Assembly (NCBI RefSeq): GCF_902143375.2
Contig: NZ_CABFVA020000114.1
Coordinates: forward strand, 1-64,000
DNA length: 64,000 nt
From: Methylacidimicrobium tartarophylax
GTDB lineage: Bacteria; Verrucomicrobiota; Verrucomicrobiia; Methylacidiphilales; Methylacidiphilaceae
Reading direction: 5' to 3'
Shown here: piece after piece, positions 1 through 64,000 of the stretch
Numbering within the stretch: position 1 is the first letter of the stretch
Layout of the letters: each line of letters begins with the position of its first letter
Position numbers and translations under genes: made by a program
The notes under the pieces: model-generated
What the model was told of the DNA's origin: nothing
Seen by the model: only the letters and a program-made list of their open reading frames with translations
Database searches by the model: none

Positions 1-802
1 GGAAAGCGCGCCCCCAGCCATGAAGGCAGGCTTTCGGATAGGTGGCGTAGTAATCGGGAATGACGAAGAGGATATCCATCTTGCCCTTCAGCCGTTTCTG
101 GGCTGCTGCCGCAACGTTCGCAGCGTGCTCGACTTGAGCCTGCGTCGGCAAGAGCCATCGTCGGTTTTCGAGCGCCCAGCCGTTGTACTGGGCGTTCGCC
201 AACTCGAGCCGTTCTGCTCCCCACTCTTCGGCGAGGGCAATGATCTCCTCGATCCGATCGAGATTCTGGCGATGGAGAACGGCGTTGATCCCCAGCGCGA
301 AGCCCGCCTCGCGCGCCATCCGCCCCGCCTCCGCCTTCTTGGCAAAACTCCCCTGCATCCCGGCAGTCCATTCCGCGCTTTCCGGTCGGCTGTCCTGGAT
401 GCTGAGCTGAAAGCCGCCGAGCCCCGCTTCCTTGAGCTTCTTGGCGAGCTCAGGGGTGAGGAGGGTGCCGCCCGTGCTGAGGTTGGGATAGAGCCCGAGA
501 GAATGAGCGGCCCCGATCAGTTCGGGCAGGTCCTTTCGCAGAAGCGGCTCTCCGCCGGAGAAGTTGGCTTGCAGCACGCCGAGTCCCGCAGCCTCCTCCA
601 GGACCCGAAGCCACTCCTTGGTCTGGAGCTCGTTGCGCAGCGAGCGGGCAAAGCCGAGCGGGTTGCTGCAATAGGGACATTGCAGCGGACAGCGGAAGGT
701 GACCTCGCAAAGAAGGGAGAAGGGATAACCCGAATTCAAGGCCTTGGACTGCTCTCCGGCCCCTGCTTCCGTCGCGACCGAATTGGCTCTGGCTTGTGGC
801 AT
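1..802 (-). CDS. pqqE: PqqE, radical SAM PQQ peptide cyclase (partial, C-terminus outside window)
   Basis: Radical SAM enzyme that crosslinks Glu and Tyr of the PqqA peptide, the first step of PQQ synthesis. About 267 N-terminal residues are present; the family is about 380, so the auxiliary iron-sulfur (SPASM) region lies beyond the left edge. The radical SAM cluster motif reads CPLQCPYC (CxxxCxxC), followed by an NFSGGEP segment, as in known PqqE. The ATG at 802 follows directly on the TAA stop of pqqD, so the genes are co-transcribed and probably translationally coupled. Identification is firm. Confidence 0.95.
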   Translation of the reverse strand, partial: MPQARANSVATEAGAGEQSKALNSGYPFSLLCEVTFRCPLQCPYCSNPLGFARSLRNELQTKEWLRVLEEAAGLGVLQANFSGGEPLLRKDLPELIGAAHSLGLYPNLSTGGTLLTPELAKKLKEAGLGGFQLSIQDSRPESAEWTAGMQGSFAKKAEAGRMAREAGFALGINAVLHRQNLDRIEEIIALAEEWGAERLELANAQYNGWALENRRWLLPTQAQVEHAANVAAAAQKRLKGKMDILFVIPDYYATYPKACLHGWGRAF

Positions 803-1093
803 TTAGTCCTCTATGGCATCCGGGAAGGAGAGGAGCCCGCGCTCGACCAGTCCCTGGATAAAGTTTCCCACGTCGGCCTCGAGCGCAACCGTTTCTACCG
901 CGTAGCGGTCCGCCAATGCGGAGACGATCTCGGCGACCGAGCGACGGCCGTCGCAAAGGGAGAGGATCGCCTCCGCCGACGGGTTGAGGATGAGCACTCC
1001 TTCGGGATAGAGGAGAATGGGCTTTCTCCGAACGGGATCCCACCGCAAGCGGGCTTTGGAGGCAAGCCGAGGAGTTCCCTTTCTACTGTTCAT
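803..1093 (-). CDS. pqqD: PqqD, PqqA peptide chaperone
   Basis: Small protein (96 residues from the ATG at 1093) that binds PqqA and presents it to PqqE. It has the usual PqqD fold pattern: a hydrophobic beta segment ([12 protein letters not shown]), then the helix [17 protein letters not shown]. The chosen start overlaps the end of pqqC by 11 bp; a longer frame opens at 1123 but would add ten unconserved residues inside pqqC. Ends with TAA, immediately followed by the ATG of pqqE. Confidence 0.93.
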
Positions 1094-1835
1094 CCAGGGA
1101 GGGCATTTGGATCCGCAAGACATAAGCCATGTACATGGCGTCGAGCATCGACCAGAGAAGTTCGCACTTGAAGCGGAGGGCGGACAAGGCCGCTTCCTGC
1201 GCCGCCCTGGTTCTACACCGATCCAGCACCAGACGGAGGGTGAAGTTGACGTCCTTGGGCGCTTGGGTGAGGCGCTTGCGGAAGTAGCGAAGCCCCTCTT
1301 CCTGAATCCAAGGGTAGAATTGCGGAAAGGCGTCGATCCGTTTCTGATGAATCGACGGGGCGAAGAGTTCGGTCAGGGAGGAGGCCATCGCTTCCAGCCA
1401 GGAGTGGCTGCGGCAGAAGTGGACGTAGGCATCGACCGCGAAACGGACACCCGGCAAAAGCCGTCTCTGCTCCAAGAGTTCCTGGCGGGTCAAGCCGACC
1501 GCTTCTCCGAGCAGGAGCCAGCGCTCGATGCCGCCGGGATCGTCCTGAAAGCCGTCGTGGTCGTGGATGCGGCGGATCCATTCCCGTCTGAGTTCCCGGT
1601 CCGGACAGATCGAGAGGATCGCCGCATCCTTGATCGGGATCTGGACCTGATAATAGAAACGGTTGGCGACCCAGCCGCGAATCTGCTCCTCATTGCACCT
1701 CCCCTCGTTCATCAAGACGTGGAAGGGATGCTTGTCGTGATAGCTTCTCGCTCCAATGGCCCGGAGCCTCTGTTCGAAGTCGTCCCGAGAGAGAGGGGGG
1801 TCGGTGTCGAGTTGGAAGTAAAAGGGTAAGCTCAT
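1083..1835 (-). CDS. pqqC: PqqC, pyrroloquinoline-quinone synthase
   Basis: Cofactorless oxidase that performs the final ring closure and eight-electron oxidation giving PQQ. The 250-residue length is normal for the family. The N-terminal part contains [10 protein letters not shown] and the helix [18 protein letters not shown], typical of PqqC in the heme-oxygenase-like fold. Start overlaps the pqqB stop by 4 bp (ATGA), and its end overlaps pqqD by 11 bp. Confidence 0.96.
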
Positions 1836-2746
1836 GATGGGGAAGGATAGAGCCGGAGGAGCATCCCGTCATAGGCAATTTGTACCCCGGCTTCCCTCAC
1901 TTGTTTTGCCGGAGAGGACCCCGGATCGAGGATGGGGTTGGTATTGTTGATATGGATGTAGAATTTTTCCCGGATCGGCAGCCCCGAAAGCCAGGCGAGC
2001 GTTCCCCCCGGGCCGGAGACGGGCAAGTGGCTTCGGAGAATCGATCGCTGGCGTTCGGGGTTCATCGGGGCGAGCTCCTCCTCCGACCAGAATGTCCCGT
2101 CGACGAAAAGCGCGTCGCATCCCGCGACGAAATCCGCGAACTCCCGGGACACTCCGGGAAGACCCGGAGCGTAGACCACCCGCCGTCCGCTCTTTTTTCC
2201 GGTGATGCGGAGGGCGACGACATGTCCGCTCTCGTTCGAGGGGGGGTCGTAGGGGGCGGGAGCCGCAGGAAGCGGAAGAGCTTCCACGATCAGGGAGGCG
2301 AGCTCGGCCGGATAGGCGAGCCTCCGGACCGGAAGGAAGTGACCGAGAATGGAGACGATCGGGAAGGTGGAGCCGAGGCTTTTCCAGACGGGGTCGGTGC
2401 AGACGAGGGTTAACTCCCCTCCCTCCCGCAGGAAGAGAAGCCCGGTCGTATGGTCGATTTGGCCGTCGGTCAGCGCGACGGCCGCCAGAGGCGAGCCGCG
2501 GAGCGACCCTTCCGGCGGGGCGAGCTCCGCCCGGTCGGCGAATTGGGAACAGAGATCAGGCGATGCGTTGACCAAAAGCCAACGTTCTCCCCTTTCCGCA
2601 ATCGCAATCGAAGCTTGCGTGTGGCGGAAGCTCTTTCTGGAGGGGGGAAGGTCGCGCTCCTCTCGGGCCCGCGTGCAATTAGGACAACGGCAGTTCCACT
2701 GCGGCACTCCCCCGCCCGCCCCGGAGCCAAGCACGAGCAGTCGCAT
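1832..2746 (-). CDS. pqqB: PqqB, PQQ biosynthesis metallo-beta-lactamase-fold protein
   Basis: Metallo-hydrolase-fold protein required for PQQ synthesis; proposed as a tyrosine hydroxylase on the PQQ precursor. The ATG at 2746 gives 304 residues starting [19 protein letters not shown], the typical PqqB N-terminus, followed by a CRCPNC cysteine cluster. The frame is open upstream to 2821, but that part crosses the attenuator hairpin and does not resemble the family. Last 4 bp overlap pqqC. Confidence 0.95.
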
Positions 2747-2793
2747 CTTGGGTGATCGCCAAAGGAACCGACGAAACGTTGAGCGGCAGCGAG

Positions 2794-2823
2794 AAAAAAC
2801 AGGGTGAGCGTTGAGGCTCACCC
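2794..2823 (-). terminator. Intrinsic terminator / attenuator between pqqA and pqqB
   Basis: Read on the minus strand, an uninterrupted 8-bp stem (GGGTGAGC pairing with GCTCACCC, 2802-2823, 6-nt loop) is followed after two bases by six T residues (2799-2794). It begins 23 bp after the pqqA stop and ends about 48 bp before the pqqB start. This is the layout of a partial terminator that lets pqqA, needed as a consumed substrate peptide, be transcribed in excess over the enzymes. Termination efficiency cannot be read from sequence. Confidence 0.75.
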
Positions 2824-2845
2824 CGTTCTTGGAACCTGCGAGGGC

Positions 2846-2926
2846 TTATTTGCCCGCTACGTTGACGTAAGCGGTGACCTCCATGCAGAGGCTGATGTCC
2901 TCGAATTCCGGCTTTACCCATTTCAT
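2846..2926 (-). CDS. pqqA: PqqA, PQQ precursor peptide
   Basis: 26-residue peptide starting MKWVKPEFEDISLCMEV and containing the invariant E-x3-Y pair (EVTAY) whose side chains become PQQ. A GAGGAGG ribosome binding site lies just upstream of the ATG at 2926. The frame is open further upstream to 3082 but the extension is not conserved. First gene of the pqq operon, divergent from the formate dehydrogenase operon. Confidence 0.95.
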   Translation of the reverse strand: MKWVKPEFEDISLCMEVTAYVNVAGK

Positions 2927-3038
2927 AATTTTTTGGCCTCCTCGTTCGGCCGGCTTTCTCTCGGTCGGAAGCCGCGCCACGGATACAAGCCAATTTACTG
3001 ATCCCACCATCGACCCACAAGTTCTTTTTACAAGGGCC

Positions 3039-3067
3039 CTAGCATACGAGCCCGCTGCGGATCGCAA
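3039..3067 (-). promoter_or_regulatory. Possible pqqA promoter
   Basis: On the minus strand TTGCGA (3067-3062) and TGCTAG (3044-3039) are 17 bp apart, about 115 bp before pqqA. The -35 is reasonable and the -10 weak, so this is only a candidate. The whole 266-bp gap 2927-3192 separates the divergent pqq and fds operons and must hold both promoters; I see no clear fds promoter. Confidence 0.22.
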
Positions 3068-3192
3068 GGAAGCATCTTCCAAAGATGTAAATTGCTTATT
3101 GCCGATTGCTCTCCGAATGGTAGTAGTTGTGGGTGGAGGCGAGGATCGGAGACGGACCGACCTCGGCGGCTCCTCTATTTAGCGGAGAGGGA

Positions 3193-3672
3193 ATGGAAAA
3201 CGGCAAGGTCGAGAGCAAGGGTGAGTTAGAAGACATATTGGAGAGCTTTTCGCGTCTGGCAAACGGGTTGATTCCCGCCTTTCATGCCATTCAGAACCGT
3301 TATGGGTATATTCCCAAGGAGCGGCTTCCGGAGATCGCCCGCGCCTTTAACCTTTCCCAGGCCGACGTCTACGGTGTTTTGACCTTTTATCACGATTTTC
3401 GGCTCGAGCCGGTGGGAAGACATGTCGTCTCGGTCTGCCGGGCGGAGGCTTGCCAAGCCAATGGATCGGCGGCCGTCATCGACCATCTTCGGCGGAAATT
3501 GGGAGTCGATTTTGGAGAGACGACGGCCGACGAAGAAGTGACGCTTCTGCCGACCTATTGCTTCGGCAATTGCGCCTGCGGCCCGTCGGTTGCGGTCGAT
3601 GGAAAGCTGTACGGCCGGATGAGCGCGGAAAGAGTGGAGCGCATTCTGCGCGGAATGGGGGCATCGGCATGA
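3193..3672 (+). CDS. fdsG: NAD-dependent formate dehydrogenase gamma subunit (NuoE-like)
   Basis: 159-residue thioredoxin-like [2Fe-2S] subunit of the soluble Mo formate dehydrogenase. Four cysteines in the NuoE pattern are visible: CRAEAC near residue 83 and CFGNCAC near residue 124. Start ATG at 3193 has GGAGAGGGA just upstream; an earlier in-frame start at 3127 would add an unconserved tail. Its end overlaps fdsB by 4 bp. The alternative, a complex I NuoE, is unlikely because fdsB, fdsA and fdsD follow. Confidence 0.93.
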   Translation: MENGKVESKGELEDILESFSRLANGLIPAFHAIQNRYGYIPKERLPEIARAFNLSQADVYGVLTFYHDFRLEPVGRHVVSVCRAEACQANGSAAVIDHLRRKLGVDFGETTADEEVTLLPTYCFGNCACGPSVAVDGKLYGRMSAERVERILRGMGASA

Positions 3673-5231
3673 GGGTCTACGTACCTCGAGATTTCTCGGC
3701 TTGCGCCCTGGGAGCCGACGAAGTGGCGCGCGCGATCGAACGAGAGGCGCGAAGGAGAGGCATTACCCTGGAACTGGTGCGGAACGGCTCTCGGGGGCTC
3801 TACTGGCTTGAACCGCTCGTGGAGGTGGAGAGCAACGGAGAACGGGTAGCCTACGGACCGGTATCCGAAGAGGAGGTGGAAAGCCTCTTCGACCGGAACT
3901 TCCTGGAAGGCAAGGAGCATCCTTCCCGACAGGGAAACCCCGAAGAGATTCCCTATCTGCGCCGGCAGAAACGGCTCGTTTTTCGCCGGATCGGGAAAAA
4001 CGACCCGCTTGCCCTCGACGAGTATCGGAAGCAGGGCGGGCTTGCCGGCCTCACGCGAGCCTTGACCCTCTCTTCGCAGCAGATCGTGGAGGAGGTGACC
4101 AAGTCCGGATTGCGCGGCCGGGGCGGGGCGGGATTTCCCACGGGAATCAAGTGGAAGACGACCCTCCAGGCCGTGGACGATCAGAAGTACATTGTCTGCA
4201 ACGCCGACGAGGGAGACTCAGGCACGTTTTCGGATCGGATGGTGATCGAAGGGGATCCCTTTCTTCTGATCGAAGGGATGATCATCGCGGGTCTGGCGGT
4301 GGGTGCGACCGAGGGCTATGTCTACCTCCGGTCGGAATATCCTCTGGCTCGCCGGATTTTCGAGGAAGCGCTTGAAAGAGCCAGGGCGGGCGGAATCCTG
4401 GGGAAGGATATCCTGGGAAGCGGAAAATCCTTTTTCCTGAATCTCTACGTGGGGGCGGGCGCCTATGTGTGCGGGGAAGAGACCTCCCTCTTGGAAAGCC
4501 TGGAGGGGAAGAGGGGGATGATCCGTCCGCGGCCCCCGCTGCCCGCCGTCCACGGCCTCTGGCAAAAGCCGACCGTGGTCAACAACGTGATCACGCTCGC
4601 CTCGGTTCCGGTGATCTTGGCCGAGGGTGCGGAAGCTTATGCGCAGCTCGGGGTGGGGCGCTCGAAGGGAACCTTGCCGGTGCAGCTCTCGGGCAACCTT
4701 CGCAGGCCCGGCCTCGTGGAAGTGCCCTTTGGGATCACGCTCGAGGATCTGCTGTTCGAATATGGCGGCGGCACGGCGAGCGGCCGTCCGCTCAAGGCGA
4801 TTCAGATTGGCGGCCCCTTGGGACCCTATCTGCCGGCATCGCTTTTTCACGTCACCCTGGATTACGAAGAGCTCGCCAAGGTCCGGGGAATTGTCGGCCA
4901 TGGGGGAATCGTCGCCTTCGACGACACTGTGAACCTGGGCGAGATGGCCCGGTACGCGATGGAGTTCTGTGCCGAGGAGTCCTGCGGGAAATGCACGCCT
5001 TGCCGGATCGGCTCGACCCGCGGCATGGAGTTGATGGACAAGATTCTTTCCGGGAAAAAGGCCCCCGGCTCGATCCAACTTCTGGTCGATCTTTGCGATG
5101 TGATGATCAACGCCTCGCTCTGCGGCTTGGGAGGCATGACTCCCTTTCCCGTATTGAGCGGGTTGCGACATTTCCCGGAAGATTTTGGATATGCGAAGGA
5201 GGAAGTGGAACCGTTGCTCCAAAAGGTGTAA
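3669..5231 (+). CDS. fdsB: NAD-dependent formate dehydrogenase beta subunit (NuoF-like)
   Basis: 520-residue subunit carrying FMN, the NAD site and a [4Fe-4S] cluster; it passes electrons from the alpha subunit to NAD+. A short thioredoxin-like N-terminal part is followed by the FMN-binding GLRGRGGAGFPTG segment near residue 145 and YVCGEETSLLES near 263. The C-terminal cluster ligands are in SCGKCTPCR near 440, with a later Cys in ASLCGLG. ATGA overlap with fdsG indicates coupling. The plus-strand frame is open well upstream, but only this start gives a family-like protein. Confidence 0.94.
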   Translation: MRVYVPRDFSACALGADEVARAIEREARRRGITLELVRNGSRGLYWLEPLVEVESNGERVAYGPVSEEEVESLFDRNFLEGKEHPSRQGNPEEIPYLRRQKRLVFRRIGKNDPLALDEYRKQGGLAGLTRALTLSSQQIVEEVTKSGLRGRGGAGFPTGIKWKTTLQAVDDQKYIVCNADEGDSGTFSDRMVIEGDPFLLIEGMIIAGLAVGATEGYVYLRSEYPLARRIFEEALERARAGGILGKDILGSGKSFFLNLYVGAGAYVCGEETSLLESLEGKRGMIRPRPPLPAVHGLWQKPTVVNNVITLASVPVILAEGAEAYAQLGVGRSKGTLPVQLSGNLRRPGLVEVPFGITLEDLLFEYGGGTASGRPLKAIQIGGPLGPYLPASLFHVTLDYEELAKVRGIVGHGGIVAFDDTVNLGEMARYAMEFCAEESCGKCTPCRIGSTRGMELMDKILSGKKAPGSIQLLVDLCDVMINASLCGLGGMTPFPVLSGLRHFPEDFGYAKEEVEPLLQKV

Positions 5232-5276
5232 AAGGTACATGAGGAGCATGAGAGGGTAATGGCGGAGGGGTGCAAT

Positions 5277-8162
5277 ATGTTGACCAAGCAGCATGCGGAT
5301 TTAGGAACGCCGAGCCGAGGGTGTGAATGCGGATTCGGCGGTCGCAACGGTCATGGCGTAGACCGATCGGCTCGGGAAGTCACGGTCTCGATCGACGGGA
5401 AAGAGGTCTGCGTCCCCGAGGGGACGTCGGTTCTGCGTGCAGCGGCTCTCGCGGGAGTGGGCGTGCCCAAGCTCTGCGCGACCGATACGCTCGAGCCGTT
5501 CGGATCCTGCCGGCTCTGCCTCGTCGAAATCGAGGGAAAGAGAGGCTTTCCCGCTTCCTGCACGACGCTGGTCGAGCCGGGAATGAAGGTGAAGACCTTC
5601 TCCGAGCGGTTGGCCTCGCTCCGCCGGGGGGTGATGGAGCTCTATATCTCCGACCATCCGCTCGACTGTCTGACCTGCCCGGCCGACGGGGATTGCGAAC
5701 TCCAGGACATGGCCGGCGACGTGGGATTGCGGGAAGTCCGCTACGGCTATGCGGGGAAGAACCACCTTCAAGCCGCAAAAGAGGAGAGCAATCCCTACTT
5801 CACCTTCGATCCCGCCAAGTGCATCGTCTGCTCTCGATGCGTGCGGGCCTGTGACGAAATCCAAGGGACTTTCGCCCTCACGGTCGAGGGCCGCGGATTC
5901 GATTCGCTGATCCAGCCGGGACCCACGGGGGAGTTTCTGAGTTCGGAGTGCGTCTCCTGCGGCGCCTGTGTCCTGGCCTGCCCGACTTCCGCCCTGATGG
6001 AGAAGGCGGTGATCGATCTCGGCCTGCCCAGCGAATCGACGGATACGACCTGCGCCTATTGCGGGGTTGGTTGCTCCTTCCATGCGGAAACCAAGGGGGC
6101 GACCGTCGTGCGGATGACGCCCAATCAGGAGAGCTTGTCGAACCACGGTCATTCCTGCGTCAAAGGACGCTTTGCCTGGTCGTACGCCACTTCGCGCGAT
6201 CGGGTTACCAAGCCGATGCTTCGCAAGAACATCGAGGACCCGTGGAAGGAAGTGAGCTGGCAGGAGGCGATCCAATACGTGGCCTCCGAATTTCTGCGGA
6301 TTCGTGAGAAACATGGCCGCTATTCGATCGGAGCGGTGAGCTCCTCCCGCTGCACCAACGAGGAGGATTACATCGTCCAGAAGCTCGTGCGCGCCGTCTT
6401 CCGCAACAACAACATCGATACCTGCGCCCGGGTCTGCCACTCTCCCACCGGTTACGGGCTCAAGAAGGCTTTTGGAGAATCGGCCGGGACCAATCCGTTC
6501 GACTCGGTCGACCAGGCGAACCTGATCTTCGTCGTGGGAGCGAACCCGACCGACGGGCATCCGGTCTTTGGCTCCCGCATGAAGCAGCGGCTGCGGGCGG
6601 GGGCAAAGCTGATCGTCGCCGATCCGCGCCGGATCGACCTGGTGCGCAACCCGCATATTCAGGCGGATCTCTATCTTCCGTTGCGGCCGGGAACCAACGT
6701 CGCCCTTCTCAACGCACTCGCCCATGTGATCCTGGAGGAGAAGCTCGAGAACCGGGAGTACATCGAGGCCCGGTGCGACTTGTCGGCCTACGAGAAGTGG
6801 CGTGCGTTCATCCTGCGGCCGGAAAATTCGCCGGAGGCGATGGCTCCGGTGACGGGAGTCCCCGCCGAGACGATTCGGGCGGCGGCTCGTCTCTACGCGA
6901 CGACCAAGCCTGCCGCGATCTACTACGGGCTCGGCGTGACCGAGCATTCGCAGGGATCGACCGGTGTCATGTGTCTGGCGAATCTGGGCATGCTGACCGG
7001 CAACGTCGGCGTGGAGGGAGCAGGGGTCAATCCGCTGCGGGGCCAAAACAATGTCCAGGGTTCTTGCGACATGGGCTCATTCCCCCATGAGCTTCCCGGC
7101 TATCGGCACGTCTCCGACCAGACGACGCGGACAAGCTTCGAGCGGGCCTGGGAGGTCGAGATCGATCCGGAGCCCGGGTATCGGATCACCAACATGCTTT
7201 CGGCGGCGGCGATCGGGGAATTCAAGGGGCTCTACATGCATGGGGAGGATCTGGTGCAATCCGATCCCGATGCTTCTCACGTCATCGAGGGGCTGCGGAA
7301 CATGGAGCTCGTCGTTCTCCATGATATTTTCCTCAACGAGAGCTCCCGGTATGCCCATGTCTTCCTCCCCGGCTGCTCCTTCCTCGAAAAGGACGGGACG
7401 TTCACCAACGCGGAGAGGCGAATCCAACTGGTGCGTCAGGTGATGCCGCCCCTCTGCGGCAAGCAGGAGTGGGAGGTGATGCAAGAGATTGCCCAGGCAA
7501 TGGGCTATCCGATGCACTACCACCATGCTTCGGAAATCATGGACGAGGTGGCCCGGCTGACCCCGACGTTCTCGGGAGTGAGCTTTCAAAAGCTCGCGCA
7601 GCTCGGGTCGATCCAGTGGCCTTGCAATGATCGGGTGCCCGAGGGGACCCCGGTCCTGCACCAGGAACAATTTGTCCGCGGCAAAGGCTTCTTTGCCTTG
7701 ACCGGCTACGTCGCGACCCAGGAAAAGGTCTCCGAGCGTTTCCCCTTGCTGCTCACCACGGGCCGCATCCTCTTTCACTACAACGTGGGGACGCAGACCC
7801 GCCGGACGGCGAACTCGACCTGGAGCAAGGAGGATCTGCTGGAGATCCACCCGAGCGACGCGGAGGAGCGTGGCATTCGCGACGGAGACAAGACCGAGCT
7901 GCGGAGCCGCAAGGGGAGTGCCGTCATGCACTGCATCGTGACCGAGCGGGTCGCGCCGGGAACGGTCTATGCGACCTTCCACTTTCCGGAGAACCGCACC
8001 AATGTGCTGACGACCGAGAATTCCGACTGGGCGACCAATTGCCCCGAATACAAGGTGACGGCGGTGCAGGTGAGCCGGGTCTTCGAACCGGTGCGGGGCG
8101 AGGAGCGGGAGAACGGGAAGGCGCCAAGACGGCGGGAGATTGTGCCCGCCGCCGGAGAATAG
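5277..8162 (+). CDS. fdsA: NAD-dependent formate dehydrogenase alpha (catalytic Mo) subunit
   Basis: Catalytic subunit oxidising formate to CO2 at a bis-MGD molybdenum (or tungsten) centre. Domain order: N-terminal [2Fe-2S] domain; His-Cys3 cluster (HPLDCLTC); two ferredoxin clusters (CIVCSRCVRAC and CVSCGACVLACP); the MGD-proximal cluster CAYCGVGC near residue 258; then the molybdopterin domains. CHSPTG near residue 386 supplies the Cys metal ligand, so no selenocysteine is used. I chose ATG 5277 for its GGAGG ribosome site; ATG 5259 is also possible (967 residues). Confidence 0.95.
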   Translation: MLTKQHADLGTPSRGCECGFGGRNGHGVDRSAREVTVSIDGKEVCVPEGTSVLRAAALAGVGVPKLCATDTLEPFGSCRLCLVEIEGKRGFPASCTTLVEPGMKVKTFSERLASLRRGVMELYISDHPLDCLTCPADGDCELQDMAGDVGLREVRYGYAGKNHLQAAKEESNPYFTFDPAKCIVCSRCVRACDEIQGTFALTVEGRGFDSLIQPGPTGEFLSSECVSCGACVLACPTSALMEKAVIDLGLPSESTDTTCAYCGVGCSFHAETKGATVVRMTPNQESLSNHGHSCVKGRFAWSYATSRDRVTKPMLRKNIEDPWKEVSWQEAIQYVASEFLRIREKHGRYSIGAVSSSRCTNEEDYIVQKLVRAVFRNNNIDTCARVCHSPTGYGLKKAFGESAGTNPFDSVDQANLIFVVGANPTDGHPVFGSRMKQRLRAGAKLIVADPRRIDLVRNPHIQADLYLPLRPGTNVALLNALAHVILEEKLENREYIEARCDLSAYEKWRAFILRPENSPEAMAPVTGVPAETIRAAARLYATTKPAAIYYGLGVTEHSQGSTGVMCLANLGMLTGNVGVEGAGVNPLRGQNNVQGSCDMGSFPHELPGYRHVSDQTTRTSFERAWEVEIDPEPGYRITNMLSAAAIGEFKGLYMHGEDLVQSDPDASHVIEGLRNMELVVLHDIFLNESSRYAHVFLPGCSFLEKDGTFTNAERRIQLVRQVMPPLCGKQEWEVMQEIAQAMGYPMHYHHASEIMDEVARLTPTFSGVSFQKLAQLGSIQWPCNDRVPEGTPVLHQEQFVRGKGFFALTGYVATQEKVSERFPLLLTTGRILFHYNVGTQTRRTANSTWSKEDLLEIHPSDAEERGIRDGDKTELRSRKGSAVMHCIVTERVAPGTVYATFHFPENRTNVLTTENSDWATNCPEYKVTAVQVSRVFEPVRGEERENGKAPRRREIVPAAGE

Positions 8163-8175
8163 CCAAAGGGGCCCG

Positions 8176-8400
8176 ATGATCGAAGACCTGGTACGGATGG
8201 CCAATCAGATCGGCGACTTCTTCGGCAGTGATCCCTCGCAGGAAGAGGCGGCGGCGGGAATCGCCGAGCATCTGAAGAAGTTCTGGACCCCCTCGATGCG
8301 CGAAAAGCTGATCGAGTATGCCCAACGGGACGGGAAGCAGCTCTCGGAGCCGGTGCGGGCGGCGCTGTCTCGTCTTCAGAAACCTGCCGCAGGATCGTAG
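8176..8400 (+). CDS. fdsD: Formate dehydrogenase delta subunit
   Basis: 74-residue protein matching the small FdsD accessory of soluble NAD-linked formate dehydrogenases: MVRMANQIGDFF-like start and the characteristic LKKFWTPSMREKLIEY segment. In known systems FdsD is required for an active complex and thought to act in cofactor insertion or assembly. Lies 13 bp after fdsA. No fdsC (FdhD-type sulfurtransferase chaperone) follows in this window. Confidence 0.9.
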   Translation: MIEDLVRMANQIGDFFGSDPSQEEAAAGIAEHLKKFWTPSMREKLIEYAQRDGKQLSEPVRAALSRLQKPAAGS

Positions 8401-8444
8401 GTCGTGACGCGGCCTCTCCTCCCCGCGCGGCGTATCCGCCGCGA

Positions 8445-9095
8445 GTGAGGGAGCCACGCTTGTTTCCCGAAACGGAGCGGAGTCCCGCGGCGAGGATCGG
8501 CGGCATCCTCCTCTGCGGCGGCCGGAGTCGGCGCCTGGGAGGCATCGAGAAGGGGCTGCTCCGCTTGGAGGGGAAGCCGCTTTTCCAGCACGCCGCCGAG
8601 CGGCTGCAGCCGCAGGTAGGCTGGCTTGCGATCAGCGCCAACCGGGAAAGGGAGGAGTACGGGGCTTGCGGCTTTCCGGTTCTTCCCGATCTCCGCACGG
8701 GTTTTCTCGGGCCGCTGGCCGGCGTGGAAGCGGCCATGGTCGCTCTGCCTCCCTCCCTCTCCTTTCTCTTGACGGCTCCCGGGGACGCGCCGTTTTTGCC
8801 CGTCGATCTCGCCGAGCGCCTCTATCACGGGATGGTCGCCGACCGGCGGAAGAGCGCCTATGCCCATGACGGGGTGAGGGGGCAGTTCCTCTGCGCGCTC
8901 TTCGAGCGCGGGTGCGGGGCTCTCCTGCGAGGATTCCTCGATCGGGGAGGGAGGAGGGTAGAGGAGTTTTTACGGGAGACGGGTGCGACCGCCGTTGATT
9001 TTTCGGATCGAGCCGCCGATTTTGGGAACGTGAACGACGCAGACGATTGGGACCGGATCTGCCGGAGAGCCGCACAGGGGCAGGGAGGGGCGTGA
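8445..9095 (+). CDS. mobA: Molybdenum cofactor guanylyltransferase MobA
   Basis: Attaches GMP to Mo-molybdopterin to form MGD, the cofactor of the upstream FdsA. 216 residues from a GTG at 8445. The nucleotidyltransferase signature ILLCGGRSRRLGGIEKGLL sits near residue 21 and VLPDLRTGFLGPLAGVEAAM follows near 80. It follows fdsD by 44 bp and overlaps the next gene by 4 bp (GTGA), so enzyme and cofactor genes probably form one transcript. The exact start is uncertain. Confidence 0.9.
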   Translation: MREPRLFPETERSPAARIGGILLCGGRSRRLGGIEKGLLRLEGKPLFQHAAERLQPQVGWLAISANREREEYGACGFPVLPDLRTGFLGPLAGVEAAMVALPPSLSFLLTAPGDAPFLPVDLAERLYHGMVADRRKSAYAHDGVRGQFLCALFERGCGALLRGFLDRGGRRVEEFLRETGATAVDFSDRAADFGNVNDADDWDRICRRAAQGQGGA

Positions 9096-10861
9096 GGCGT
9101 CGGAGCGGGGTGCCCGTCGTGGCGTTCGTCGGCAGGAGCGGTGCGGGCAAGACGACCCTTCTCTGTGCGGTCGTGCGCATCCTTGCCGCCCAGGGGATCC
9201 GCGTCGCCGCGATCAAGCATGCCCATAAGGGATTCGAAATCGATTATCCCGGGAAGGACAGCATGCGCCTGCGGGAGGCGGGGGCCAATCCAGTGCTTCT
9301 CCTCTCGCCGATGCGGCGCGCTTGGCTGGAGGAGGTGGCGCCCGCAGCGGAGCCCGACCTTTGGGAAGCAGTCGCCTCCTTGGGCCGCAGCCCGATCGAC
9401 TTGCTGCTGGTGGAAGGGTTCCGGGCGGAGGGGATGCCGAAGATCGAGCTTTATGATCCATCTTTAGGTCAACTGTTGTGTGAGAGGGATCCCGATCTTC
9501 TGGCCGTAGCCTCCGAGGGCGCTCTTTCCCCTCCGGATGGCCCGGTCTCCTTCGATCGGAACGACGCCGAAGGAGTCGCTCTCCTGATTCTTCAGGCGGC
9601 TGGTCTGGCCCCTCGTTCCCAAGGAGGCGGTAACGGGTCGTTCCCTCGCGCGAGAGGCCCGCTCCCGCTCCAGGAAGCGCGGAGGATTCTTTGGGAGGCG
9701 ATGACACCGGAGAGGATGGCGGCGGAGGAGGTCGGTCTGTCGCAAAGCGTGGGACGCATCCTGGCGACCGACCTGGCTTCTCCCGTCGATCTTCCCTCCG
9801 CGCCGACGGCGGCGATGGACGGCTATGCGGTAAGCGCGGCTCACCTGGGGGAGCAGGGCCGGGAGTTCTCCCTCGCCGGTACTTCCGCCGCAGGAGCTCC
9901 TTTTTTGGGTTCTCCATCGGAAGGGAGCTGCGTGCGGATCTTCACGGGAGCCCTTCTGCCGGAGGGGACCGACCTCGTGATCCCGCAAGAAGAGGTTGTT
10001 CTCCAGGGTGAGAAGGTGCTCTTGCCCGGAGGGCGCTGCGTCGGCGAGAACGTTCGGCTCAAAGCGGAGAGTCTCGCTCAGGGCCAGGAGCTTTTGTCCG
10101 CGGGAACGAGGATCGGCCCCCGGATGCTGGCGCTGCTCTCTGCCGTCGGCAGGGAGAAGCTCCCGGTTCGCCCCAGGCTTCGGGTCGGGCTGCTCTGCAC
10201 GGGGAAGGAGTTGAGACCGCTCGGAAAGCCCCTCGGCCCCGGGGAGGTCTACGACAGCAATCGGGTCTTTCTTTCGGCCGCTCTTGCGGAACTCGGGGTC
10301 GACCTGATCGACGCCGGAATTGTCGATGACGATCCGGAGTTGCTCGAGGAGAAGCTCGATCGGCTCGCGGAGAAGGTCGATCTGCTGGTGACGACCGGTG
10401 GGGTCTCGGTGGGCGAAGGCGATTACGTCGGCAAGCTGCTGGCGCAGCGGAATGCCATCGTCTTTCGGCAGATCGCGGTCAAGCCGGGCCGTCCTTTTCT
10501 CTTTGCCCGCTGGCGGGGGAGACCGCTCTTTGGGCTTCCGGGGACACCCGCCGCAGTCTTCGTGCTCTTCTACGACCTGGTTGGGCCTCTCCTACGACGT
10601 CGCATGGGGGAGTCGCCGTCGCGAGAGCGGATGCGGCTGCCGGCCCTCTCCCGGATGCAGAAACGCGCGGGCCGAACCGAGTATCGGGCGTGCCGGCTGG
10701 TCGCCGGACCGAGGGGAGAACCCGCCTTTCACCCGGTGAGTCGCACGGACGGAGCGGGGCTGCTTCCCTCCGCCTCCGCCGATCTCCTGGCGCTCCTGCC
10801 CGAGGAATCGGAGTGCATCGAGGTCGGCGAGCGGGTCGAGGTGATCTTCCTGCCGCGGTAG
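9092..10861 (+). CDS. Fused MobB-MoeA molybdenum cofactor protein
   Basis: 589-residue two-domain protein. Residues about 6-170 are MobB-like: P-loop GRSGAGKTT at once after the start, then HAHKGFEIDYPGKDS and LLVEGFR. Residues about 195-589 are MoeA: PTAAMDGYA, FTGALLPEGTD, and the MPT-binding TTGGVSVGEGD. MoeA inserts molybdate into adenylyl-molybdopterin; MobB binds GTP and helps MobA. The GTG start at 9092 overlaps the mobA stop (GTGA); an upstream in-frame ATG at 9047 lies inside mobA. MobA is thus next door, giving three cofactor functions in two genes. Confidence 0.92.
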   Translation: MRRRSGVPVVAFVGRSGAGKTTLLCAVVRILAAQGIRVAAIKHAHKGFEIDYPGKDSMRLREAGANPVLLLSPMRRAWLEEVAPAAEPDLWEAVASLGRSPIDLLLVEGFRAEGMPKIELYDPSLGQLLCERDPDLLAVASEGALSPPDGPVSFDRNDAEGVALLILQAAGLAPRSQGGGNGSFPRARGPLPLQEARRILWEAMTPERMAAEEVGLSQSVGRILATDLASPVDLPSAPTAAMDGYAVSAAHLGEQGREFSLAGTSAAGAPFLGSPSEGSCVRIFTGALLPEGTDLVIPQEEVVLQGEKVLLPGGRCVGENVRLKAESLAQGQELLSAGTRIGPRMLALLSAVGREKLPVRPRLRVGLLCTGKELRPLGKPLGPGEVYDSNRVFLSAALAELGVDLIDAGIVDDDPELLEEKLDRLAEKVDLLVTTGGVSVGEGDYVGKLLAQRNAIVFRQIAVKPGRPFLFARWRGRPLFGLPGTPAAVFVLFYDLVGPLLRRRMGESPSRERMRLPALSRMQKRAGRTEYRACRLVAGPRGEPAFHPVSRTDGAGLLPSASADLLALLPEESECIEVGERVEVIFLPR

Positions 10862-11398
10862 CGAGGCCGAACCGGGAGGCTCTGCACTCCTCCACTCTGG
10901 GAGCGAAGTAGCCGCCCAAAGGCGGACACTCTCGCAAGAACCGCCGTCCCTTAGGATACACGCCCACCGGACGCGAACGTCCGGTTTCGGAACCGCCCCT
11001 GGGCGGCGGCGTAGCCATAAAGAAAAATCCGGTTGTTCTCTCGCAACTACTTACCATTTTTGGCCCGGAAGTTCGGCTCAGGGGTTGCCTTGACGGTCAG
11101 GGGCCGCAGGCCCCAAAAAAAAGCGGACGTCTGCCCGCCAATGACTCAGGCCGAAAGCGGTGAAAGAGAGGAAAAGCTGCGCGGCGGCGTGCGCCGCGAC
11201 CAATTCAAGGTGGCCTCAAGCCGCCGTTGCACGCGAAGGACCGTCACCGGACGGCCGAGACGCCGCATCCTGCTCGCGGGATCTGAAGGCGGCTCGGGAA
11301 GCGTCGCATTCGCGGTGCGCGGGCCTGGTCCGGCATCAGCCGGACGTGCCCTCGCTACGATTGTACAGTTGAAACGTAAGAAAGCGGAAGGCCGCCGG
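10862..11398. other. 537-bp non-coding stretch at the left edge of the accessory island
   Basis: No credible gene. It contains several short hairpins in the first 180 bp: CCGCC/GGCGG near 10914-10928, an 8-bp stem with CGAA loop at 10966-10985, and CCGCCC/GGGCGG near 10997-11012. Further right is GGGGCC/GGCCCC followed by eight A (about 11100-11123), whose A-run is on the wrong side for a terminator of the plus-strand genes, and a GCCGG-type repeat near 11330. The first part may be the decayed end of a mobile element (see findings). Confidence 0.5.
10966..10985 (+). terminator. Hairpin downstream of mobB-moeA
   Basis: ACCGGACG (10966-10973), tetraloop CGAA, CGTCCGGT (10978-10985), followed by a short TT before CGG. 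It lies 105 bp after the stop of the formate dehydrogenase/Mo cofactor operon. The U-tract is too short for a confident intrinsic terminator; it could equally belong to a structured RNA. Confidence 0.3.
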
Positions 11399-14098
11399 TC
11401 AAAGAAGGACCGGCTCCACGCCAGCTTCGTATTTGCCGACTGTGTTTTCGAGATCTGTCTTGCGCTTCTTCGCAAAAGCGGCGAATTTCCGCAGATCCTC
11501 AAGGTCGCGGTCGATGTCCTCGGACGCAGGAAGTTCGGGCGGCAGCTCTTCGGCAAGATCGTGACCGGAGTAATGCGAGGTTCGTTTCATGCCCTCGAAG
11601 ATAACAGGATAATCGTTTTTGGTATCAAAACAGGCGGCCTTGAGGCGTTGTGTCATGATCTCGCACCGGAATCTCTGGATCGTCTTATTGAACAATATCT
11701 CTTCAACGATTCTTTCCCACGTTGTCCGCATTTGCGTGTACAGCCTTGTGACATCGCCGCGAAACTTCTCGTCGCTACGATCATAGCCCGCGTCCTTGAG
11801 CGCGCGCACCGCCTGATCGATCTCGGTCAATCGCTCCGTGACTGGCTTCACATGCCAGGGCTTTCGGGCATTGTCGATAATCCCGAAACGATCGTCGCCA
11901 AGGCTTGTCATCCATTCTTTGTGACAAGCGACACCGGCCCTGCGGGCTGCACTGCTCAGCATGTCATGGAAAAGAATGTTGTGGGTGAATACGATGACCT
12001 GACGACCGCTGGCGGCTTCTTGCGCAAGGCGGCCTGCGACAGACTCCATGCGCGAGTAGTCGAGCGATGACACGGGATCGTCCATAATGATTCCGTGATC
12101 GCGCCCAACTTCGTTGAGTTCGGCAAGAAAGCAGGCAAGCGCAAGACCACGCTGTTCGCCTTCGCTGAGCACGTCACTATTGTTGGCGATACGCTGCTGC
12201 GTGGACAGGGCAATCTCGATAATACTGCTGCCAAGGTCGCCGCGATCAGCAAGGCGAAGGGGAATGTGTGTGAGATGAAGCGCAGAGAGTTCGCATTCGA
12301 GCGCCTGCTTTAACGTCGGCGTTAGAATTTCCCGGCGACGTCTGGTGATCTGCTGCGTGATGGCCGTGATGCGGCAATCACGGCGACAGGCAGCGACCTT
12401 GTGCCGTTCTTCGAGACGGTTCCGCCGCTCGACAATCACTTCTATCTCTTCGCCAAGCTTCTTTTTGTCCGTGAGGTCCGCCAGTCGCGCCGCGCGCTGC
12501 TGGGCCGCAGCGTCATCGCGTTTCGCATTATTCAGGTTGTCCGCCTCTGTATTCAGCGCCGCGATTTCATCATCAATGAGCTGCGCGGGAGAATCGGGAA
12601 GCGCTTCGAGGTGATCCAGGTTGTCGTACTCCTGCGCGGTCAGGGTCGCCTTGACGACGCGCAGGCGGGCGGCTGCCTTCTCGAAGAAGGCCGCGAGCGT
12701 TTCGGCATATTCCTTTTTCTGCGGAGAGAGGGCGGCGTAACCGGCGAGAAGAGTTGTGACGTTGGCCCTGGTCTTCGTCGTCAACGCCAGCATCGCGGTA
12801 ACGGCTGCATCAAACATCTGCGTGGCTGTCGTGGCCTCTTCGGCGGCCTTGTCGGTCAGATAGGCATCGAACGCGGCGAGGCGCACCGCAGCGGGTTCAT
12901 CGAGTTCCTGCTGACAAAGAACGCACCGCTCTGCGGTGGCGATCTGAGGGGGATTACGGTCAGGGAACGCACTCGCGGCAAATTCGCGTGCGTATTTGAG
13001 CATATGCCGCCAGACTTCCGATCCCACGCCTGGAATTGGTTCGTCCTTGAATAGATCATGGGCCGATGCTTCCGCTGCTGCGCTCTTGGCTACAGCGTCC
13101 TGCCGCTTTTGCGACAGTGTCACGATCGCCGCATCCGCAAGCTTTTCCCGAATTGTGGCGATATCGACCTTGAGGGTTTCAAGAGCCTGGCGCGCTTCGA
13201 TGCGCAGGCGCGCGAGCGTCTGCGGATCGTTCTTGGATTCTTCAGTGAGGCGGTCAAGCTCGGTTTGAGTTTCGGCGGACCAGTTGGCGAGATCGCGGAG
13301 CGCCTGCTCGGAGGGAAGGTCATTGAGTGATGTGGCCGTCGTCAGTTTCGACACGAGCCGAGAGGCCGCAGTACCCTGAGTGTAGCCGGCCGGCAGAGGG
13401 ACATTCACCGTGGCATTGAATGCGTCTTCACGCGCGTTATAGCCGGTGTCCAGCATCTGCAATGCAACGCCGAGCTTGTTGAGCAGATCGAGTTCGTAGG
13501 GGAGAAATTTGATCTTTCGTTGCTTGTCCACATAGACGCGCGCGGTATCAGTATCGAAAACCGATATGCGGGCCAGTTCGGATGGCGGCGGATCGCTGCC
13601 CTTCCAAATGATCTCGGTTTTCGGTTGGGCATCATCGCCGACGCGGAAGCCAAGACCAATTTCCGCAGTTGGTGCCTTGTCCCTGCTGTAGATGTTGCCG
13701 CGAAGAGGGGCGCTGGTGAGTGAGCGGCAGAGCTGCTTGATAATGCGGCAATATCCGCTTTTGCCGGAAGCGTTCGGCCCGTAGACCAACGTGACGCCGT
13801 TCACCGCAAAACGCATTGGGGGTTGGTCAGATTCGAGCCGGTCAATATTCTTCACCGGGCCGAGCGAAGCGAGGACGGTTTTTGGCTCGTCGCTAGCGGC
13901 CTCGGAAAGATGTTCGGCGGCGAGCGGGGCAACCTCGGTCGGGTTTTCAGCGGGTAAGCCCTGCGCAATCTCAATCTGGGAGCGCAGGTCCGCAAAATCG
14001 TCTTCAGTCAGTTCGCCATGCTGGGCAAGTCGCCGCAAGGCGTCCTGCTGCCATAGCGGGCGTCCCTCAGCCCAATCGAGAAGTGCTTCATGTGCCAT
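11399..14098 (-). CDS. Large zinc-hook AAA/ABC ATPase, RloC/PrrC-like candidate defence protein
   Basis: 899 residues from ATG 14098 (a GTG at 14101 is equally possible). Visible: Walker A GPNASGKS (107-114); long helical arms with a CVLC hook at 392-395; ABC signature LSEGEQ (644-649); Walker B IIMDDP (670-675); switch histidine in THN (705-707). The 190-residue C-terminal part holds R791-TTW-E795 and, 47 residues on, H842 and H846 (in RTSHYSGHD). This order matches the AAA_13 family, which includes the anticodon nucleases PrrC and RloC, whose nuclease triad is R-x3-E...H. Nuclease function here is inference. Stand-alone, with no restriction-modification genes beside it. Codon use is less GC-biased than the neighbours, suggesting transfer. 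Confidence 0.75.
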   Translation of the reverse strand: MAHEALLDWAEGRPLWQQDALRRLAQHGELTEDDFADLRSQIEIAQGLPAENPTEVAPLAAEHLSEAASDEPKTVLASLGPVKNIDRLESDQPPMRFAVNGVTLVYGPNASGKSGYCRIIKQLCRSLTSAPLRGNIYSRDKAPTAEIGLGFRVGDDAQPKTEIIWKGSDPPPSELARISVFDTDTARVYVDKQRKIKFLPYELDLLNKLGVALQMLDTGYNAREDAFNATVNVPLPAGYTQGTAASRLVSKLTTATSLNDLPSEQALRDLANWSAETQTELDRLTEESKNDPQTLARLRIEARQALETLKVDIATIREKLADAAIVTLSQKRQDAVAKSAAAEASAHDLFKDEPIPGVGSEVWRHMLKYAREFAASAFPDRNPPQIATAERCVLCQQELDEPAAVRLAAFDAYLTDKAAEEATTATQMFDAAVTAMLALTTKTRANVTTLLAGYAALSPQKKEYAETLAAFFEKAAARLRVVKATLTAQEYDNLDHLEALPDSPAQLIDDEIAALNTEADNLNNAKRDDAAAQQRAARLADLTDKKKLGEEIEVIVERRNRLEERHKVAACRRDCRITAITQQITRRRREILTPTLKQALECELSALHLTHIPLRLADRGDLGSSIIEIALSTQQRIANNSDVLSEGEQRGLALACFLAELNEVGRDHGIIMDDPVSSLDYSRMESVAGRLAQEAASGRQVIVFTHNILFHDMLSSAARRAGVACHKEWMTSLGDDRFGIIDNARKPWHVKPVTERLTEIDQAVRALKDAGYDRSDEKFRGDVTRLYTQMRTTWERIVEEILFNKTIQRFRCEIMTQRLKAACFDTKNDYPVIFEGMKRTSHYSGHDLAEELPPELPASEDIDRDLEDLRKFAAFAKKRKTDLENTVGKYEAGVEPVLL

Positions 14099-14186
14099 CA
14101 CTGCTCCCGCGCACGTAGCGGTCTGTTATGTCATTGCATCAAGAATCCAATTGCGACTGGTCCTGCCGCGAATGCATTGCTACCGA

Positions 14187-14671
14187 TCATGCCGATATCT
14201 GTTCTTCGCTGGTGTCAGTCTCCAAAGGCAATTGCCGCCCGCCGAGTCCCGGGAAAAGCCGCTCGCGGCAGGTCAAGACGATGACCTGCACGTTGCGCGC
14301 CGCCATGTTGAGAATGACAAACATACGGCTCATCCGCCGGTCGTCGGGAAAGACCAGTGCATCGTCAAGAACAACCGTTGCTGGGTGCCCCCGCTCCACC
14401 AGCATTTCGGCAAAGGCGATCTGTTCCTGCGTGCCCATGCTGAGGTGGTGGAACGCTTCCTCGTGACCGGCTTCCTTGACGACGCCGGTGATGCGGAGGT
14501 TTTCATTGATCGCGATATCGACACCGGGAAACAGGAGTTGCAAATAGCGACGGACGCGGTTTAGCACCAGCGACAGATAGCGCTCACCGGCGTCATGTTC
14601 CGCGTCGCGGAGCGTGGATAACAACAAGGTGAGAACTGCGGCTTCGCGCTCAAAACGGCCGCATTCTTCGT
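14187..14671 (-). pseudogene. C-terminal remnant of an SMC/YhaN-like ATPase
   Basis: The frame encodes only the last ~160 residues of a large ATPase: signature LSMGTQEQIAFAEML, Walker B ATVVLDDALVFPDD, then VIVLTCRERLFPGLGG. In intact relatives this follows a long coiled coil and an N-terminal Walker A; all of that is missing. The frame can be read upstream (minus strand) as far as about 14671, where it runs into a dinJ-type antitoxin in another frame, so a deletion probably joined the two. An internal ATG at 14627 could still give a 146-residue product. Confidence 0.75.
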
Positions 14672-14839
14672 CGCGTTCGGGATTAGAGGCTCGAAAGGCA
14701 GCGCCTTGTCCTGGGCCACCTTCTTGAGCAGCATCCGGACCGCATCGGACACGGGAAGGCCCATCGCGGCCAATACTGCGAAAGCTTCCTCTTTGGTCGC
14801 GCTATCAATACGCGCCTGCACGAGTTGATTGGCAGACAT
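14561..14839 (-). CDS. RelB/DinJ-type antitoxin, probably with a replaced C-terminus
   Basis: 92-residue frame. Residues 1-57 are a good RelB/DinJ antitoxin (VQARIDSATKEEAFAVL, GLPVSDAVRMLLKKVA, ALPFEPLIPN). After residue ~57 the sequence is Cys/Pro-rich and unlike the family, and it overlaps the ATPase remnant in a different frame. The usual YafQ-type toxin partner does not follow. I read it as an antitoxin gene truncated by a deletion that fused it to ATPase sequence; whether a protein is made is unknown. Confidence 0.55.
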   Translation of the reverse strand: MSANQLVQARIDSATKEEAFAVLAAMGLPVSDAVRMLLKKVAQDKALPFEPLIPNATKNAAVLSAKPQFSPCCYPRSATRNMTPVSAICRWC

Positions 14840-15098
14840 GGTTTTTCCGTTATGCTTTAATTGTATGACAACGTAATGCAGGCAGCCCGGAAAGGCAAGC
14901 CTCTCCGGGCCAAGAACATCACCAATTAGGGTGTTGTCGATTTTTGAGGCAACAGGCTGCCAGGAAGATAATATTCGCCGAAAGCGTGGCCTTCCAGGGG
15001 TTGGTCGTCGAACAGACGGCTGAAAAAACCTACACTCGAACTCAGTGTTGGAGCGAACCGGTTCCCCAGGCCTCATGGCCCGGGCTTCATTTAGCACG

Positions 15099-15631
15099 TC
15101 ACATCCGGAAGCCGGGACGTTCCATCCGCTGCATCCGCTCTTCGAGCTGCTCCCGCGTGAAGTTAAGCCCCTGCTTCAAGAGTTCGTGGATGTCCCACGG
15201 GCAACTCTGCGGAAGATCCTCCTCAACTAGACGCTGCTTCAGTTTCTTCTGCTCCCACATCTCCTCGGACTTATCGATGACGCGGCTGCGCGCGCCTTCG
15301 TACGTTTCCGCGATGATCTCGTCCCACTTGTGTCTTAGACTTGGGTTTTTCTTTAACAAACGAGGGATCTGCCGCCGATCCTCCTTGACGGTGCGTTCCC
15401 ATCCCTGCCCATCCCTCTCCGGATCTCTCTTCAGGAAGGCGATATAGAGAAGATGCTCCATCACGAGTTCGAGCCGACTCTCCAAATGGCTCCGCTGGCT
15501 GCTTCCCAAGTCCTCGACCTCATCAACGAGGCTTTTATATCCAGCTTCTCGAACCGCCCCTCGCGCAGAAGCCGGGCTGTCTCCTGCGTCCCGGCGTAGA
15601 AATCCCGTTCGTACAGCTCCTTCGCCGTCAT
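15099..15631 (-). pseudogene. DUF29 family protein, frameshifted
   Basis: The N-terminal half starts at ATG 15631 (MTAKELYERDFYAGTQETA, then LLREGRFEKLDI) and the C-terminal half continues in another frame (VDEVEDLGSSQRS, LESRLELVMEHLLY, ...) to 15099. The switch is near 15529-15533, where loss of one base in a GCC-TC-GTT context breaks an otherwise continuous DUF29 sequence of about 177 residues. DUF29 proteins have no known function and are common in cyanobacteria and on mobile DNA. The two halves are clearly one gene; a sequencing error is the alternative. Confidence 0.75.
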
Positions 15632-15640
15632 GGAGTCACG
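15579..15640. repeat. 62-bp direct repeat, copy 1 (5' end of DUF29 gene)
   Basis: Matches 16362-16423 at about 58 of 62 positions in the same orientation. The repeat covers the first ~17 codons of the DUF29 gene and a few bases upstream of it. The pair brackets the dinJ/yafQ module. Confidence 0.85.
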
Positions 15641-15688
15641 GTCACGCCGCACAAAAGCGGCCGCAATCAAAAAAGGCCGGGCATCCAG

Positions 15689-15943
15689 TCATAAGCGCAG
15701 TTGCGAATGGGAGCCGAGCCGCAGCAGTTCCAGCGTTTCCGCGTCCGGCTTGACGTGGCAGTCACGGCACCCGTGCCAATTGCCGCTTAGGGCATGCTCC
15801 CGATGGAGCGGCTCTAACGGCTCATCGTTCGCCAGCGCCACCAGAACCGGCCGCAGCATTGCCGCAAGCGTTTTGCCGTGCTTCCCCTTGGCCTCGCGTG
15901 CCACGTCACGTTCGAACGGCCCGGATTCTAGGATTTGCCGCAT
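15689..15943 (-). CDS. YafQ-family mRNA interferase toxin with apparent internal deletion
   Basis: 84 residues. Matches YafQ in FERDVAREAKGKHGKTL, HALSGNWHGCRDCHVKPD and RLGSHSQL. H50, H63 and D67 fall at the same numbers as the catalytic residues of E. coli YafQ, and H79 would correspond to its H87. The strand that usually lies between KPD and the C-terminal part (an LLIY-type segment of about 8-9 residues) is absent, so sequence jumps from KPD directly to AETLELLRLG. The toxin is likely weakened or inactive. Starts 6 bp after its antitoxin stop. Confidence 0.82.
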   Translation of the reverse strand: MRQILESGPFERDVAREAKGKHGKTLAAMLRPVLVALANDEPLEPLHREHALSGNWHGCRDCHVKPDAETLELLRLGSHSQLRL

Positions 15944-15949
15944 GCGGGC

Positions 15950-16219
15950 TTACCGCTTCCGGCCTTCCCTGCGCGCCTCTTCTATGTCGGCCATGATGCC
16001 CTCAATCGTCGTCGGCGTAAGCTTGCCAGCCTGCGCTTCCTCAATAGCGCGCACTGTTTCCGGGCTGGGCTGGAACAGGTCGAGCGGCAAGGTCCGGTCC
16101 GTGGCAATCCGCGTCATGAACATGCGCACCACATCGGACACGGTTAGACCCGTGGACTTGATGACCGCGCTTGCAACGTCCTGAATCTCGTCAGGCACCC
16201 GAGCTTGAATCTTCGCCAT
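15950..16219 (-). CDS. RelB/DinJ-type antitoxin of the dinJ/yafQ module
   Basis: 89 residues: ribbon-helix-helix N-terminus (MAKIQARVPDEIQDVASAVI, TGLTVSDVVRMFMTRIA) that binds DNA, and a C-terminal toxin-binding tail ending EEARREGRKR. A strong ribosome site AGGAGG is 8 nt before the ATG at 16219. Upstream is a 23-bp palindrome on a promoter, consistent with autoregulation. Complete and apparently functional, unlike its toxin partner. Confidence 0.88.
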   Translation of the reverse strand: MAKIQARVPDEIQDVASAVIKSTGLTVSDVVRMFMTRIATDRTLPLDLFQPSPETVRAIEEAQAGKLTPTTIEGIMADIEEARREGRKR

Positions 16220-16227
16220 TGCTAAGA

Positions 16228-16280
16228 CCTCCTTTTGTTGTCTGTACTATAGTGTACTACAGACCATCCGGCTTTGTCAA
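16228..16280 (-). promoter_or_regulatory. Promoter and palindromic operator of the dinJ/yafQ module
   Basis: On the minus strand: -35 TTGACA (16280-16275), 18-bp spacer, -10 TACACT (16256-16251), then an AAAAGGAGG ribosome site (16236-16228). A 23-bp imperfect palindrome at 16241-16263 (TCTGTA half-sites, 9 of 11 pairs) covers the -10 box. Known relatives repress their own operon through such a site; here that is inferred. Confidence 0.6.
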
Positions 16281-16361
16281 TTTTGGCGCCGATCCGGACG
16301 GCCCAGCGGCCGAGAAGAACGTGACCTTCTCGGACGAAAGGGTTGTCTCTCTACGCAAACC

Positions 16362-16423
16362 GTCTCCTGCGTCCAGGCGTAAAAGTCCCGTTCGTAGAGC
16401 TCCTTCGCCGTCATGGAGTCACG
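16362..16423. repeat. 62-bp direct repeat, copy 2 with truncated DUF29 5' end
   Basis: Second copy of 15579-15640. On the minus strand an ATG at 16414 begins MTAKELYERDFYAWTQETV and then runs into unrelated sequence, so only the first ~17 codons of a DUF29 gene remain. The rest of the 385-bp gap 16220-16604 holds the dinJ promoter/operator and no other gene that I can support. Confidence 0.8.
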
Positions 16424-16604
16424 ATCATGGAGCGCCAGAAGAGCCGCGAGCGGAAAACCGCCTGCCGCCGTCTCTCCATTCTGAGCCGTATTCTCCGGGG
16501 AGGATCGGGAGCGACCGCGCCGGGCGCGATGTTTTCGGATGGAATGTAGCGGTATTGGGCGGCAGTCAGAGCGGCTGCTCGCTCTTATCGGCCCGAGCGT
16601 TGCG

Positions 16605-17615
16605 TCAAGGCTTCTGCCCGGGATAGGTCGCTGCAAAGTCGAGGAAATCCCCCACCACCCGGCAGAAGTCGGGGGCGAACGTCCGCTCCTCGTGGGACGA
16701 GTGGGGGATCACCCACCACCTTTTCGGCTCGGGGGCGGCATCGTAGATCTTATGCACGACGCCCACCGGCATCCGCCGGTCTTCCTCGGCCGCGATGACG
16801 AGGATCGGCACATGAATGTTTTGCGCCGCTTCCACGCAGTCGACCTTGCTCGGATCGAGCGAGTAGAGGCGCTCGAGCTCCCAGGAGACGAGATCGACGA
16901 AGGGAAAGGCGGGGAGGCCGAAGAAGAGCCGGGCATGGACGGCCATCGAGTTGCGCAGGTTGTCGAAGGGGGCGTCCGCGACTACCCCGCCGGCGCGTGG
17001 ATCTTCGGAAACGAAGCGCAAGGCGGTTACGGCGCCGAGGGAAGTGCCCCAGACCAAGGGGGAGGAGTAGCCCTTGCTCCCCAGCTCGTCCGTCCACGCC
17101 TTGAGATCGAGGGGCTCTTTCCAACCGAGGGTGGTCAGGGTCTTCTCGCTCTTCCCGTGGCCCCGGAGGTCGATCGCCAGCACGGGGAAGCCGAGTCGGT
17201 GGCCTAATACGATGTAGTTGATCTGGAATTCCTTGCTGGCCCCGAGGCCATGAACCACGATGAGGGGGGGCTTGCGGGGGGCCCCTTCGGCGGGAATGAA
17301 CCAGGCGGCGAGCTTGACGCCGTCTTCGCTGGTCGTCGTCCAGTCCTCGTAGGGGATGCCGGCCAGAGCCGGGGTGATGCTCAAGTAGCTGTGGGGCGGG
17401 ACGGTGACCGCGACCCGGGCGAGGGAGTCGATATACCATTTAAGCCCGGCGAGAAGGGAAGCGAGCAGCCCGATCAAGGCTACTCCCGCCAGGAGCATCT
17501 TTCTCTTGGCGAAGAAGGAGTTCGGCGGACCGGAGGGATCGGTCTTGCCCGCGGAAGGGGAATCGATCGGCTCCCTCATTCTCTCCCGTTCGCGGGAGGC
17601 GTCGCCTTCGAGCAT
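16605..17615 (-). CDS. Membrane-anchored alpha/beta hydrolase
   Basis: 336 residues. One N-terminal membrane segment (about 39-60) precedes an alpha/beta hydrolase domain. The likely triad is Ser192 in GTSLG, Asp279 in AAEEDRRMP and His308 in HSSHEE; the oxyanion region is VHGLGASKEF. The domain faces the periplasm if the anchor is a normal signal anchor. Substrate unknown; related proteins are described as lysophospholipase or peptidase-like. Lies 81 bp after accB. A start at 17579 is an alternative. Confidence 0.8.
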   Translation of the reverse strand: MLEGDASRERERMREPIDSPSAGKTDPSGPPNSFFAKRKMLLAGVALIGLLASLLAGLKWYIDSLARVAVTVPPHSYLSITPALAGIPYEDWTTTSEDGVKLAAWFIPAEGAPRKPPLIVVHGLGASKEFQINYIVLGHRLGFPVLAIDLRGHGKSEKTLTTLGWKEPLDLKAWTDELGSKGYSSPLVWGTSLGAVTALRFVSEDPRAGGVVADAPFDNLRNSMAVHARLFFGLPAFPFVDLVSWELERLYSLDPSKVDCVEAAQNIHVPILVIAAEEDRRMPVGVVHKIYDAAPEPKRWWVIPHSSHEERTFAPDFCRVVGDFLDFAATYPGQKP

Positions 17616-17696
17616 GGAAAGAGAGTCGTCGACGAGGAAAAGAAACGCAAGGGGTCGATTCGGAAGCGAACGGATCGTTCTCCGGAAGAACCGGAA

Positions 17697-18146
17697 TCAG
17701 GGTAGAGGGCGGACCCGGAAGAGGGGCCGGTCGAAATCGACGGCTTTGCCGTTCTCGGCCAGGACTTCGGTGATGACCCCGCGCATCTCGGCCTTGATCT
17801 CGTTCATCACCTTCATGGCTTCGATGATGCAGACGACCGTGTTTTCGTGCACCTCTTGGCCGACGTCGACGTAGGGGGCCGAATCGGGCGAGGGGGACCG
17901 GTAAAAGACCCCGACCATGGGGGAGCGGATTTCCCGGGAGACCTCGACCGAGGCAGCGGACAACTCCCTGGGTTTTTCCGGCGCGACGATCGAAGTCGGG
18001 GAGGCATAGATCATGTGCGGATGGGAGGCGACCGGCGGAGGCTCTTTCCGGAGCCGCAAGCGAAAGCCCTCCCGCTCCACCTCGATCTCCGAGAGGTTTC
18101 CTTTGGCCATCAACTCGATCAGTTCGGCAATTTCTTTGGTTTCCAT
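17697..18146 (-). CDS. accB: Acetyl-CoA carboxylase biotin carboxyl carrier protein
   Basis: 149 residues. C-terminal biotinyl domain with the lysine in EAMKVMNEI that carries biotin, N-terminal helical segment ETKEIAELIELMAK, and a variable linker, as in AccB. It shuttles CO2 from biotin carboxylase to the carboxyltransferase for malonyl-CoA. ATG at 18146 overlaps the end of holB by 28 bp. The usual partner accC does not follow; an alpha/beta hydrolase does. Confidence 0.94.
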   Translation of the reverse strand: METKEIAELIELMAKGNLSEIEVEREGFRLRLRKEPPPVASHPHMIYASPTSIVAPEKPRELSAASVEVSREIRSPMVGVFYRSPSPDSAPYVDVGQEVHENTVVCIIEAMKVMNEIKAEMRGVITEVLAENGKAVDFDRPLFRVRPLP

Positions 18147-19045
18147 GAAGACTCTTTCGCGTCGGACCCGTTCATCTTCGTCGACTCCTCGATCTCGAGG
18201 CAAGCTCGGGCATAGGCAAGCGACGGATCGAGACCCCCCCGAAGGTCTCGCAACAGCTCCTCGAGGAGGCGGATTTCCCGTCCGGGGACTCCTCCCGGCC
18301 CCGGGCCGGCTTCGCGCAGGCGCTGCTCTCTCGCATACGCTTCCTCGAGCCGGGACAAAAGCCGTTCGCGCCGGAGATCGACCGCCGACTCGACGAGGGC
18401 GGCTCGGATCTCCTCGGGCTCGCCCTGGTCGGCATCGCCGAGTTCGCTTTCGATCTCTTTGCGGATCTCCAGCAACGCGGTTTCCAGAATGGCCGCTCGC
18501 CGGAAGGCCCGCAGCAGGGGAGTTTGGCTAGCGGCGAACCAGTCGGCGAGAAACTTGGCTTCCCGCGGATCCGCCTGCTCCCGCGCCGCTCGATCGGCTT
18601 GAACGGTGAGCGGGATGCAGCGGGAAGAGATCGTAGGGAGAAGCATCTGGGGCTGGGTGCTGGTGAGCAAGATCACCACATCTTGTGGCGGCTCTTCCAG
18701 CGTTTTCAAGAAGGAGTTCGCCGCTTCTCCCCCTCCGAGACACATGCGCTCGGCATCGCAGACCAGCGCAACCCGAAAGCGGCTGCGATAGGGCTTGAGG
18801 GAGAGCATTTCCATGAGCTCCCGCATTCGTTCGATGGGAATCCGGCGCAGCCGCGACTCGGCCCTGGCAAGGTGGAAGTCCGGTTGGATCTCGGGACGGG
18901 GCCCGAGCAAAAGTTCGGCGATCCGCATCGCCAGCGCTTCGAGTTGGGAAGAGCTTGTCCCCAAGAGAAGGTAGGCGTGAGCGAGGCGATCGGACGCCAA
19001 GGCCTGCTGCAGGCGCAAGAGAATCGTCTCAGAGTCCAAAGACAT
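18119..19045 (-). CDS. holB: DNA polymerase III delta' subunit-like clamp loader protein
   Basis: 308 residues. Clamp-loader features: AHAYLLLG near the start, NSFLKTLEEPP near residue 110, and SRCIPL (SRC motif) near 140. The Walker A loop (GxxGxGKT) of the AAA+ domain is not recognisable: after LLLG the sequence is TSSSQLEALA. Delta' subunits need not hydrolyse ATP, so a degenerate P-loop fits. The gene directly follows tmk, a very common arrangement, and overlaps it by 17 bp. Confidence 0.85.
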   Translation of the reverse strand: MSLDSETILLRLQQALASDRLAHAYLLLGTSSSQLEALAMRIAELLLGPRPEIQPDFHLARAESRLRRIPIERMRELMEMLSLKPYRSRFRVALVCDAERMCLGGGEAANSFLKTLEEPPQDVVILLTSTQPQMLLPTISSRCIPLTVQADRAAREQADPREAKFLADWFAASQTPLLRAFRRAAILETALLEIRKEIESELGDADQGEPEEIRAALVESAVDLRRERLLSRLEEAYAREQRLREAGPGPGGVPGREIRLLEELLRDLRGGLDPSLAYARACLEIEESTKMNGSDAKESSWKPKKLPN

Positions 19046-19679
19046 GGCTCACGGCCTCCCAAATGCCCTCGGCGACCTCGTCCTCCGGCCGGCCGCCGTC
19101 GATCAGCCGGATCCGATCGGGCTCGAGGCGAGCCAAATCGTGATAGCTGCTGCGGACCCGCTCGAAGAACTCCGGCGGCTCCTGCTCGATCCGATCTCCC
19201 TGCGCGCTCTCCCGCTTGCGCCGGGCGAGGCGCGCCGCCGCCTCCGACAAGGGAAGGTCGAGGATAAAAGTCATCCCGGGAGAGAGGCCCGCGCAGGCCA
19301 GCTCATTGAGGGAGCGAAGAAGAACGGGAGAAAAGCCGCGGCCGCCCCCCTGGTAGGCGAGGGTGGAGTCGCTGAAGCGATCGGAAAGGACCCAGCAATC
19401 TCTGGCGAGGGCGGGACGGATCGTCTCGCGGACGAGCTGCGCCCGGCTGGCCAAAAAGAGGAAAAGCTCGGATTCCGGGGAGAGGGCGGGTTCGGGGGCC
19501 GACTCCTTGAGGAGCCGGCGCAGCCGTTCTCCCAGGGGAGTGCCTCCCGGCTCCCGGATCGTGAGAACCGGCTCTCCCAAGGAAAGCAGCCGGGTTTCGA
19601 GCCTCCGGATCTGGGTCGATTTGCCGGCACCCTCCGATCCCTCGAAGGTGATGAACCGAAGGGGCTTCGCTTGCATCAT
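19029..19679 (-). CDS. tmk: Thymidylate kinase
   Basis: 216 residues; phosphorylates dTMP to dTDP. P-loop FEGSEGAGKSTQ near residue 13, the DR motif in LSDRFSDSTLAYQG near 97, and the LID-type RRKRESAQGDRIE. ATGATG start overlaps the cysS stop (ATGA at 19679); either Met could be first. Neighbours holB and cysS support the assignment. Confidence 0.95.
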   Translation of the reverse strand: MMQAKPLRFITFEGSEGAGKSTQIRRLETRLLSLGEPVLTIREPGGTPLGERLRRLLKESAPEPALSPESELFLFLASRAQLVRETIRPALARDCWVLSDRFSDSTLAYQGGGRGFSPVLLRSLNELACAGLSPGMTFILDLPLSEAAARLARRKRESAQGDRIEQEPPEFFERVRSSYHDLARLEPDRIRLIDGGRPEDEVAEGIWEAVSHVFGL

Positions 19680-21073
19680 CGCCTCCGAAGCTCTTGCCCC
19701 TTGGGCGTGTCCCGAACGGTCCAGCCCTCTTGCTCGATCGCCTCGCGCAGGGAGTCGCTCTCTTTCCAGTCCTTCCGGCTTCTGGCGTCTGCGCGTCGGC
19801 CGGCCAGTTCCTGGACGAGGGAGGAGGGGGTGTCGAGCGGCTCCCCCAGCCCGAGCACCGAGTCGACGGCTTGCCAGATCGCCGGCAGGTTCGGCAGGGG
19901 CGCACCCAGATCCAGCGCGCGATTGGTCGCGCGGAGGAAGTCGAAGAAGTGGCCGAGCGCGTCGGGGAGGTTGAGATCCTCGGCCAGGGCGCCGCAGAAA
20001 GAGCTCAAGAGCGTTTCTCCTTCGGGCGTCGCGGCGGCGAATCTTTCGGCGGGGAGCGGCCGCCAGCGGGCCAGCCAGTCGTCGATTCGGTCGACGGCGG
20101 CTTTGGCGGCGGCGAGCGCATCCCACGTGAAGTTCAAAGTCTGGCGATAGTGGGCGGCCGTGAGCAGCAGGAAACGAAGATGCCGTCCGGTGTATCCCTT
20201 GGCCAGGACGTCGGCGACCGAATAGACGTTGCCGAGGGACTTCGACATTTTTTCCCCGTCGACGAGCACGTGGCTGCAGTGGAGCCAGACGTGAGCAAAC
20301 GCTTTCCCCGTGGCGCACCGGCTCTGGGCGATCTCGTTTTCATGGTGAGGAAAGACCAGATCGCTGCCTCCGCAGTGGATGTCGAACTCTTCCCCGAGAT
20401 AGTGCATGCTCATGGCGGAGCACTCGATATGCCAGCCGGGCCTTCCCCTTCCCCAGGGGGAGTCCCATCCGACCTCCCCATCCTCCGGCTTCCAGGCCTT
20501 CCAGAGTGCGAAATCGCCGACGCTCTCCTTGACGTACTCATCCTGCGCGATGCGCGCCCCCGGCTGGAGTCCCCGGCGGTCGAGATGGGCGAGCCTCCCG
20601 TAATCCGGGAAGGAGTCGATCCGGAAGTAGACCGAGCGGTCCTCTCCCACGTAGGCGTGCCCGTTTTGCAGCAGCTTTTCGATCAGGGCGATCATCAGCC
20701 CGATATGGTCGGTCGCCTTCGGCCGCCGATCCGGCAGCAGGATATGGAGGGTCTTCATGTCCTGCTCGAAGAGGTCGATATATCGGCTCGTGAACTCGCG
20801 CAGAGGCAGGGATGCCGCCTGCGCCGCGGCGATCGTCTTATCGTCCACGTCGGTATAGTTCATGACCTGCTCGGGCTCGAATCCGAAGAGAGCGAGCACC
20901 CGACGGAGCAGGTCGACAAAGAGAAAGGTTCGAAAGTTTCCGATGTGGGCGCGTCCGTAGACCGTCGGTCCGCAGGCGTAAATCCGAACCTTGGGAGGGG
21001 CGATCGGCCGAAACTCTTCGAGGGTTCGTGAAAAGGTGTTGAAGAGATGAAGAGGGCTGCGGCAGTGCGTCAT
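19676..21073 (-). CDS. cysS: Cysteinyl-tRNA synthetase
   Basis: 465 residues, normal length. Class I signatures: GRAHIGNFRT (HIGH-like, near residue 38) and KMSKSLGN near 270. Zinc ligands appear in YACGPTVY, HIECSAMS and HHENE. The ATG at 21073 overlaps the upstream reductase stop by 4 bp (ATGA). The frame is open farther upstream but overlaps that gene. Confidence 0.96.
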   Translation of the reverse strand: MTHCRSPLHLFNTFSRTLEEFRPIAPPKVRIYACGPTVYGRAHIGNFRTFLFVDLLRRVLALFGFEPEQVMNYTDVDDKTIAAAQAASLPLREFTSRYIDLFEQDMKTLHILLPDRRPKATDHIGLMIALIEKLLQNGHAYVGEDRSVYFRIDSFPDYGRLAHLDRRGLQPGARIAQDEYVKESVGDFALWKAWKPEDGEVGWDSPWGRGRPGWHIECSAMSMHYLGEEFDIHCGGSDLVFPHHENEIAQSRCATGKAFAHVWLHCSHVLVDGEKMSKSLGNVYSVADVLAKGYTGRHLRFLLLTAAHYRQTLNFTWDALAAAKAAVDRIDDWLARWRPLPAERFAAATPEGETLLSSFCGALAEDLNLPDALGHFFDFLRATNRALDLGAPLPNLPAIWQAVDSVLGLGEPLDTPSSLVQELAGRRADARSRKDWKESDSLREAIEQEGWTVRDTPKGQELRRR

Positions 21074-22530
21074 GGGGTGGAGGGCCGCGGGTGCGGCGAT
21101 GGCGGGAGAATCTGCGGGGAAGCGGCGACCCGCCGGGCGATCTCTTCGGCCGGATAGGTCAGGATTTCGGAAAGGGTCGGATGGTAGTGGGGCAGCCGGT
21201 ACAGGTCTTCCGCGGTGGCATGGACGGAGAGCAGAGCGACGAGCTCGTGGATCAGCTCCGAGGCCTCCGGTCCCGCGATGCCGGCACCGAGCAGCTCGCC
21301 CCTCTGAGGCTCCGCGAGCAGCTTGACGAAGCCTCGCGTGGCTCCCTTGAGGAGCGCCTTTCCGTGATCGGCAAAGGGATAGCGCGCCACCAAGACGGGC
21401 CGGCCGGACTGGTGCGCCGCTGCCTCGGTCAGTCCGAGGCGGGCCACTTCGGGCTCGGTGAAGACGATCTCCATCGTGAGCCGGTAGTCCATCTGCCGAA
21501 ACGGCGCGCCTCTTCCCAGGGCCAGGCGCGCGGCGTTTTCCCCGGCCACCTCGCCTTGGAGCACGGCGATATGAACGACCTCTTCGATTCCAGCGAAGTC
21601 GCCCGCGGCAAAGAGGTGCGGCACGCTTGTCCTCATCTGGAGGTCGACCACGGGAGCTTTCTCGCGGCACTCGATCCCGGCGGCGGGGAGGTGCAGGCCT
21701 TCCCGGGCGGGAGTTCGTCCCGTCGCCAGGAAGATCTCCTCTGCGACCAGCTCGTGGACCGCTCCGTGCTGGACGAGACGGAGCCGCTTTTCCTTCCCGC
21801 TCCTGCCTGCGGAAACCAGCGAAGCGTTCGTGAACAGCTCGATGCCCTCATCCCGAAACGCTTCTTCTAAGACGAGCGCAAGATCGGAATCAAACCGTTT
21901 CAGGATCCGAGGTCCCCGCTGGACGAGGCGGACGCCGACGCCGAGCCGTCCGAAGAACTGTGCGTACTCGACGGCGACGGGGCCGCCCCCGAGGACGATC
22001 AGGCTCTGGGGAAGCTCCGTTTGCCGGAGCACGGTATTGCTGTCCCAAAATCCGATCTCCGCAAGTTCCGGCAGCGGGGGATGGCTGATCCGGGATCCCG
22101 CGGCGATCACGAAGGTTTTGGCGCGCAGGATGCTTTTTTGACCATCGGGATAGGCGAGCGCGACTTGGTGTGGATCGAGAAACGAGGCGTGAGCGCGAAT
22201 GAGCTGAAATCCGCCCTGGGTTAGCTCCTTTTGCCGATCGGCGGCAAACTCCGAGACGAGGCGGTGCGTCCGGGCCATGATCGCGGGAAAGTCAGCCCGG
22301 ACCGGCTGCGTCTGCAGGCCGAATTGGTCCGCCTCTCGAATCGTGTGCCACCTCCGGCTGGCTTCCAGCAGGGCCTTGGTCGGCATGCAGCCGGCGAGGA
22401 TGCAGAGACCGCCCAGCCGCTCAGCGCCCTCCACCAGAGCCGTGCGGGCGCCCATGGCCGCCGCCGTCCTTGCGGCGGCGAATCCGGCGCTGCCGCCGCC
22501 GATCACGGCTACATCAAAGAGGGGCTCCAT
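21070..22530 (-). CDS. FAD-dependent pyridine nucleotide-disulfide oxidoreductase
   Basis: 486 residues. N-terminal FAD fold DVAVIGGGSAGFAAARTAA, redox disulfide C-x4-C in GGLCILAGCMPTK, NAD fold IVLGGGPVAVEYAQ near residue 178, second FAD motif LFAAGDFAG near 310, and the dimer-interface HYHPTLSEIL near the C-terminus. It belongs to the dihydrolipoamide dehydrogenase/mercuric reductase/glutathione reductase family. No heavy-metal domain or 2-oxoacid dehydrogenase genes are near, so the substrate is open. ATGA overlap with cysS. Confidence 0.85.
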   Translation of the reverse strand: MEPLFDVAVIGGGSAGFAAARTAAAMGARTALVEGAERLGGLCILAGCMPTKALLEASRRWHTIREADQFGLQTQPVRADFPAIMARTHRLVSEFAADRQKELTQGGFQLIRAHASFLDPHQVALAYPDGQKSILRAKTFVIAAGSRISHPPLPELAEIGFWDSNTVLRQTELPQSLIVLGGGPVAVEYAQFFGRLGVGVRLVQRGPRILKRFDSDLALVLEEAFRDEGIELFTNASLVSAGRSGKEKRLRLVQHGAVHELVAEEIFLATGRTPAREGLHLPAAGIECREKAPVVDLQMRTSVPHLFAAGDFAGIEEVVHIAVLQGEVAGENAARLALGRGAPFRQMDYRLTMEIVFTEPEVARLGLTEAAAHQSGRPVLVARYPFADHGKALLKGATRGFVKLLAEPQRGELLGAGIAGPEASELIHELVALLSVHATAEDLYRLPHYHPTLSEILTYPAEEIARRVAASPQILPPSPHPRPSTP

Positions 22531-22611
22531 GTCTGTCCACCGTTGTTTTCCCTGTCCGGCCATCTTGTCCGGGTGACCATTCCCTTGCTCGGGTCCCAAA
22601 CCAGGGTGCGG

Positions 22612-23304
22612 CTACGAGCGGCCCTCGACGAGAGCAAGAAGCGGCTCGAACTGCTCCAGATCCGGCAAAAGCATCGTGGGACGGCAGCCGGCGAGTTCGG
22701 CCAGGGAATAGCCTCCCGTGGCCACGGCGATGGAATAGGCGCCGATCGCCTGGGCGCAAAGCACATCGTGCGGGGTGTCGCCGATCAGGAAGACCTGCCG
22801 GGCCGAGAGCTCCTCTCCCCACCGCTCTCGCAGAAGCTGCATCGCGGATCGGGCGAGTTCATTCCGGCACTCCCAGCGGTCGCCGAAGGCGCCGAACGAG
22901 AAGAAGCGCTCCAACCCGAAGTGCGCCAGCTTGATCCGGGCGCCGCGCTCGAAATTCCCCGTGAGAAGCCCCTGGCGCCATCCGGCTCTCTCTTGGATCG
23001 CCGAAAGCAGCCGCTCCACTCCGGGGTAGACGCGGCCCGAAGAGCGTGAGATCTCTTCCTGCAGATACTGCAGGTAACGGTTGCGAAACCGAGTGAGGTT
23101 TTCCTCGGACCAGGGGATCTGGAACCGGGTGAAGATCTGCCGGACGATCAAGGAATCGGTTCGCCCCCGGTAATCGAGCTCCGCAAGCGAAAGTTCCTGT
23201 CCATGGAGTTCGCGTGCGGTACGCACAATGGCCGTCACCCCCGCCCCTCCGCTCTCCAGGAGGGTCCCGTCGATATCCCAAAGAATGATCCGGAGCGTCG
23301 TCAT
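22612..23304 (-). CDS. HAD-family phosphatase, phosphoglycolate phosphatase-like
   Basis: 230 residues. HAD motifs: DIDGTLLESG (I, near residue 10), LLTGN (II, near 115) and GDTPHDVLCA (IV, near 175), with a helical cap between I and II. Closest type is phosphoglycolate phosphatase/beta-phosphoglucomutase-like; substrate cannot be assigned. Lies between fabI and the disulfide reductase on the same strand. Confidence 0.82.
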   Translation of the reverse strand: MTTLRIILWDIDGTLLESGGAGVTAIVRTARELHGQELSLAELDYRGRTDSLIVRQIFTRFQIPWSEENLTRFRNRYLQYLQEEISRSSGRVYPGVERLLSAIQERAGWRQGLLTGNFERGARIKLAHFGLERFFSFGAFGDRWECRNELARSAMQLLRERWGEELSARQVFLIGDTPHDVLCAQAIGAYSIAVATGGYSLAELAGCRPTMLLPDLEQFEPLLALVEGRS

Positions 23305-23331
23305 CTTCCGTGCAAAACTGGAGCCGACGGG

Positions 23332-24108
23332 CTACGCGCCCAGGATGGAATAGCCGCAATCCAGGTAGATCGTCTGCCCGGTGATCGCGCCCGCGCCCTC
23401 GCTGGCGAGGAAGAGGGCCGTGGCGCCCACTTCCGCAAGGTCGACGGGCTTCCGCAAGGGGGCGGTCTCCTGATGGTGTTTGAGCATCTGGGTGAAGCCC
23501 GAGATGCCACGGGCGGCAAGCGTATTGACCGGTCCCGGGCTCAGGGCGTTGACCCGGATCCCCTGAGGGCCCAGCTCGTAGGCCAGATACCGGACCGAGG
23601 CCTCCAAGGCCGCCTTGGCGGTTCCCATGATGTGATATTGAGGAGTCACCTTTTCGGCCCCGTAATAGCTGAGGGTGAGGAGGAGCCCCCCTCGAGACAT
23701 CCGCCGCTTCACGTGCCCGGCGATCGCCAGAAAGGAATAGACGCTGATGTCGAAGGTCACCCGGAAGTCGTCGCGCTTGACCTCGGAAAGCTCGTGCTCG
23801 AGCGCGTCCTTGGGCGAAAAGGCGACGCTATGGAGGACGAGATCGATGGTCGGCGCTACACGGGCGACTTCGGAAAAAAACGATTCGAGTTGCGCATCCT
23901 CGGCGAGGTCGCAGCAGAAGACCTTCCCGGGCTTCGGGAGGGATTCCGCGAGCTCTTCGACATTCTTGCGCAGCCGTTCTCCCTGGCAGCCGAGGATCAG
24001 CGACGCACCCTCGGCGCTCCATGCCTGGGCGATCGACCAGGCGAGGCTCCGCTTGTTGGCGACGCCAAAAACGAGGGCGGTTTTGCCTTCCAGAATTCCC
24101 TGGTTCAT
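23332..24108 (-). CDS. fabI: Enoyl-[acyl-carrier-protein] reductase (NADH)
   Basis: 258 residues; last reductive step of each fatty acid elongation cycle. FabI features: GVANKRSLAWSIAQ at the cofactor site, SVAF near residue 94, and the catalytic Tyr-x6-Lys in YYGAEKVTPQYHIMGTAKAA. C-terminal GQTIYLDCGYSILG is typical. Confidence 0.95.
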   Translation of the reverse strand: MNQGILEGKTALVFGVANKRSLAWSIAQAWSAEGASLILGCQGERLRKNVEELAESLPKPGKVFCCDLAEDAQLESFFSEVARVAPTIDLVLHSVAFSPKDALEHELSEVKRDDFRVTFDISVYSFLAIAGHVKRRMSRGGLLLTLSYYGAEKVTPQYHIMGTAKAALEASVRYLAYELGPQGIRVNALSPGPVNTLAARGISGFTQMLKHHQETAPLRKPVDLAEVGATALFLASEGAGAITGQTIYLDCGYSILGA

Positions 24109-24204
24109 TGCCTTTCAAAGAAGCCCGCGCCTTCTCAAAAGTCACGATCTTTTCTCGGGAAAGGAGAATCGATGGACCCCGGTGTTCGGGAGCGGGAGGA
24201 GCTC

Positions 24205-24846
24205 CTACGGGCCTTCCTCCCGGAGGAAGGGGTTGGTCTCGCGCTCGACGCCGATGGTCGTCGGCCGGCCGTGACCGGGGTAGACCGTGGTTTGCGGGGG
24301 CAGGGGAAGCAGGTAGCGACGAATGCCCTCCAGGAGATCTTGGCGGGAGCCTCCGGGGATGTCCCAGCGGCCGACGCCGCCTGCGAAGAGGATGTCGCCG
24401 CCAAAGAGGCGGGCGCAGCGAGGCTCGTAGTAGGCGACGCTGCCGGGGCAGTGGCCTGGAATGTGGTAGAGGATGAATTCATGGCCGCTGCAGCCCCAGC
24501 GGACGAGGCCGTGAGGGGGCAGGGGGAGCGGGGTCAACTGCTCGAGCGGCGCGCACTTCCCGGGAATGCCGTAGTTCTGATAGCCGATGGGATGACGCAG
24601 GATGGGAAGGTCGGCCGGATGGCCGTAGGCCACGGCTCGGTGTTCGGAAACGAGCTGTGCCGCATCCCAGATATGGTCGAAATGGCCGTGGGTGAGAAGG
24701 AGGGTTTCGACGCGCATCTTCTTCTCCCGCAGGAAGGCGGCGATTCCTTGCGGCGCATCGACGCAGACCCATCCCTCCTCGCCAGGGAAGAGGTAGGCGT
24801 TGGTCTGGAGAGGGCCGCCAACGAAGGTCTGAAGCTCCTGGTTCAT
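24205..24846 (-). CDS. Metallo-beta-lactamase-fold hydrolase, glyoxalase II-like
   Basis: 213 residues. Metal-binding motif THGHFDHIWD near residue 53, later HIPGHCPGS near 130, FGGDILFAGG near 150 and VYPGHGRPT near 190: a complete two-metal site of the glyoxalase II/YcbL group. Substrate unknown. The ATG at 24846 overlaps the GH1 stop (ATGA). Confidence 0.85.
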   Translation of the reverse strand: MNQELQTFVGGPLQTNAYLFPGEEGWVCVDAPQGIAAFLREKKMRVETLLLTHGHFDHIWDAAQLVSEHRAVAYGHPADLPILRHPIGYQNYGIPGKCAPLEQLTPLPLPPHGLVRWGCSGHEFILYHIPGHCPGSVAYYEPRCARLFGGDILFAGGVGRWDIPGGSRQDLLEGIRRYLLPLPPQTTVYPGHGRPTTIGVERETNPFLREEGP

Positions 24847-26492
24847 GCGGGCTTTGCTTTGGTCATTCGCGCTCGAGCGCGCGCCACCTCTTCGGCGTAG
24901 GTTTGCGCGGGGTTTTCTCCCTCGAGTCCGCTTTCCTCTCTTTCCCAAGAGTCCGGTTTGCCCATCGAGTAGAGGCCGAAGCGGGGAGCATAGCTGCCCC
25001 ACTCGTAGTTGTCGACGAGGGACCAGTAGAGATAACCGAAGAGAGGCGCTCCCTCTTCCCAGAGTTGGGTCACCATCCGGACGTGCGTGCGGATGTAATC
25101 GGTCCGACGGACGGCGTCTTCCCGGTCTTCCAAGCTGCCGGAGGAATTCCCCCGATAGGCGATCCCATTTTCCGCAATCAAGAGGGGCAGTCCAAAACGG
25201 CGGAGCTGTCCGATGATGAAGGCGAGTCCTTCGGGAAGCATATGCCAGTCCCACCATTTGCTCGTAAAGCCTTCCACGAGCCACTCATGAAAGGCCTTAT
25301 TGCGGCGCGGGAGCTCATCGCGCCAATGGGGCCAGCGAAAGGCATGCTCGACGAAAGGGTCGTAGTAATCAAAGGCCACGTAGTCCAAGGGAGGAGTCGG
25401 GGAGGAGTAGATGACTTCCACCAGCCGGTCCCAGGTGTCTCCGAGAGAAGAGGCGTAGGCCAGGAAGTGCTGCACGGTCTTGATGGCACTGCCGAGCACT
25501 TTCGGGAGGAAGGAGACCGTAGGAAACCGGGCGCGCTGGAAATCCCGATCGCACCGGCGGGCGTTTTCCCAGAGATGAGAAAAGATCTTCTGCTTGGGAA
25601 TCCCCCGGAAGGGGCAGTAGAGAAGATCGAGCCAAGCCTGGTCGAGCCAATAGAGATTGTTGGCGTAGTTGTTGAATCCGACAAGCGGTCGCACGCGCGT
25701 GGTTTCATAGGCTTCATGGATGACCTGGTAGGCGCGGACATGGCCTTCCAAGAGGTGCATGAGGGCTTTGGCAGCGGAGGGTACTCCCCGCCGCGGACCT
25801 GTGGGAAAATAGCCGTAAAGGTAGTGGCAGGCCGCGAGCATGTTGGGTTCGTTGGTCGTGAGGTAGACGCGGGGTGGCTGCACCCGATGCTTCTGGGAGA
25901 GAAGCTCGAGAAGGGATTGAACGGTGTAACGAACGTAGGTGACGAAATGGTCGATCGTCTCCGTGTGCAACCAAGCGTCGAGTCCCAGCCAAGCCGGATG
26001 GGTGAAATGGTGAAGGGTGACGATCGGTTCGAGTCCCAGAAGTCGGCAGTGGGCCAGGATCGCGGCGTAGCGCTCGACCGCCGTGGAATCGAAGGGAGGG
26101 GGGGGAGCGCCCGACTCGGCATCCGGAAGGGTACGGATCGGCTGGATCCGGCTCCAAGACAGCTCCAGGCGAAAGGCGTTGAGTCCGAGCCGTGCCGCCC
26201 GCTCCAGGTCGGCTTCGGCGAGCTCCCAGAAGTTGCTTGCCCGGCCCGAGGGCTCGACCAGTCGTTCGCGCTCGGCCCACGCCCAGTTGTTGAGGGGTTC
26301 TCCGGCCCCATTGATCCCTCCTTCGTGCTGGTAGCCGGAGGTGGCGACTCCCCAGAGGAAATGGGGAAGACGCGCCTCGGCGGGCGGGAGAGCGGGCTGA
26401 GGAGGGATCCCCGGCAGGCCGAGACTCTTCGCTAGAGCTTGACCGCCTTGGCTACCTGCGCGATCTGCTGCTTTTGTTTGCGATTGATCCAA
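24843..26492 (-). CDS. Glycoside hydrolase family 1 beta-glycosidase
   Basis: 549 residues. Acid/base Glu215 in TTNEPN and nucleophile Glu441 in IAENGIAY; the domain start FLWGVATSGYQHEG is near residue 45. No signal peptide, so cytoplasmic. About 40 N-terminal residues precede the conserved domain and its first 61 bp overlap the upstream glycosyltransferase gene, so a later non-ATG start is possible. Its pairing with a lipid-type glycosyltransferase suggests glycolipid or storage glycoside turnover, which is inference. Confidence 0.88.
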   Translation of the reverse strand: MDQSQTKAADRAGSQGGQALAKSLGLPGIPPQPALPPAEARLPHFLWGVATSGYQHEGGINGAGEPLNNWAWAERERLVEPSGRASNFWELAEADLERAARLGLNAFRLELSWSRIQPIRTLPDAESGAPPPPFDSTAVERYAAILAHCRLLGLEPIVTLHHFTHPAWLGLDAWLHTETIDHFVTYVRYTVQSLLELLSQKHRVQPPRVYLTTNEPNMLAACHYLYGYFPTGPRRGVPSAAKALMHLLEGHVRAYQVIHEAYETTRVRPLVGFNNYANNLYWLDQAWLDLLYCPFRGIPKQKIFSHLWENARRCDRDFQRARFPTVSFLPKVLGSAIKTVQHFLAYASSLGDTWDRLVEVIYSSPTPPLDYVAFDYYDPFVEHAFRWPHWRDELPRRNKAFHEWLVEGFTSKWWDWHMLPEGLAFIIGQLRRFGLPLLIAENGIAYRGNSSGSLEDREDAVRRTDYIRTHVRMVTQLWEEGAPLFGYLYWSLVDNYEWGSYAPRFGLYSMGKPDSWEREESGLEGENPAQTYAEEVARARARMTKAKPA

Positions 26493-27634
26493 ACGGGTTC
26501 GGGCTCCTGGGCTTCGTCATCCAATAGGCGGCGGACGATAATCTGGGCCGCATTCGGCCGGGCGGTTTCCCGCGCCGCCCGCTGCATGTCCTGCAAGCGG
26601 GCAGGATCGGAAAGGAGGGAGTCGACCTTAAAGGCGAGTGTGGTGAATTCGTGGCATTTGACGGCCGCCCTCTGCTCCAGGAGGTAATCGCTATTCAGCT
26701 CTTCCTGACCTGGGATGGGAGCGACGATGATCATCGGCAGGCCTCTGGCCATGGCTTCGGACGCGGTGAGCCCTCCGGGTTTCCCAATGAAGAGGTCTGC
26801 GGCCGCCATCCACCGGTGCATCTCGTGGGTAAAGCCGAGCACTTTGAGGGGGAAGGAGTTCGTCCACTCGGCCCTCGTTTGTAGGAGCTGCTCTTGTAGA
26901 AGCGGATTCTTGCCGCAGATGACGACGATCTGGACGGGTCTGCTCACGCTCCGAAGGGATTCGACGACGACTTCCGCCGGGCCCACCCCGAGCGCGCCGG
27001 CGGAGACCAGAAGAAGGGGAAGGTTGGGATCGCATCCCAGGGCTCGCCGAGCCTCGAAGCGATCCAGGGGCAGCGAAAACACGGGATCAATGGGGATCCC
27101 GCTGACCGTGATGCGCTCTTCGGGAAGCCCGAGGCGACTCAAGTGGACCCGTGTCTCTTGGGTAGCGACGAAATAACGATGGAAGAGTCGGCAGAGCCAC
27201 ATGGCGTGGAAGTGAAAGTCAGTCACGACAATCGAAAGACGCGTGCGCAATCCCGCTTGGGAGATCAGGTGGGAGATTAATTCCGCGGGTAGGAAATGGG
27301 TGCAGACGGTGACATCGGGAGAAAAGCTTTCGATGAATTCGACAAGGGGTCCCGTATTGAGCCGGTCCAACATCAAGCGCATGCGATCGGTCTTCCACGG
27401 CTCGTCGGTCATCTTGTACCACCAGCCGAGGAAGGTGGGCGCCTTCTCCACGAGCTGAGTGTAGAGGCTCGAATAAAAGTCGCGAAAGATCTTGTTGGTG
27501 AACTTGAGGACGTCGACGGTCAGGACCTCGTCGGTTTCCGGCTGATGGCGGAAGACCTTGTCCAAAGCCTCGGCGGCTCTTACGTGGCCGGTGCCGGCGC
27601 TCGTGGAAAGGATGAGAATTCTTCGGCGAAACAT
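26432..27634 (-). CDS. MGDG synthase/UgtP-like glycosyltransferase (GT28)
   Basis: 400 residues. N-terminal STSAGTGHVRAAEAL (MGDG synthase N-domain), VTDFHFHAMW near residue 138, and the donor-sugar region IGKPGGLTASEAMARGLPMI near 287 identify the monogalactosyldiacylglycerol synthase/processive diacylglycerol glucosyltransferase group. Likely transfers a hexose from UDP-sugar to a lipid acceptor at the inner membrane; sugar and acceptor unknown. Confidence 0.85.
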   Translation of the reverse strand: MFRRRILILSTSAGTGHVRAAEALDKVFRHQPETDEVLTVDVLKFTNKIFRDFYSSLYTQLVEKAPTFLGWWYKMTDEPWKTDRMRLMLDRLNTGPLVEFIESFSPDVTVCTHFLPAELISHLISQAGLRTRLSIVVTDFHFHAMWLCRLFHRYFVATQETRVHLSRLGLPEERITVSGIPIDPVFSLPLDRFEARRALGCDPNLPLLLVSAGALGVGPAEVVVESLRSVSRPVQIVVICGKNPLLQEQLLQTRAEWTNSFPLKVLGFTHEMHRWMAAADLFIGKPGGLTASEAMARGLPMIIVAPIPGQEELNSDYLLEQRAAVKCHEFTTLAFKVDSLLSDPARLQDMQRAARETARPNAAQIIVRRLLDDEAQEPEPVWINRKQKQQIAQVAKAVKL

Positions 27635-27649
27635 GGCGTGGGCTCTCTT

Positions 27650-28177
27650 CTATCTTTGTTGCGGAGGTTGCGGCGACGGCTGCCCCGCATTCTGTCCTTG
27701 GTAGAGGACGACCTTGCTGTGACCGTCGACCTGCATCTGATCGGTATCCCGAAAGAGGGTGATGACGGTTCCGGTGACATGATTCTTCTCGTCGATCACC
27801 TCGGGATTTCCGGTCATGATGAGCTTATTTTCGGCGACGATATACTCCATCTGGCTCGATTTTCCCGTCCGGGTGGTCTGCTCGAGAATGGCGTCACCGC
27901 GGGCGATCAGTCGCTTCACCTGGTTGCCCGTCTCGTCGAAGAAGACAGTCATTTCGTTGGACCTCACCCGCATGTTGCTGGTGACCAGGATCACGTTTCC
28001 GTTAAAGAAACCTTGGTGGATGTTCATGTCCAATCGGAACGTGTTGGAGGTGACGACCGTGGCGTCCGGATGGCCTTGCAACTCCGAGGGCTTTCCCTCG
28101 GGAAACTGTCCCCGAAGCTCGCTGGTCGACAAGCTAACCAGGATCAGGCAGCCAAAGAACGAAAGAAAGGGTTTCAT
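27650..28177 (-). CDS. lptA: LptA/OstA-like periplasmic LPS transport protein
   Basis: 175 residues with an N-terminal signal peptide (MKPFLSFFGCLILVSL...). The body has the OstA beta-jellyroll pattern: FNGNVILVTSNMRVRSNEM, ARGDAILEQ, IVAENKLIMTGNPEV. Would bridge LPS through the periplasm. ATG at 28177 overlaps the end of the lptC-like gene (ATGA). lptB is not in the immediate cluster. Confidence 0.8.
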   Translation of the reverse strand: MKPFLSFFGCLILVSLSTSELRGQFPEGKPSELQGHPDATVVTSNTFRLDMNIHQGFFNGNVILVTSNMRVRSNEMTVFFDETGNQVKRLIARGDAILEQTTRTGKSSQMEYIVAENKLIMTGNPEVIDEKNHVTGTVITLFRDTDQMQVDGHSKVVLYQGQNAGQPSPQPPQQR

Positions 28178-28794
28178 TGCGAGGATCCTAGCGGTTTTAA
28201 GGAGGGAGAAGCGCCTTGTCGCAAGACGGGAGCGCTCTTTTCGGCGCTCTGCTGGCTCGAAGGCTTTGCCAGCGGGAGATGATAAAGGACGACGCGGACG
28301 TTCTGCCGGAAAACGCCCCGGTGTTCGCGGACCTCCCAATCCATGATCTGGCTCGTGAGCCGCAGATCGGGCCGCTCGACGACCGCTCCGGATTGCGTGC
28401 TGAGGCGATCCTCGAGTTTCCAGAGGTCGCAGCGCGGGGAGAGGATGGTGGTGCTGATCTTGCCTTGGTCATAGAGCTCGATTTTCATGTCGAGGATTTC
28501 CGTTCGGTTGACACTGATCGCATGAGCTTCCCGACCCGTGATCATTCCATCGAGTGCCCCCTGGGTATTCCTTTGAGGAAGGCGAAACTCCTTAACCACC
28601 GAGCCGAGCGGGATCGAGGCGGAATCCGCCCGGGCTGTCGCGGGAGCAGAGGCGACCATCCAAGAGCAGAGGGCGACCGCGAAGAGAAGAAGCAGTTTGT
28701 CCCTCTTTGCGTCTGCTGTCCGCTTGCCGGCGGCCGGGAAGGCCCCGCAAGGGGAGAGGACTCTATGCGGACTTGCCGTCTTTAGCCGCTGCAT
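28174..28794 (-). CDS. lptC: LptC-like LPS export protein
   Basis: 206 residues: membrane anchor at about 33-50 followed by a periplasmic domain with OstA/LptC-type repeats (RTEILDMKIELYDQGKIS, SPRCDLWKLED, ITSQ/DWEVREHRG). Position between kdsA and lptA supports the assignment. Annotated start overlaps kdsA by 32 bp; a later start nearer the anchor is possible. Confidence 0.65.
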   Translation of the reverse strand: MQRLKTASPHRVLSPCGAFPAAGKRTADAKRDKLLLLFAVALCSWMVASAPATARADSASIPLGSVVKEFRLPQRNTQGALDGMITGREAHAISVNRTEILDMKIELYDQGKISTTILSPRCDLWKLEDRLSTQSGAVVERPDLRLTSQIMDWEVREHRGVFRQNVRVVLYHLPLAKPSSQQSAEKSAPVLRQGASPSLKPLGSSQ

Positions 28795-29566
28795 GGATCT
28801 CCAGAAGCTTTTCGAGAAGAGAAGAGACTTGAGCTAGGGGGATCATGGTCGCTCCGTCGGAGGGGGATTCCTCAGGCGAGGGATGGGTTTCCAGGAAGAG
28901 CCCGTCGATTCCCACGGCCACGGCCGCCCGCGCCAACGGAAAGGCCAGATCCCGATCTCCGCCGGAGGCGGAGCCCAGGGCGCTGGGCCGTTGGACCGAG
29001 TGCGTGGCATCAAAGATGACGCGGTATCCTCGTCTCCTCATCTGTACCAAGTTCCGCATGTCGACGACAAGGTCATGATAGCCGAAAGAGGTGCCTCGCT
29101 CGGTAAAGAAAAAGCTTTGACAGCCACCGGAACGGAGCTTTTCCGCGATGCGATCCATGTCCGAAGCCGCGAGGAACTGCCCTTTTTTGACGTTGATCGG
29201 TCTTCCGGTCGCGGCGGCGGCCAAAAGAAGATCGGTCTGCCGCGAGAGAAAGGCTGGGATCTGTAGAAGATCGGCGACCTCCGCTACGGGTACCGCTTGG
29301 CTGCTTTCGTGGACGTCGGTGGTGACGGGAACTCCCAGTCTCTCCCGAATCCGTCCCAAGATTTCCAGGCCTCCTTCTAATCCCGGCCCGCGGTAGGAGC
29401 CGATGGAAGAGCGGTTGGCCTTGTCGAACGAAGCCTTGAAGCAGAAGGAAAGCCCGAGGCGCGAAGCGACTTCTTGAAGGCGCGAGGCGATCCGGATGGC
29501 CAACTCTTCGGATTCCAGCACGCAGGGCCCCGCGATCAGAAAAAAGGATGAACTCTCCTGAAACAT
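28763..29566 (-). CDS. kdsA: 3-deoxy-8-phosphooctulonate synthase (Kdo-8-P synthase)
   Basis: 267 residues; condenses arabinose-5-phosphate with PEP. Conserved LIAGPCVLES near the start, FKASFDKANRSS near 43, GVPVTTDVHE near 78, QIPAFLSRQTDLL near 98 and the DATHSVQRP segment near 187. Lies 2 bp after pyrG, in a Kdo/LPS gene run. Confidence 0.96.
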   Translation of the reverse strand: MFQESSSFFLIAGPCVLESEELAIRIASRLQEVASRLGLSFCFKASFDKANRSSIGSYRGPGLEGGLEILGRIRERLGVPVTTDVHESSQAVPVAEVADLLQIPAFLSRQTDLLLAAAATGRPINVKKGQFLAASDMDRIAEKLRSGGCQSFFFTERGTSFGYHDLVVDMRNLVQMRRRGYRVIFDATHSVQRPSALGSASGGDRDLAFPLARAAVAVGIDGLFLETHPSPEESPSDGATMIPLAQVSSLLEKLLEIHAAAKDGKSA

Positions 29567-29568
29567 GG

Positions 29569-31173
29569 CTAGCCGGCGGAAACCCGTAGTGCTTCCCGCA
29601 GGAAGCCGGCAAAGAGGGGATGGGGAGCGTTGGGACGCGAGTGAAACTCAGGGTGGAACTGACAACCCACGAACCAGGGATGATCGGCCAATTCCAGGAG
29701 CTCGACAAGCTTGGTGTCCTCGGAGGTTCCCCCCACCAGGAAGCCGGCCCGCTCGAAGGCTTCCCGGTAGGCGTTGTTGAACTCGTAGCGGTGGCGGTGG
29801 CGTTCTCGAGCGGAAAGGGCCTGATAGGCCGTTTGAGACTTGGTACCCGGAACGAGATGGCAAAGGGAAGCGCCCAACCGCATCGAAGCTCCTTTTTGGA
29901 CCGTCTGCCGTTGCTCTTCGAGCAGGCAGATCACCGGGTCGGAGGTTGTCGGGCAGAACTCCGTGCTGTGAGCCTCGGGCATGTCGAGGACATGCCGAGC
30001 GAACTCGACCACCGCGATTTGCATCCCCAGACAGAGACCAAGATAGGGGATCTTCCGCTCCCGCGCAAAACGGGCGGCCATAATCTTTCCCTGTACGCCC
30101 CGATGGCCGAAGCCTCCCGGGACGACAATGCCTTGTGCCTGGCCGAGCAGCTCTTCCGCCCCCCTCTTCTCCACCTCTTCCGCATCGACGGGAATGAGCT
30201 CGATCCCGGCCTGCACGGAGGCCCCGGCATGCACTAGGGCCTCGGAAACGCTCTTGTAGGCGTCCTGATGCTCGATGTATTTGCCGACCATGGCGATGCG
30301 GACTCGGTACTTCGGAGCGAGGATCTGATGGAGGAACTTTTGCCAGTCTCGAAGATCCGCCGGAGGCAGCGAGAGACGCAGGGAGCGGGCGACCAGCTCG
30401 TCGAGCCGTTCCCTCTGGAGTAGGAGCGGCAGCTCGTAGATCGAATGCTCCAAGTCGACCTCTTCTACGACGGCCTCCAGGGGTACGCTGCAGTAGAGGG
30501 AGAGCTTCTGTCGAATATCCGGCGTCAGCGGCCATTCCGAGCGGCAGACAAGGATATTGGGCTGGATGCCGATCTCCCGGAGCTTCGCCACGCTCTGCTG
30601 GGTCGGCTTGCTTTTGAGTTCTCCGGCCGCGCGGAGATAGGGAACGAGGGTGACATGGAGAAAGAGGGCGTTTCCGGGTCCGACTTCCAGGGCGAGCTGA
30701 CGGACGGCTTCCAGGAAGGGCAGTCCTTCGATGTCTCCCGTGGTTCCGCCGATTTCGGTGATGAGCAGGTCGTAGTCGCCGGCGGTGGCGGCGGCTCGAA
30801 TCCGCTCCTTGATTTCATCGGTGACGTGGGGAATGACCTGGACGGTCTTTCCGAGGTAGTCGCCGCGCCTCTCTTTGTGGATGACCGATTCGTAGATCTG
30901 GCCCGTGGTCGCGTTGTTCTTCCGCGTGAGCTGAACCGAGGTGAATCGCTCATAGTGGCCCAGGTCTAGATCGGTTTCGGCCCCATCCTCCAGCACGTAG
31001 ACCTCCCCATGCTGATACGGGTTCATGGTGCCCGGATCGACGTTGAGGTAGGGGTCGAGTTTCTGGAGGGCGATCTTGAGTCCCCGGTGCTCGAGAACCG
31101 TGCCCAAGGCGGCGGCGGTCAATCCCTTTCCGAGGGAGCTAACGACTCCACCGGTGACAAACACATATTTCAT
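29569..31173 (-). CDS. pyrG: CTP synthase
   Basis: 534 residues; amidates UTP to CTP with glutamine. Synthase domain starts [18 protein letters not shown]; the glutamine amidotransferase domain has [10 protein letters not shown], the nucleophile Cys in GLCLGMQ near residue 378, and HPEFHSRP near the C-terminus. Overlaps kdsB by 4 bp. CTP is the co-substrate of kdsB, so the pairing is sensible. Confidence 0.97.
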
Positions 31174-31892
31174 CTTTGCTTCAAAATCTGCTCGATGCGT
31201 GCGGCGTCTTCGGGAACGTCGACCCCTGCGCAGCGCATGGCGGTTGGTACGGTCATCATCGGCAGGCCATTTTCCAAGGCGCGCAACTGCTCCAGACTTT
31301 CCGCCTGCTCCAGCTCACCGGGAGCGAAACGGACGAAACGCCGAAGAGCTTCCGCCCGGAACGCGTAAATTCCCACATGAGCCCATCGGGGCACGTCCCG
31401 ACCAACGTCGCGGACAAAAGGGAGAGACGCTCGGGAGAAGTAAAGCGCGTAACCGCGCCGGTCGCAAACCACTTTTGTGACATTCGGATTGGTGGCCTCC
31501 TCTGGTGCAAGCGTTCGGCGAAAGGTCGCGATCGGATCCGAGCCGATCCCGGCGATCAGTCGATCGATTTCCGCAGGCTCAATGGTTGGTTCGTCTCCCT
31601 GGAGGTTCACATAAAGGTCGGCGGGGATCCGCGCAGCGACCTCGGCCATTCGATCGGTTCCCGATGGGTGGTCCGACCGGGTAAGCTCCGCCCGAGCTCC
31701 GAAGAGACGGACGGCCTCGAAGATTCGCCGGTCATCGGTGGCCACCACCACTTCGCGCACTCTCCGGCAGCGCGTCGCCGCCTCCCAAACCCACTGGATC
31801 AGGGGCCTTCCGGCGATCATGACCAGCGGCTTTCCGGGGAAGCGGGTCGATGCCCAACGAGCGGGAATGACCAGAACTGCCTTTTCCGCCAT
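31170..31892 (-). CDS. kdsB: CMP-Kdo synthetase (3-deoxy-manno-octulosonate cytidylyltransferase)
   Basis: 240 residues; activates Kdo with [21 protein letters not shown] at the N-terminus, ATDDRRI near 52, [12 protein letters not shown] near 74 and [10 protein letters not shown] near 92 are the family motifs. Follows gmhB by 6 bp. Confidence 0.96.
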
Positions 31893-31898
31893 CGGTCC

Positions 31899-32459
31899 TT
31901 ATGAATCCTCTCCTACGGACCGCAAGATCCAGTCCGTCGCCTTCTGCAGGTTGGGCGCGACATGGTCGGCTAGGCTCCGGGCCCACTGCCGCGCCCGAAG
32001 GCCTTCTTTCTCCGATTCTCTTGCGGTAAGAAGGATGGTCCGGCAGCCTGCATTGCGCCCGCAGAGAACATCGGCGATCCGATCCCCGACGAAAAACGAC
32101 CGGCTCAGCTCGAGAGCAAACTCGCGCGAGGCGCGCCAGAGCAAGAGGGGAGAGGGCTTCCGGTCCCATGACGGATCGTCGCCGGGGGCCGCAAAGGAGA
32201 GATAGATCTTAGAGAAGAACGGAGCCCGGAGCCGGCTCAGGATCGCCCGGTTCACCGCATCGACGTCTTCCCGGCGGATCCATCCCCGTCCGACCCCCGA
32301 TTGGTTGCTGACCAGGAAGAGGAGAAAGCCGGCGGCTTTCAGCCGGGTCAGGCAGTCCTGCGCCCCCTCGACGAGGACCACCTTCTCTGGATCGTCCAGG
32401 TAGGGAACATTTTCAATCAGGGTGTCATCCCGATCGAAGAAAACAGCCCTCACTCTCAT
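31899..32459 (-). CDS. gmhB: HAD-IIIA phosphatase, heptose-1,7-bisphosphate 7-phosphatase (GmhB-like)
   Basis: 186 residues. HAD motif I FFDRDDTLIENVPYL at residue 7, SNQSGVGRG near 50 (motif II), and GDRIADVLCGRNAG (motif IV) near 130. Lacks the usual full set of zinc-loop cysteines I would expect in typical GmhB (CxHxnCxC not evident: the segment reads APGDDPSWDRKPSP). Its 4-bp overlap with the heptose kinase supports a role in ADP-heptose synthesis. Confidence 0.8.
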   Translation of the reverse strand: MRVRAVFFDRDDTLIENVPYLDDPEKVVLVEGAQDCLTRLKAAGFLLFLVSNQSGVGRGWIRREDVDAVNRAILSRLRAPFFSKIYLSFAAPGDDPSWDRKPSPLLLWRASREFALELSRSFFVGDRIADVLCGRNAGCRTILLTARESEKEGLRARQWARSLADHVAPNLQKATDWILRSVGEDS

Positions 32460-33451
32460 GAACCGGCAGTGAGGTGAGCCCGGAGTTCCTCCGGGGAGAC
32501 CGTTGCGGTCCCGAGCTTCCCAACCACGATTCCCGCCCCGAGGTTGGCCAGCTTCGCGGCTTCCCAAGCTTCCGATCCCGCTGCCAGGGCGAGCGAGAAG
32601 AGACAGAGGGAGGTGTCTCCGGCTCCCGAAACATCGAAGACTTCGCGCGCCGCGGTCGGAATTCGACGGCTCCGGCTCATTTCGTCGAGCAGAAGCATCC
32701 CCTCTTCGCCCAAGGTTACTAGAAGATGGAGGCAGCCCCAGCGTTCTTGCAAAAGGCGGGCCGCTTTCTCGATCGAGGGGAGGCTCTCCTCGGGATCTTC
32801 CAGACCACTGAGAGCGAGGGCTTCCGAGCGATTGGGCTTGAGGACGCTGACTCCCTTCCAGGATAGCCGATTGAGGGTGTGCGGATCGGCCGCGGTGAGT
32901 CTCCCGGCTCGGGTCGCCTCTTCCAGGACCAGATCGACGATCTCCTGATCGAGGAGTCCCTTGGCGTAGTCTTCGAGGAGAATCAGGTCGCAGGCAGGAA
33001 TGGTCTGTCGCAGGAAAGCGAGCAGCTCTCCCCGGGCAGAAGGAGGCAGGGGATCCCGCGTCTCGCGATCGACCCGGACGATCTGCTGCTGCCTTCCGAA
33101 GACCCGGGTCTTGAGGGTCGTTGCTCTTCCGGGAAGTCGCAAAATCCCGCTGATATCGCAGCCCGTCCCTTTTAGCCCGTGGATCAACTCCTCCCCCGGG
33201 GAATCGTCGCCGACCGCCCCGCACAGGGTGACCAGCGGAGTAAACTCTAAAAGATTCCGGGCGACATTCGCGGCACCTCCCGGAAAACGGGAGGAGCGCT
33301 GCACTTCTACCACGGGGACGGGCGCTTCCGGAGAGAGCCTGCGGACTCGTCCCCAGAGGAATTCGTCGAGCATGAGGTCTCCGATGACCAGAGTGCGGAG
33401 GCTGCGAAAACGAGTCAGGAGCAGATCTAGTCGGTCGGAAGCGAGAAGCAC
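32456..33451 (-). CDS. rfaE1: D-glycero-beta-D-manno-heptose-7-phosphate kinase (HldE N-terminal/RfaE1 type)
   Basis: 331 residues, PfkB family kinase. VIGDLMLDEFLWGRVRRLSP near residue 22, FPGGAANVARNL near 57 and the catalytic DVSGAGDT near 275. Only the kinase domain is present; the adenylyltransferase domain fused to it in enterobacterial HldE is absent and must be encoded elsewhere. Confidence 0.9.
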   Translation of the reverse strand: MLLASDRLDLLLTRFRSLRTLVIGDLMLDEFLWGRVRRLSPEAPVPVVEVQRSSRFPGGAANVARNLLEFTPLVTLCGAVGDDSPGEELIHGLKGTGCDISGILRLPGRATTLKTRVFGRQQQIVRVDRETRDPLPPSARGELLAFLRQTIPACDLILLEDYAKGLLDQEIVDLVLEEATRAGRLTAADPHTLNRLSWKGVSVLKPNRSEALALSGLEDPEESLPSIEKAARLLQERWGCLHLLVTLGEEGMLLLDEMSRSRRIPTAAREVFDVSGAGDTSLCLFSLALAAGSEAWEAAKLANLGAGIVVGKLGTATVSPEELRAHLTAGS

Positions 33452-33640
33452 GCACGCAAGGGGTAACCCAACCGTCTTTCTCTGTCAAATGGCATCTCCT
33501 TTTTCGTGCGGAGACCGGCGCAGCCCGAACAAGGGATCGATTGCCTCTCCTTGGCACCTCGAGAAAGAGGCTTGCGCGACCGGGAATTCTCTCAAAGGAT
33601 AAAGGATGAGATCTTTTCGGCGGAAAAGGAGACTCCTACG

Positions 33641-34459
33641 TTGCACACGATCGCGTATCTCGGACCGGAGCACACCTTCTCGCACCTAGTCGCCAGAAGG
33701 AGATTTCCCCAAAACCGGCTCATCCCCTGCGTGTCGATCGCCGAGGTCATCGCCTTCACGGAGTCCGAAGAAGATCGCCTGGGTCTGGTTCCGATCGAAA
33801 ATTCCTCGGGCGGAATGATCCTGGAGACAGTCGATCTTCTTTTAGAGGAAGAGCAGCCGCTCTTCATTCAGGAAGAGCTCGCGCTCCGGGTCCATTTGGC
33901 GCTGATCGGGCATGGCGGGGAACCACCCCAGATCGTCTTTTCGCATTGGGCGCCCCTTGGTCACTGCCGGCGGTGGATCGAAAAGCGGTTTCCCAAGGTG
34001 GAGCTGCGGGTTGCCGCCAGCACATCCGAGGCTGCCTGGTTGGCCGCAAAGACTCCGCGCGCCGCCGCGCTGGCTACCCGTGAGGCGGCTGCGGCAACCG
34101 GGCTTTCCATCCTCCATTACCCGGTGGAGGAAGGGATCGTCAATCTCACTCAGTTCGTCCTTTTGGGGAGAAAAAAGCCCTCTCCCGGCGGCAGGGAGAC
34201 GAGCCTCGTGTTTTCTCTGCCGCAGGAGCCGGGGAGCCTCTGCTCCTTCCTGGAAGTGTTTCGCACCGAGCAAATCAACCTGAAGCGGATCGTCTCCCGA
34301 CCCGTGCCGGGGCAGCCGAACACCTACGTCTTCTTCGTCAGCCTCGAAGGGAGCGACGAGGAGGGACCGATGGAGCGGGCGCTCAGGAAGGTCGAGCAGC
34401 GGGCCCTGCGGTGCCGTTCCCTTGGCTCTTACCTGGTTCAGGCTCCTTACGAGTCGTAG
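33641..34459 (+). CDS. pheA: Prephenate dehydratase
   Basis: About 272 residues from a TTG at 33641 preceded by an AAAAGGAGA ribosome site; the frame stays open upstream to an ATG at 33506, but that part is not conserved. Catalytic domain: IAYLGPEHTFSHLVA, VPIENSSGGMILETVDLL; C-terminal ACT domain with ETSLVFSLPQEPGSL. Converts prephenate to phenylpyruvate; no chorismate mutase domain. Its 3' end overlaps the convergent L,D-transpeptidase gene by 77 bp. Confidence 0.9.
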   Translation: MHTIAYLGPEHTFSHLVARRRFPQNRLIPCVSIAEVIAFTESEEDRLGLVPIENSSGGMILETVDLLLEEEQPLFIQEELALRVHLALIGHGGEPPQIVFSHWAPLGHCRRWIEKRFPKVELRVAASTSEAAWLAAKTPRAAALATREAAAATGLSILHYPVEEGIVNLTQFVLLGRKKPSPGGRETSLVFSLPQEPGSLCSFLEVFRTEQINLKRIVSRPVPGQPNTYVFFVSLEGSDEEGPMERALRKVEQRALRCRSLGSYLVQAPYES

Positions 34460-35213
34460 GCTTCGGCTCCCCCGCTCTCAGAGTTTGCGGCGGCTGGGCC
34501 GTTTGTGATTTCCGCGCTTCTTCCCATGGAGTGGTAAAGCTTTCGTCCGAGAGGAGAAAAGAGAAGGGCGGATCGGGAACTTTCTCATCCTCGGGGTGCG
34601 CTACCGCTTTCCCGAGGGATTGATCCTCAGGCTGGGTCTGACGGATCGAGATCGGGGTTCCCCGGTCGATCAATGCGAAGAAGCGCTCCGCATCTCTCCC
34701 CGTCAAATGGAGGCAACCGTGGGTTCTCGGTGTCGACCAGAGGTACCCCTCATGAAAGCCGTACCCGGGCGAGAAACCAACCCAGAATGGCATCGGATAA
34801 CCGACGAATTTCCAGCCGCGAGCCCGGCTGGGGGGTCCGCCGGCCTTGGTCCCTTCTACCGTTTGACCGTCCTTCACCCAGAAGCCGTAATGGCGGGACC
34901 GCCGCCGCGTGGCCTTTCCCGTCACGTGGAAGACCCCTGTGGGCGTGAGATGGCCTGGCCTGCCCGAGCAGGTGGGCATCACCAGGAGAGGCCGATTGCC
35001 TTCCATCACGTAGACGACCCGGCCCTCGAGGGAAACTTTGATGATTCGCTGGGAAGGGGCGGAGGGATGCACCCTGTGATGGGCGCCAGACGTCCAGGAT
35101 GCCTCTCTTTTTCCTCTAGCCCAAGCGGAGGAGCCGGTGAAGAAGTGCGCGAGAGTCGACAGGAGGAGGGCGATCGCGATCGCGGGCGGTGGAGGCCGAA
35201 AAGTGCGCATCAT
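34383..35213 (-). CDS. L,D-transpeptidase (YkuD domain), secreted
   Basis: 276 residues. N-terminal signal sequence (about 10-30), YkuD domain about 57-185 with catalytic Cys167 in THGCLHL and the conserved His154 in GFHEG. The Arg normally two residues after the Cys (HGCxR) is His here. A hydrophilic Pro-rich tail of ~75 residues follows. Would crosslink peptidoglycan or anchor proteins to it. Convergent overlap with pheA. Confidence 0.82.
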   Translation of the reverse strand: MMRTFRPPPPAIAIALLLSTLAHFFTGSSAWARGKREASWTSGAHHRVHPSAPSQRIIKVSLEGRVVYVMEGNRPLLVMPTCSGRPGHLTPTGVFHVTGKATRRRSRHYGFWVKDGQTVEGTKAGGPPSRARGWKFVGYPMPFWVGFSPGYGFHEGYLWSTPRTHGCLHLTGRDAERFFALIDRGTPISIRQTQPEDQSLGKAVAHPEDEKVPDPPFSFLLSDESFTTPWEEARKSQTAQPPQTLRAGEPKPTTRKEPEPGKSQGNGTAGPAARPS

Positions 35214-35397
35214 CGTGGCGATACCAGTTCTTCTACCGGATTCGACCTCTTCCGAAAAGGCGGAAACGGCTCTCGGCTCTTGCTCCGCCCGTCCTCTCCC
35301 GCAGAGGCGATCCCTGAGCCAGCAGTGGGCATATTTACGTCCTGTTGACCGAAATACACGAGTAATTAACTGGGTATTTACGATCTCTTTACGTAGG

Positions 35398-35490
35398 ATG
35401 AGCGTCCTAACTCACGCGGAACTGTCCGACGCTCTCCACGATTCGGACGCCCGTTGGAAGGTCGGCCACGGGATCGTGCCATGCCACTAG
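35398..35490 (+). pseudogene. Short frame resembling the start of a pterin carbinolamine dehydratase
   Basis: A 30-codon frame from ATG 35398 (MSVLTHAELSDALHDSDARW...) overlaps the antiporter start by 10 bp. The pattern LSDAL...RWKVGHG resembles the N-terminus of PhhB/DCoH proteins, which are about 100 residues, so this would be a truncated remnant. It could also be a leader peptide or chance. Weak call. The rest of the gap 35214-35397 is AT-rich near 35330-35390 and probably holds promoters for the divergent genes. Confidence 0.22.
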
Positions 35491-36668
35491 AGAATCCATG
35501 GGTCTTCCTCACGATTTGGATGGGCGCGGCGTTTCTGGCCGCCGTGATTGCGCTCCAGCTTCGGATCTCCGTGGCTCTGGTGGAGGTTCTGGTCGGTATT
35601 TTGATGAGCCACCTGCTGGGGCTGGCGGACCCGCCCGAATGGATGACCTTCCTGGCCAGGCTCGGCAGCGTCACGCTGGCGTTCCTTGCGGGGACTGAGA
35701 TTGATCCGGCTTCCTTCCGGCACCACGCCTTCCCGAGCCTCGTCATCGGCATTCTCTCCTTTCTTCTTCCCTTCGGCCTGGTCTATCTCATAGCGCACTT
35801 GCTTTTGGGTTGGAGTACGGCAGGGTCGCTCGTCGCCGGGATCGCGCTGGCCACGACCTCGGTTGCGATCGTTTACACCGCCATCCTCGAAAAGGGGATG
35901 GAAGCCACCCTCTTCGGCCAGCTTCTTCTGACGAGCTGCTTCGTGACCGATTTCCTCTCGGTCCTCTTTCTAGGCGTCTTCTTTACGCACTGGTCCACGA
36001 CCTCGGCGCTTTTGCTGTTCGTGGCTCTCGTGCTGCTCCTGGCGCTGCCGCTGTCGCTGAGGCCTCTTCTCCGGTGGCTGGGTCGCAGCCCGGTCAGCGA
36101 ACCGGAAGTCAAGTTCCTCTTCTTTGTCCTCGCTCTCCTGGGCGCGCTTGCTTCGGTCGCGCAGACCGAGCCGGTCCTGCCGGCCTATGTGGCCGGCGTG
36201 CTCGTCGCCAAGTCCTTTGCGACCGATCGCCAACTCGTCCGCCGCATGCGCTCGCTCGCTTACGGCTTGCTCACTCCCTTCTTCTTCATCAAGGCGGGCT
36301 TTCATATTTCCCTGCAGATTCTGCTTTTCGGCTTCCTTCCCATCCTCCTGTTCTTCGCCGTCAAGTTCCTGAGCAAGATGTTGGCCGTCTGGCCAGCTTT
36401 TCGCGTGCTGCGGCTCTCCCGGCGGGAGGCGCTTTTCGGCTCCCTGCTGACGAGCGGAGGGCTCACCTTCGGACTCATTGCGGCCCACTTCGGAGTAACC
36501 AAAGGGCTCTTGCAGAGAGAGCAGTATTCGCAAGTGACGATCGCCATTCTCCTAAGCACGCTCGTTCCGGTGATTGGAGCAAGCCGTCTCTTTCCCCCGG
36601 CTCCCGTCAAAGCGAAAGAAAAGGAGCCGAAGCTTACCGAACCTGGGGAGTTCGAAGAGGAGGGGTAA
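35481..36668 (+). CDS. CPA2-family Na+(K+)/H+ antiporter membrane protein
   Basis: 395 residues with about 11-12 hydrophobic segments. Contains the CPA2 pattern: FLAGTEIDPASF near residue 70, LATTSVAIVY near 125, and FFFIKAGFH near 265. No C-terminal TrkA-N/RCK domain (present in KefB/KefC), so a transport domain only with a short charged tail. Would exchange a monovalent cation for protons, of use in pH homeostasis. Start at ATG 35481; a GTG three bases earlier is also possible. Confidence 0.85.
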   Translation: MPLENPWVFLTIWMGAAFLAAVIALQLRISVALVEVLVGILMSHLLGLADPPEWMTFLARLGSVTLAFLAGTEIDPASFRHHAFPSLVIGILSFLLPFGLVYLIAHLLLGWSTAGSLVAGIALATTSVAIVYTAILEKGMEATLFGQLLLTSCFVTDFLSVLFLGVFFTHWSTTSALLLFVALVLLLALPLSLRPLLRWLGRSPVSEPEVKFLFFVLALLGALASVAQTEPVLPAYVAGVLVAKSFATDRQLVRRMRSLAYGLLTPFFFIKAGFHISLQILLFGFLPILLFFAVKFLSKMLAVWPAFRVLRLSRREALFGSLLTSGGLTFGLIAAHFGVTKGLLQREQYSQVTIAILLSTLVPVIGASRLFPPAPVKAKEKEPKLTEPGEFEEEG

Positions 36669-36747
36669 TCTCCAAACTGCGGGCGTCCAGAGACTTTTTG
36701 CTCGCGGCTTTGGAGGAGCAGTGCTTATCTTTTCCCCCGTGATTCTC

Positions 36748-36790
36748 GCCTGCTTGTCGCACAATCGTTCTCCTGCGGCTTGCGAAATGG
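36748..36790. repeat. Intergenic repeat family, partial copy A
   Basis: 43 bp that match the left end of the element at 60117-60159 at 39 of 43 positions, same orientation. Lies between the antiporter and the next gene. The inverted-repeat right end is not found here, so this is a truncated copy. Confidence 0.8.
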
Positions 36791-36805
36791 TGCAAGGGGG
36801 TTGCC

Positions 36806-37138
36806 ATGCTTGAGCGCGCGCAGATCCGGCGGCTGCGCATCGCTTCGCTGCTCGAGGGGTTCTCCTTGCTTTTGCTCCTTTTCGTGGCGGTTCCCGCCAA
36901 GCATCTCTTCGGGCATCCCCTGGGTGTCCAGGTGATCGGCCCCGTGCACGGGTTTTTCTTTGTCTTGTTCCTCTGGAGCTTGCTGGTAGCCTCCTCGGCC
37001 GGCGGCTGGCCCCGTGGCGAGGTTGTGCGCCTCCTCCTTGGCAGCATCCTCCCGTTCGGGGCATTTGTGAACGCCGGCCTCCTCAGAAGGAAGGAAGAGG
37101 CTTCTGGCCTAAGCGCCGAGACGGAGGCGGAAAGTTGA
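36806..37138 (+). CDS. DUF3817 integral membrane protein
   Basis: 110 residues with three hydrophobic segments (about 11-30, 42-65, 73-92). The pattern LRIASLLEGFSLLLLLFVAVP...GPVHGFFFVLF matches the DUF3817 family. Function unknown. Ends in a TTGA overlap with the next membrane protein gene, so the two are co-translated. Confidence 0.75.
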   Translation: MLERAQIRRLRIASLLEGFSLLLLLFVAVPAKHLFGHPLGVQVIGPVHGFFFVLFLWSLLVASSAGGWPRGEVVRLLLGSILPFGAFVNAGLLRRKEEASGLSAETEAES

Positions 37139-37557
37139 CCTATCTCTGGCTCAAAGCGCTGCACACCGCCGCCGTTCTGGTCTGGGTCGGTGGTCTCTTC
37201 ACGCAGTCCATCCTGCTCGCGGCCCTGGTGCGGAGCGGCATGGAGCCATCTTCCCGTTCACTCATCGCTTCGGTGCGCCAGTGGGATAGCCGCGTGACCA
37301 TGCCCGCGATGCTTCTGGTCTGGGCGCTCGGAATCGCGCTGGGCGTCCTGAGCGGAAGTTTCAGCAAGAGCTGGCTCTCGGCCAAGCTCGTTTTCGTGGT
37401 CATTCTTTCCGGACTCAACGGCATGCAGGCCGGAATGCTCCGCCGGTATTCGTCCCGTCCCGATTCCCGGATTCCCGGTTTTGTGCGCTGGTTCCCCGGG
37501 CTGATCGCCTTGTCGGTCCTGGCGATTGCGATTCTGGTGACGGTGAAGCCCGGATAG
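37135..37557 (+). CDS. Small integral membrane protein, CopD/HemJ-like
   Basis: 140 residues from a TTG at 37135 overlapping the upstream stop. Four hydrophobic segments; the start WLKALHTAAVLVWVGGLF, with a His in helix one, resembles CopD/DUF2269 and HemJ-type proteins. HemJ is protoporphyrinogen oxidase, but the later family residues are not clear enough to assign it. Confidence 0.65.
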   Translation: MTYLWLKALHTAAVLVWVGGLFTQSILLAALVRSGMEPSSRSLIASVRQWDSRVTMPAMLLVWALGIALGVLSGSFSKSWLSAKLVFVVILSGLNGMQAGMLRRYSSRPDSRIPGFVRWFPGLIALSVLAIAILVTVKPG

Positions 37558-37613
37558 CCGAGCTTTCATTCACCTGCGAGGCGGGCTAAGCGAGCTGGGA
37601 AGCCCATCCCCTT

Positions 37614-38156
37614 TTACCCTCGAAACGTGGGAGGAGGGTACTCGCGCGGGACGACTTGGGTCCCGGAGATTCGATCGACGAATCGGTAGTAGAGCCAGAA
37701 AGCCGCCGGCATGCTCAGCGCCAGGAGAATCCAATGCACCATCGAGGGAATCTTGGTCCCCGAGAGGGCGAGCGGCCAGAGCGCGAGGATCGCCCCTGCG
37801 ATTCGGCAGGCGTGGCGGCGGGTGGCACCCGCGAGAGTCACAGGTTCGCCTTCGGCGGTATAGACGCGGAGGTTGAACCAGAGCTTGCCTTGCGTGGCGC
37901 CATGCGCGCTGCGCTCCAGCAAGGCGAAGTAGCACCAGGGGCCGAGGAGGAAGGACAGCGGCAAGGCGATCGTCCGATAGGTAGGAATCGCCGCATGATG
38001 GCTCGCCAGATAATAGGATGCGGCGAATCCTGCAATCTGGAAGAGCACGAGAGCCGAGAAGTAGGCGCCAAAGGTATCGATTAGGTCCGCAGTGAGTCTC
38101 CGTCGCCAGTAATACCGAACCATATCGCCCCGCGGGCCTGCGCTTTCCATTTCCAA
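37614..38156 (-). CDS. RDD family membrane protein
   Basis: 180 residues. Starts RRRLTADLIDTFGAY (the RDD-type Arg/Asp pattern with modest variation) and has three or four membrane segments with GKLWFNLRVYTAEGEPVT between them, typical of RDD proteins. Proposed roles include transport; function unassigned. Confidence 0.75.
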   Translation of the reverse strand: MEMESAGPRGDMVRYYWRRRLTADLIDTFGAYFSALVLFQIAGFAASYYLASHHAAIPTYRTIALPLSFLLGPWCYFALLERSAHGATQGKLWFNLRVYTAEGEPVTLAGATRRHACRIAGAILALWPLALSGTKIPSMVHWILLALSMPAAFWLYYRFVDRISGTQVVPREYPPPTFRG

Positions 38157-38238
38157 GAATTCTATCCGCTACCGGCTCTTCTTTCCAGAATGGAGTTTCG
38201 ATTTATCATAGCTCAAGGAAGGAAAGGGCGCTCGGCCC

Positions 38239-38532
38239 GTGGAGGAGGACTTGAATGATAAGGCCGCTGACGGCGGCAGGTATCGTCTTGCTGCCGATGG
38301 GATGGCGAGTGTGGCGAGGCGGATGGGAGTCCGGCGCAAGCACGTGAACGAATTGTGCGGCAACCGCAGGAATGTGACGGCAGCGACCGCGCTGATCCTG
38401 GCTCGCGTTTTCGGCAACAGCTCCGATTTCTGGCTTAACGTGCAGCGTCGCGGCGATCTCTAGGAGGGGCTGAACACTCCGAGGGAGCGCGAACGAGTCG
38501 AGCGCGCCCGCCCGTTGAAACGCGCAGGCTCG
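38239..38532 (+). pseudogene. higA: Decayed HigA-type antitoxin gene with in-frame amber stop
   Basis: The frame encodes the helix-turn-helix and downstream part of a HigA/VapI antitoxin (MGVRRKHVNELC, NRRNVTAATALILARVFG, DFWLNVQRRGDL), then TAG at 38461-38463, then continues in frame with EGLNTPRERERVERARPL, as in intact HigA where a Trp codon (TGG) would replace TAG. The N-terminal ~25 residues are also not family-like. No HigB toxin is adjacent. Confidence 0.75.
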
Positions 38533-38573
38533 ACGATCAGAAGCCAGCCACTTGCCCGCTCAGGGACTTGAAC

Positions 38574-38664
38574 TGGCGGACAGGGAGGGATTCGAACCCT
38601 CGGGCCGCTTGTGACGGCCACACGCTTTCCAGGCGTGCCCAATCAACCGCTCTGGCACCTGTCC
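38574..38664 (-). tRNA. tRNA-Ser(GGA), CCA encoded
   Basis: 5' end at 38664. Acceptor stem GGACAGG pairs with CCTGTCC; anticodon stem CACGC/GCGTG holds the loop CTGGAAA, anticodon GGA (codon UCC). A long variable arm, typical of class II serine tRNA, and the T-arm GAGGG-TTCGAAT-CCCTC are present. Discriminator G at 38577, then CCA at 38576-38574. Confidence 0.95.
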
Positions 38665-38733
38665 TCGGGATGGAATTGAGAGAACTGCCGTCTTTGGCCG
38701 ATGACAAGAAGATTTTGATGCACCCGAGGCCGC

Positions 38734-39096
38734 TCAGAACATCCCAGGGCTGGCCATCGAGGAACCGCCATAGGCCCCCATCCCTGCCTGCTCCGGCCCA
38801 TGTTCAAGGTCGGAGAGTCGGACAAAGCCGCGTATTCCCCGAGTCGTCTCGACGCGGGCATAGTTCCCCGCCGATTGGAGAACCTTCACTCGGGTTCCCT
38901 TCTCGAGGTAGGTGTCGGGCGCTTCCTGCCCAGGACCTTGGGAATAAAGAGGTGCATCGATCTTGGTGACCAGGTCGTAGCCGCCTGTCACGGTTGCGCA
39001 GCCCGAAAGGCCCAGGAAAAGGAGGCAGGCGAAGGTCGTTACCCATGTGGGAAGGGCGGCAAGGGGTGAAAAGAGGCGAGCGATGGAAGAGATCAC
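38734..39096 (-). CDS. SH3-domain lipoprotein
   Basis: 120 residues from a GTG at 39096 that overlaps the leuC stop (GTGA). Signal peptide ending with lipobox LSGC near residue 32, then a bacterial SH3 domain (APLYSQGP, TYLEKGTRVKVLQSAGNYARV, GIRGFVRLSDL) and a Gly/Ser/Met-rich tail. Probably a wall-associated lipoprotein. The link to leuC looks positional only. Confidence 0.7.
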   Translation of the reverse strand: MISSIARLFSPLAALPTWVTTFACLLFLGLSGCATVTGGYDLVTKIDAPLYSQGPGQEAPDTYLEKGTRVKVLQSAGNYARVETTRGIRGFVRLSDLEHGPEQAGMGAYGGSSMASPGMF

Positions 39097-40466
39097 GAAG
39101 GGAGAAACTCCCGTGGATCGGTAATCCGTCCCGTCAGGGCGGAAGCGGCAACGGTGTAGGGGGATGCCAGGTAAACCTTGGATTCCTTGTGACCCATGCG
39201 GCCGGGAAAGTTCCGGTTGGTCGCCGAAATGCAAATCATGGGTCGGTCGAGCCGGCCGAAGGTGTCCATGGGTCCGCCCAGGCAGGCGGCGCAAGAGGCG
39301 TTCTCCGTGAGACGCACCCCGGCGGAACTCAGAATCTCCCAGACGCTCTTCCCGGCGATTTGCCGGCGATGGAGTTCGGAAGCGACGAGTGGGGTGGCTG
39401 GGACGGCAAAGGTCTCCACGGCAACCTGCTTCCCGTTGAGGACTTGGGCAAAAGCCAGAAAATCGGAGAGCTTTCCTCCTGTGCATGAGCCGAGATAGGC
39501 TCGGTCGATGCGCACCGAGGAGAGTCGCTGCGCCAGTTCCCGGTTGCCGGGATTGGGGGGTTGGGCGACGGTCGGCTCGAGAACGCAAAGGTCAATGGTC
39601 TGCTCCGCGAGAACGGGCGCGTCGGGATCCGGCTCCACCGGCTCGAACTGCGCATGGGTTCCATTGCGCCGACAGCTTTCCTGAACGAAAGCCAGGGTCT
39701 TTTCGTCGGCGGGAAAGACGCCGTTTTTTCCGCCCGCTTCAATGGCCATGTTCGCGATGGTCATCCGGTCTTCCAAGGAGAGGCTGGCAATGCCTGCGCC
39801 GGTAAACTCCATGGCGCAATAGGTTGCCCCGTCGAATCCGATCCGTCCGATGATCTCGAGGATGACATCTTTGGCCATGACTCCCTTGGGGAGCTCACCC
39901 TCCAAGCGGAATCGAAGGGTAGGGGGTACCTTGAGGAGCAATTTCCCCGTTCCCAGGACAAAACCCGCGTCGGTGTTGCCGATGCCCGTGGCGAAAAGGT
40001 TGAAGGCTCCGGCGGTGCAGGTGTGGCTATCGGTGCCGAGAAAAATTTCGCCGGGCCGAACATGGCCGCGCTCGGGGGCCGCGGCATGACAGACTCCTCC
40101 GTAGCGGTCGCCGTATTGGCGGGCGAGCGGACCTCGAGAGGAGTCGAATTGCCAGTGGCCGTCCGCATCGTCGATCACGTCGTAGAAGTAGGGTAACTGC
40201 TGGGCGCGGGCGAAGTCGCGGAGCAGATCGACGTTGCGGTTGGATTGAGAATCGGAGGTGAAAATGTAGTGATCGGGGATGATCACCACCTTGCGAGGAT
40301 CCCAGACGCGGGCCGATTTGCCGAATTCCCGCTGGAAGACGCCGATGGTTCCTGGGCCGCAGATGTCGTGAGTGAGCAGCAGATCGACGTTTACCCAGAC
40401 GTTGTCTCCAGGAGAAACGGTTTTTTTTCCGCTTGCCCGGGCAAGAAGTTGTTCAGTGAGTGTCAT
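39093..40466 (-). CDS. leuC: 3-isopropylmalate dehydratase large subunit
   Basis: 457 residues. Aconitase-type [4Fe-4S] ligands: Cys in YLGSCTGGK and the pair in SCAACLGG; substrate-loop GTDSHTCTAGAF near residue 142. Isomerises isopropylmalate in leucine synthesis. leuD is not next to it. A homoaconitase-type specificity cannot be excluded from sequence alone. Confidence 0.88.
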   Translation of the reverse strand: MTLTEQLLARASGKKTVSPGDNVWVNVDLLLTHDICGPGTIGVFQREFGKSARVWDPRKVVIIPDHYIFTSDSQSNRNVDLLRDFARAQQLPYFYDVIDDADGHWQFDSSRGPLARQYGDRYGGVCHAAAPERGHVRPGEIFLGTDSHTCTAGAFNLFATGIGNTDAGFVLGTGKLLLKVPPTLRFRLEGELPKGVMAKDVILEIIGRIGFDGATYCAMEFTGAGIASLSLEDRMTIANMAIEAGGKNGVFPADEKTLAFVQESCRRNGTHAQFEPVEPDPDAPVLAEQTIDLCVLEPTVAQPPNPGNRELAQRLSSVRIDRAYLGSCTGGKLSDFLAFAQVLNGKQVAVETFAVPATPLVASELHRRQIAGKSVWEILSSAGVRLTENASCAACLGGPMDTFGRLDRPMICISATNRNFPGRMGHKESKVYLASPYTVAASALTGRITDPREFLPS

Positions 40467-40519
40467 GACCAGGAGGGGATACTCTACCCGTTCTCCCTAC
40501 TTCCTGTCAAAGATGCTGT

Positions 40520-41593
40520 TCACTCCTCTACGGCTCGCTGGAGCTCCGCCAGAACGGGGGCAATCGAGATGGGTTGTGGCGCGGCCACTTGGGTGGAGAT
40601 ATCCGGATCTTTGAGTCCGTGCCCGGTCAAGGTGATCACGACGCGACTGCCGGGAGGGATTCGTCCTCGGGCGACCTCCTGGCGAAGCCCGGCCACACCC
40701 GCCGCGGAGGCGGGCTCGACAAAGATCCCTTCGCGTCTAGCAAGGAATTGATAGGCATCGAGGATCGCCTCATCGGTAACCGAGCCGATCCATCCGCCCG
40801 ACTCGCTGGCCGCGCAAACGGCTCCCTTCCAACTCGCGGGATTGCCGATGCGAATGGCGGAGGCGACGGTCTGTGGGTTGGAAATGATCCGTCCCTCCAC
40901 GATCGGAGCGGCCCCCGCCGCCTCAAAGCCGACCATGCGCGGAAGCCGGGAAATTTTGCCCGCTTGCGCGTATTCGCGGTAGCCCTTCCAATAGGCGGTG
41001 ATGTTGCCCGCGTTGCCCACGGGTAGGAAGTGGAAGTCAGGTGCGTCGCCGAGGACATCGGAGACTTCGAATGCGGCTGTTTTTTGCCCTTCGATCCGGA
41101 ACGGGTTGACGGAGTTGACAAGCTCGATCTCCGGCCGCTCCAGCACCAGCTCTTGCGCCATCCGCATCGCGTTGTCGAATGGGCCGGCGATCGAAACGAT
41201 CCTGGCGCCGTGCATTGCGGCTTGCGCCAGCTTTCCGCGAGCGATGCTCCCTTCGGGAAGGAGGACGATGCACCGGAGACCGGACCGAGCCGCATAGGCC
41301 GCTGCCGAAGCCGCCGTGTTGCCGGTGCTCGCACAGAGGCAGATGCCGGCTTTCCGCGCCAGCGCCCGGGCGAATGCCACGACCATGCCTCGATCCTTAA
41401 AGGAGCCGGTCGGGTTGAGACCCTCGTACTTAAAGAAAATGTCGAGGTTTCCCGGCAGGGTCTCATGCAGCGCCACCGAGGGGATGAGCGGGGTATTGCC
41501 TTCCAATAAAGTGATGGACGGAGCGTCATCCGAGAGCGGCAGCCGGTCCCGATAGGCTGCAATGATACCTGACCACGGCTTCATGAGCTCCAT
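40520..41593 (-). CDS. thrC: Threonine synthase
   Basis: 357 residues, PLP enzyme. PLP lysine in NPTGSFKDRGM near residue 64, CASTGNTAASAAAYAA near 82 and a phosphate loop in LPVGNAGNITAYW. Start ATG 41593 has GGGAG 7 nt before it; a second ATG at 41584 would give an exact ATGA overlap with hom. Uses phosphohomoserine; hom lies upstream. Confidence 0.95.
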   Translation of the reverse strand: MELMKPWSGIIAAYRDRLPLSDDAPSITLLEGNTPLIPSVALHETLPGNLDIFFKYEGLNPTGSFKDRGMVVAFARALARKAGICLCASTGNTAASAAAYAARSGLRCIVLLPEGSIARGKLAQAAMHGARIVSIAGPFDNAMRMAQELVLERPEIELVNSVNPFRIEGQKTAAFEVSDVLGDAPDFHFLPVGNAGNITAYWKGYREYAQAGKISRLPRMVGFEAAGAAPIVEGRIISNPQTVASAIRIGNPASWKGAVCAASESGGWIGSVTDEAILDAYQFLARREGIFVEPASAAGVAGLRQEVARGRIPPGSRVVITLTGHGLKDPDISTQVAAPQPISIAPVLAELQRAVEE

Positions 41594-42900
41594 CCCTCTT
41601 CTCCCTCGAGATCTTCCACACGTAAAAGGATAGCCGGTCTTTTGACGGTGGGAAGCGTTTCAATGATTCGGCAGGCCTCTTGGACGTCGGCTTCCTGCGA
41701 CTGATGGAGCAGAACGATGAGCGGGACGGTCTGGCCGCGGTGGCCTTCCGGCTGGATGACCGACGAAATGCTGATGTTCCGGGCGGAGAAGATGCGCGCA
41801 ATTTCCGCCAGGACGCCGGGCCGATCTTCTACCAGAAAGCGGACGTAGTATCGGGAGAGGATCTTCGCCATCGGCCGCAAGGTAAGCGCGGTCTGCCGAC
41901 CGGAGGAGGGTGGAAGTTCCCGCGAGACGGCTTTTCCCCGGGCCAGGAAGGCAAGATCGGCTAAGACCGCGCTGGAAGTCGGATCCCCGCCCGCTCCCCG
42001 ACCATAGAAAAGAGTCTCGCCCACGACATCCCCTCGGACGGCGACGGCGTTGAAGACCCCGCGGACCGAACTCAAGAGATGGCCTTTCCGGAGGAGGGTA
42101 GGGTGAACGCGTACCTCGATCTCTCCCCTCTTCGGATGGCTTCGGAGGATTGCCAAGAGCTTCAGCCGGTATCCGAGCTCTTGGGCGAAATGGAGGTCGA
42201 GGGGATCGACGTTCTGGATGCCTTCGGTATGAACTTCGCATAGAGCCGGCCAGAAGCCGTAGGCGAGAGCGGAGAGAATCACGGCTTTATGCGCGGTGTC
42301 GTGACCGGCGACATCGAGGGTTTCGTCGGCCTCCGCATAGCCGAGCTCTTTGGCTTCCCGGAGGGCTTCTTGAAAGGAGAGCGCGCGGGAGGTCATCGCG
42401 GAGAGCAGATAGTTGCAGGTTCCGTTGATGATGCCGTGGAGGGAGAGGATCTCGTTGGCGATCAATCCTTCTCTCAACGCCAGAAGCAGGGGGATCCCAC
42501 CGGCGACGCTGGCTTCGAAGAGAAGGCGCTTGCCGCGTTCGGCGGCGAATGCCGTCAGCTCCCTCCCTTGTTCGGCCAAAAGCGCCTTGTTCGCGGTGAC
42601 CACGTCTTTCCCATGGGAAAGACTTTCCCGAATGAGATCGGCCGCAACGTCGGTCCCGCCGATGAGCTCGACCACCACGTCCAAGGAGGGGTCGCGCGCC
42701 AACTCCCTCCAGTCGTCGACCAGCTGCGCCTCGGGAACATCCGCTTGCCGGGCGCGGGCGCGATTCTTTTCTGCAACCTTTTCAATACGAAGGATCTTTC
42801 CGCAACGCGGCGTTAAAAGATTCTCTTGGGTTCGGAGATTTTTCCAGACGCTCGCCCCGACGGTCCCCAGTCCTACTAGGCCGATCCGTAGCGCGCTCAT
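41581..42900 (-). CDS. hom: Homoserine dehydrogenase
   Basis: 439 residues. N-terminal NAD fold IGLVGLGTVGASV, catalytic-domain SLHGIINGTCNYLLSAM near 146 and EADETLDVAGHD near 185, with a C-terminal ACT domain (VEDRPGVLAEIARIF near 355) for feedback control by threonine. Overlaps thrC by 13 bp and lpxD by 4 bp. Confidence 0.96.
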   Translation of the reverse strand: MSALRIGLVGLGTVGASVWKNLRTQENLLTPRCGKILRIEKVAEKNRARARQADVPEAQLVDDWRELARDPSLDVVVELIGGTDVAADLIRESLSHGKDVVTANKALLAEQGRELTAFAAERGKRLLFEASVAGGIPLLLALREGLIANEILSLHGIINGTCNYLLSAMTSRALSFQEALREAKELGYAEADETLDVAGHDTAHKAVILSALAYGFWPALCEVHTEGIQNVDPLDLHFAQELGYRLKLLAILRSHPKRGEIEVRVHPTLLRKGHLLSSVRGVFNAVAVRGDVVGETLFYGRGAGGDPTSSAVLADLAFLARGKAVSRELPPSSGRQTALTLRPMAKILSRYYVRFLVEDRPGVLAEIARIFSARNISISSVIQPEGHRGQTVPLIVLLHQSQEADVQEACRIIETLPTVKRPAILLRVEDLEGEEGWSS

Positions 42901-43961
42901 GGTTGGCCGGATCGGGGCGCACGCGATTCGGGGCTATCGGCCGGACGCTCGTTCCGCTCCTCGAGCTTGCGGAGGCGTCGCCAGAGATCGGGAAGCTGAA
43001 GATAAAGGGCTTCCAGCCGAAGGGTTTCGTTCGCGGGCCTTCCGTGGCGCCCGGAGAGCACCGCCCCGGCGGGAACGTCTTTGGTGATTCCCGATTGCGC
43101 GGTGACGATGGCTCCATCGCCGATATGGAGATGGCCCGCCAAGCCGACTTGGCCGGCCAGCGTGACATGCGAGCCCAGGGTTGTGCTGCCGGAAATTCCC
43201 GTTTGGGCGACGACCAGGCAGTGAGGACCGAGAATGACGTTGTGGGCGATCTGTACAAGATTGTCGATCTTGCAGCCTTCCTGGATCCAGGTTTTGCCAA
43301 ACCGTCCTCGATCGATCGTGGCGTTGGCTCCGATCTCCACCTCGTCGTCGATCTGGACCGTTCCGGTTTGCGGAATTTTCCGATGCCGGCCGTCGATGAA
43401 TTCGTAGCCGAACCCGTCGGAGCCGATCACCGCACCGGAATGGAGGATCACCCGATTGCCGATCGTGCATCGCTCCCGGACGACGACACGAGGAGAGAGG
43501 AAGCAGTCTTCTCCCAGGACCGTTTCGGCACCGATAAAAGAGCCGGCGCCAATGACGCTGCCCCTGCCGACGCGCGCTCCCGCCTCCACGATTGCCTGAG
43601 GGCCGACGTGTACTCCCTCCTGGAGAGCGGCCTCGGAAGAAACCACGGCTGTGGGATGGATGCCGGGCGAATAGAGAATCGGCCGAGGAGCGAAGAGAGC
43701 AGCCACTTGGGAAAAAGCCAGGGACGGCGAATCGACGCGAACGAGGGCGCAGGGAAATTCTCCGGAAAGCTCGCGATTCACCAGGAGAGCCGATGCCTTG
43801 GTCCGGCGCGCGGCCTTTTCGTAGCGGGGATTCGCGTAGAAGGAGATCTCTCCCGCTCCCGCGGATTCCAGGTCGGCGACTCCTCGAATAACGAGTTTTC
43901 CTTCCCCGTGAACCTCGCCGTTAATCAGATCGGCCAGTTCTCCCAGCAGGAAAGACGCCAC
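42897..43961 (-). CDS. lpxD: UDP-3-O-acylglucosamine N-acyltransferase
   Basis: 354 residues; third step of lipid A synthesis. N-terminal uridine-binding domain (GVADLESAGAGEISFY) followed by left-handed beta-helix hexapeptide repeats, including GADATIDRG-like VEIGANATIDRGRFG and the catalytic-His-like ILHSGAVIGSDGFGY region. In Skp-LpxD order downstream of bamA, as is common. Confidence 0.94.
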   Translation of the reverse strand: MASFLLGELADLINGEVHGEGKLVIRGVADLESAGAGEISFYANPRYEKAARRTKASALLVNRELSGEFPCALVRVDSPSLAFSQVAALFAPRPILYSPGIHPTAVVSSEAALQEGVHVGPQAIVEAGARVGRGSVIGAGSFIGAETVLGEDCFLSPRVVVRERCTIGNRVILHSGAVIGSDGFGYEFIDGRHRKIPQTGTVQIDDEVEIGANATIDRGRFGKTWIQEGCKIDNLVQIAHNVILGPHCLVVAQTGISGSTTLGSHVTLAGQVGLAGHLHIGDGAIVTAQSGITKDVPAGAVLSGRHGRPANETLRLEALYLQLPDLWRRLRKLEERNERPADSPESRAPRSGQP

Positions 43962-43973
43962 TCGCAGCCTCGG

Positions 43974-44570
43974 TCATGGATTGGCGGAGGCCGCCTTGGG
44001 TGCCGCTCCCTTGGTCGCATTGATCGCGCGAACCACTTCCTCGGTGATGTCGGGAAGGTCCTGTGTATACAGGAGGATGGGCGTACCGGTCATGCTTCGG
44101 CCGGTCTTATCGATCACCATGGTGTACTTGCCTTTGGCTCCTGCTTCGAGGACAAACTTGGTGATCTCGTCGATGAGGCCTTGGCGCATGCGCTGCGAAC
44201 GCTCTTCGAGCTCGCGGCCTCGGGTCGACCGGAACTCCTGGATCGCACGCTGCAGGTTCTGTACCTCTTGGACCTTGGTCTGAAAGGCCTTCAACCTTTC
44301 CTGGCGCGCTCCTTCGGAAAGAGTCTTGTCCTGGGCGCCGTCTTGAAGCTTCTGCGCCTCTTCCGCAAGCTTCCGGTAATCGTTGGTTCTTTCCTGGTCT
44401 TCTTTCTTGAACGTGGCGACCCGGGCTTGGAGTTCCGCCTCCGCGTCCTTGGTCTTGTAGTACTCGCTAAACGCCTTTTGGAAGTCGAAGGTGGCGATTT
44501 TGAGTTGTTGCGCACCGGCGAGCGATGCGGAAAGAAAGAGAGCCGATAATAAGAGCAATCCTGATTTCAT
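43974..44570 (-). CDS. skp: Skp/OmpH-family periplasmic chaperone
   Basis: 198 residues: signal peptide (cleavage after LAGA, near residue 20), then a long coiled-coil hairpin (EAELQARVATFKKEDQER ... QRMRQGLIDEITKFV) ending in a small beta core (KYTMVIDKTG). Holds unfolded outer membrane proteins for BamA, whose gene lies 19 bp upstream. ATG 44570 chosen; the frame opens slightly earlier. Confidence 0.88.
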   Translation of the reverse strand: MKSGLLLLSALFLSASLAGAQQLKIATFDFQKAFSEYYKTKDAEAELQARVATFKKEDQERTNDYRKLAEEAQKLQDGAQDKTLSEGARQERLKAFQTKVQEVQNLQRAIQEFRSTRGRELEERSQRMRQGLIDEITKFVLEAGAKGKYTMVIDKTGRSMTGTPILLYTQDLPDITEEVVRAINATKGAAPKAASANP

Positions 44571-44589
44571 GTCGCGTTCTGCAAGGTAG

Positions 44590-47355
44590 TTAAAAGGAGT
44601 AACCAACGTCAAAGTAAAATCGTCCCGTCCGGTTGAGCCAGGACGTGGTGATGTAGGGAATGCCGTAGTCGAGGCGCAGCGGTCCGATCGGCAGGTAGAG
44701 GCGCAGGCCGATTCCGGCGTCGGCGACGATCTGGATTCCTTCGCCGGCCGTCGTGAACGGGACGTTGACCGAAGGATTGGGGCCGATCAGCGAACCAGCG
44801 TTGAAGCCGATGTCGGTGAAAGTCGCCAACCGAACGCGGTCGACCAGGGGAAACGTGAGCTCGAGGTTGGTGAAGGCCATCGTCTGACCGCCGGTCGGGA
44901 AATCCTCCGGAAGGTAGTTGGGGCCGACCAGCGCATAATCAAACCCGCGAAGGCTCCGAGGGCCGCCGAGGAAGTAGCTGTCGTAAAGCGGGACGAAGCT
45001 GCTGCTGCCGTAGTTCTGCACAAAGCCGGCGTTGAGATGCGACCAGAAAATGATGTCCCACGGAAGGTTCTCATAATGCGAGACGTTGATCTGCATCTTG
45101 TAGATGTCGGTTTGTCCCAGGAGAGGTCCTCCGGCTCCCAGGATGTTGAAGTCGACCAGGGTTCCATGCCGGGTGATCGTCACGCTGTCCCTGCCGTCGT
45201 AGATGAGGTCGAGCGAAACGTCGCTCTGGGTGCGCGAACCGTGATTTTCGGCATAGACGCTGACCTGCTCGATCTGGGGCAGCATGCCCCAGAGGGTGTA
45301 GTCCGTCAGGTCGTAGCGGGTCGTGAGCATCAGCCATTGGTTCAGTCGCTTCGCCGCCCGCAGGTCGAAGCCCATGTTGGTCATGTTGAAGCCCTGGTAG
45401 TATTGCATGTAGCTGTACTGGTTGAAGAAGAGGTCTGCGCCGACGGCGATCGGCTTGTCCATGAACCAGGGCTCGGTAAACGACATGAGAAAGGTTTCCA
45501 TGAAGATACCCAGCTGCGCGCGGACTCGGAACTTCTGTCCGGCTCCCGTGAAGGAAGGCGGATTGGCGATGTCAAAATTGCCCTGGTTGACCTCGACGAA
45601 CCCCATAAGGCTTTCAATCGTGCTGTAGCCGAGCCCGAAACTGAGATTGCCGGTATGCTTTTCCTGGAGGTTGATCACCATGTTCTTCCGGTTGGGCACA
45701 TTGGTGTCTTGCGGGTTGATCTCCACCTTCTCGAAATATCCTAGGTTTTCGAGCCTCTTGCGGCTCGCATCGACCTTGACGCTGTTGTAGACATCGCCCG
45801 GCTGAACCGCGAGCTCGCGCCGAATGATCTTATCCTTGGTGACCGTGTTACCCTGGATGACGATCTTATCCACATACGCCTGGCTCCCCTCGGCAATCTT
45901 GAAGAGCAGGTCGATCTTCCCGTTTTCCACATTGGGCAGACGCTCCGGCCGGATCTCCGTGTCGATGTATCCGCGCTGACCGTAATAGTCGCGCAGGTCC
46001 TTGAGGTCATCGTCGAGCCCTTTCGGAGAAAAGACGGAGCCTTCCGTCATCTTGATCGAAGAGAGAATGTCCGCATTGGAGTAGACCTGATTTCCGGAGA
46101 GTTGAATCGTGCCGACGTGATATTGAACCCCTTCGTGGATGGCGATGGTGATGGTGGTCTGGTCCTTGGTGGGATGCTCGATCTTGATGTCTCGGATGCT
46201 CATGTCGATGTAGCCGTGATTCTGGTAGAATTCCTTAAGCTTCCGTAAATCTTCCTGAAACTGCTCCTCTTTCATCAGCCCGGATTTATTGAAAAAGGAG
46301 AGGAGATTTTTTTTCTTGGTCTTGAACTGTTTCTGCAGCTCCTTGGCGGGAAAGCTGGTGTTACCCGTGAAGTTCATCAAGGTGATGAACCGCTTTTCCC
46401 CTTCCGTGATCAGCACGGTGACGACAGCGCGACCGAACTCCTCGTTTACGTCGATCTTGTAGTTGACTTGTGCGTCGCCGAATCCGTGATTCTGGTAGTA
46501 TTCCTTGATCTTTTCCGCGTCGGCGGAAATCTGGAATTCGCTCAAGGGATCACCGACCTTGGCTTTCATCTGGTGCTTGATCGTCTCGGTCTTCACCCCT
46601 TCTCCTCCCTTGATCACGATCTCCTTGATCAACGGTTTAGGCTGAACGACGACGAGCACCTTGACACCGTCTCCCATCGGTTCGCTCGTAATGCGCAAGT
46701 TGGTGAAGAGGCCGGTTGCGTACAGGTTGCGCACATCTTCTTCCACGGTGGTCGCGACATAGGGCTGCCCGACCGTGGTATGCATGTTGGAGAGGATCAT
46801 GCTCCGGTTGACCGACTTGGGTCCCACGTAGACGACTTCGATCTCTTTCACGGACGGTCCGGTCGCCTGCGCACCCGATGCGCTCGGCGGAGCGATCATT
46901 TTCTTCGGTCGCTCTTTTGGAGCCGGCGGGGCAACGGGAGGCTGCTCTTCAGCGGGTGGGACCGGCTGAGCGACCGGCGGAGAGGGTTCTTCGGCAGGCG
47001 GAGGAGGCGGAGTGAGTCGGGGAGCAGTCGGAACGACGGGCTCAGTGGACTGGGGCTCGGAGAGCGTCGGAGTAGCTGCCGGGCTTTCTCCCGGCGGAGA
47101 GAGGGTTGACGTCGGAGGTTGGTCCAAAAGCGCCGGGGGATTTTGAGGAAGGTTTTCTAGCGGAAGCAGGGATTGGCTGCCCGCGGGTGCTCCCCCTTGG
47201 GAAGCCGCAGGAGTCGTCTCGCCGCCATCCGAGGAAGAGGCCGCTGGATGAGCTTCCTGGCCCCAAGAGCAAAACGTAAAAATAAGGACCAGGGAAGCAA
47301 ACAGGGATGACCCACCGCGTAGCCACCGAGGCGGGAGCTCTCTTGTTCGCTTCAC
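44590..47355 (-). CDS. bamA: Outer membrane assembly factor BamA with Pro-rich N-terminal extension
   Basis: 921 residues, longer than the usual ~800. Signal peptide about 14-33, then a low-complexity Pro/Ser/Ala/Glu segment (about 35-165), five POTRA domains (from KEIEVVYVGPK near 170 to about 520) and a C-terminal 16-strand barrel with TDIGFNAGSLIG and VRGF-like SLRGFDYALVG, ending in Phe (YFDVGYSF). Inserts beta-barrel proteins into the outer membrane. Confidence 0.95.
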   Translation of the reverse strand: MKRTRELPPRWLRGGSSLFASLVLIFTFCSWGQEAHPAASSSDGGETTPAASQGGAPAGSQSLLPLENLPQNPPALLDQPPTSTLSPPGESPAATPTLSEPQSTEPVVPTAPRLTPPPPPAEEPSPPVAQPVPPAEEQPPVAPPAPKERPKKMIAPPSASGAQATGPSVKEIEVVYVGPKSVNRSMILSNMHTTVGQPYVATTVEEDVRNLYATGLFTNLRITSEPMGDGVKVLVVVQPKPLIKEIVIKGGEGVKTETIKHQMKAKVGDPLSEFQISADAEKIKEYYQNHGFGDAQVNYKIDVNEEFGRAVVTVLITEGEKRFITLMNFTGNTSFPAKELQKQFKTKKKNLLSFFNKSGLMKEEQFQEDLRKLKEFYQNHGYIDMSIRDIKIEHPTKDQTTITIAIHEGVQYHVGTIQLSGNQVYSNADILSSIKMTEGSVFSPKGLDDDLKDLRDYYGQRGYIDTEIRPERLPNVENGKIDLLFKIAEGSQAYVDKIVIQGNTVTKDKIIRRELAVQPGDVYNSVKVDASRKRLENLGYFEKVEINPQDTNVPNRKNMVINLQEKHTGNLSFGLGYSTIESLMGFVEVNQGNFDIANPPSFTGAGQKFRVRAQLGIFMETFLMSFTEPWFMDKPIAVGADLFFNQYSYMQYYQGFNMTNMGFDLRAAKRLNQWLMLTTRYDLTDYTLWGMLPQIEQVSVYAENHGSRTQSDVSLDLIYDGRDSVTITRHGTLVDFNILGAGGPLLGQTDIYKMQINVSHYENLPWDIIFWSHLNAGFVQNYGSSSFVPLYDSYFLGGPRSLRGFDYALVGPNYLPEDFPTGGQTMAFTNLELTFPLVDRVRLATFTDIGFNAGSLIGPNPSVNVPFTTAGEGIQIVADAGIGLRLYLPIGPLRLDYGIPYITTSWLNRTGRFYFDVGYSF

Positions 47356-47419
47356 GCGCTCGTGCCGTTTGGCCGGAGGGAATCCTCTTCCTCGTCTCCT
47401 TTTTCCCAGGCATTAGGGA

Positions 47420-47998
47420 TTACACGGAGGTGTCGGAGGAGGAAGCCTCTGCCTCCGATGCGGCGGAATGCTTGGTTTTCTTCGAAGCCGGCCTTTTGCG
47501 CGCCTCACCCTTTGTCTTCGTCTCCTTCCCTTTGGCTTTTTCTGCGGGAGGAACGAGCTCGACATGCAACTGGGCGGTCACATAGGGATGAATGTCTACC
47601 TCAAGGCTGTAGATCCGCAGTTCTTTGAGCGGCCGATCCATGTGGATCTTCTTCCGATCGATCTCGAGCCCTTCCTCCTTCAGGCGATCGGCGACGTTCT
47701 GGGCCGTGACGGCGCCGAAGACCTTCTCTTGCTCCTCGGAGCCCGAGGCCAGAGTGAAGAGCAGTTTGAGCTTTTGCAAGCGGGAGGCGAGCTCCTGGGC
47801 GGTCTGGAACTCGGCCGCCTCTCTCTCAGCGCGCCGCTTGCGCAAGAGTTCGATATGGCGCTTGCTCGCCATGGTCGCAACGGTCGCCATCCGCTTGGGC
47901 AGTAAAAAGTTGCGGGCATAGCCGCTTTTTACCTTCACCAAGTCCCCTTCCGCTCCCAACTTGTCGATTTTCGTGTGCAGAAGCACTTCTACCAGCAT
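47420..47998 (-). CDS. rplI: 50S ribosomal protein L9
   Basis: 192 residues against a usual ~150. N-terminal rRNA-binding domain VEVLLHTKIDKLGAEGDLV and GYARNFLLPKRMA, then the long helix and a C-terminal domain; a lysine/serine-rich tail of about 40 residues is extra. rpsR, normally just upstream, is absent from this cluster. Confidence 0.95.
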   Translation of the reverse strand: MLVEVLLHTKIDKLGAEGDLVKVKSGYARNFLLPKRMATVATMASKRHIELLRKRRAEREAAEFQTAQELASRLQKLKLLFTLASGSEEQEKVFGAVTAQNVADRLKEEGLEIDRKKIHMDRPLKELRIYSLEVDIHPYVTAQLHVELVPPAEKAKGKETKTKGEARKRPASKKTKHSAASEAEASSSDTSV

Positions 47999-48112
47999 TG
48001 CTTGTTTCTCCCTTGATTGATTCTCAGATTGGTCTTCGCGGCGGCCGTCTATTCTCTTTTCCCGAAGATCGTTTTTCGAGCGGTCCCAGAAGCGTGGTGA
48101 AAAAAGCCGGGT

Positions 48113-48556
48113 TTAAAAAGGAACTTCGTCCGTCCCGCCGCCGCTCCCCTCGGTGGGAACGGAGGGTTCTCCGCCCTCACGATGTCGTCCCTGTTCTTCT
48201 CCGGACGGAGGGTTCTCCGCCGACCTGCCCCGGGCCAGAAATTGAATTCGTTCCGCACGGACGCGGAGTCGGCTTCTCTTCTCTCCCTCTCGGGTTTCCC
48301 ACTGCTCGAATTGGAGCCTGCCTTCGACGAAGATCGGTGACCCACGGTGGAGAAACTCCTTGGAGGTTTCCGCCTGACGTCCCCAGGCAACGATGTCGAC
48401 GAAGCAGGTCTCTTCTTTCACCTGTCCGTCTTGCCCTCGGACGGAAGTATTGACGGCCACGGAGAGATCGCCGACTGCGGTCCCCTTGGGGGTATAGCGC
48501 ACCTCTGGATCCCGGGTCAAATTGCCGATCAGAAAGACGCGATTGAGGTCAGCCAC
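48113..48556 (-). CDS. ssb: Single-stranded DNA-binding protein
   Basis: 147 residues. OB fold start LNRVFLIGNLTRDPEVRYTP, FVDIVAWGRQAE, a Gly/Ser/Glu-rich linker and the acidic tip DEVPF that docks partner proteins. Lies 15 bp after rpsF, the classical rpsF-ssb pair. The 114-bp gap to rplI contains no gene. Confidence 0.95.
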   Translation of the reverse strand: MADLNRVFLIGNLTRDPEVRYTPKGTAVGDLSVAVNTSVRGQDGQVKEETCFVDIVAWGRQAETSKEFLHRGSPIFVEGRLQFEQWETREGEKRSRLRVRAERIQFLARGRSAENPPSGEEQGRHREGGEPSVPTEGSGGGTDEVPF

Positions 48557-48571
48557 GGAAGGATCCTCAGT

Positions 48572-48889
48572 TTACGCCGGGGAGCCTGCCGGCTCGGGCG
48601 CATGCTTTTTCCGAAGGTAGAATTGTCGAAGCAGGAAGGGATGGGCCTTCTGCCCTTCCGCGAGCGCCACGATGCGGCTCGGCTCCAACGAAAAGATCAA
48701 GTTGACGTAGTAGCCCGAGTCGATTCGTTCAGCCACTCGCTCGAAGCGTCGTCGGTCCATTTTCTGGCAGCCGAGCAACTCTCCCCCTTCGGCCTGAATC
48801 GTCGACTCGAGTTCCTCGATGGCCTCCTTCACGTTTTCATCCTTCCCCTGAACATTTAAGATGTACAATCCGTCGTAAATTGCTTTCAT
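48572..48889 (-). CDS. rpsF: 30S ribosomal protein S6
   Basis: 105 residues. YDGLYILNVQ start, middle YYVNLIFSLEPSRI near 60 and FYLRKK near the end fit S6. In most bacteria S6 pairs with S18 (rpsR), which is not in this cluster. Confidence 0.9.
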   Translation of the reverse strand: MKAIYDGLYILNVQGKDENVKEAIEELESTIQAEGGELLGCQKMDRRRFERVAERIDSGYYVNLIFSLEPSRIVALAEGQKAHPFLLRQFYLRKKHAPEPAGSPA

Positions 48890-48928
48890 GGTCGATCTAT
48901 CGTCTATCTGCGAAGACGTTCTGGTTGA

Positions 48929-49483
48929 TTATGCGTTGAACCGGTTCATCGCTACCGCAATGCCGAACTCCTGACAACATTCAAATGCATCGGCAGCCCG
49001 CTCGATCATGGCTTTGAGAGCGGGTAATTCGTCGTCGCGGAAACGGGCGAGGACAAAATCCGCCAAGGCGACTCCCCGGGGCAAAGGACCAATGCCGCAC
49101 CGGAGCCTTCCGAAAGCGTCCGTACCGATCGCGGAAGCAATGGAAAGCAGCCCCCGGTGGCCTCCGGGCGATCCCTCTGGACGCAGGCGAAGCTTGTCGA
49201 GCGGGAGGGCGATGTCGTCGACGATCACAAGGATATCCTCGGGTTTTTTTCTTAACCTTTGTAAGAACTTACGCACGACCATCCCACTTTCGTTCATATA
49301 AGAGAGCGGAAAGATGAAGAGCGCTTGCTTGCTTTCCGCAACGTAGGCCGGCCCCCAACGCTCCGGACGCCAGGAGAGCTTCTGGCGCCGGGCGACGGTT
49401 TCCAAGACCATCCGGCCGACGTTGTGTCGCGTGCCGCCGTACTCTGGTCCGGGGTTGCCCAATCCGAAGATCAGGGAAAACAC
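48929..49483 (-). CDS. pth: Peptidyl-tRNA hydrolase
   Basis: 184 residues. FGLGNPGPEYGGTRHNVGRM carries the catalytic His, and PLSYMNESG near 59, VIVDDIALP near 87 and GSPGGHRGLLSI near 103 complete the family pattern. Located between rplY and rpsF, the common rplY-pth neighbourhood. Confidence 0.95.
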   Translation of the reverse strand: MFSLIFGLGNPGPEYGGTRHNVGRMVLETVARRQKLSWRPERWGPAYVAESKQALFIFPLSYMNESGMVVRKFLQRLRKKPEDILVIVDDIALPLDKLRLRPEGSPGGHRGLLSIASAIGTDAFGRLRCGIGPLPRGVALADFVLARFRDDELPALKAMIERAADAFECCQEFGIAVAMNRFNA

Positions 49484-49585
49484 CTTCTCGCGTTCTCGGT
49501 TGAGCGACGAGCCTGAGGACGGACCAGCGGCTTTGTCATAAGCCTTCGGCTCGGGCCTCCGCGGTTCCCGTCCTCTTGGATGAGG

Positions 49586-50239
49586 CTATTCCTTGGATTC
49601 CTCTTCGGCTTCCTTTCGCGCTCGCACCAGTTCGGGCTCTTTGGCTTCCTGCACCGTTGGAGTCTCTTCGGTTTGCGGAGCGGTAATCGTGAAGAGCACT
49701 TGATCTTTCGGATTGAGAACTTCGACCCCGGCCGGAGGGGCGACGTCGCCGACATGGATCGACTCCCCAACGCCGAGCGCCTCGACGTCGACCAGGATTG
49801 ACTCGGGAAGATCGTGCGGCAAGCAGCTAATGCGCAGATGGCGGAGCGGAACCTGAAGCAACCCTCCGCCGGTACGAACCCCGACCGGGTCCCCAACCGG
49901 GTGCACTTCGACTTCCGTATGGATCTTCTCGTCGGCGGAAAGCTCGTGAAGATCAACATGCAAGATGCGATCGGTCAGAGGATGCTGCTGAACGGCTTGT
50001 AAAAAAGCGAGTTTCTGCTGGGAGGGCTCTGTGCCCTCGACAAGGAGATCGATCAAAACCTTTTCGGTTTCTCTCCCCTGGAAAGCCTCTACGAACTCCA
50101 TGGCACCGATCTCCAGTGCCAGATGGCCTTTTCTGCCGTAGAGCACCGCGGGAATTCTTCCTTCCGCCCGTAGACGGCGCACTCGGTGTCTTCCTACTGC
50201 CGAGCGCTGTTGAGCCTTGAGCGATACTGTACGCGCCAT
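49586..50239 (-). CDS. rplY: 50S ribosomal protein L25 (general stress protein Ctc type)
   Basis: 217 residues from ATG 50239 (MARTVSLKAQQR). N-terminal 5S rRNA-binding domain (RLRAEGRIPAVLYGRKG) and the C-terminal TL5/Ctc domain with HVDLHELSADEKI and VHPVGDPVGVRTGGGLL, then an acidic tail. First gene of the minus-strand ribosomal run; divergent from kdpD across 171 bp. Confidence 0.93.
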   Translation of the reverse strand: MARTVSLKAQQRSAVGRHRVRRLRAEGRIPAVLYGRKGHLALEIGAMEFVEAFQGRETEKVLIDLLVEGTEPSQQKLAFLQAVQQHPLTDRILHVDLHELSADEKIHTEVEVHPVGDPVGVRTGGGLLQVPLRHLRISCLPHDLPESILVDVEALGVGESIHVGDVAPPAGVEVLNPKDQVLFTITAPQTEETPTVQEAKEPELVRARKEAEEESKE

Positions 50240-50410
50240 ACCTGAACCTCCGAATCGGTTGGAAAAAGGAGCGATTAACACAAAGACCTAGGCTGTGCAC
50301 GACAATTCTCCTTTTTTCCGCTCGCGATGGAGGCTCCGGCGCGAGGCGGAGGAGCGCCGCTCCTCGTTTTGTTGGAAGGGGGCAGGGGGGGATGCTACTC
50401 TTCTCCGCGC

Positions 50411-53107
50411 ATGCCCGCTCAGTCAGACGAGCGTCCGAATCCGGACTCCCTATTGGCCGTCATCTCGAAGGAAGAGGCGGAGAAGCGCCGGGGGAATCTC
50501 AAAATCTTCTTGGGAATGTGCCCAGGGGTCGGAAAGACCTTCACGATGCTTCAGGCCGCCCGCGTGGAACAGGCGAATGGGCGCGATGTCGTGATTGGCT
50601 ACGTCGAAACTCACGGACGCAAGGAGACGGAAGCCTTGGTCGAGGGGCTTGCGAAAATTCCCAGGCGCTTGGTGGAGTATCGAGGGCTTCGGTTGGAGGA
50701 GATGGATCTCGATGCGCTTCTCGAACGCCGGCCGCATCTGGCCGTCGTCGACGAACTGGCGCACAGCAACGCTCCCGGCAGCCGCCATCCGAAGCGCTAC
50801 CAGGATGTCGAAGAGTTGCTGGAGGCGGGAATCGATGTCTTTACGACGCTCAATGTGCAGCACATCGAGAGCCGAACGGACACCGTCCAACAGATCACCG
50901 GCGCTCCCGTGCAAGAGACCGTGCCGGATCGGTTCGTCGATCTGGCGGAAATCGAGGTGATCGACCTCTCGGCGGAGGATCTGCTCAAGCGGCTTTCGGA
51001 GGGAAAGGTCTATATTCCGGACCGGGCGCGGGCCGCCGCGCTCCATTTTTTCCGGGAAGGAAACCTGCGGGCTCTGCGCGAGATCGTCCTGCGGCTGGCG
51101 GCCGAAAAGGCGGGCAAGGATGTGCACGAGTACATGCAGCTCATGCATGTCTTGGGACCATGGAAGACCGGTCATCGACTGATGGTTGCCGTGAGTGCAA
51201 GCCCATTTTCCGAGCCGCTGATCCGGTGGACCCGGCGGCTGGCCGACAGCCTGGGCTGCCCCTGGGTCGCTGCTTACGTGGAATCGATTCATCCGCTCTC
51301 CACCGAGGAAGAAGCGCGACTGGGGCATCACCTCGATCTGGTTCGCCGTCTGGGAGGGGAGGTCGCCACGGCGACCGACGACGACCTAGTGTGCGGGCTC
51401 GTTCGGGTCGCCCGGCAGCATAATGTGACCCAGATCGTTTTCGGTAAACCCGGAGGCAGGGGTCTCCTCAACAGGCTTCGAAGCCATTCCTTACTCGACC
51501 GCCTGGCTCGAGAGAGTGGGGAGATTGATCTCCATATCGTTCGAGTGGAGGGAGAAGCGAAGCCTGCGCGCTCCCCGAATCGATGGCATCTGGTAGAGTC
51601 TCCCGGCTCCTCGTACGGAGTGACCGCCGCCGTCGTCTTCGGCTTGAGCTTTCTCAATCTCGCCCTTCACCATTGGCTCGGCAGCCGGTCGATCGGGCTG
51701 ATCTACTTGCTCGCAATCGTCCTCTTGGCGCTCTTCGTCGGAAGGGGGCCGGTCCTCTTTGCGGCCTTCTTGAGCGCGGTGCTCTGGGATTTCTTCTTCC
51801 TCTCTCCGCGTTTCACCCTGGGCGTATTCGGGTTCGACAACGGGATCATGGTGGGCACCTACCTGGTGGTTGCTCTGGTTCTCGGGCAGTTCATTGCCCG
51901 CGCCCGAGCGCAGGAAAAGGCCGAACGGCGGCGGGAGCAGAGGGTGACCGCCCTGTATCTCCTCACGCAGGAACTCTCGTCGGCGACGGTTATGGATGAC
52001 ATTGTCTCCCGGGTCGTGGAGCATGTCGGCAGGACGTTTCATGCGGAGGTCGCTTTCTTTTTGGCGAATCCGATGGAGAAGGGGCTCTATTCGGTGCCGC
52101 ACTGGGCGAGCAGCTTTCGGGTGAGCGAACGCGAGGTGGCTGTCGCCAGATGGGCGTTCGAAAACGTGCGGCCCTCGGGCCGATTCACCGACAATCTCCC
52201 CCTTTCGCAAGGACACTACATCCCGTTGGTCAGCTCGGGCAACGCGGTCGGGGTGCTGGGAGTGCGATTTTTGGAAGAAAAGACCCTTACCTTCGATCAG
52301 AAGACGCTCTTGCAGGCTTGCGCCAATCAGATCGCGCTGGTGGTGGATCGCCAAAATCTCTGCGAAGTGGCCGAGCATTCCCGGCTGGCAGCCGAGTCGG
52401 AGCGTCTGAGTCAAACCCTTCTCAATTCGATCTCACACGAGATGCGCACGCCACTGGCGGTCATCACGGCAGCGGTCTCGAGCCTCCCGGCGGAATCCCG
52501 CAGGAAACTCGGCTCGGAGGAGGTCTACTTGGAGGAGATCGCTTCGGCTTCGACTCGAATGAACCGGCTGGTCGAAAATCTGCTGGATATGGCTCGGCTT
52601 AGCTCCGGCCATTTCAAGCTCAAAAAAGAGTGGTGCGATGGAAAGGACCTGGTGAATGCGACGCTTCGCGACACCGAGAAAGAGCTGAAAGGGCGTGAAG
52701 TCGAAGTCCGCGTTTCGAGCGATCTTCCACTGGTTCGCATCGATTTCCCACTCGTGCAGCAGGCGCTCACGAATCTCTTGCTCAATGCCGCCATGCATAC
52801 GCCGCCGGCCACTCCCGTGGCGTTGACGGTCGAGGAGGACCGATCCCGGCAAGAGATGGTCGTCCGCGTCTCCGACCGTGGACCGGGGCTCGGACCCGAT
52901 GGCGGGAGCCATCTTTTCGATAAGTTCTACCGTGGGAGTGGAGCTCCTCCGGGAGGAACGGGATTGGGTCTTTCGATCGTCAAAGGAGTGGTCGAGGCTC
53001 ACGGCGGGCGGGTCGAAGCGGCGAATCGGCCGGGAGGAGGGGCGGTGTTTTCCCTCTTCTTTCCCCTGGAGCGCGTTCCGGAAGCGGCGGCATCGACAAA
53101 AGGATAG
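50411..53107 (+). CDS. kdpD: KdpD osmosensitive K+ sensor histidine kinase
   Basis: 898 residues from ATG 50411, the KdpD length. Walker-type GMCPGVGKT at 35-43, the KdpD domain ([28 protein letters not shown]), a USP-like domain about 255-370, four membrane helices (about 402-498), a GAF-like domain (530-645), phosphoacceptor His near 675 in SHEMRTPL, and a HATPase with [12 protein letters not shown]. Followed 5 bp later by kdpE. The kdpFABC pump genes are not in the window. Confidence 0.95.
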
Positions 53108-53112
53108 TCAAA

Positions 53113-53820
53113 ATGGAGAGTGAGACCGGCGGAGAGCATCCGCCTCGGCTCGTCGTGATCGACGATGAACCGCAAATCCGGCGCTTGCTGCAACTAGCCC
53201 TGGAGGGTCATGGCTATCCCGTGGTGGAGGCGGTGAACGGCCGGGATGGAGTCTTGGCTGTCGCACAAAATCGGCCGGATGCGGTCGTGCTGGATCTCTT
53301 GTTGCCGGATATGAGCGGAGTGGAAGTGATCCGGCGCATCCGCGAATGGAGCGAGGTCCCGATCCTTGTGCTCTCGGCACTCGGCCAGGAAAAGGAGAAG
53401 GTGAGCGCCCTGGACGCAGGCGCGGACGATTATCTGACCAAGCCGTTCGGCATCGAGGAGCTGCTCGCGCGAATCCGCGTGATGCTGCGCCGGGCCCTTC
53501 GTCCCGCGGAGAGCCCCCTTTTCCGCAGCGGCGCTCTGGAGGTCGACCTGAGCGCCCGACGCCTCTGGATAAAGGGAGAGGAGCTTCATCTGACCGGGAC
53601 GGAGTATGCTCTGCTGCGTCTTTTCGTCCGCCACGCCGGTAAGGTGCTCACGCATCGCCAGATCCTCCAGGAGGTCTGGGGGCCGAAGTCGGTCGAGCAG
53701 ACCCACTACCTGCGCGTCTACATCGGCCGGTTGCGCGATAAGATCGAAGTCGAGCCGGCGCGGCCGCTTCTCCTGCTGACCGAGCCCGGGGTCGGATATC
53801 GTCTCGCTCTCTTGGATTAG
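53113..53820 (+). CDS. kdpE: KdpE response regulator (OmpR/PhoB family)
   Basis: 235 residues. Receiver domain with acidic DDE pair (VIDDEPQIR), phosphoacceptor Asp in VVLDLLLPDMSG and Lys in DYLTKPF; C-terminal winged helix with TGTEYALLRLFVRHAGKVL and the YLRVYIGRLRDKIE wing, the KdpE type. Downstream of kdpD by 5 bp. Confidence 0.94.
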   Translation: MESETGGEHPPRLVVIDDEPQIRRLLQLALEGHGYPVVEAVNGRDGVLAVAQNRPDAVVLDLLLPDMSGVEVIRRIREWSEVPILVLSALGQEKEKVSALDAGADDYLTKPFGIEELLARIRVMLRRALRPAESPLFRSGALEVDLSARRLWIKGEELHLTGTEYALLRLFVRHAGKVLTHRQILQEVWGPKSVEQTHYLRVYIGRLRDKIEVEPARPLLLLTEPGVGYRLALLD

Positions 53821-53828
53821 TCGCCCTT

Positions 53829-53851
53829 TCTCGCAAGCTTTCTCCTGCGGC
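53829..53851. repeat. Intergenic repeat family, partial copy C
   Basis: About 20 of 23 bp match the core of the element at 60116-60298 (its TCTCACAAGC...CTCCTGCGGC portion), same orientation, between kdpE and the AraC-type gene. Shorter and more diverged than copy A. Confidence 0.5.
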
Positions 53852-53905
53852 CAGGTACAGAATCGGGTTGCCCCTGGGACGCGTTGGTGGCAGTTTTTCT
53901 CCCGA

Positions 53906-54835
53906 ATGTCTACCGCCCGAGAGAGGCCGATGGAAGCCGACGTCTGGGAGCCGGTCGGTGGCTGGAGACAGCTCGAAGGAGACATCTTCACTCTTGGCTG
54001 GAGCGTCGAAGCTCTTGAGTTTTCCGCAGCGGAAGCGGTCGATTGGGCGCGAAGCTTTCATCCGGACAGTTTGGAAATTTGCGTCAATTTTGCCGGACAT
54101 GGACTCGTGCGGGCCGGGAAGCAGAGCCTGATGTTTCTCCCGGGATTCTTCGGCTTTTACGCGATACGCCGAGAGGGGTTGGAGGCAACCCGCTCGGGTG
54201 GGGAGTCGAATCGGTTTCTGACTTTTGAGTGGTCTCGCTCTCGTTTGGCGAAGGAACTCGAAGGGTTGGAAGACAATCTGCCGGCGACGGTTCGGAAATG
54301 GCTTGCCGGAAGAAGCTCAGCTCCCCTGATCGGCGAAGTTCGTCCATTCCCGGAGTATTGGGGCCACGCCTGGAATCACTGGGTGGCTCCGGACGTGCCC
54401 GGTCGAGCGCGCTCTCTCTGGTTCTGGGGTCGTGCTCTTGAGCTTGCGGGAGTGATCCTCTTCGAAGAATCCCCGCGGAAAGCGGAGCGGCGGCTCCATT
54501 GGAACGCGCGGCGATGGGCGGAGCGAGCCGAGGAATATCTCCGGGCGCATCTTGCGGAACCGCTCTGCTTGAAGGCTCTCTCCCGCGAGGTCGGCTGCAG
54601 TCCCTTTTATCTCAGCCGCATCTTTTCGGAGCAAGTAGGAGAGACTCTGCCCGCCTATCTGCGCCGGCTCCGCATGGAAAAGGCCGCGGAGCTGCTTCGG
54701 AAGGGGGACCACAATGTCACCGAAGCAGCCATGGCCGTCGGATACTCGAGCTTGAGCCATTTCAGCAAGGCCTTTTGCCGGGTCATGGGCTGCTGTCCAT
54801 GCGTCTATCCCAATCCGGCACGGCTGGCCCGTTGA
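53906..54835 (+). CDS. AraC-family transcriptional regulator
   Basis: 309 residues. The C-terminal ~100 residues carry two helix-turn-helix motifs (LCLKALSREVGCSPFYLSRIF; VTEAAMAVGYSSLSHFSKAF), ending in a variant of the family signature. The N-terminal sensing domain is not recognisable to me. Ligand and targets unknown. Convergent with pdxJ. Confidence 0.88.
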   Translation: MSTARERPMEADVWEPVGGWRQLEGDIFTLGWSVEALEFSAAEAVDWARSFHPDSLEICVNFAGHGLVRAGKQSLMFLPGFFGFYAIRREGLEATRSGGESNRFLTFEWSRSRLAKELEGLEDNLPATVRKWLAGRSSAPLIGEVRPFPEYWGHAWNHWVAPDVPGRARSLWFWGRALELAGVILFEESPRKAERRLHWNARRWAERAEEYLRAHLAEPLCLKALSREVGCSPFYLSRIFSEQVGETLPAYLRRLRMEKAAELLRKGDHNVTEAAMAVGYSSLSHFSKAFCRVMGCCPCVYPNPARLAR

Positions 54836-54846
54836 CGCGGGGGAGG

Positions 54847-55587
54847 TTATTCTCCCGTCGCCAGAGAAACCATTTCTCGGACTGCTTTCTCCCATCCAAC
54901 CCAGAGAGCGCGACAGACGATGGAATGGCCGATGTTGAGCGTGCGCACGTGGGGAATACGCGCGACATAGCGGCGCACATTCCGGTAGGTGAGTCCATGC
55001 CCCGCATGAACCTCCAAACCCAGGGAGTGCGCCAGCTCGGCGGCAGCCGCCTGCTTCGCCAACTCGACCTCCTCGGCTTCCGGACGGGTTGCATTCGCGT
55101 AACCGCCCGTATGGAGCTCGATACAGTCGACCCCCGCCGTTCTGGCCGCGCGCACTTGGGATTCGTCAGGATCGATGAACGCCGTGACGAGGATTCCGGA
55201 GGAGCGGAGTTGGGCGATCCCTTGGGAAAACCGTTCCTCGTGGCCGAGAAGATTCAGCCCTCCTTCGGTGGTCACTTCCTCCCGTCGCTCGGGAACGAGG
55301 CAGACCTCATCGGGATGGAGTTCGCAGGCGAAGGCGATCATCTCGGGAAGGACGGCCATCTCTAAGTTGAAACGGCGTACGACGCTCCGAATCCGGTGGA
55401 TGTCTTCCGGCTGGATGTGGCGCTTGTCTTCTCGAAGGTGGGCGGTGATGAGGGAAGCGCCCGCGTCTTCCGAAAGCCGTGCGGCTTCCAGTGGATCGGG
55501 CTCCGCGAACGGAGAAAACGGATTCGCCCGATACCGGGCTTGTCGCAAGGTCGCTACGTGATCGATATTTACACCCAAACTAGCCAT
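54847..55587 (-). CDS. pdxJ: Pyridoxine 5'-phosphate synthase
   Basis: 246 residues. LGVNIDHVATLRQAR at the N-terminus, GASLITAHLREDKRHIQ near 44, CLVPERREEVTTEGG near 98 and LEVHAGHGLTY near 190 are PdxJ signatures. Final step of de novo vitamin B6 synthesis. Start codon is only 19 bp from the divergent glnD start, so the promoters must overlap coding sequence. Confidence 0.96.
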   Translation of the reverse strand: MASLGVNIDHVATLRQARYRANPFSPFAEPDPLEAARLSEDAGASLITAHLREDKRHIQPEDIHRIRSVVRRFNLEMAVLPEMIAFACELHPDEVCLVPERREEVTTEGGLNLLGHEERFSQGIAQLRSSGILVTAFIDPDESQVRAARTAGVDCIELHTGGYANATRPEAEEVELAKQAAAAELAHSLGLEVHAGHGLTYRNVRRYVARIPHVRTLNIGHSIVCRALWVGWEKAVREMVSLATGE

Positions 55588-55606
55588 GGAGAGTCTTTGA
55601 ATACCC

Positions 55607-58372
55607 ATGGGAAGCGCTGACAAGGAAATTCTGACGGATCCGGTGGCGCCGTTCCTGAAGCCATTGGAGAAAGCTCTCCGAGAGGCGGAGCGGGAGGCGG
55701 TCGCGGGGGAGAAGCGGATTGCGGATCGCGCCATCTTCTACCGGAAGTTCCTCCAGAAGGAGTTGCATGCGCTACGCATGGAACATTCTCTCGGAAAAGG
55801 GGGGAGGACCAGAGCGCGCGGACAAGCGGCGTTGCTGACAGCTCTTCTGCGGCACATCTGGGGATCCACCATGGAGCGGACATTTCGTTCGGCGCAGGAC
55901 GCTCCTCCCCTCTTGCTGGCGGCCGTGGGCGGCTTTGGAAGGGGCGAGCTTTGTCCTTACAGCGATGTCGATATCCTTTTCCTCTCCGGACCTTGCTCCC
56001 ACGAAGAAGAAGAGCGGGTCGCAGAGGTGGTCCAGGAGGTGCTCTATACTTTATGGGATATCGGTCTTCAGGTAGGGCACTCGACGCGGCAGGTCGAAGA
56101 AATCGTCGACTACGCCAATCGCGACCTTTTGACCAAGACCGCCCTGCTGGAGGCTCGTCTCATTTCCGGGCCGCAAGCACTCTGGAAGAATTTCCAGGCG
56201 TTCTTCGAGCAGGGATGCCTCCGAGGCAGAGAAGACGAGTACGTCGAATGGCGTATGGAGGATCAGAGGGAGCGCCATGCCAAGTACGGAGGTACGGTTC
56301 TCGTTCAGGAACCGCATATCAAGAATGGATGCGGCAGCTTGCGCGATTACCAGAACCTTTTTTGGGTTCTTCGCGTGCGGGAGGGAATCAGGACGACCGA
56401 TTCTTTGATCAAAAGCGGGCGTCTGCAGGCGAGGGAAGGGAAACGCCTGGACGAAGCTTACGATTTCCTGCTCCGCGTTCGCGCGGAGATGCACTATGTC
56501 GAAAAGAGACGCAGCGACCTCTTGACACTCGGATTGCAGGCGAAGGTCGCGAGCTCTCTCCGTTATCCCGGACCGAACCTGTTGCGACGAATCGAGGAAT
56601 GCATGCGCGACTATTACCGGCATGCGCGTGTCATCTACCAACTCTCCAACCTGGTTTTCGAGAGCCTTGCCAAGAGAAAAAGCAGAGTTCCCTCGGAAAG
56701 CGGGGGCGGCGTCCAGGAAATCGAGGAATTTCCTCTGGTCGACGGCAAGCTCGAGTCTCCCCCGCGACGCTGGCTGCGGGAGAACCCGCTGGGCCTCGTC
56801 AAGGCCTTCGTGCTGTCCGAGCGACATGGCGTCGAAATCGGTCCGGGCCTTGCGATGGAGATCGCCCGGGAGCTGCCTCTTCTGCGAGGTCCCCTCTTGC
56901 AGAGAAAAGAGGTGCGAGAAATGCTGCTCTCCCTTCTCTCGAGCAAGGGAAGGGTCGGGCGGGTTCTGCGACCGATGCACGAGCTTGGGCTTCTTGGCCG
57001 ACTCGTTCCGGAGTTTGCTCCTTTGACCTGCCTGGTGCAGCATGAGTTTTACCATCGCTATACGGCCGACGAGCATACCTTGCTCTGCTTGGAGATGCTG
57101 GATCGGATTTGGGTGGATCCGAATCCTCCCTTTTCCGCCTACCGCTCGCTCCTCGAAAATGTGGAGCGTCCCCATCTCCTCGCGCTCGCGATTCTCCTGC
57201 ACGATACCGGGCGAGTGATGAACCGGCGGCACCATGCCGAGGAGAGCGCGACCAACACCGTGCGGGTCGCCAAGCGCCTCCGGCTTCCTCCACGGGAGCT
57301 TGCTACGGTGGTTTTTCTAGTGAGCAACCATCTCCTCATGTGGGAAACGGCTCTTCGGCGGGATCTCGAGGAGAAGGAGACGGTCGAAGAGTTCTGTCGC
57401 CTGGTTCAAACGCAGGAACGGCTCGATCTTCTCATGATTTTGACTTTCGTCGATGGAGAGGGCACTGCGGGTTCGGACTCCTGGTCGAGCTGGAAGGAAC
57501 TCCTTCTCTGGCGGCTCTATCGCGCGGCAAGCGCCCATTTCGGCCGCTCTTTCTCAGGAGAGGGAGAGTGGAAGCGATCCAAGGAAGAGTTGGCAGTGCG
57601 GATGAAGGAGCGGCTCCAAGCGGAGGTCTCGGTGGAGGAGATCGACGCCCACTTCGAGAATCTCCCGGCAGGCTATTTCCTTCGTTGTCCGGAGGAGCAG
57701 ATTTGGCGACATCTCCTGGCGGTCCACGCTTTTTTGTACCAGCAGGTGGTTACCGTGGAACCGAGCCTCTGTCCGGTGATCGACTGGATCGATGTATCGG
57801 AACAGGGTTACTCCAAGGTGATCGTGGTGACCTGGGATCGCGCACGAGTCTTTGCGCGCATCTGCGGGAGCTTCGCCGCGCTGGGGATCTCGATCTTGAG
57901 CGCCGACGTCTACTCGCGCAGCGATGGAATCGCGATCGACACTTTCTGTGTCTGTCTGCCGGAAGGGCCCGCGGCTGATGCGGATCAATATCTGCCGCCC
58001 TTTTCTCGGCTCCTTGCGCAGGCCTTTTCGGTCGAAGAATTCGATTTTTCCCCTCTGGTCGAGAAGCAGATCGAGCGCCTGCCCGAGTGGATGCGGCAGG
58101 CGGAGTTCCCCACGCGGATCCATTTCGATACCACCAGCAGTCGCTGGTGTACGATTCTGGACCTGGAGACACCCGACCGGCCCGGCCTACTTTACCGGAT
58201 CGCTTCCGCTTTCGCCGCCGGCGGAATCGACGTGGTGTCTGCTCGAATCGTAACCGAGAAGGGCGCCGCTCTGGACACTTTCTACTTGAGGAAAACGGGC
58301 GGTGGAAAACTCGAGGACGACAAGGACATCGAGAGGTTGACTCGGCGGCTCCGCAGAGCCATGGGCATGTGA
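55607..58372 (+). CDS. glnD: GlnD, PII uridylyltransferase/uridylyl-removing enzyme
   Basis: 921 residues. Nucleotidyltransferase GGFGRGELCPYSDVDILFL near residue 108, HD phosphohydrolase domain with ILLHDTGRV near 527, and two C-terminal ACT domains (from about 738 and 848) that sense glutamine. Modifies the PII protein according to nitrogen state. Stop is 1 bp before the next histidine kinase. Confidence 0.95.
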   Translation: MGSADKEILTDPVAPFLKPLEKALREAEREAVAGEKRIADRAIFYRKFLQKELHALRMEHSLGKGGRTRARGQAALLTALLRHIWGSTMERTFRSAQDAPPLLLAAVGGFGRGELCPYSDVDILFLSGPCSHEEEERVAEVVQEVLYTLWDIGLQVGHSTRQVEEIVDYANRDLLTKTALLEARLISGPQALWKNFQAFFEQGCLRGREDEYVEWRMEDQRERHAKYGGTVLVQEPHIKNGCGSLRDYQNLFWVLRVREGIRTTDSLIKSGRLQAREGKRLDEAYDFLLRVRAEMHYVEKRRSDLLTLGLQAKVASSLRYPGPNLLRRIEECMRDYYRHARVIYQLSNLVFESLAKRKSRVPSESGGGVQEIEEFPLVDGKLESPPRRWLRENPLGLVKAFVLSERHGVEIGPGLAMEIARELPLLRGPLLQRKEVREMLLSLLSSKGRVGRVLRPMHELGLLGRLVPEFAPLTCLVQHEFYHRYTADEHTLLCLEMLDRIWVDPNPPFSAYRSLLENVERPHLLALAILLHDTGRVMNRRHHAEESATNTVRVAKRLRLPPRELATVVFLVSNHLLMWETALRRDLEEKETVEEFCRLVQTQERLDLLMILTFVDGEGTAGSDSWSSWKELLLWRLYRAASAHFGRSFSGEGEWKRSKEELAVRMKERLQAEVSVEEIDAHFENLPAGYFLRCPEEQIWRHLLAVHAFLYQQVVTVEPSLCPVIDWIDVSEQGYSKVIVVTWDRARVFARICGSFAALGISILSADVYSRSDGIAIDTFCVCLPEGPAADADQYLPPFSRLLAQAFSVEEFDFSPLVEKQIERLPEWMRQAEFPTRIHFDTTSSRWCTILDLETPDRPGLLYRIASAFAAGGIDVVSARIVTEKGAALDTFYLRKTGGGKLEDDKDIERLTRRLRRAMGM

Positions 58373-58373
58373 A

Positions 58374-60068
58374 ATGGGCGAAGGACGGTTTATCATCGAG
58401 CGGGCTCGTCCCGAAGAGATTCAAAGCCTCCTGAATCCGCGGGGAGTGATCCGCTGCTTCCTTCGGCTTGCCTTGTCGAAGACGAAAGCAGACAGCGGTT
58501 CTTTCATCCTGTTAAACCCGAGCACGGGCTTCCTTGAAATCGAGGCCTCTGTCGGCCTGCGGAAGGGAGCGGGCCGAACCAAACTGCGGGCGGATGAAGG
58601 AGTGACCGGCTGGGTGGCAACCACGGGGAGGTTGATGCGGATTTCCGACGTCCGGCGGGAGTGGCGTTATGTCGCCATCGACGAGCGAATCCGTTCGGAA
58701 CTCGCCGTCCCCGTCGAGATTGGATCGACGGTGATCGGGGTGCTCAATGTAGATAGCCACCGGGTCGGTCATTTCACTCGGATGCACGAGCAAGAGCTCG
58801 TGCAGTTGGCGCAGAAGGCGGCTCGCTGGCTTGCCATGGGCTGGGAGATCGAAGGCTTCCGTCGTCAGGCCAGGCAGCTCGGCACCCTGGTGGAAATGGC
58901 TCAGACGCTTGTTTCTCATTCAGGTCTGGATCAGCTCGTCGATGGGGTCGTGCGGAATGCCGCCCGCTTGATGGGAGGAGCTCGCTCTTTCCTTTTTCTT
59001 CTCGGCGAAGATAAGGCGGATCTGGTCCTTCGGGCGGCTTTCGGCGCAGAATCCGATCTCCCGCAAGAGGTTGCCATCCCGGTAGACGAATCGGTCTTCT
59101 CCGTCGTGATGAAAAAGGGGAAGCCGCTGGCGGTTTTGGACCTGGCGGAGGAGCCTCATGTGCATTGCCCGGAGCTCCGGGCGCGCGGCGCGGGGCTCCG
59201 TTCGCTCCTGGCCGTCCCCCTTTCGTTCGCGGAGCGGATTGGCGTTCTTTGCGTCTTCATGGCGGAGCGCCACCGCTTTTCCAATAGCGAAATCGAGCTA
59301 CTGCAAACGCTTGCGGATCTTTCGATGGTGGCGATCCAGAAGGCACAGCTGATCCAGCAGATCATGAAAATCGAAGAGGGGCTCCGGCAATCGGAACGTC
59401 TCTCGGCACTTGGGCTGCTTGCCACGGAAGTCGCCCATGAGATCCGGAACCCCCTCACGGTCATCCAGATGCTCTTCTACACGCTGGCGGAGCGATTCCC
59501 GGCCGAGTCGGGAGTTCAAAAGGATCTGGCGGTGATCGGGACGAAGCTGCGCCAGATGAATCGGATCGCCGAGCAGGTCTTAACACTCGGCCGTTCGGCG
59601 CAGCCCCTGGCGGAATCAATTTCCGTCCCGCAGATGCTCGACGAGATCCTTCTCCTGGTTCGCCATAAACTTTCGGCGCAAGGGATCCAGGTCGAAAAAC
59701 GCGTTTCCTCTCCCCTTCCCTCTTTGCAAGGCGATCGCGGCCAGATCGAGCAGGCGCTTCTCAACTTGATCTTGAACGCTGCAGAGGTGATGCCCCAGGG
59801 CGGGCGCTTGGGTTTGGATGCATCCGTGGTGGAGCGGGACGGGATGGCTTATCTCGCCTTGGAAGTGCGAGATAGCGGGCCCGGAATGACGGCGGAAGAG
59901 ATGGAGGGCCTCTTCGTCCCCTTCCTGACCCGTAAGGCGCAGGGGACGGGAATCGGGATGGCGATCGTTCGCAAGATCATGGAGGATCACCGAGGGAAAG
60001 TGGAGGTCGATTCGGTCCCAGGGCAGGGGAGCCGCCTCTCCCTTCTCTTCCCGGTCTCTCCTCTTTAG
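58374..60068 (+). CDS. Soluble GAF-GAF sensor histidine kinase (NtrB-like transmitter)
   Basis: 564 residues, no membrane segments. Two GAF domains (about 22-155 and 180-315), a short helix, phosphoacceptor His near 355 in VAHEIRNPLTV and a HATPase domain with LLNLILNAAEVM near 460 and GTGIGMAIVRKIM near 524. The one-base gap after glnD suggests co-transcription, which hints at a nitrogen- or redox-linked role. No response regulator gene is next to it. Confidence 0.85.
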   Translation: MGEGRFIIERARPEEIQSLLNPRGVIRCFLRLALSKTKADSGSFILLNPSTGFLEIEASVGLRKGAGRTKLRADEGVTGWVATTGRLMRISDVRREWRYVAIDERIRSELAVPVEIGSTVIGVLNVDSHRVGHFTRMHEQELVQLAQKAARWLAMGWEIEGFRRQARQLGTLVEMAQTLVSHSGLDQLVDGVVRNAARLMGGARSFLFLLGEDKADLVLRAAFGAESDLPQEVAIPVDESVFSVVMKKGKPLAVLDLAEEPHVHCPELRARGAGLRSLLAVPLSFAERIGVLCVFMAERHRFSNSEIELLQTLADLSMVAIQKAQLIQQIMKIEEGLRQSERLSALGLLATEVAHEIRNPLTVIQMLFYTLAERFPAESGVQKDLAVIGTKLRQMNRIAEQVLTLGRSAQPLAESISVPQMLDEILLLVRHKLSAQGIQVEKRVSSPLPSLQGDRGQIEQALLNLILNAAEVMPQGGRLGLDASVVERDGMAYLALEVRDSGPGMTAEEMEGLFVPFLTRKAQGTGIGMAIVRKIMEDHRGKVEVDSVPGQGSRLSLLFPVSPL

Positions 60069-60115
60069 CCGGCCTGTCTTTTGGCCGTGAGCAAGGGTGA
60101 ACAAGACGGCAGGTA

Positions 60116-60298
60116 AGCCTGCATGTCTCACAAGCGATCTCCTGCGGCTTGCGAAATGGACCTGTCTGCTTCGTTGGGACTTGGTTTCCCCTCCTTGCAG
60201 TATGTCGTCATACAGCTTCGGGAGAAAACCTGCGGCCCGCCTTGCATCCAGGCCCATCCGCCGCGCCTCGGGTACGAACTTTGTAAGACATGCAGGCT
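60116..60298. mobile_element. 183-bp inverted-repeat (MITE-like) element
   Basis: Ends are an 18-bp inverted repeat with 17 matches: AGCCTGCATGTCTCACAA at 60116-60133 and TTGTAAGACATGCAGGCT at 60281-60298. It fills most of the 228-bp gap between the histidine kinase and yjbQ. TA dinucleotides sit at or next to both ends, compatible with but not proof of a TA target duplication. No transposase is encoded. Partial relatives of its left end occur at 36748 and 53829. Confidence 0.75.
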
Positions 60299-60749
60299 AG
60301 GGCGAAGACGCCGGCTCGAAAGAAACCCAAACCTTGCGGTTTCGCGGTCCGTCAAACTCGCAGAAGAAGACGGCCTGCCAGGTGCCGAGGCGCAAGCGGC
60401 CTTCTTCCAACAAACAGCGAATCGAGGAGCCGAGAAGGGAAGCCTTGATGTGGGCTGCCGTGTTCCCTTCTCCGTGCCGATAGGAGGGATCGACCCACGG
60501 GATGGTCCGCTCGAGCCAACCAAGAATATCGTAAACGACATCAGGATCGGCTCCTTCCTGGATGGTGATTCCGGCTGTCGTATGGGGAACAAAGGCGGTA
60601 AGAATGCCCTCCTTCCAACCGTTGCACTGGACGATCTCCTGGAGGCGAGGGGTGATGTTCACGAACTCGGCCCGTCGGGCGGTGCCGAGTTCCAATCCTG
60701 CCTGCGGCACTGCTGGGAAATGGTGTGCGTTTTTCAGTAACGTTCCCAT
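60297..60749 (-). CDS. yjbQ: YjbQ/UPF0047 family protein (secondary thiamine-phosphate synthase type)
   Basis: About 150 residues. Family motifs: FVNITPRLQEIV, AFVPHTTAGITIQEGADPDV and HGEGNTAAHIKASLLGSS, with the His residues of the presumed metal site. The start is unclear: ATG 60749, ATG 60764 (touching the tRNA end) or GTG 60710, which fits the family best. The stop TAG is partly made of the end of the inverted-repeat element, which may have clipped the gene's 3' end. Confidence 0.85.
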   Translation of the reverse strand: MGTLLKNAHHFPAVPQAGLELGTARRAEFVNITPRLQEIVQCNGWKEGILTAFVPHTTAGITIQEGADPDVVYDILGWLERTIPWVDPSYRHGEGNTAAHIKASLLGSSIRCLLEEGRLRLGTWQAVFFCEFDGPRNRKVWVSFEPASSP

Positions 60750-60763
60750 CGATCCGCAACTCA

Positions 60764-60836
60764 TAGCCCCAACGGGATTCGAACCCGTGCACCGGCCTTG
60801 AGAGGGCCGTATCCTAACCAGCTAGATGATGGGGCC
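60764..60836 (-). tRNA. tRNA-Glu(CTC)
   Basis: 73 nt, 5' end at 60836. Acceptor GGCCCCA pairs with TGGGGCT (one G-T), anticodon stem CGGCC/GGCCG with loop CTCTCAA, anticodon CTC (codon GAG); T-arm ACGGG-TTCGAAT-CCCGT. Discriminator A at 60764; CCA is not encoded. Confidence 0.95.
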
Positions 60837-60979
60837 GTGTGAGCTTCCTCAAAACAACTAAAGCTGCGGAACCTCATTGGCAAGCTTGCTCTTTGATCCG
60901 AGTCGGGAACGGTGCGTTGCCGGCAAAAAAATCTCTCGGCGGTAGCGAAGTCGACCCTCGCGGCAGGAGAGCTGCAACC

Positions 60980-61882
60980 TCATGCGGTTGGACCTTCTCC
61001 ATCCGCTCCGGCCGGAGGAAGAGGATCGACCAGATCGATCAGCGCGGAATAGTCGAGATCAGCCCGGCCGGATTCCACCGCTTCCTGAATGATGGTCCTC
61101 ACCCCTTTTAGGGAGTCGGATCGGAGTTCGAGCGGCGCGGCATTGGCGAGGAAGAGATCGACGTCTTTAAGCAAAAGCCGAACCGAGAAGTTGGGAGAGG
61201 CAAAGTTGCGCTCCCGCATCCGGGAGAGCTTTTTGTCGAAGGTTGGGCAGTAGAGGGAGCTCTCGCGGAGAATGTCCAGGAAGGGTTCGACCGGAACTCC
61301 GGAACGCCGGACAAAACCCAAGCTCAGTGCGAAGGCGGCCATCTCCGCGGCAATGAGCTGGTTCAAGGCGAGCTTCAGTGCCGCTGCTTTTCCCACCGGA
61401 CCGATCCAAAAGCATTTCCCAAGCATGCCGAGCAGCTCCTGCCAGCGTTCGCGATCCTCCGGGACCGCTCCGATCATGATCTGAGCCCGGCCTTCTTCCG
61501 CATCCTTGCCGTTTCCGAGAATGGGGGCTTCGAGATAACGTGCCCCGAGAGAGGAAGCAAGCGAGGCGATCTCCTTGCTCTCTTCCGGGCCGATGGTACC
61601 CATTTGACAGAGGGTTCGACCGGACAAGAGAGGTCGGCAGGGATCGGAAAAGACCGTCCGTCGAATGGCGGCCGCATCCGAGAGGCAGAGAAAAAGGATC
61701 TCGGAGGTTCCAATCGCCTCCTGCGGGGTAGAATACAGCCGCGCTCCCCGTGCGACGAGGTTTTCCGCTTTGGCTCGAGTCCGGTTATAAACTGCCACGG
61801 GAACCTTGCGAGCCAGGAAGCGGCGCGCCACGCCCTGACCTAAAAGGCCCGTTCCCAAAAGGGCTAAGCTTGTCGGAAGCAT
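60980..61882 (-). CDS. NAD(P)-dependent beta-hydroxyacid dehydrogenase family protein
   Basis: 300 residues from ATG 61882. Cofactor fold SLALLGTGLLGQGVARRF, YNRTRAKAE (suggesting NADP), the substrate loop GTIGPEES, and catalytic Lys in AAALKLALNQ near 172: the 3-hydroxyisobutyrate dehydrogenase/glyoxylate-succinic semialdehyde reductase family. Which substrate is unknown. An earlier start at 61975 would overlap the promoter region shared with ispF. Confidence 0.85.
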   Translation of the reverse strand: MLPTSLALLGTGLLGQGVARRFLARKVPVAVYNRTRAKAENLVARGARLYSTPQEAIGTSEILFLCLSDAAAIRRTVFSDPCRPLLSGRTLCQMGTIGPEESKEIASLASSLGARYLEAPILGNGKDAEEGRAQIMIGAVPEDRERWQELLGMLGKCFWIGPVGKAAALKLALNQLIAAEMAAFALSLGFVRRSGVPVEPFLDILRESSLYCPTFDKKLSRMRERNFASPNFSVRLLLKDVDLFLANAAPLELRSDSLKGVRTIIQEAVESGRADLDYSALIDLVDPLPPAGADGEGPTA

Positions 61883-61991
61883 CTCCTCCCGATATAGAGC
61901 GGAACGACGTTTTGGTAAAGAGCATGCTCCGAGCCGCGGGTCGGAGGCAAAAGGCGATGGGTTTGGCGGAAGCAAACCGGAAGGGATCAGG

Positions 61992-62468
61992 ATGGGACGC
62001 GTTGGGATTGGCTACGATGCGCACAGGCTCGTGACGGGAAGAAAGCTCGTGTTGGGAGGAGTGGTGATTCCCTCGGAAAAGGGGTTGCTCGGCCATTCCG
62101 ATGGCGATGTACTGCTCCACGCCATCGCAGATGCTCTGCTCGGAGCTGCGGGAGAGCGGGATATCGGGCACTTTTTTCCGAACTCCGACCCGCGCTGGGA
62201 AGGCGCATCCAGCCTGATCTTCCTGGAGGAGGTCCGAGAACTCCTAAAACGGGCGGGCTGGGTCGTCGAGAATCTCGACGCATCGCTGATTGCCGAGGCT
62301 CCGAAGATCGGCCCCTATTTGGAGGCGATGCGTGCGGCGATCGGGCGGGCCCTGGGCATCGAACTCACTCGGATCGGGATCAAAGCGACGACCAACGAAG
62401 GGATGGGCTTTCCCGGGAGAGGGGAAGGGATGGCCGCGATGGCCGTCGCCTCCCTGGAGAAGGCGTAA
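61992..62468 (+). CDS. ispF: 2-C-methyl-D-erythritol 2,4-cyclodiphosphate synthase
   Basis: 158 residues. Metal and substrate motifs GIGYDAHRL, GLLGHSDGDVLLHAI, GAAGERDIGHFFPN and KATTNEGMGF are all present. Fifth step of the MEP isoprenoid pathway. Stand-alone; ispD is not fused or adjacent. Confidence 0.96.
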   Translation: MGRVGIGYDAHRLVTGRKLVLGGVVIPSEKGLLGHSDGDVLLHAIADALLGAAGERDIGHFFPNSDPRWEGASSLIFLEEVRELLKRAGWVVENLDASLIAEAPKIGPYLEAMRAAIGRALGIELTRIGIKATTNEGMGFPGRGEGMAAMAVASLEKA

Positions 62469-62490
62469 ACCTGCCTCTCTCACCAAGGCC

Positions 62491-62516
62491 GCACCCCCCT
62501 CGGTGGAGGGGGGTGC
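62491..62516. terminator. Strong hairpin between convergent ispF and SYLF genes
   Basis: Perfect 11-bp stem GCACCCCCCTC / GAGGGGGGTGC with loop GGTG. It lies 22 bp after the ispF stop and 38 bp before the stop of the convergent gene. No U-tract follows on either strand, so it may stop transcription with Rho or simply stabilise mRNA ends. Confidence 0.5.
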
Positions 62517-62553
62517 CTCGCGGCCACGAGTTCTGACGTGCGATGGGCCTGCC

Positions 62554-63228
62554 CTATTTGGGATAGGGGGCGTTGAGCGCATTCGTCAGGGTTTTGGCCC
62601 GATGGGGCGGCGCGACTTTTCCGGAAAGGATTTCCCGGGCCGTAACGGCACGGTGGTAATATCTCTCGTTGGTATCCGCAGCTTCGTGCAGATCCGACCC
62701 GGAGAAGGCAATGCCTCCAAAGAGTCCTTGCGTCACACGGTAGACATAGACGGCCCTCTTTGGCTTCAAGAAGACATCATGGTCGCTCTCGGGGCCGGCA
62801 ACGCCGCTCATCTCCCCGACCATTTGCACTTTGCCGCCATGGGAGAAGTGCCGAATCGCGCTCTCGCTGTTCAATACGAAGACATAGGTAGTCTCGCTTC
62901 CCCCGATTTGCGCTCCGATCCCCACGGCACTGCTGGAGATCGCCGAGGGGCCGGACCAGCCAGTGGCAAGACGCTGGACGACGAGTCCATGCCCATACTC
63001 TCCGCTGATAACCAGCCCTCCCTTGGTCATCTTCAAAAAGGCAATTCCTTTGGCTTTATCGAAAACCGACTTCGGGATCTTTCCCTCCTCCTTGAACTGA
63101 TGGATCGTTGCGGCGGCCTCGCCGACGGTTTCCTGGAGGTTCCAGGCGGCGAAGGTTCGTGGGGCGGTCCAGAGGCAGCCGATGGAAAGGAAAAGCGACC
63201 AGGCAGACAGAAGCAAGCGTATCTTCAT
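62554..63228 (-). CDS. SYLF-domain (Ysc84-like) secreted lipid-binding protein
   Basis: 224 residues with signal peptide (cleavage near AFA-A, residue 28). SYLF pattern: KIPKSVFDKAKGIAFLKMT, GGLVISGEYGHGLVV, WSGPSAISSSAVGIGAQIGG, FLKPKRAVYVYRVTQGLFGG. Thought to bind phosphoinositides or other lipids in other organisms; its bacterial role is unknown. Confidence 0.82.
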   Translation of the reverse strand: MKIRLLLSAWSLFLSIGCLWTAPRTFAAWNLQETVGEAAATIHQFKEEGKIPKSVFDKAKGIAFLKMTKGGLVISGEYGHGLVVQRLATGWSGPSAISSSAVGIGAQIGGSETTYVFVLNSESAIRHFSHGGKVQMVGEMSGVAGPESDHDVFLKPKRAVYVYRVTQGLFGGIAFSGSDLHEAADTNERYYHRAVTAREILSGKVAPPHRAKTLTNALNAPYPK

Positions 63229-63425
63229 CGATATTCTCCTCGAGTTGTTTGTGGCATTGCGAACGACTCCAGGCTACAGTCCTCCCGGCACTTGACAAGT
63301 AAGAAGTGAGCGACATCCCACGGAACGCCAGATGCTTACTGCAAGAGAGAACGTCGGCGGATCGCCCGCGCAAGCCCCATGAGGCTAGGCGAGGAGCAGG
63401 CCAAGAAAAGAAAGAAAGGGGGTCG

Positions 63426-63926
63426 ATGAGTTTCCCTGCAAAGAGGTTCGGCGTCTTGCGCCTCCTGGCAGCGTCTCTGCTTCTTTCTGCCGCTAGCGTT
63501 CAGGCTCGAGATCTCACCTTTGATCGTTGGAAGGGAGAGGCTCCCGAACCCGAGGCGGGGGCGAGGATTCTGGTCGTTTATCGCATCGAAGAAAAGGATC
63601 TGCCCGTCTGGTCTCGCATGCCGCGACGACCCTACCGTGTCTTGGGGGTGTTGCGATCCTTCGAGACGGTCGGGCTTTCCCACCAGCCGCTCTACCGTCT
63701 TGCCCAAGAGGCCTCCCGGCGGGGCGGAGATGCAATCGTGCTGTTGGCTCCCAGGAATCTGCCCGGCAGCTGGATTCGCGGCGACGACGTGGGTGTCACG
63801 ATCCATGGACAGAATTTCACTGTATTAGTTCTTTGCGCCTCGACCGGAGTGCTCTCCCTGAAGCCGCTTCGAAGCCTGAGTGGGGCGGGCAAGGCTTCCT
63901 TCCTTCTTTGTCACGATCCCTCATGA
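63426..63926 (+). CDS. Secreted hypothetical protein
   Basis: 166 residues from ATG 63426 (MSFPAKRFGVLRLLAASLLL...). Signal peptide ends near ASVQA (residue 24). The body (RILVVYRIEEKDLPVWSRM, YRLAQEASRRGGDAIVLL) is short and mixed alpha/beta; I do not recognise the family. The GGDAIVLL pattern recalls small outer-membrane or lipoprotein domains that sort heavy substrates, but nothing firm. Its stop overlaps the next gene (ATGA). Confidence 0.65.
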   Translation: MSFPAKRFGVLRLLAASLLLSAASVQARDLTFDRWKGEAPEPEAGARILVVYRIEEKDLPVWSRMPRRPYRVLGVLRSFETVGLSHQPLYRLAQEASRRGGDAIVLLAPRNLPGSWIRGDDVGVTIHGQNFTVLVLCASTGVLSLKPLRSLSGAGKASFLLCHDPS

Positions 63927-64000
63927 TGGCGCCCGAACTGCCCCACGGACCCGGCTTTACTTGGGTCGACGAGGTCGAAGTCGATCGAACGGAGGGCTCT
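63923..64000 (+). CDS. Start of a gene, possibly a FabZ/hotdog-type dehydratase (partial)
   Basis: 26 codons from ATG 63923 to the window edge (MMAPELPHGPGFTWVDEVEV...). The LPHGPGFTWVDEV segment resembles the start of FabZ/ApeP-type hydroxyacyl dehydratases (PHRxPxxxVD). Too little is visible to be sure. ATGA overlap with the upstream secreted protein. Confidence 0.4.
   Translation, partial: MMAPELPHGPGFTWVDEVEVDRTEGS

Follow-up and report, generated by a model that had tools for sequence, protein, structure and literature searches.

Introduction

RloC and PrrC, two characterised anticodon nucleases, are the closest described systems to the protein we deal with here. RloC is defined by the motif R-x3-E-x36-52-H (Davidov and Kaufmann, PMC2610378), and mutating each residue of this triad abolishes both the anticodon nuclease activity and the toxicity of G. 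kaustophilus RloC (PMC2610378). In its characteristic reaction the wobble nucleotide is excised from tRNA, with linear DNA and ATP as activators. RloC is activated by DNA breaks (PMC3874168), and its published linkage is to restriction-modification (R-M) genes in 8/73 and to DNA metabolism genes in 10/73 cases. A further point of reference is PDC-S06, a phage defence candidate that PADLOC lists as a catalogue entry without mechanism and that has been annotated in published genome surveys. Among P. aeruginosa strains, the 38 with PDC-S06 were 74% phage resistant, a correlative figure (PMC10855318), while a B. cereus survey treats it as a candidate system whose proteins are named differently by DefenseFinder (PMC11811056).

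Here, we describe an ABC-ATPase gene from Methylacidimicrobium tartarophylax, found in a stretch of 64,000 nucleotides (the window), whose product we interpret as most probably an RNase gated by its ATPase, remotely akin to RloC.

Results

An intact gene for a zinc-hook ABC ATPase of the PDC-S06 family

The gene, present as a single copy in its own genome, is an uninterrupted ORF of 900 codons on the minus strand of the window (11399-14101). Besides GTG, an alternative start (ATG at 14098) is offered by the next codon; since an earlier sequence-only reading of this DNA opened the gene at that ATG, its residue n corresponds to n+1 here. The following features were located.

11399..14101, minus strand: PDC-S06/RloC-like ABC-ATPase gene with a C-terminal nuclease-like domain (900 aa, GTG start)
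13757..13780, minus strand: Walker A GPNASGKS, residues 108-115 (from alignments; position computed from residue numbers)
12914..12925, minus strand: zinc-hook motif CVLC, residues 393-396 (C393, C396), between predicted coiled-coil helices
12155..12169, minus strand: ABC signature LSEGE, residues 645-649 (S646, E647 and E649 invariant in both alignments)
12059..12091, minus strand: Walker B/D-loop IIMDDPVSSLD, residues 671-681 (D674, D675, P676, S679 and D681 invariant)
11981..11986, minus strand: H-loop T706-H707 (invariant in both alignments)

In Pfam, AAA_13 (82 bits) and AAA_21 are matched, and the protein's Walker A, signature, Walker B/D-loop (DDPVSSLD being residues 674-681) and H-loop residues are kept across alignments with 17, 22 and, combined, 37 homologues. 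C393 and C396 are invariant in the 17-homologue alignment and at least 90% conserved in the one with 22 homologues. A full-length structure model (pLDDT 83.4, pTM 0.60), in which helices 293-350 and 402-438 flank the CVLC hook, finds its best match in Rad50 of the Mre11-Rad50-Nbs1 complex (7zr1, E 4e-8). Thus the ATPase motifs, the CxxC hook in coiled-coil arms and the distinct C-terminal domain that the sequence-only reading had described are all present and conserved in our alignments.

Residues 1-880, practically the full length, match PADLOC PDC-S06 (PDLC04891, 603 bits, E 1.9e-181), compared with a partial match to Lamassu LmuB (45.7 bits), an identity we rejected. Given this full-length match and an architecture already published for RloC, the earlier idea of a new combination is incorrect. 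PDC-S06 itself is mixed and includes the ~850-aa clade of the window protein as well as RloC-type proteins: the window protein and its relatives match PDLC04891/04893/04888/04892, and an RloC-type protein of 760 aa that the genome also encodes (L002) matches PDLC04894/04896/04887. Separately, five loci (L155, L156, L157, L159, L164) encode ABC proteins of ~730-800 aa with a C-terminal R-x3-E followed by a motif like NIHLNSFMYEP, a group which is neither RloC-type nor part of the window protein's clade. The ORF is real and intact, and its product is a member of a catalogued, uncharacterised family.

Invariant residues and predicted fold of the C-terminal domain

Downstream of the H-loop, the protein continues into a helical domain with the following features.

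11435..11884, minus strand: C-terminal helical domain, ~residues 740-889, with a predicted HEPN-like fold (model and Foldseek)
11714..11728, minus strand: R792-x3-E796, part of the putative catalytic triad (invariant in 37/37)
11672..11674, minus strand: R810, additional invariant arginine in the window protein's clade (37/37)
11561..11563, minus strand: H847, putative catalytic histidine (E796-x50-H847; 37/37)

G740, R792, E796, R810 and H847 are the invariant positions past the H-loop in both homologue sets, and the last four are kept in each of the 37 diverged homologues with a spacing of 48-52 residues between E796 and H847. Given that identity between homologues is mostly 20-33% in this domain, the invariance of R792, E796, R810 and H847 exceeds chance. 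The PrrC/RloC-type R-x3-E...H triad proposed earlier (as R791, E795 and H846) is therefore borne out by all 37 homologues. Its two downstream histidines fared differently, with H847 invariant but H843 (noted as H842) free to vary in the 37-sequence set. Similarly, the alternative reading of the site as a HEPN-like R-x6-H holds in part: by our own count a basic residue, not strictly Arg, precedes H847 by 5-7 positions in 31 of the 37 homologues, yet R840, the arginine of that reading, is variable. Among PrrC proteins, 4/5 have a basic residue exactly x6 before the histidine, as do about half of those of RloC type.

AlphaFold2, run on the last 200 residues with a 22-sequence alignment, returned a mainly helical model (pLDDT 86.6, pTM 0.82), whose top Foldseek match in the PDB is the HEPN protein 2hsb (probability 0.95, E 0.079), with further HepT/HEPN chains below it (7bxo 0.97, 6m6w 0.92, 6m6u 0.89, 5yep 0.89 and 1wol). 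At the top of the PDB matches, HEPN proteins outnumber any other kind; E-values are weak (0.08-0.7, no HEPN match below 0.05 against the PDB) and unrelated helical bundles were matched, too. The comparison with HEPN structures suggested by the sequence-only reading thus places these proteins closest, albeit with weak E-values, which supports, without proving, a HEPN-like fold of the modelled domain. No Pfam model was found to cover the domain, and a fold search of BFVD gave no useful match.

The window copy and its relative L003

Upstream of the gene lies a series of broken and intact genes.

14187..14674, minus strand: SbcC/Rad50-like ATPase gene, 3' remnant, cut off 5' of 14674 (sbcC profile, 262 bits)
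14675..14839, minus strand: orphan RelB antitoxin, truncated, abutting the sbcC remnant (RelB/DinJ, 66.8 bits, ORF 14561-15097)
15099..15670, minus strand: DUF29 gene broken into two frames (15461-15670 and 15099-15509)
15689..16219, minus strand: toxin-antitoxin pair RelB/DinJ (15950-16219) and YafQ/RelE (15689-15943), apparently intact

The earlier description as toxin-antitoxin debris broadly holds: the RelB/YafQ pair seems intact, the orphan RelB is truncated and the DUF29 copies are broken. The sbcC-like remnant had been missed. The latter begins 85 bp upstream of the ABC-ATPase gene, and its open part (14187-14627) encodes 146 aa. Its origin can be traced through a metagenome-assembled genome labelled Deltaproteobacteria (L003), which holds an 89%-identical copy of the protein: window 11395-14674 matches L003 6235-9533 at 90%. 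This match takes in the whole gene, the gap of 85 bp and the final portion of the sbcC-like gene, and where the homology ends we place the relB/sbcC junction. The L003 locus retains an intact sbcC-like operon with, on the same strand and in this order, a KaiC/RadA-like ATPase, a coiled-coil protein, a 159-aa protein, an SbcD/Mre11-like metallophosphatase, an SbcC/Rad50-like ATPase and the homologue. With homology limited to 11395-14674 and the sbcC-like gene cut off, the window copy seems to be what is left of an L003-type locus, orphaned from its SbcD-SbcC-like operon. The earlier description as a stand-alone gene fits the window copy but not this apparent descent, and truncation of the partner gene may mean that the copy has lost its normal control. 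In pairwise comparison with L003 (dS 0.23), dN/dS is 0.24 for the whole ORF and 0.21 when restricted to residues 740-900, indicating purifying selection on the ORF through most of the divergence from L003.

The interval between a moeA-like and an alpha/beta-hydrolase gene in which the island resides is empty (40-243 bp) in three congeners (G266, G389, G391) and filled with other DNA in three more (G388, G392, G390), where inspection of the sequences revealed a heavy-metal ATPase-like gene among others, or else DUF29 genes. It is an insertion hotspot, not one specifically for defence; a dedicated defence hotspot is unsupported given the cargo of the occupied congeners. The start of the DUF29 gene exists in two 81%-identical window copies (15579-15674 and, as a 5' stub, 16362-16457), and together with related DUF29 DNA in G390 these suggest that DUF29 copies accumulate there. 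On the other side of the gene, an element of ~85 bp (10993-11078) has 84-92% identical copies elsewhere in the same and two related genomes.

Distribution and neighbourhoods of homologues

Searched by tblastn, 188 plasmid records matched the protein, 39 of them at a coverage of at least 80% and with a best identity of 50%, and phages gave zero matches. We surveyed 47 loci of the clade, ~42 of them distinct as a few were fetched twice. An SbcD-like gene, recognised by profile, adjoins the homologue or sits one gene off on the same strand at four of the 47 (L003, L057, L059, L173); by annotation, L039 has a different pair, made up of an exonuclease and YhaN, and in L168 a pair stands two genes off. 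An obligate three-gene operon of SbcD, SbcC and ABC nuclease can be discarded, most clade loci being without the pair. RloC-type genes share this association, one of them (Maritalea, L167) behind the closest homologues of the pair and another adjoining an SbcD/SbcC-like pair in G101 (L178), the latter being the one case among 14 SbcD-like genes (E <1e-20) of our phylum sample that has an ABC-nuclease neighbour. An SbcD scan of viral contigs returned only two loci. As most SbcD/SbcC-like pairs stand without an ABC-nuclease neighbour, the linkage is recurrent but sporadic. On a Methylocystis plasmid (L170, 7001-14027), such a pair is followed on the same strand by SIR2 and ATP-binding proteins. 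Side by side, L003, Maritalea L167 and Methylocystis L170 give hints of exchangeable effectors behind the SbcD/SbcC-like pair.

Type I hsd genes occur at L043, where the homologue lies between hsdS and hsdR, as well as at L058 and L175. A minority of the clade's loci are linked either to genes of type I R-M or to those of Mre11/Rad50 type, similar to what has been reported for RloC. BREX, Dsr1 and AbiEii genes are found near homologues on several plasmids. Both 50%-identical homologues (L033 2615-4891, L034 3238-4896) are preceded by a gene for an nSTAND3 NTPase, which in L033 bears an Mrr-type nuclease domain; this NTPase is a possible alternative partner. In the window's own genome, a further protein, of RloC type, is encoded within a textbook hsdM-hsdS-rloC-hsdR arrangement (contig C120, L177, 5284-13541); the genome hence holds two diverged ABC-nuclease systems.

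Discussion

To our minds, the probability is roughly two in three that the protein is an RloC-like, stress- or phage-activated nuclease that stops translation and comes from a sister lineage of RloC plus PrrC. Two subunits would pair through their zinc-hook arms and the Rad50-like heads of the ABC ATPase; once bound, a DNA end or damaged phage or host DNA, presumably together with ATP turnover, would change the heads and thereby release the C-terminal HEPN-like domain, whose R792-E796-H847 site (with R810) may then cut RNA, most likely tRNA anticodon loops, so that translation would stop and infection be aborted. RNase chemistry is suggested by the triad and the weak HEPN match, a tRNA substrate is probable by analogy with RloC and PrrC, and DNA-end gating may be envisaged in view of a Rad50-like head, of exonuclease neighbours and of the way RloC is activated. 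The catalogue entry and the genomic context, in turn, point to a role in phage defence. By analogy, then, the protein is most likely a DNA-end-gated RNase, probably directed at tRNA, of abortive phage defence. In a bolder version, which strikes us as doubtful, the clade would be a third lineage of RNases under ATPase control that split off long ago, has a site (R792-E796-R810-H847) and a substrate of its own, and serves in some genomes as effector of a dedicated Mre11-Rad50-type sensor of DNA ends.

Among the rival explanations, one retains the architecture and RNase chemistry but replaces the target, so that a Rad50-like ATPase would gate a general HEPN endonuclease of mRNA or rRNA. HEPN RNases such as RNase LS do cut mRNA (PMC3710099), R810 is an extra invariant of the window clade and profiles reveal no recognisable homology between its C-terminal domain and that of RloC or PrrC; nonetheless, R-x3-E with its spacing to the histidine and the R-M linkage match both characterised anticodon nucleases, and we consider a target other than tRNA unlikely. 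Less probable still is that the C-terminal domain is no nuclease but a helical domain for binding a partner or nucleic acid, with the Rad50-like ATPase acting in repair or DNA restriction alongside a linked Mre11-like exonuclease. HEPN domains without catalysis exist, the Foldseek matches extend to unrelated helical bundles and SbcD/SbcC-like genes are repeatedly linked; against this, invariance centres on R, E, R and H, polar residues of catalytic type, and most homologues have no exonuclease neighbour. Finally, a decaying, non-functional remnant within a degraded island, as might be suspected from the truncation of the neighbouring sbcC-like and relB genes, from the broken DUF29 genes and from the empty site in three congeners, is the least probable of all, as the ORF and all invariant residues are intact and dN/dS is low, albeit as a pairwise value insensitive to very recent loss.

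If the RloC-like nuclease reading is right, PDC-S06, a widespread defence candidate, gains a concrete, mutable putative active site and a testable mechanism, and the Mre11/Rad50 linkage would allow a direct test of DNA-end sensing coupled to translation shutdown.

Relation to known systems

With Rad50/SbcC, the window protein shares the head fold and the hook, yet these lack a C-terminal nuclease-like domain. PrrC also combines an ABC ATPase with an R-x3-E...H domain, and the L043 homologue occupies the typical prrC place between hsdS and hsdR; PrrC, however, is only half as large, lacks a zinc hook and has been described as always linked to R-M genes, whereas the window protein carries CxxC and its locus is devoid of hsd genes. 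Likeness to RloC goes further and includes the Rad50-like ABC head split by coiled-coil arms carrying CxxC, the C-terminal R-x3-E...H (x48-52 in the window clade fits x36-52 of RloC), similar size (658-897 aa) and a sporadic linkage to genes of type I R-M and of DNA metabolism. Differences are an N-terminal extension of ~70 residues ahead of the P-loop, the extra invariant R810 and a C-terminal domain that barely aligns with that of RloC. Comparing C-terminal profiles by hhalign with the H-loop part removed, the window clade scores 4% (E 0.01) against RloC, as opposed to 44.5% with that part included, and has no match to PrrC (reversed controls ≤0.4%), while RloC-type and PrrC profiles score 94% (E 1.5e-7) against each other. 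Moreover, the weak alignment with RloC puts the RloC catalytic His on non-conserved H843 rather than H847, so the case for H847 as its equivalent is made by conservation and spacing rather than by alignment.

A tree from head-domain columns, with its outgroup on a long branch and motif-assigned RloC rows that leave out the characterised G. kaustophilus RloC, unites the window clade (99/97) and places it, with modest support, outside a group of RloC plus PrrC (92/71); an ancestry shared with RloC-type proteins but not with PrrC was not recovered there. On this evidence, the window clade would work like RloC and fits its motif definition but is not to be filed as an RloC orthologue. It is a distant variant of the known RloC/PrrC kind, from a PDC-S06 family already catalogued as a defence candidate, and adds a third branch to the RloC/PrrC group.
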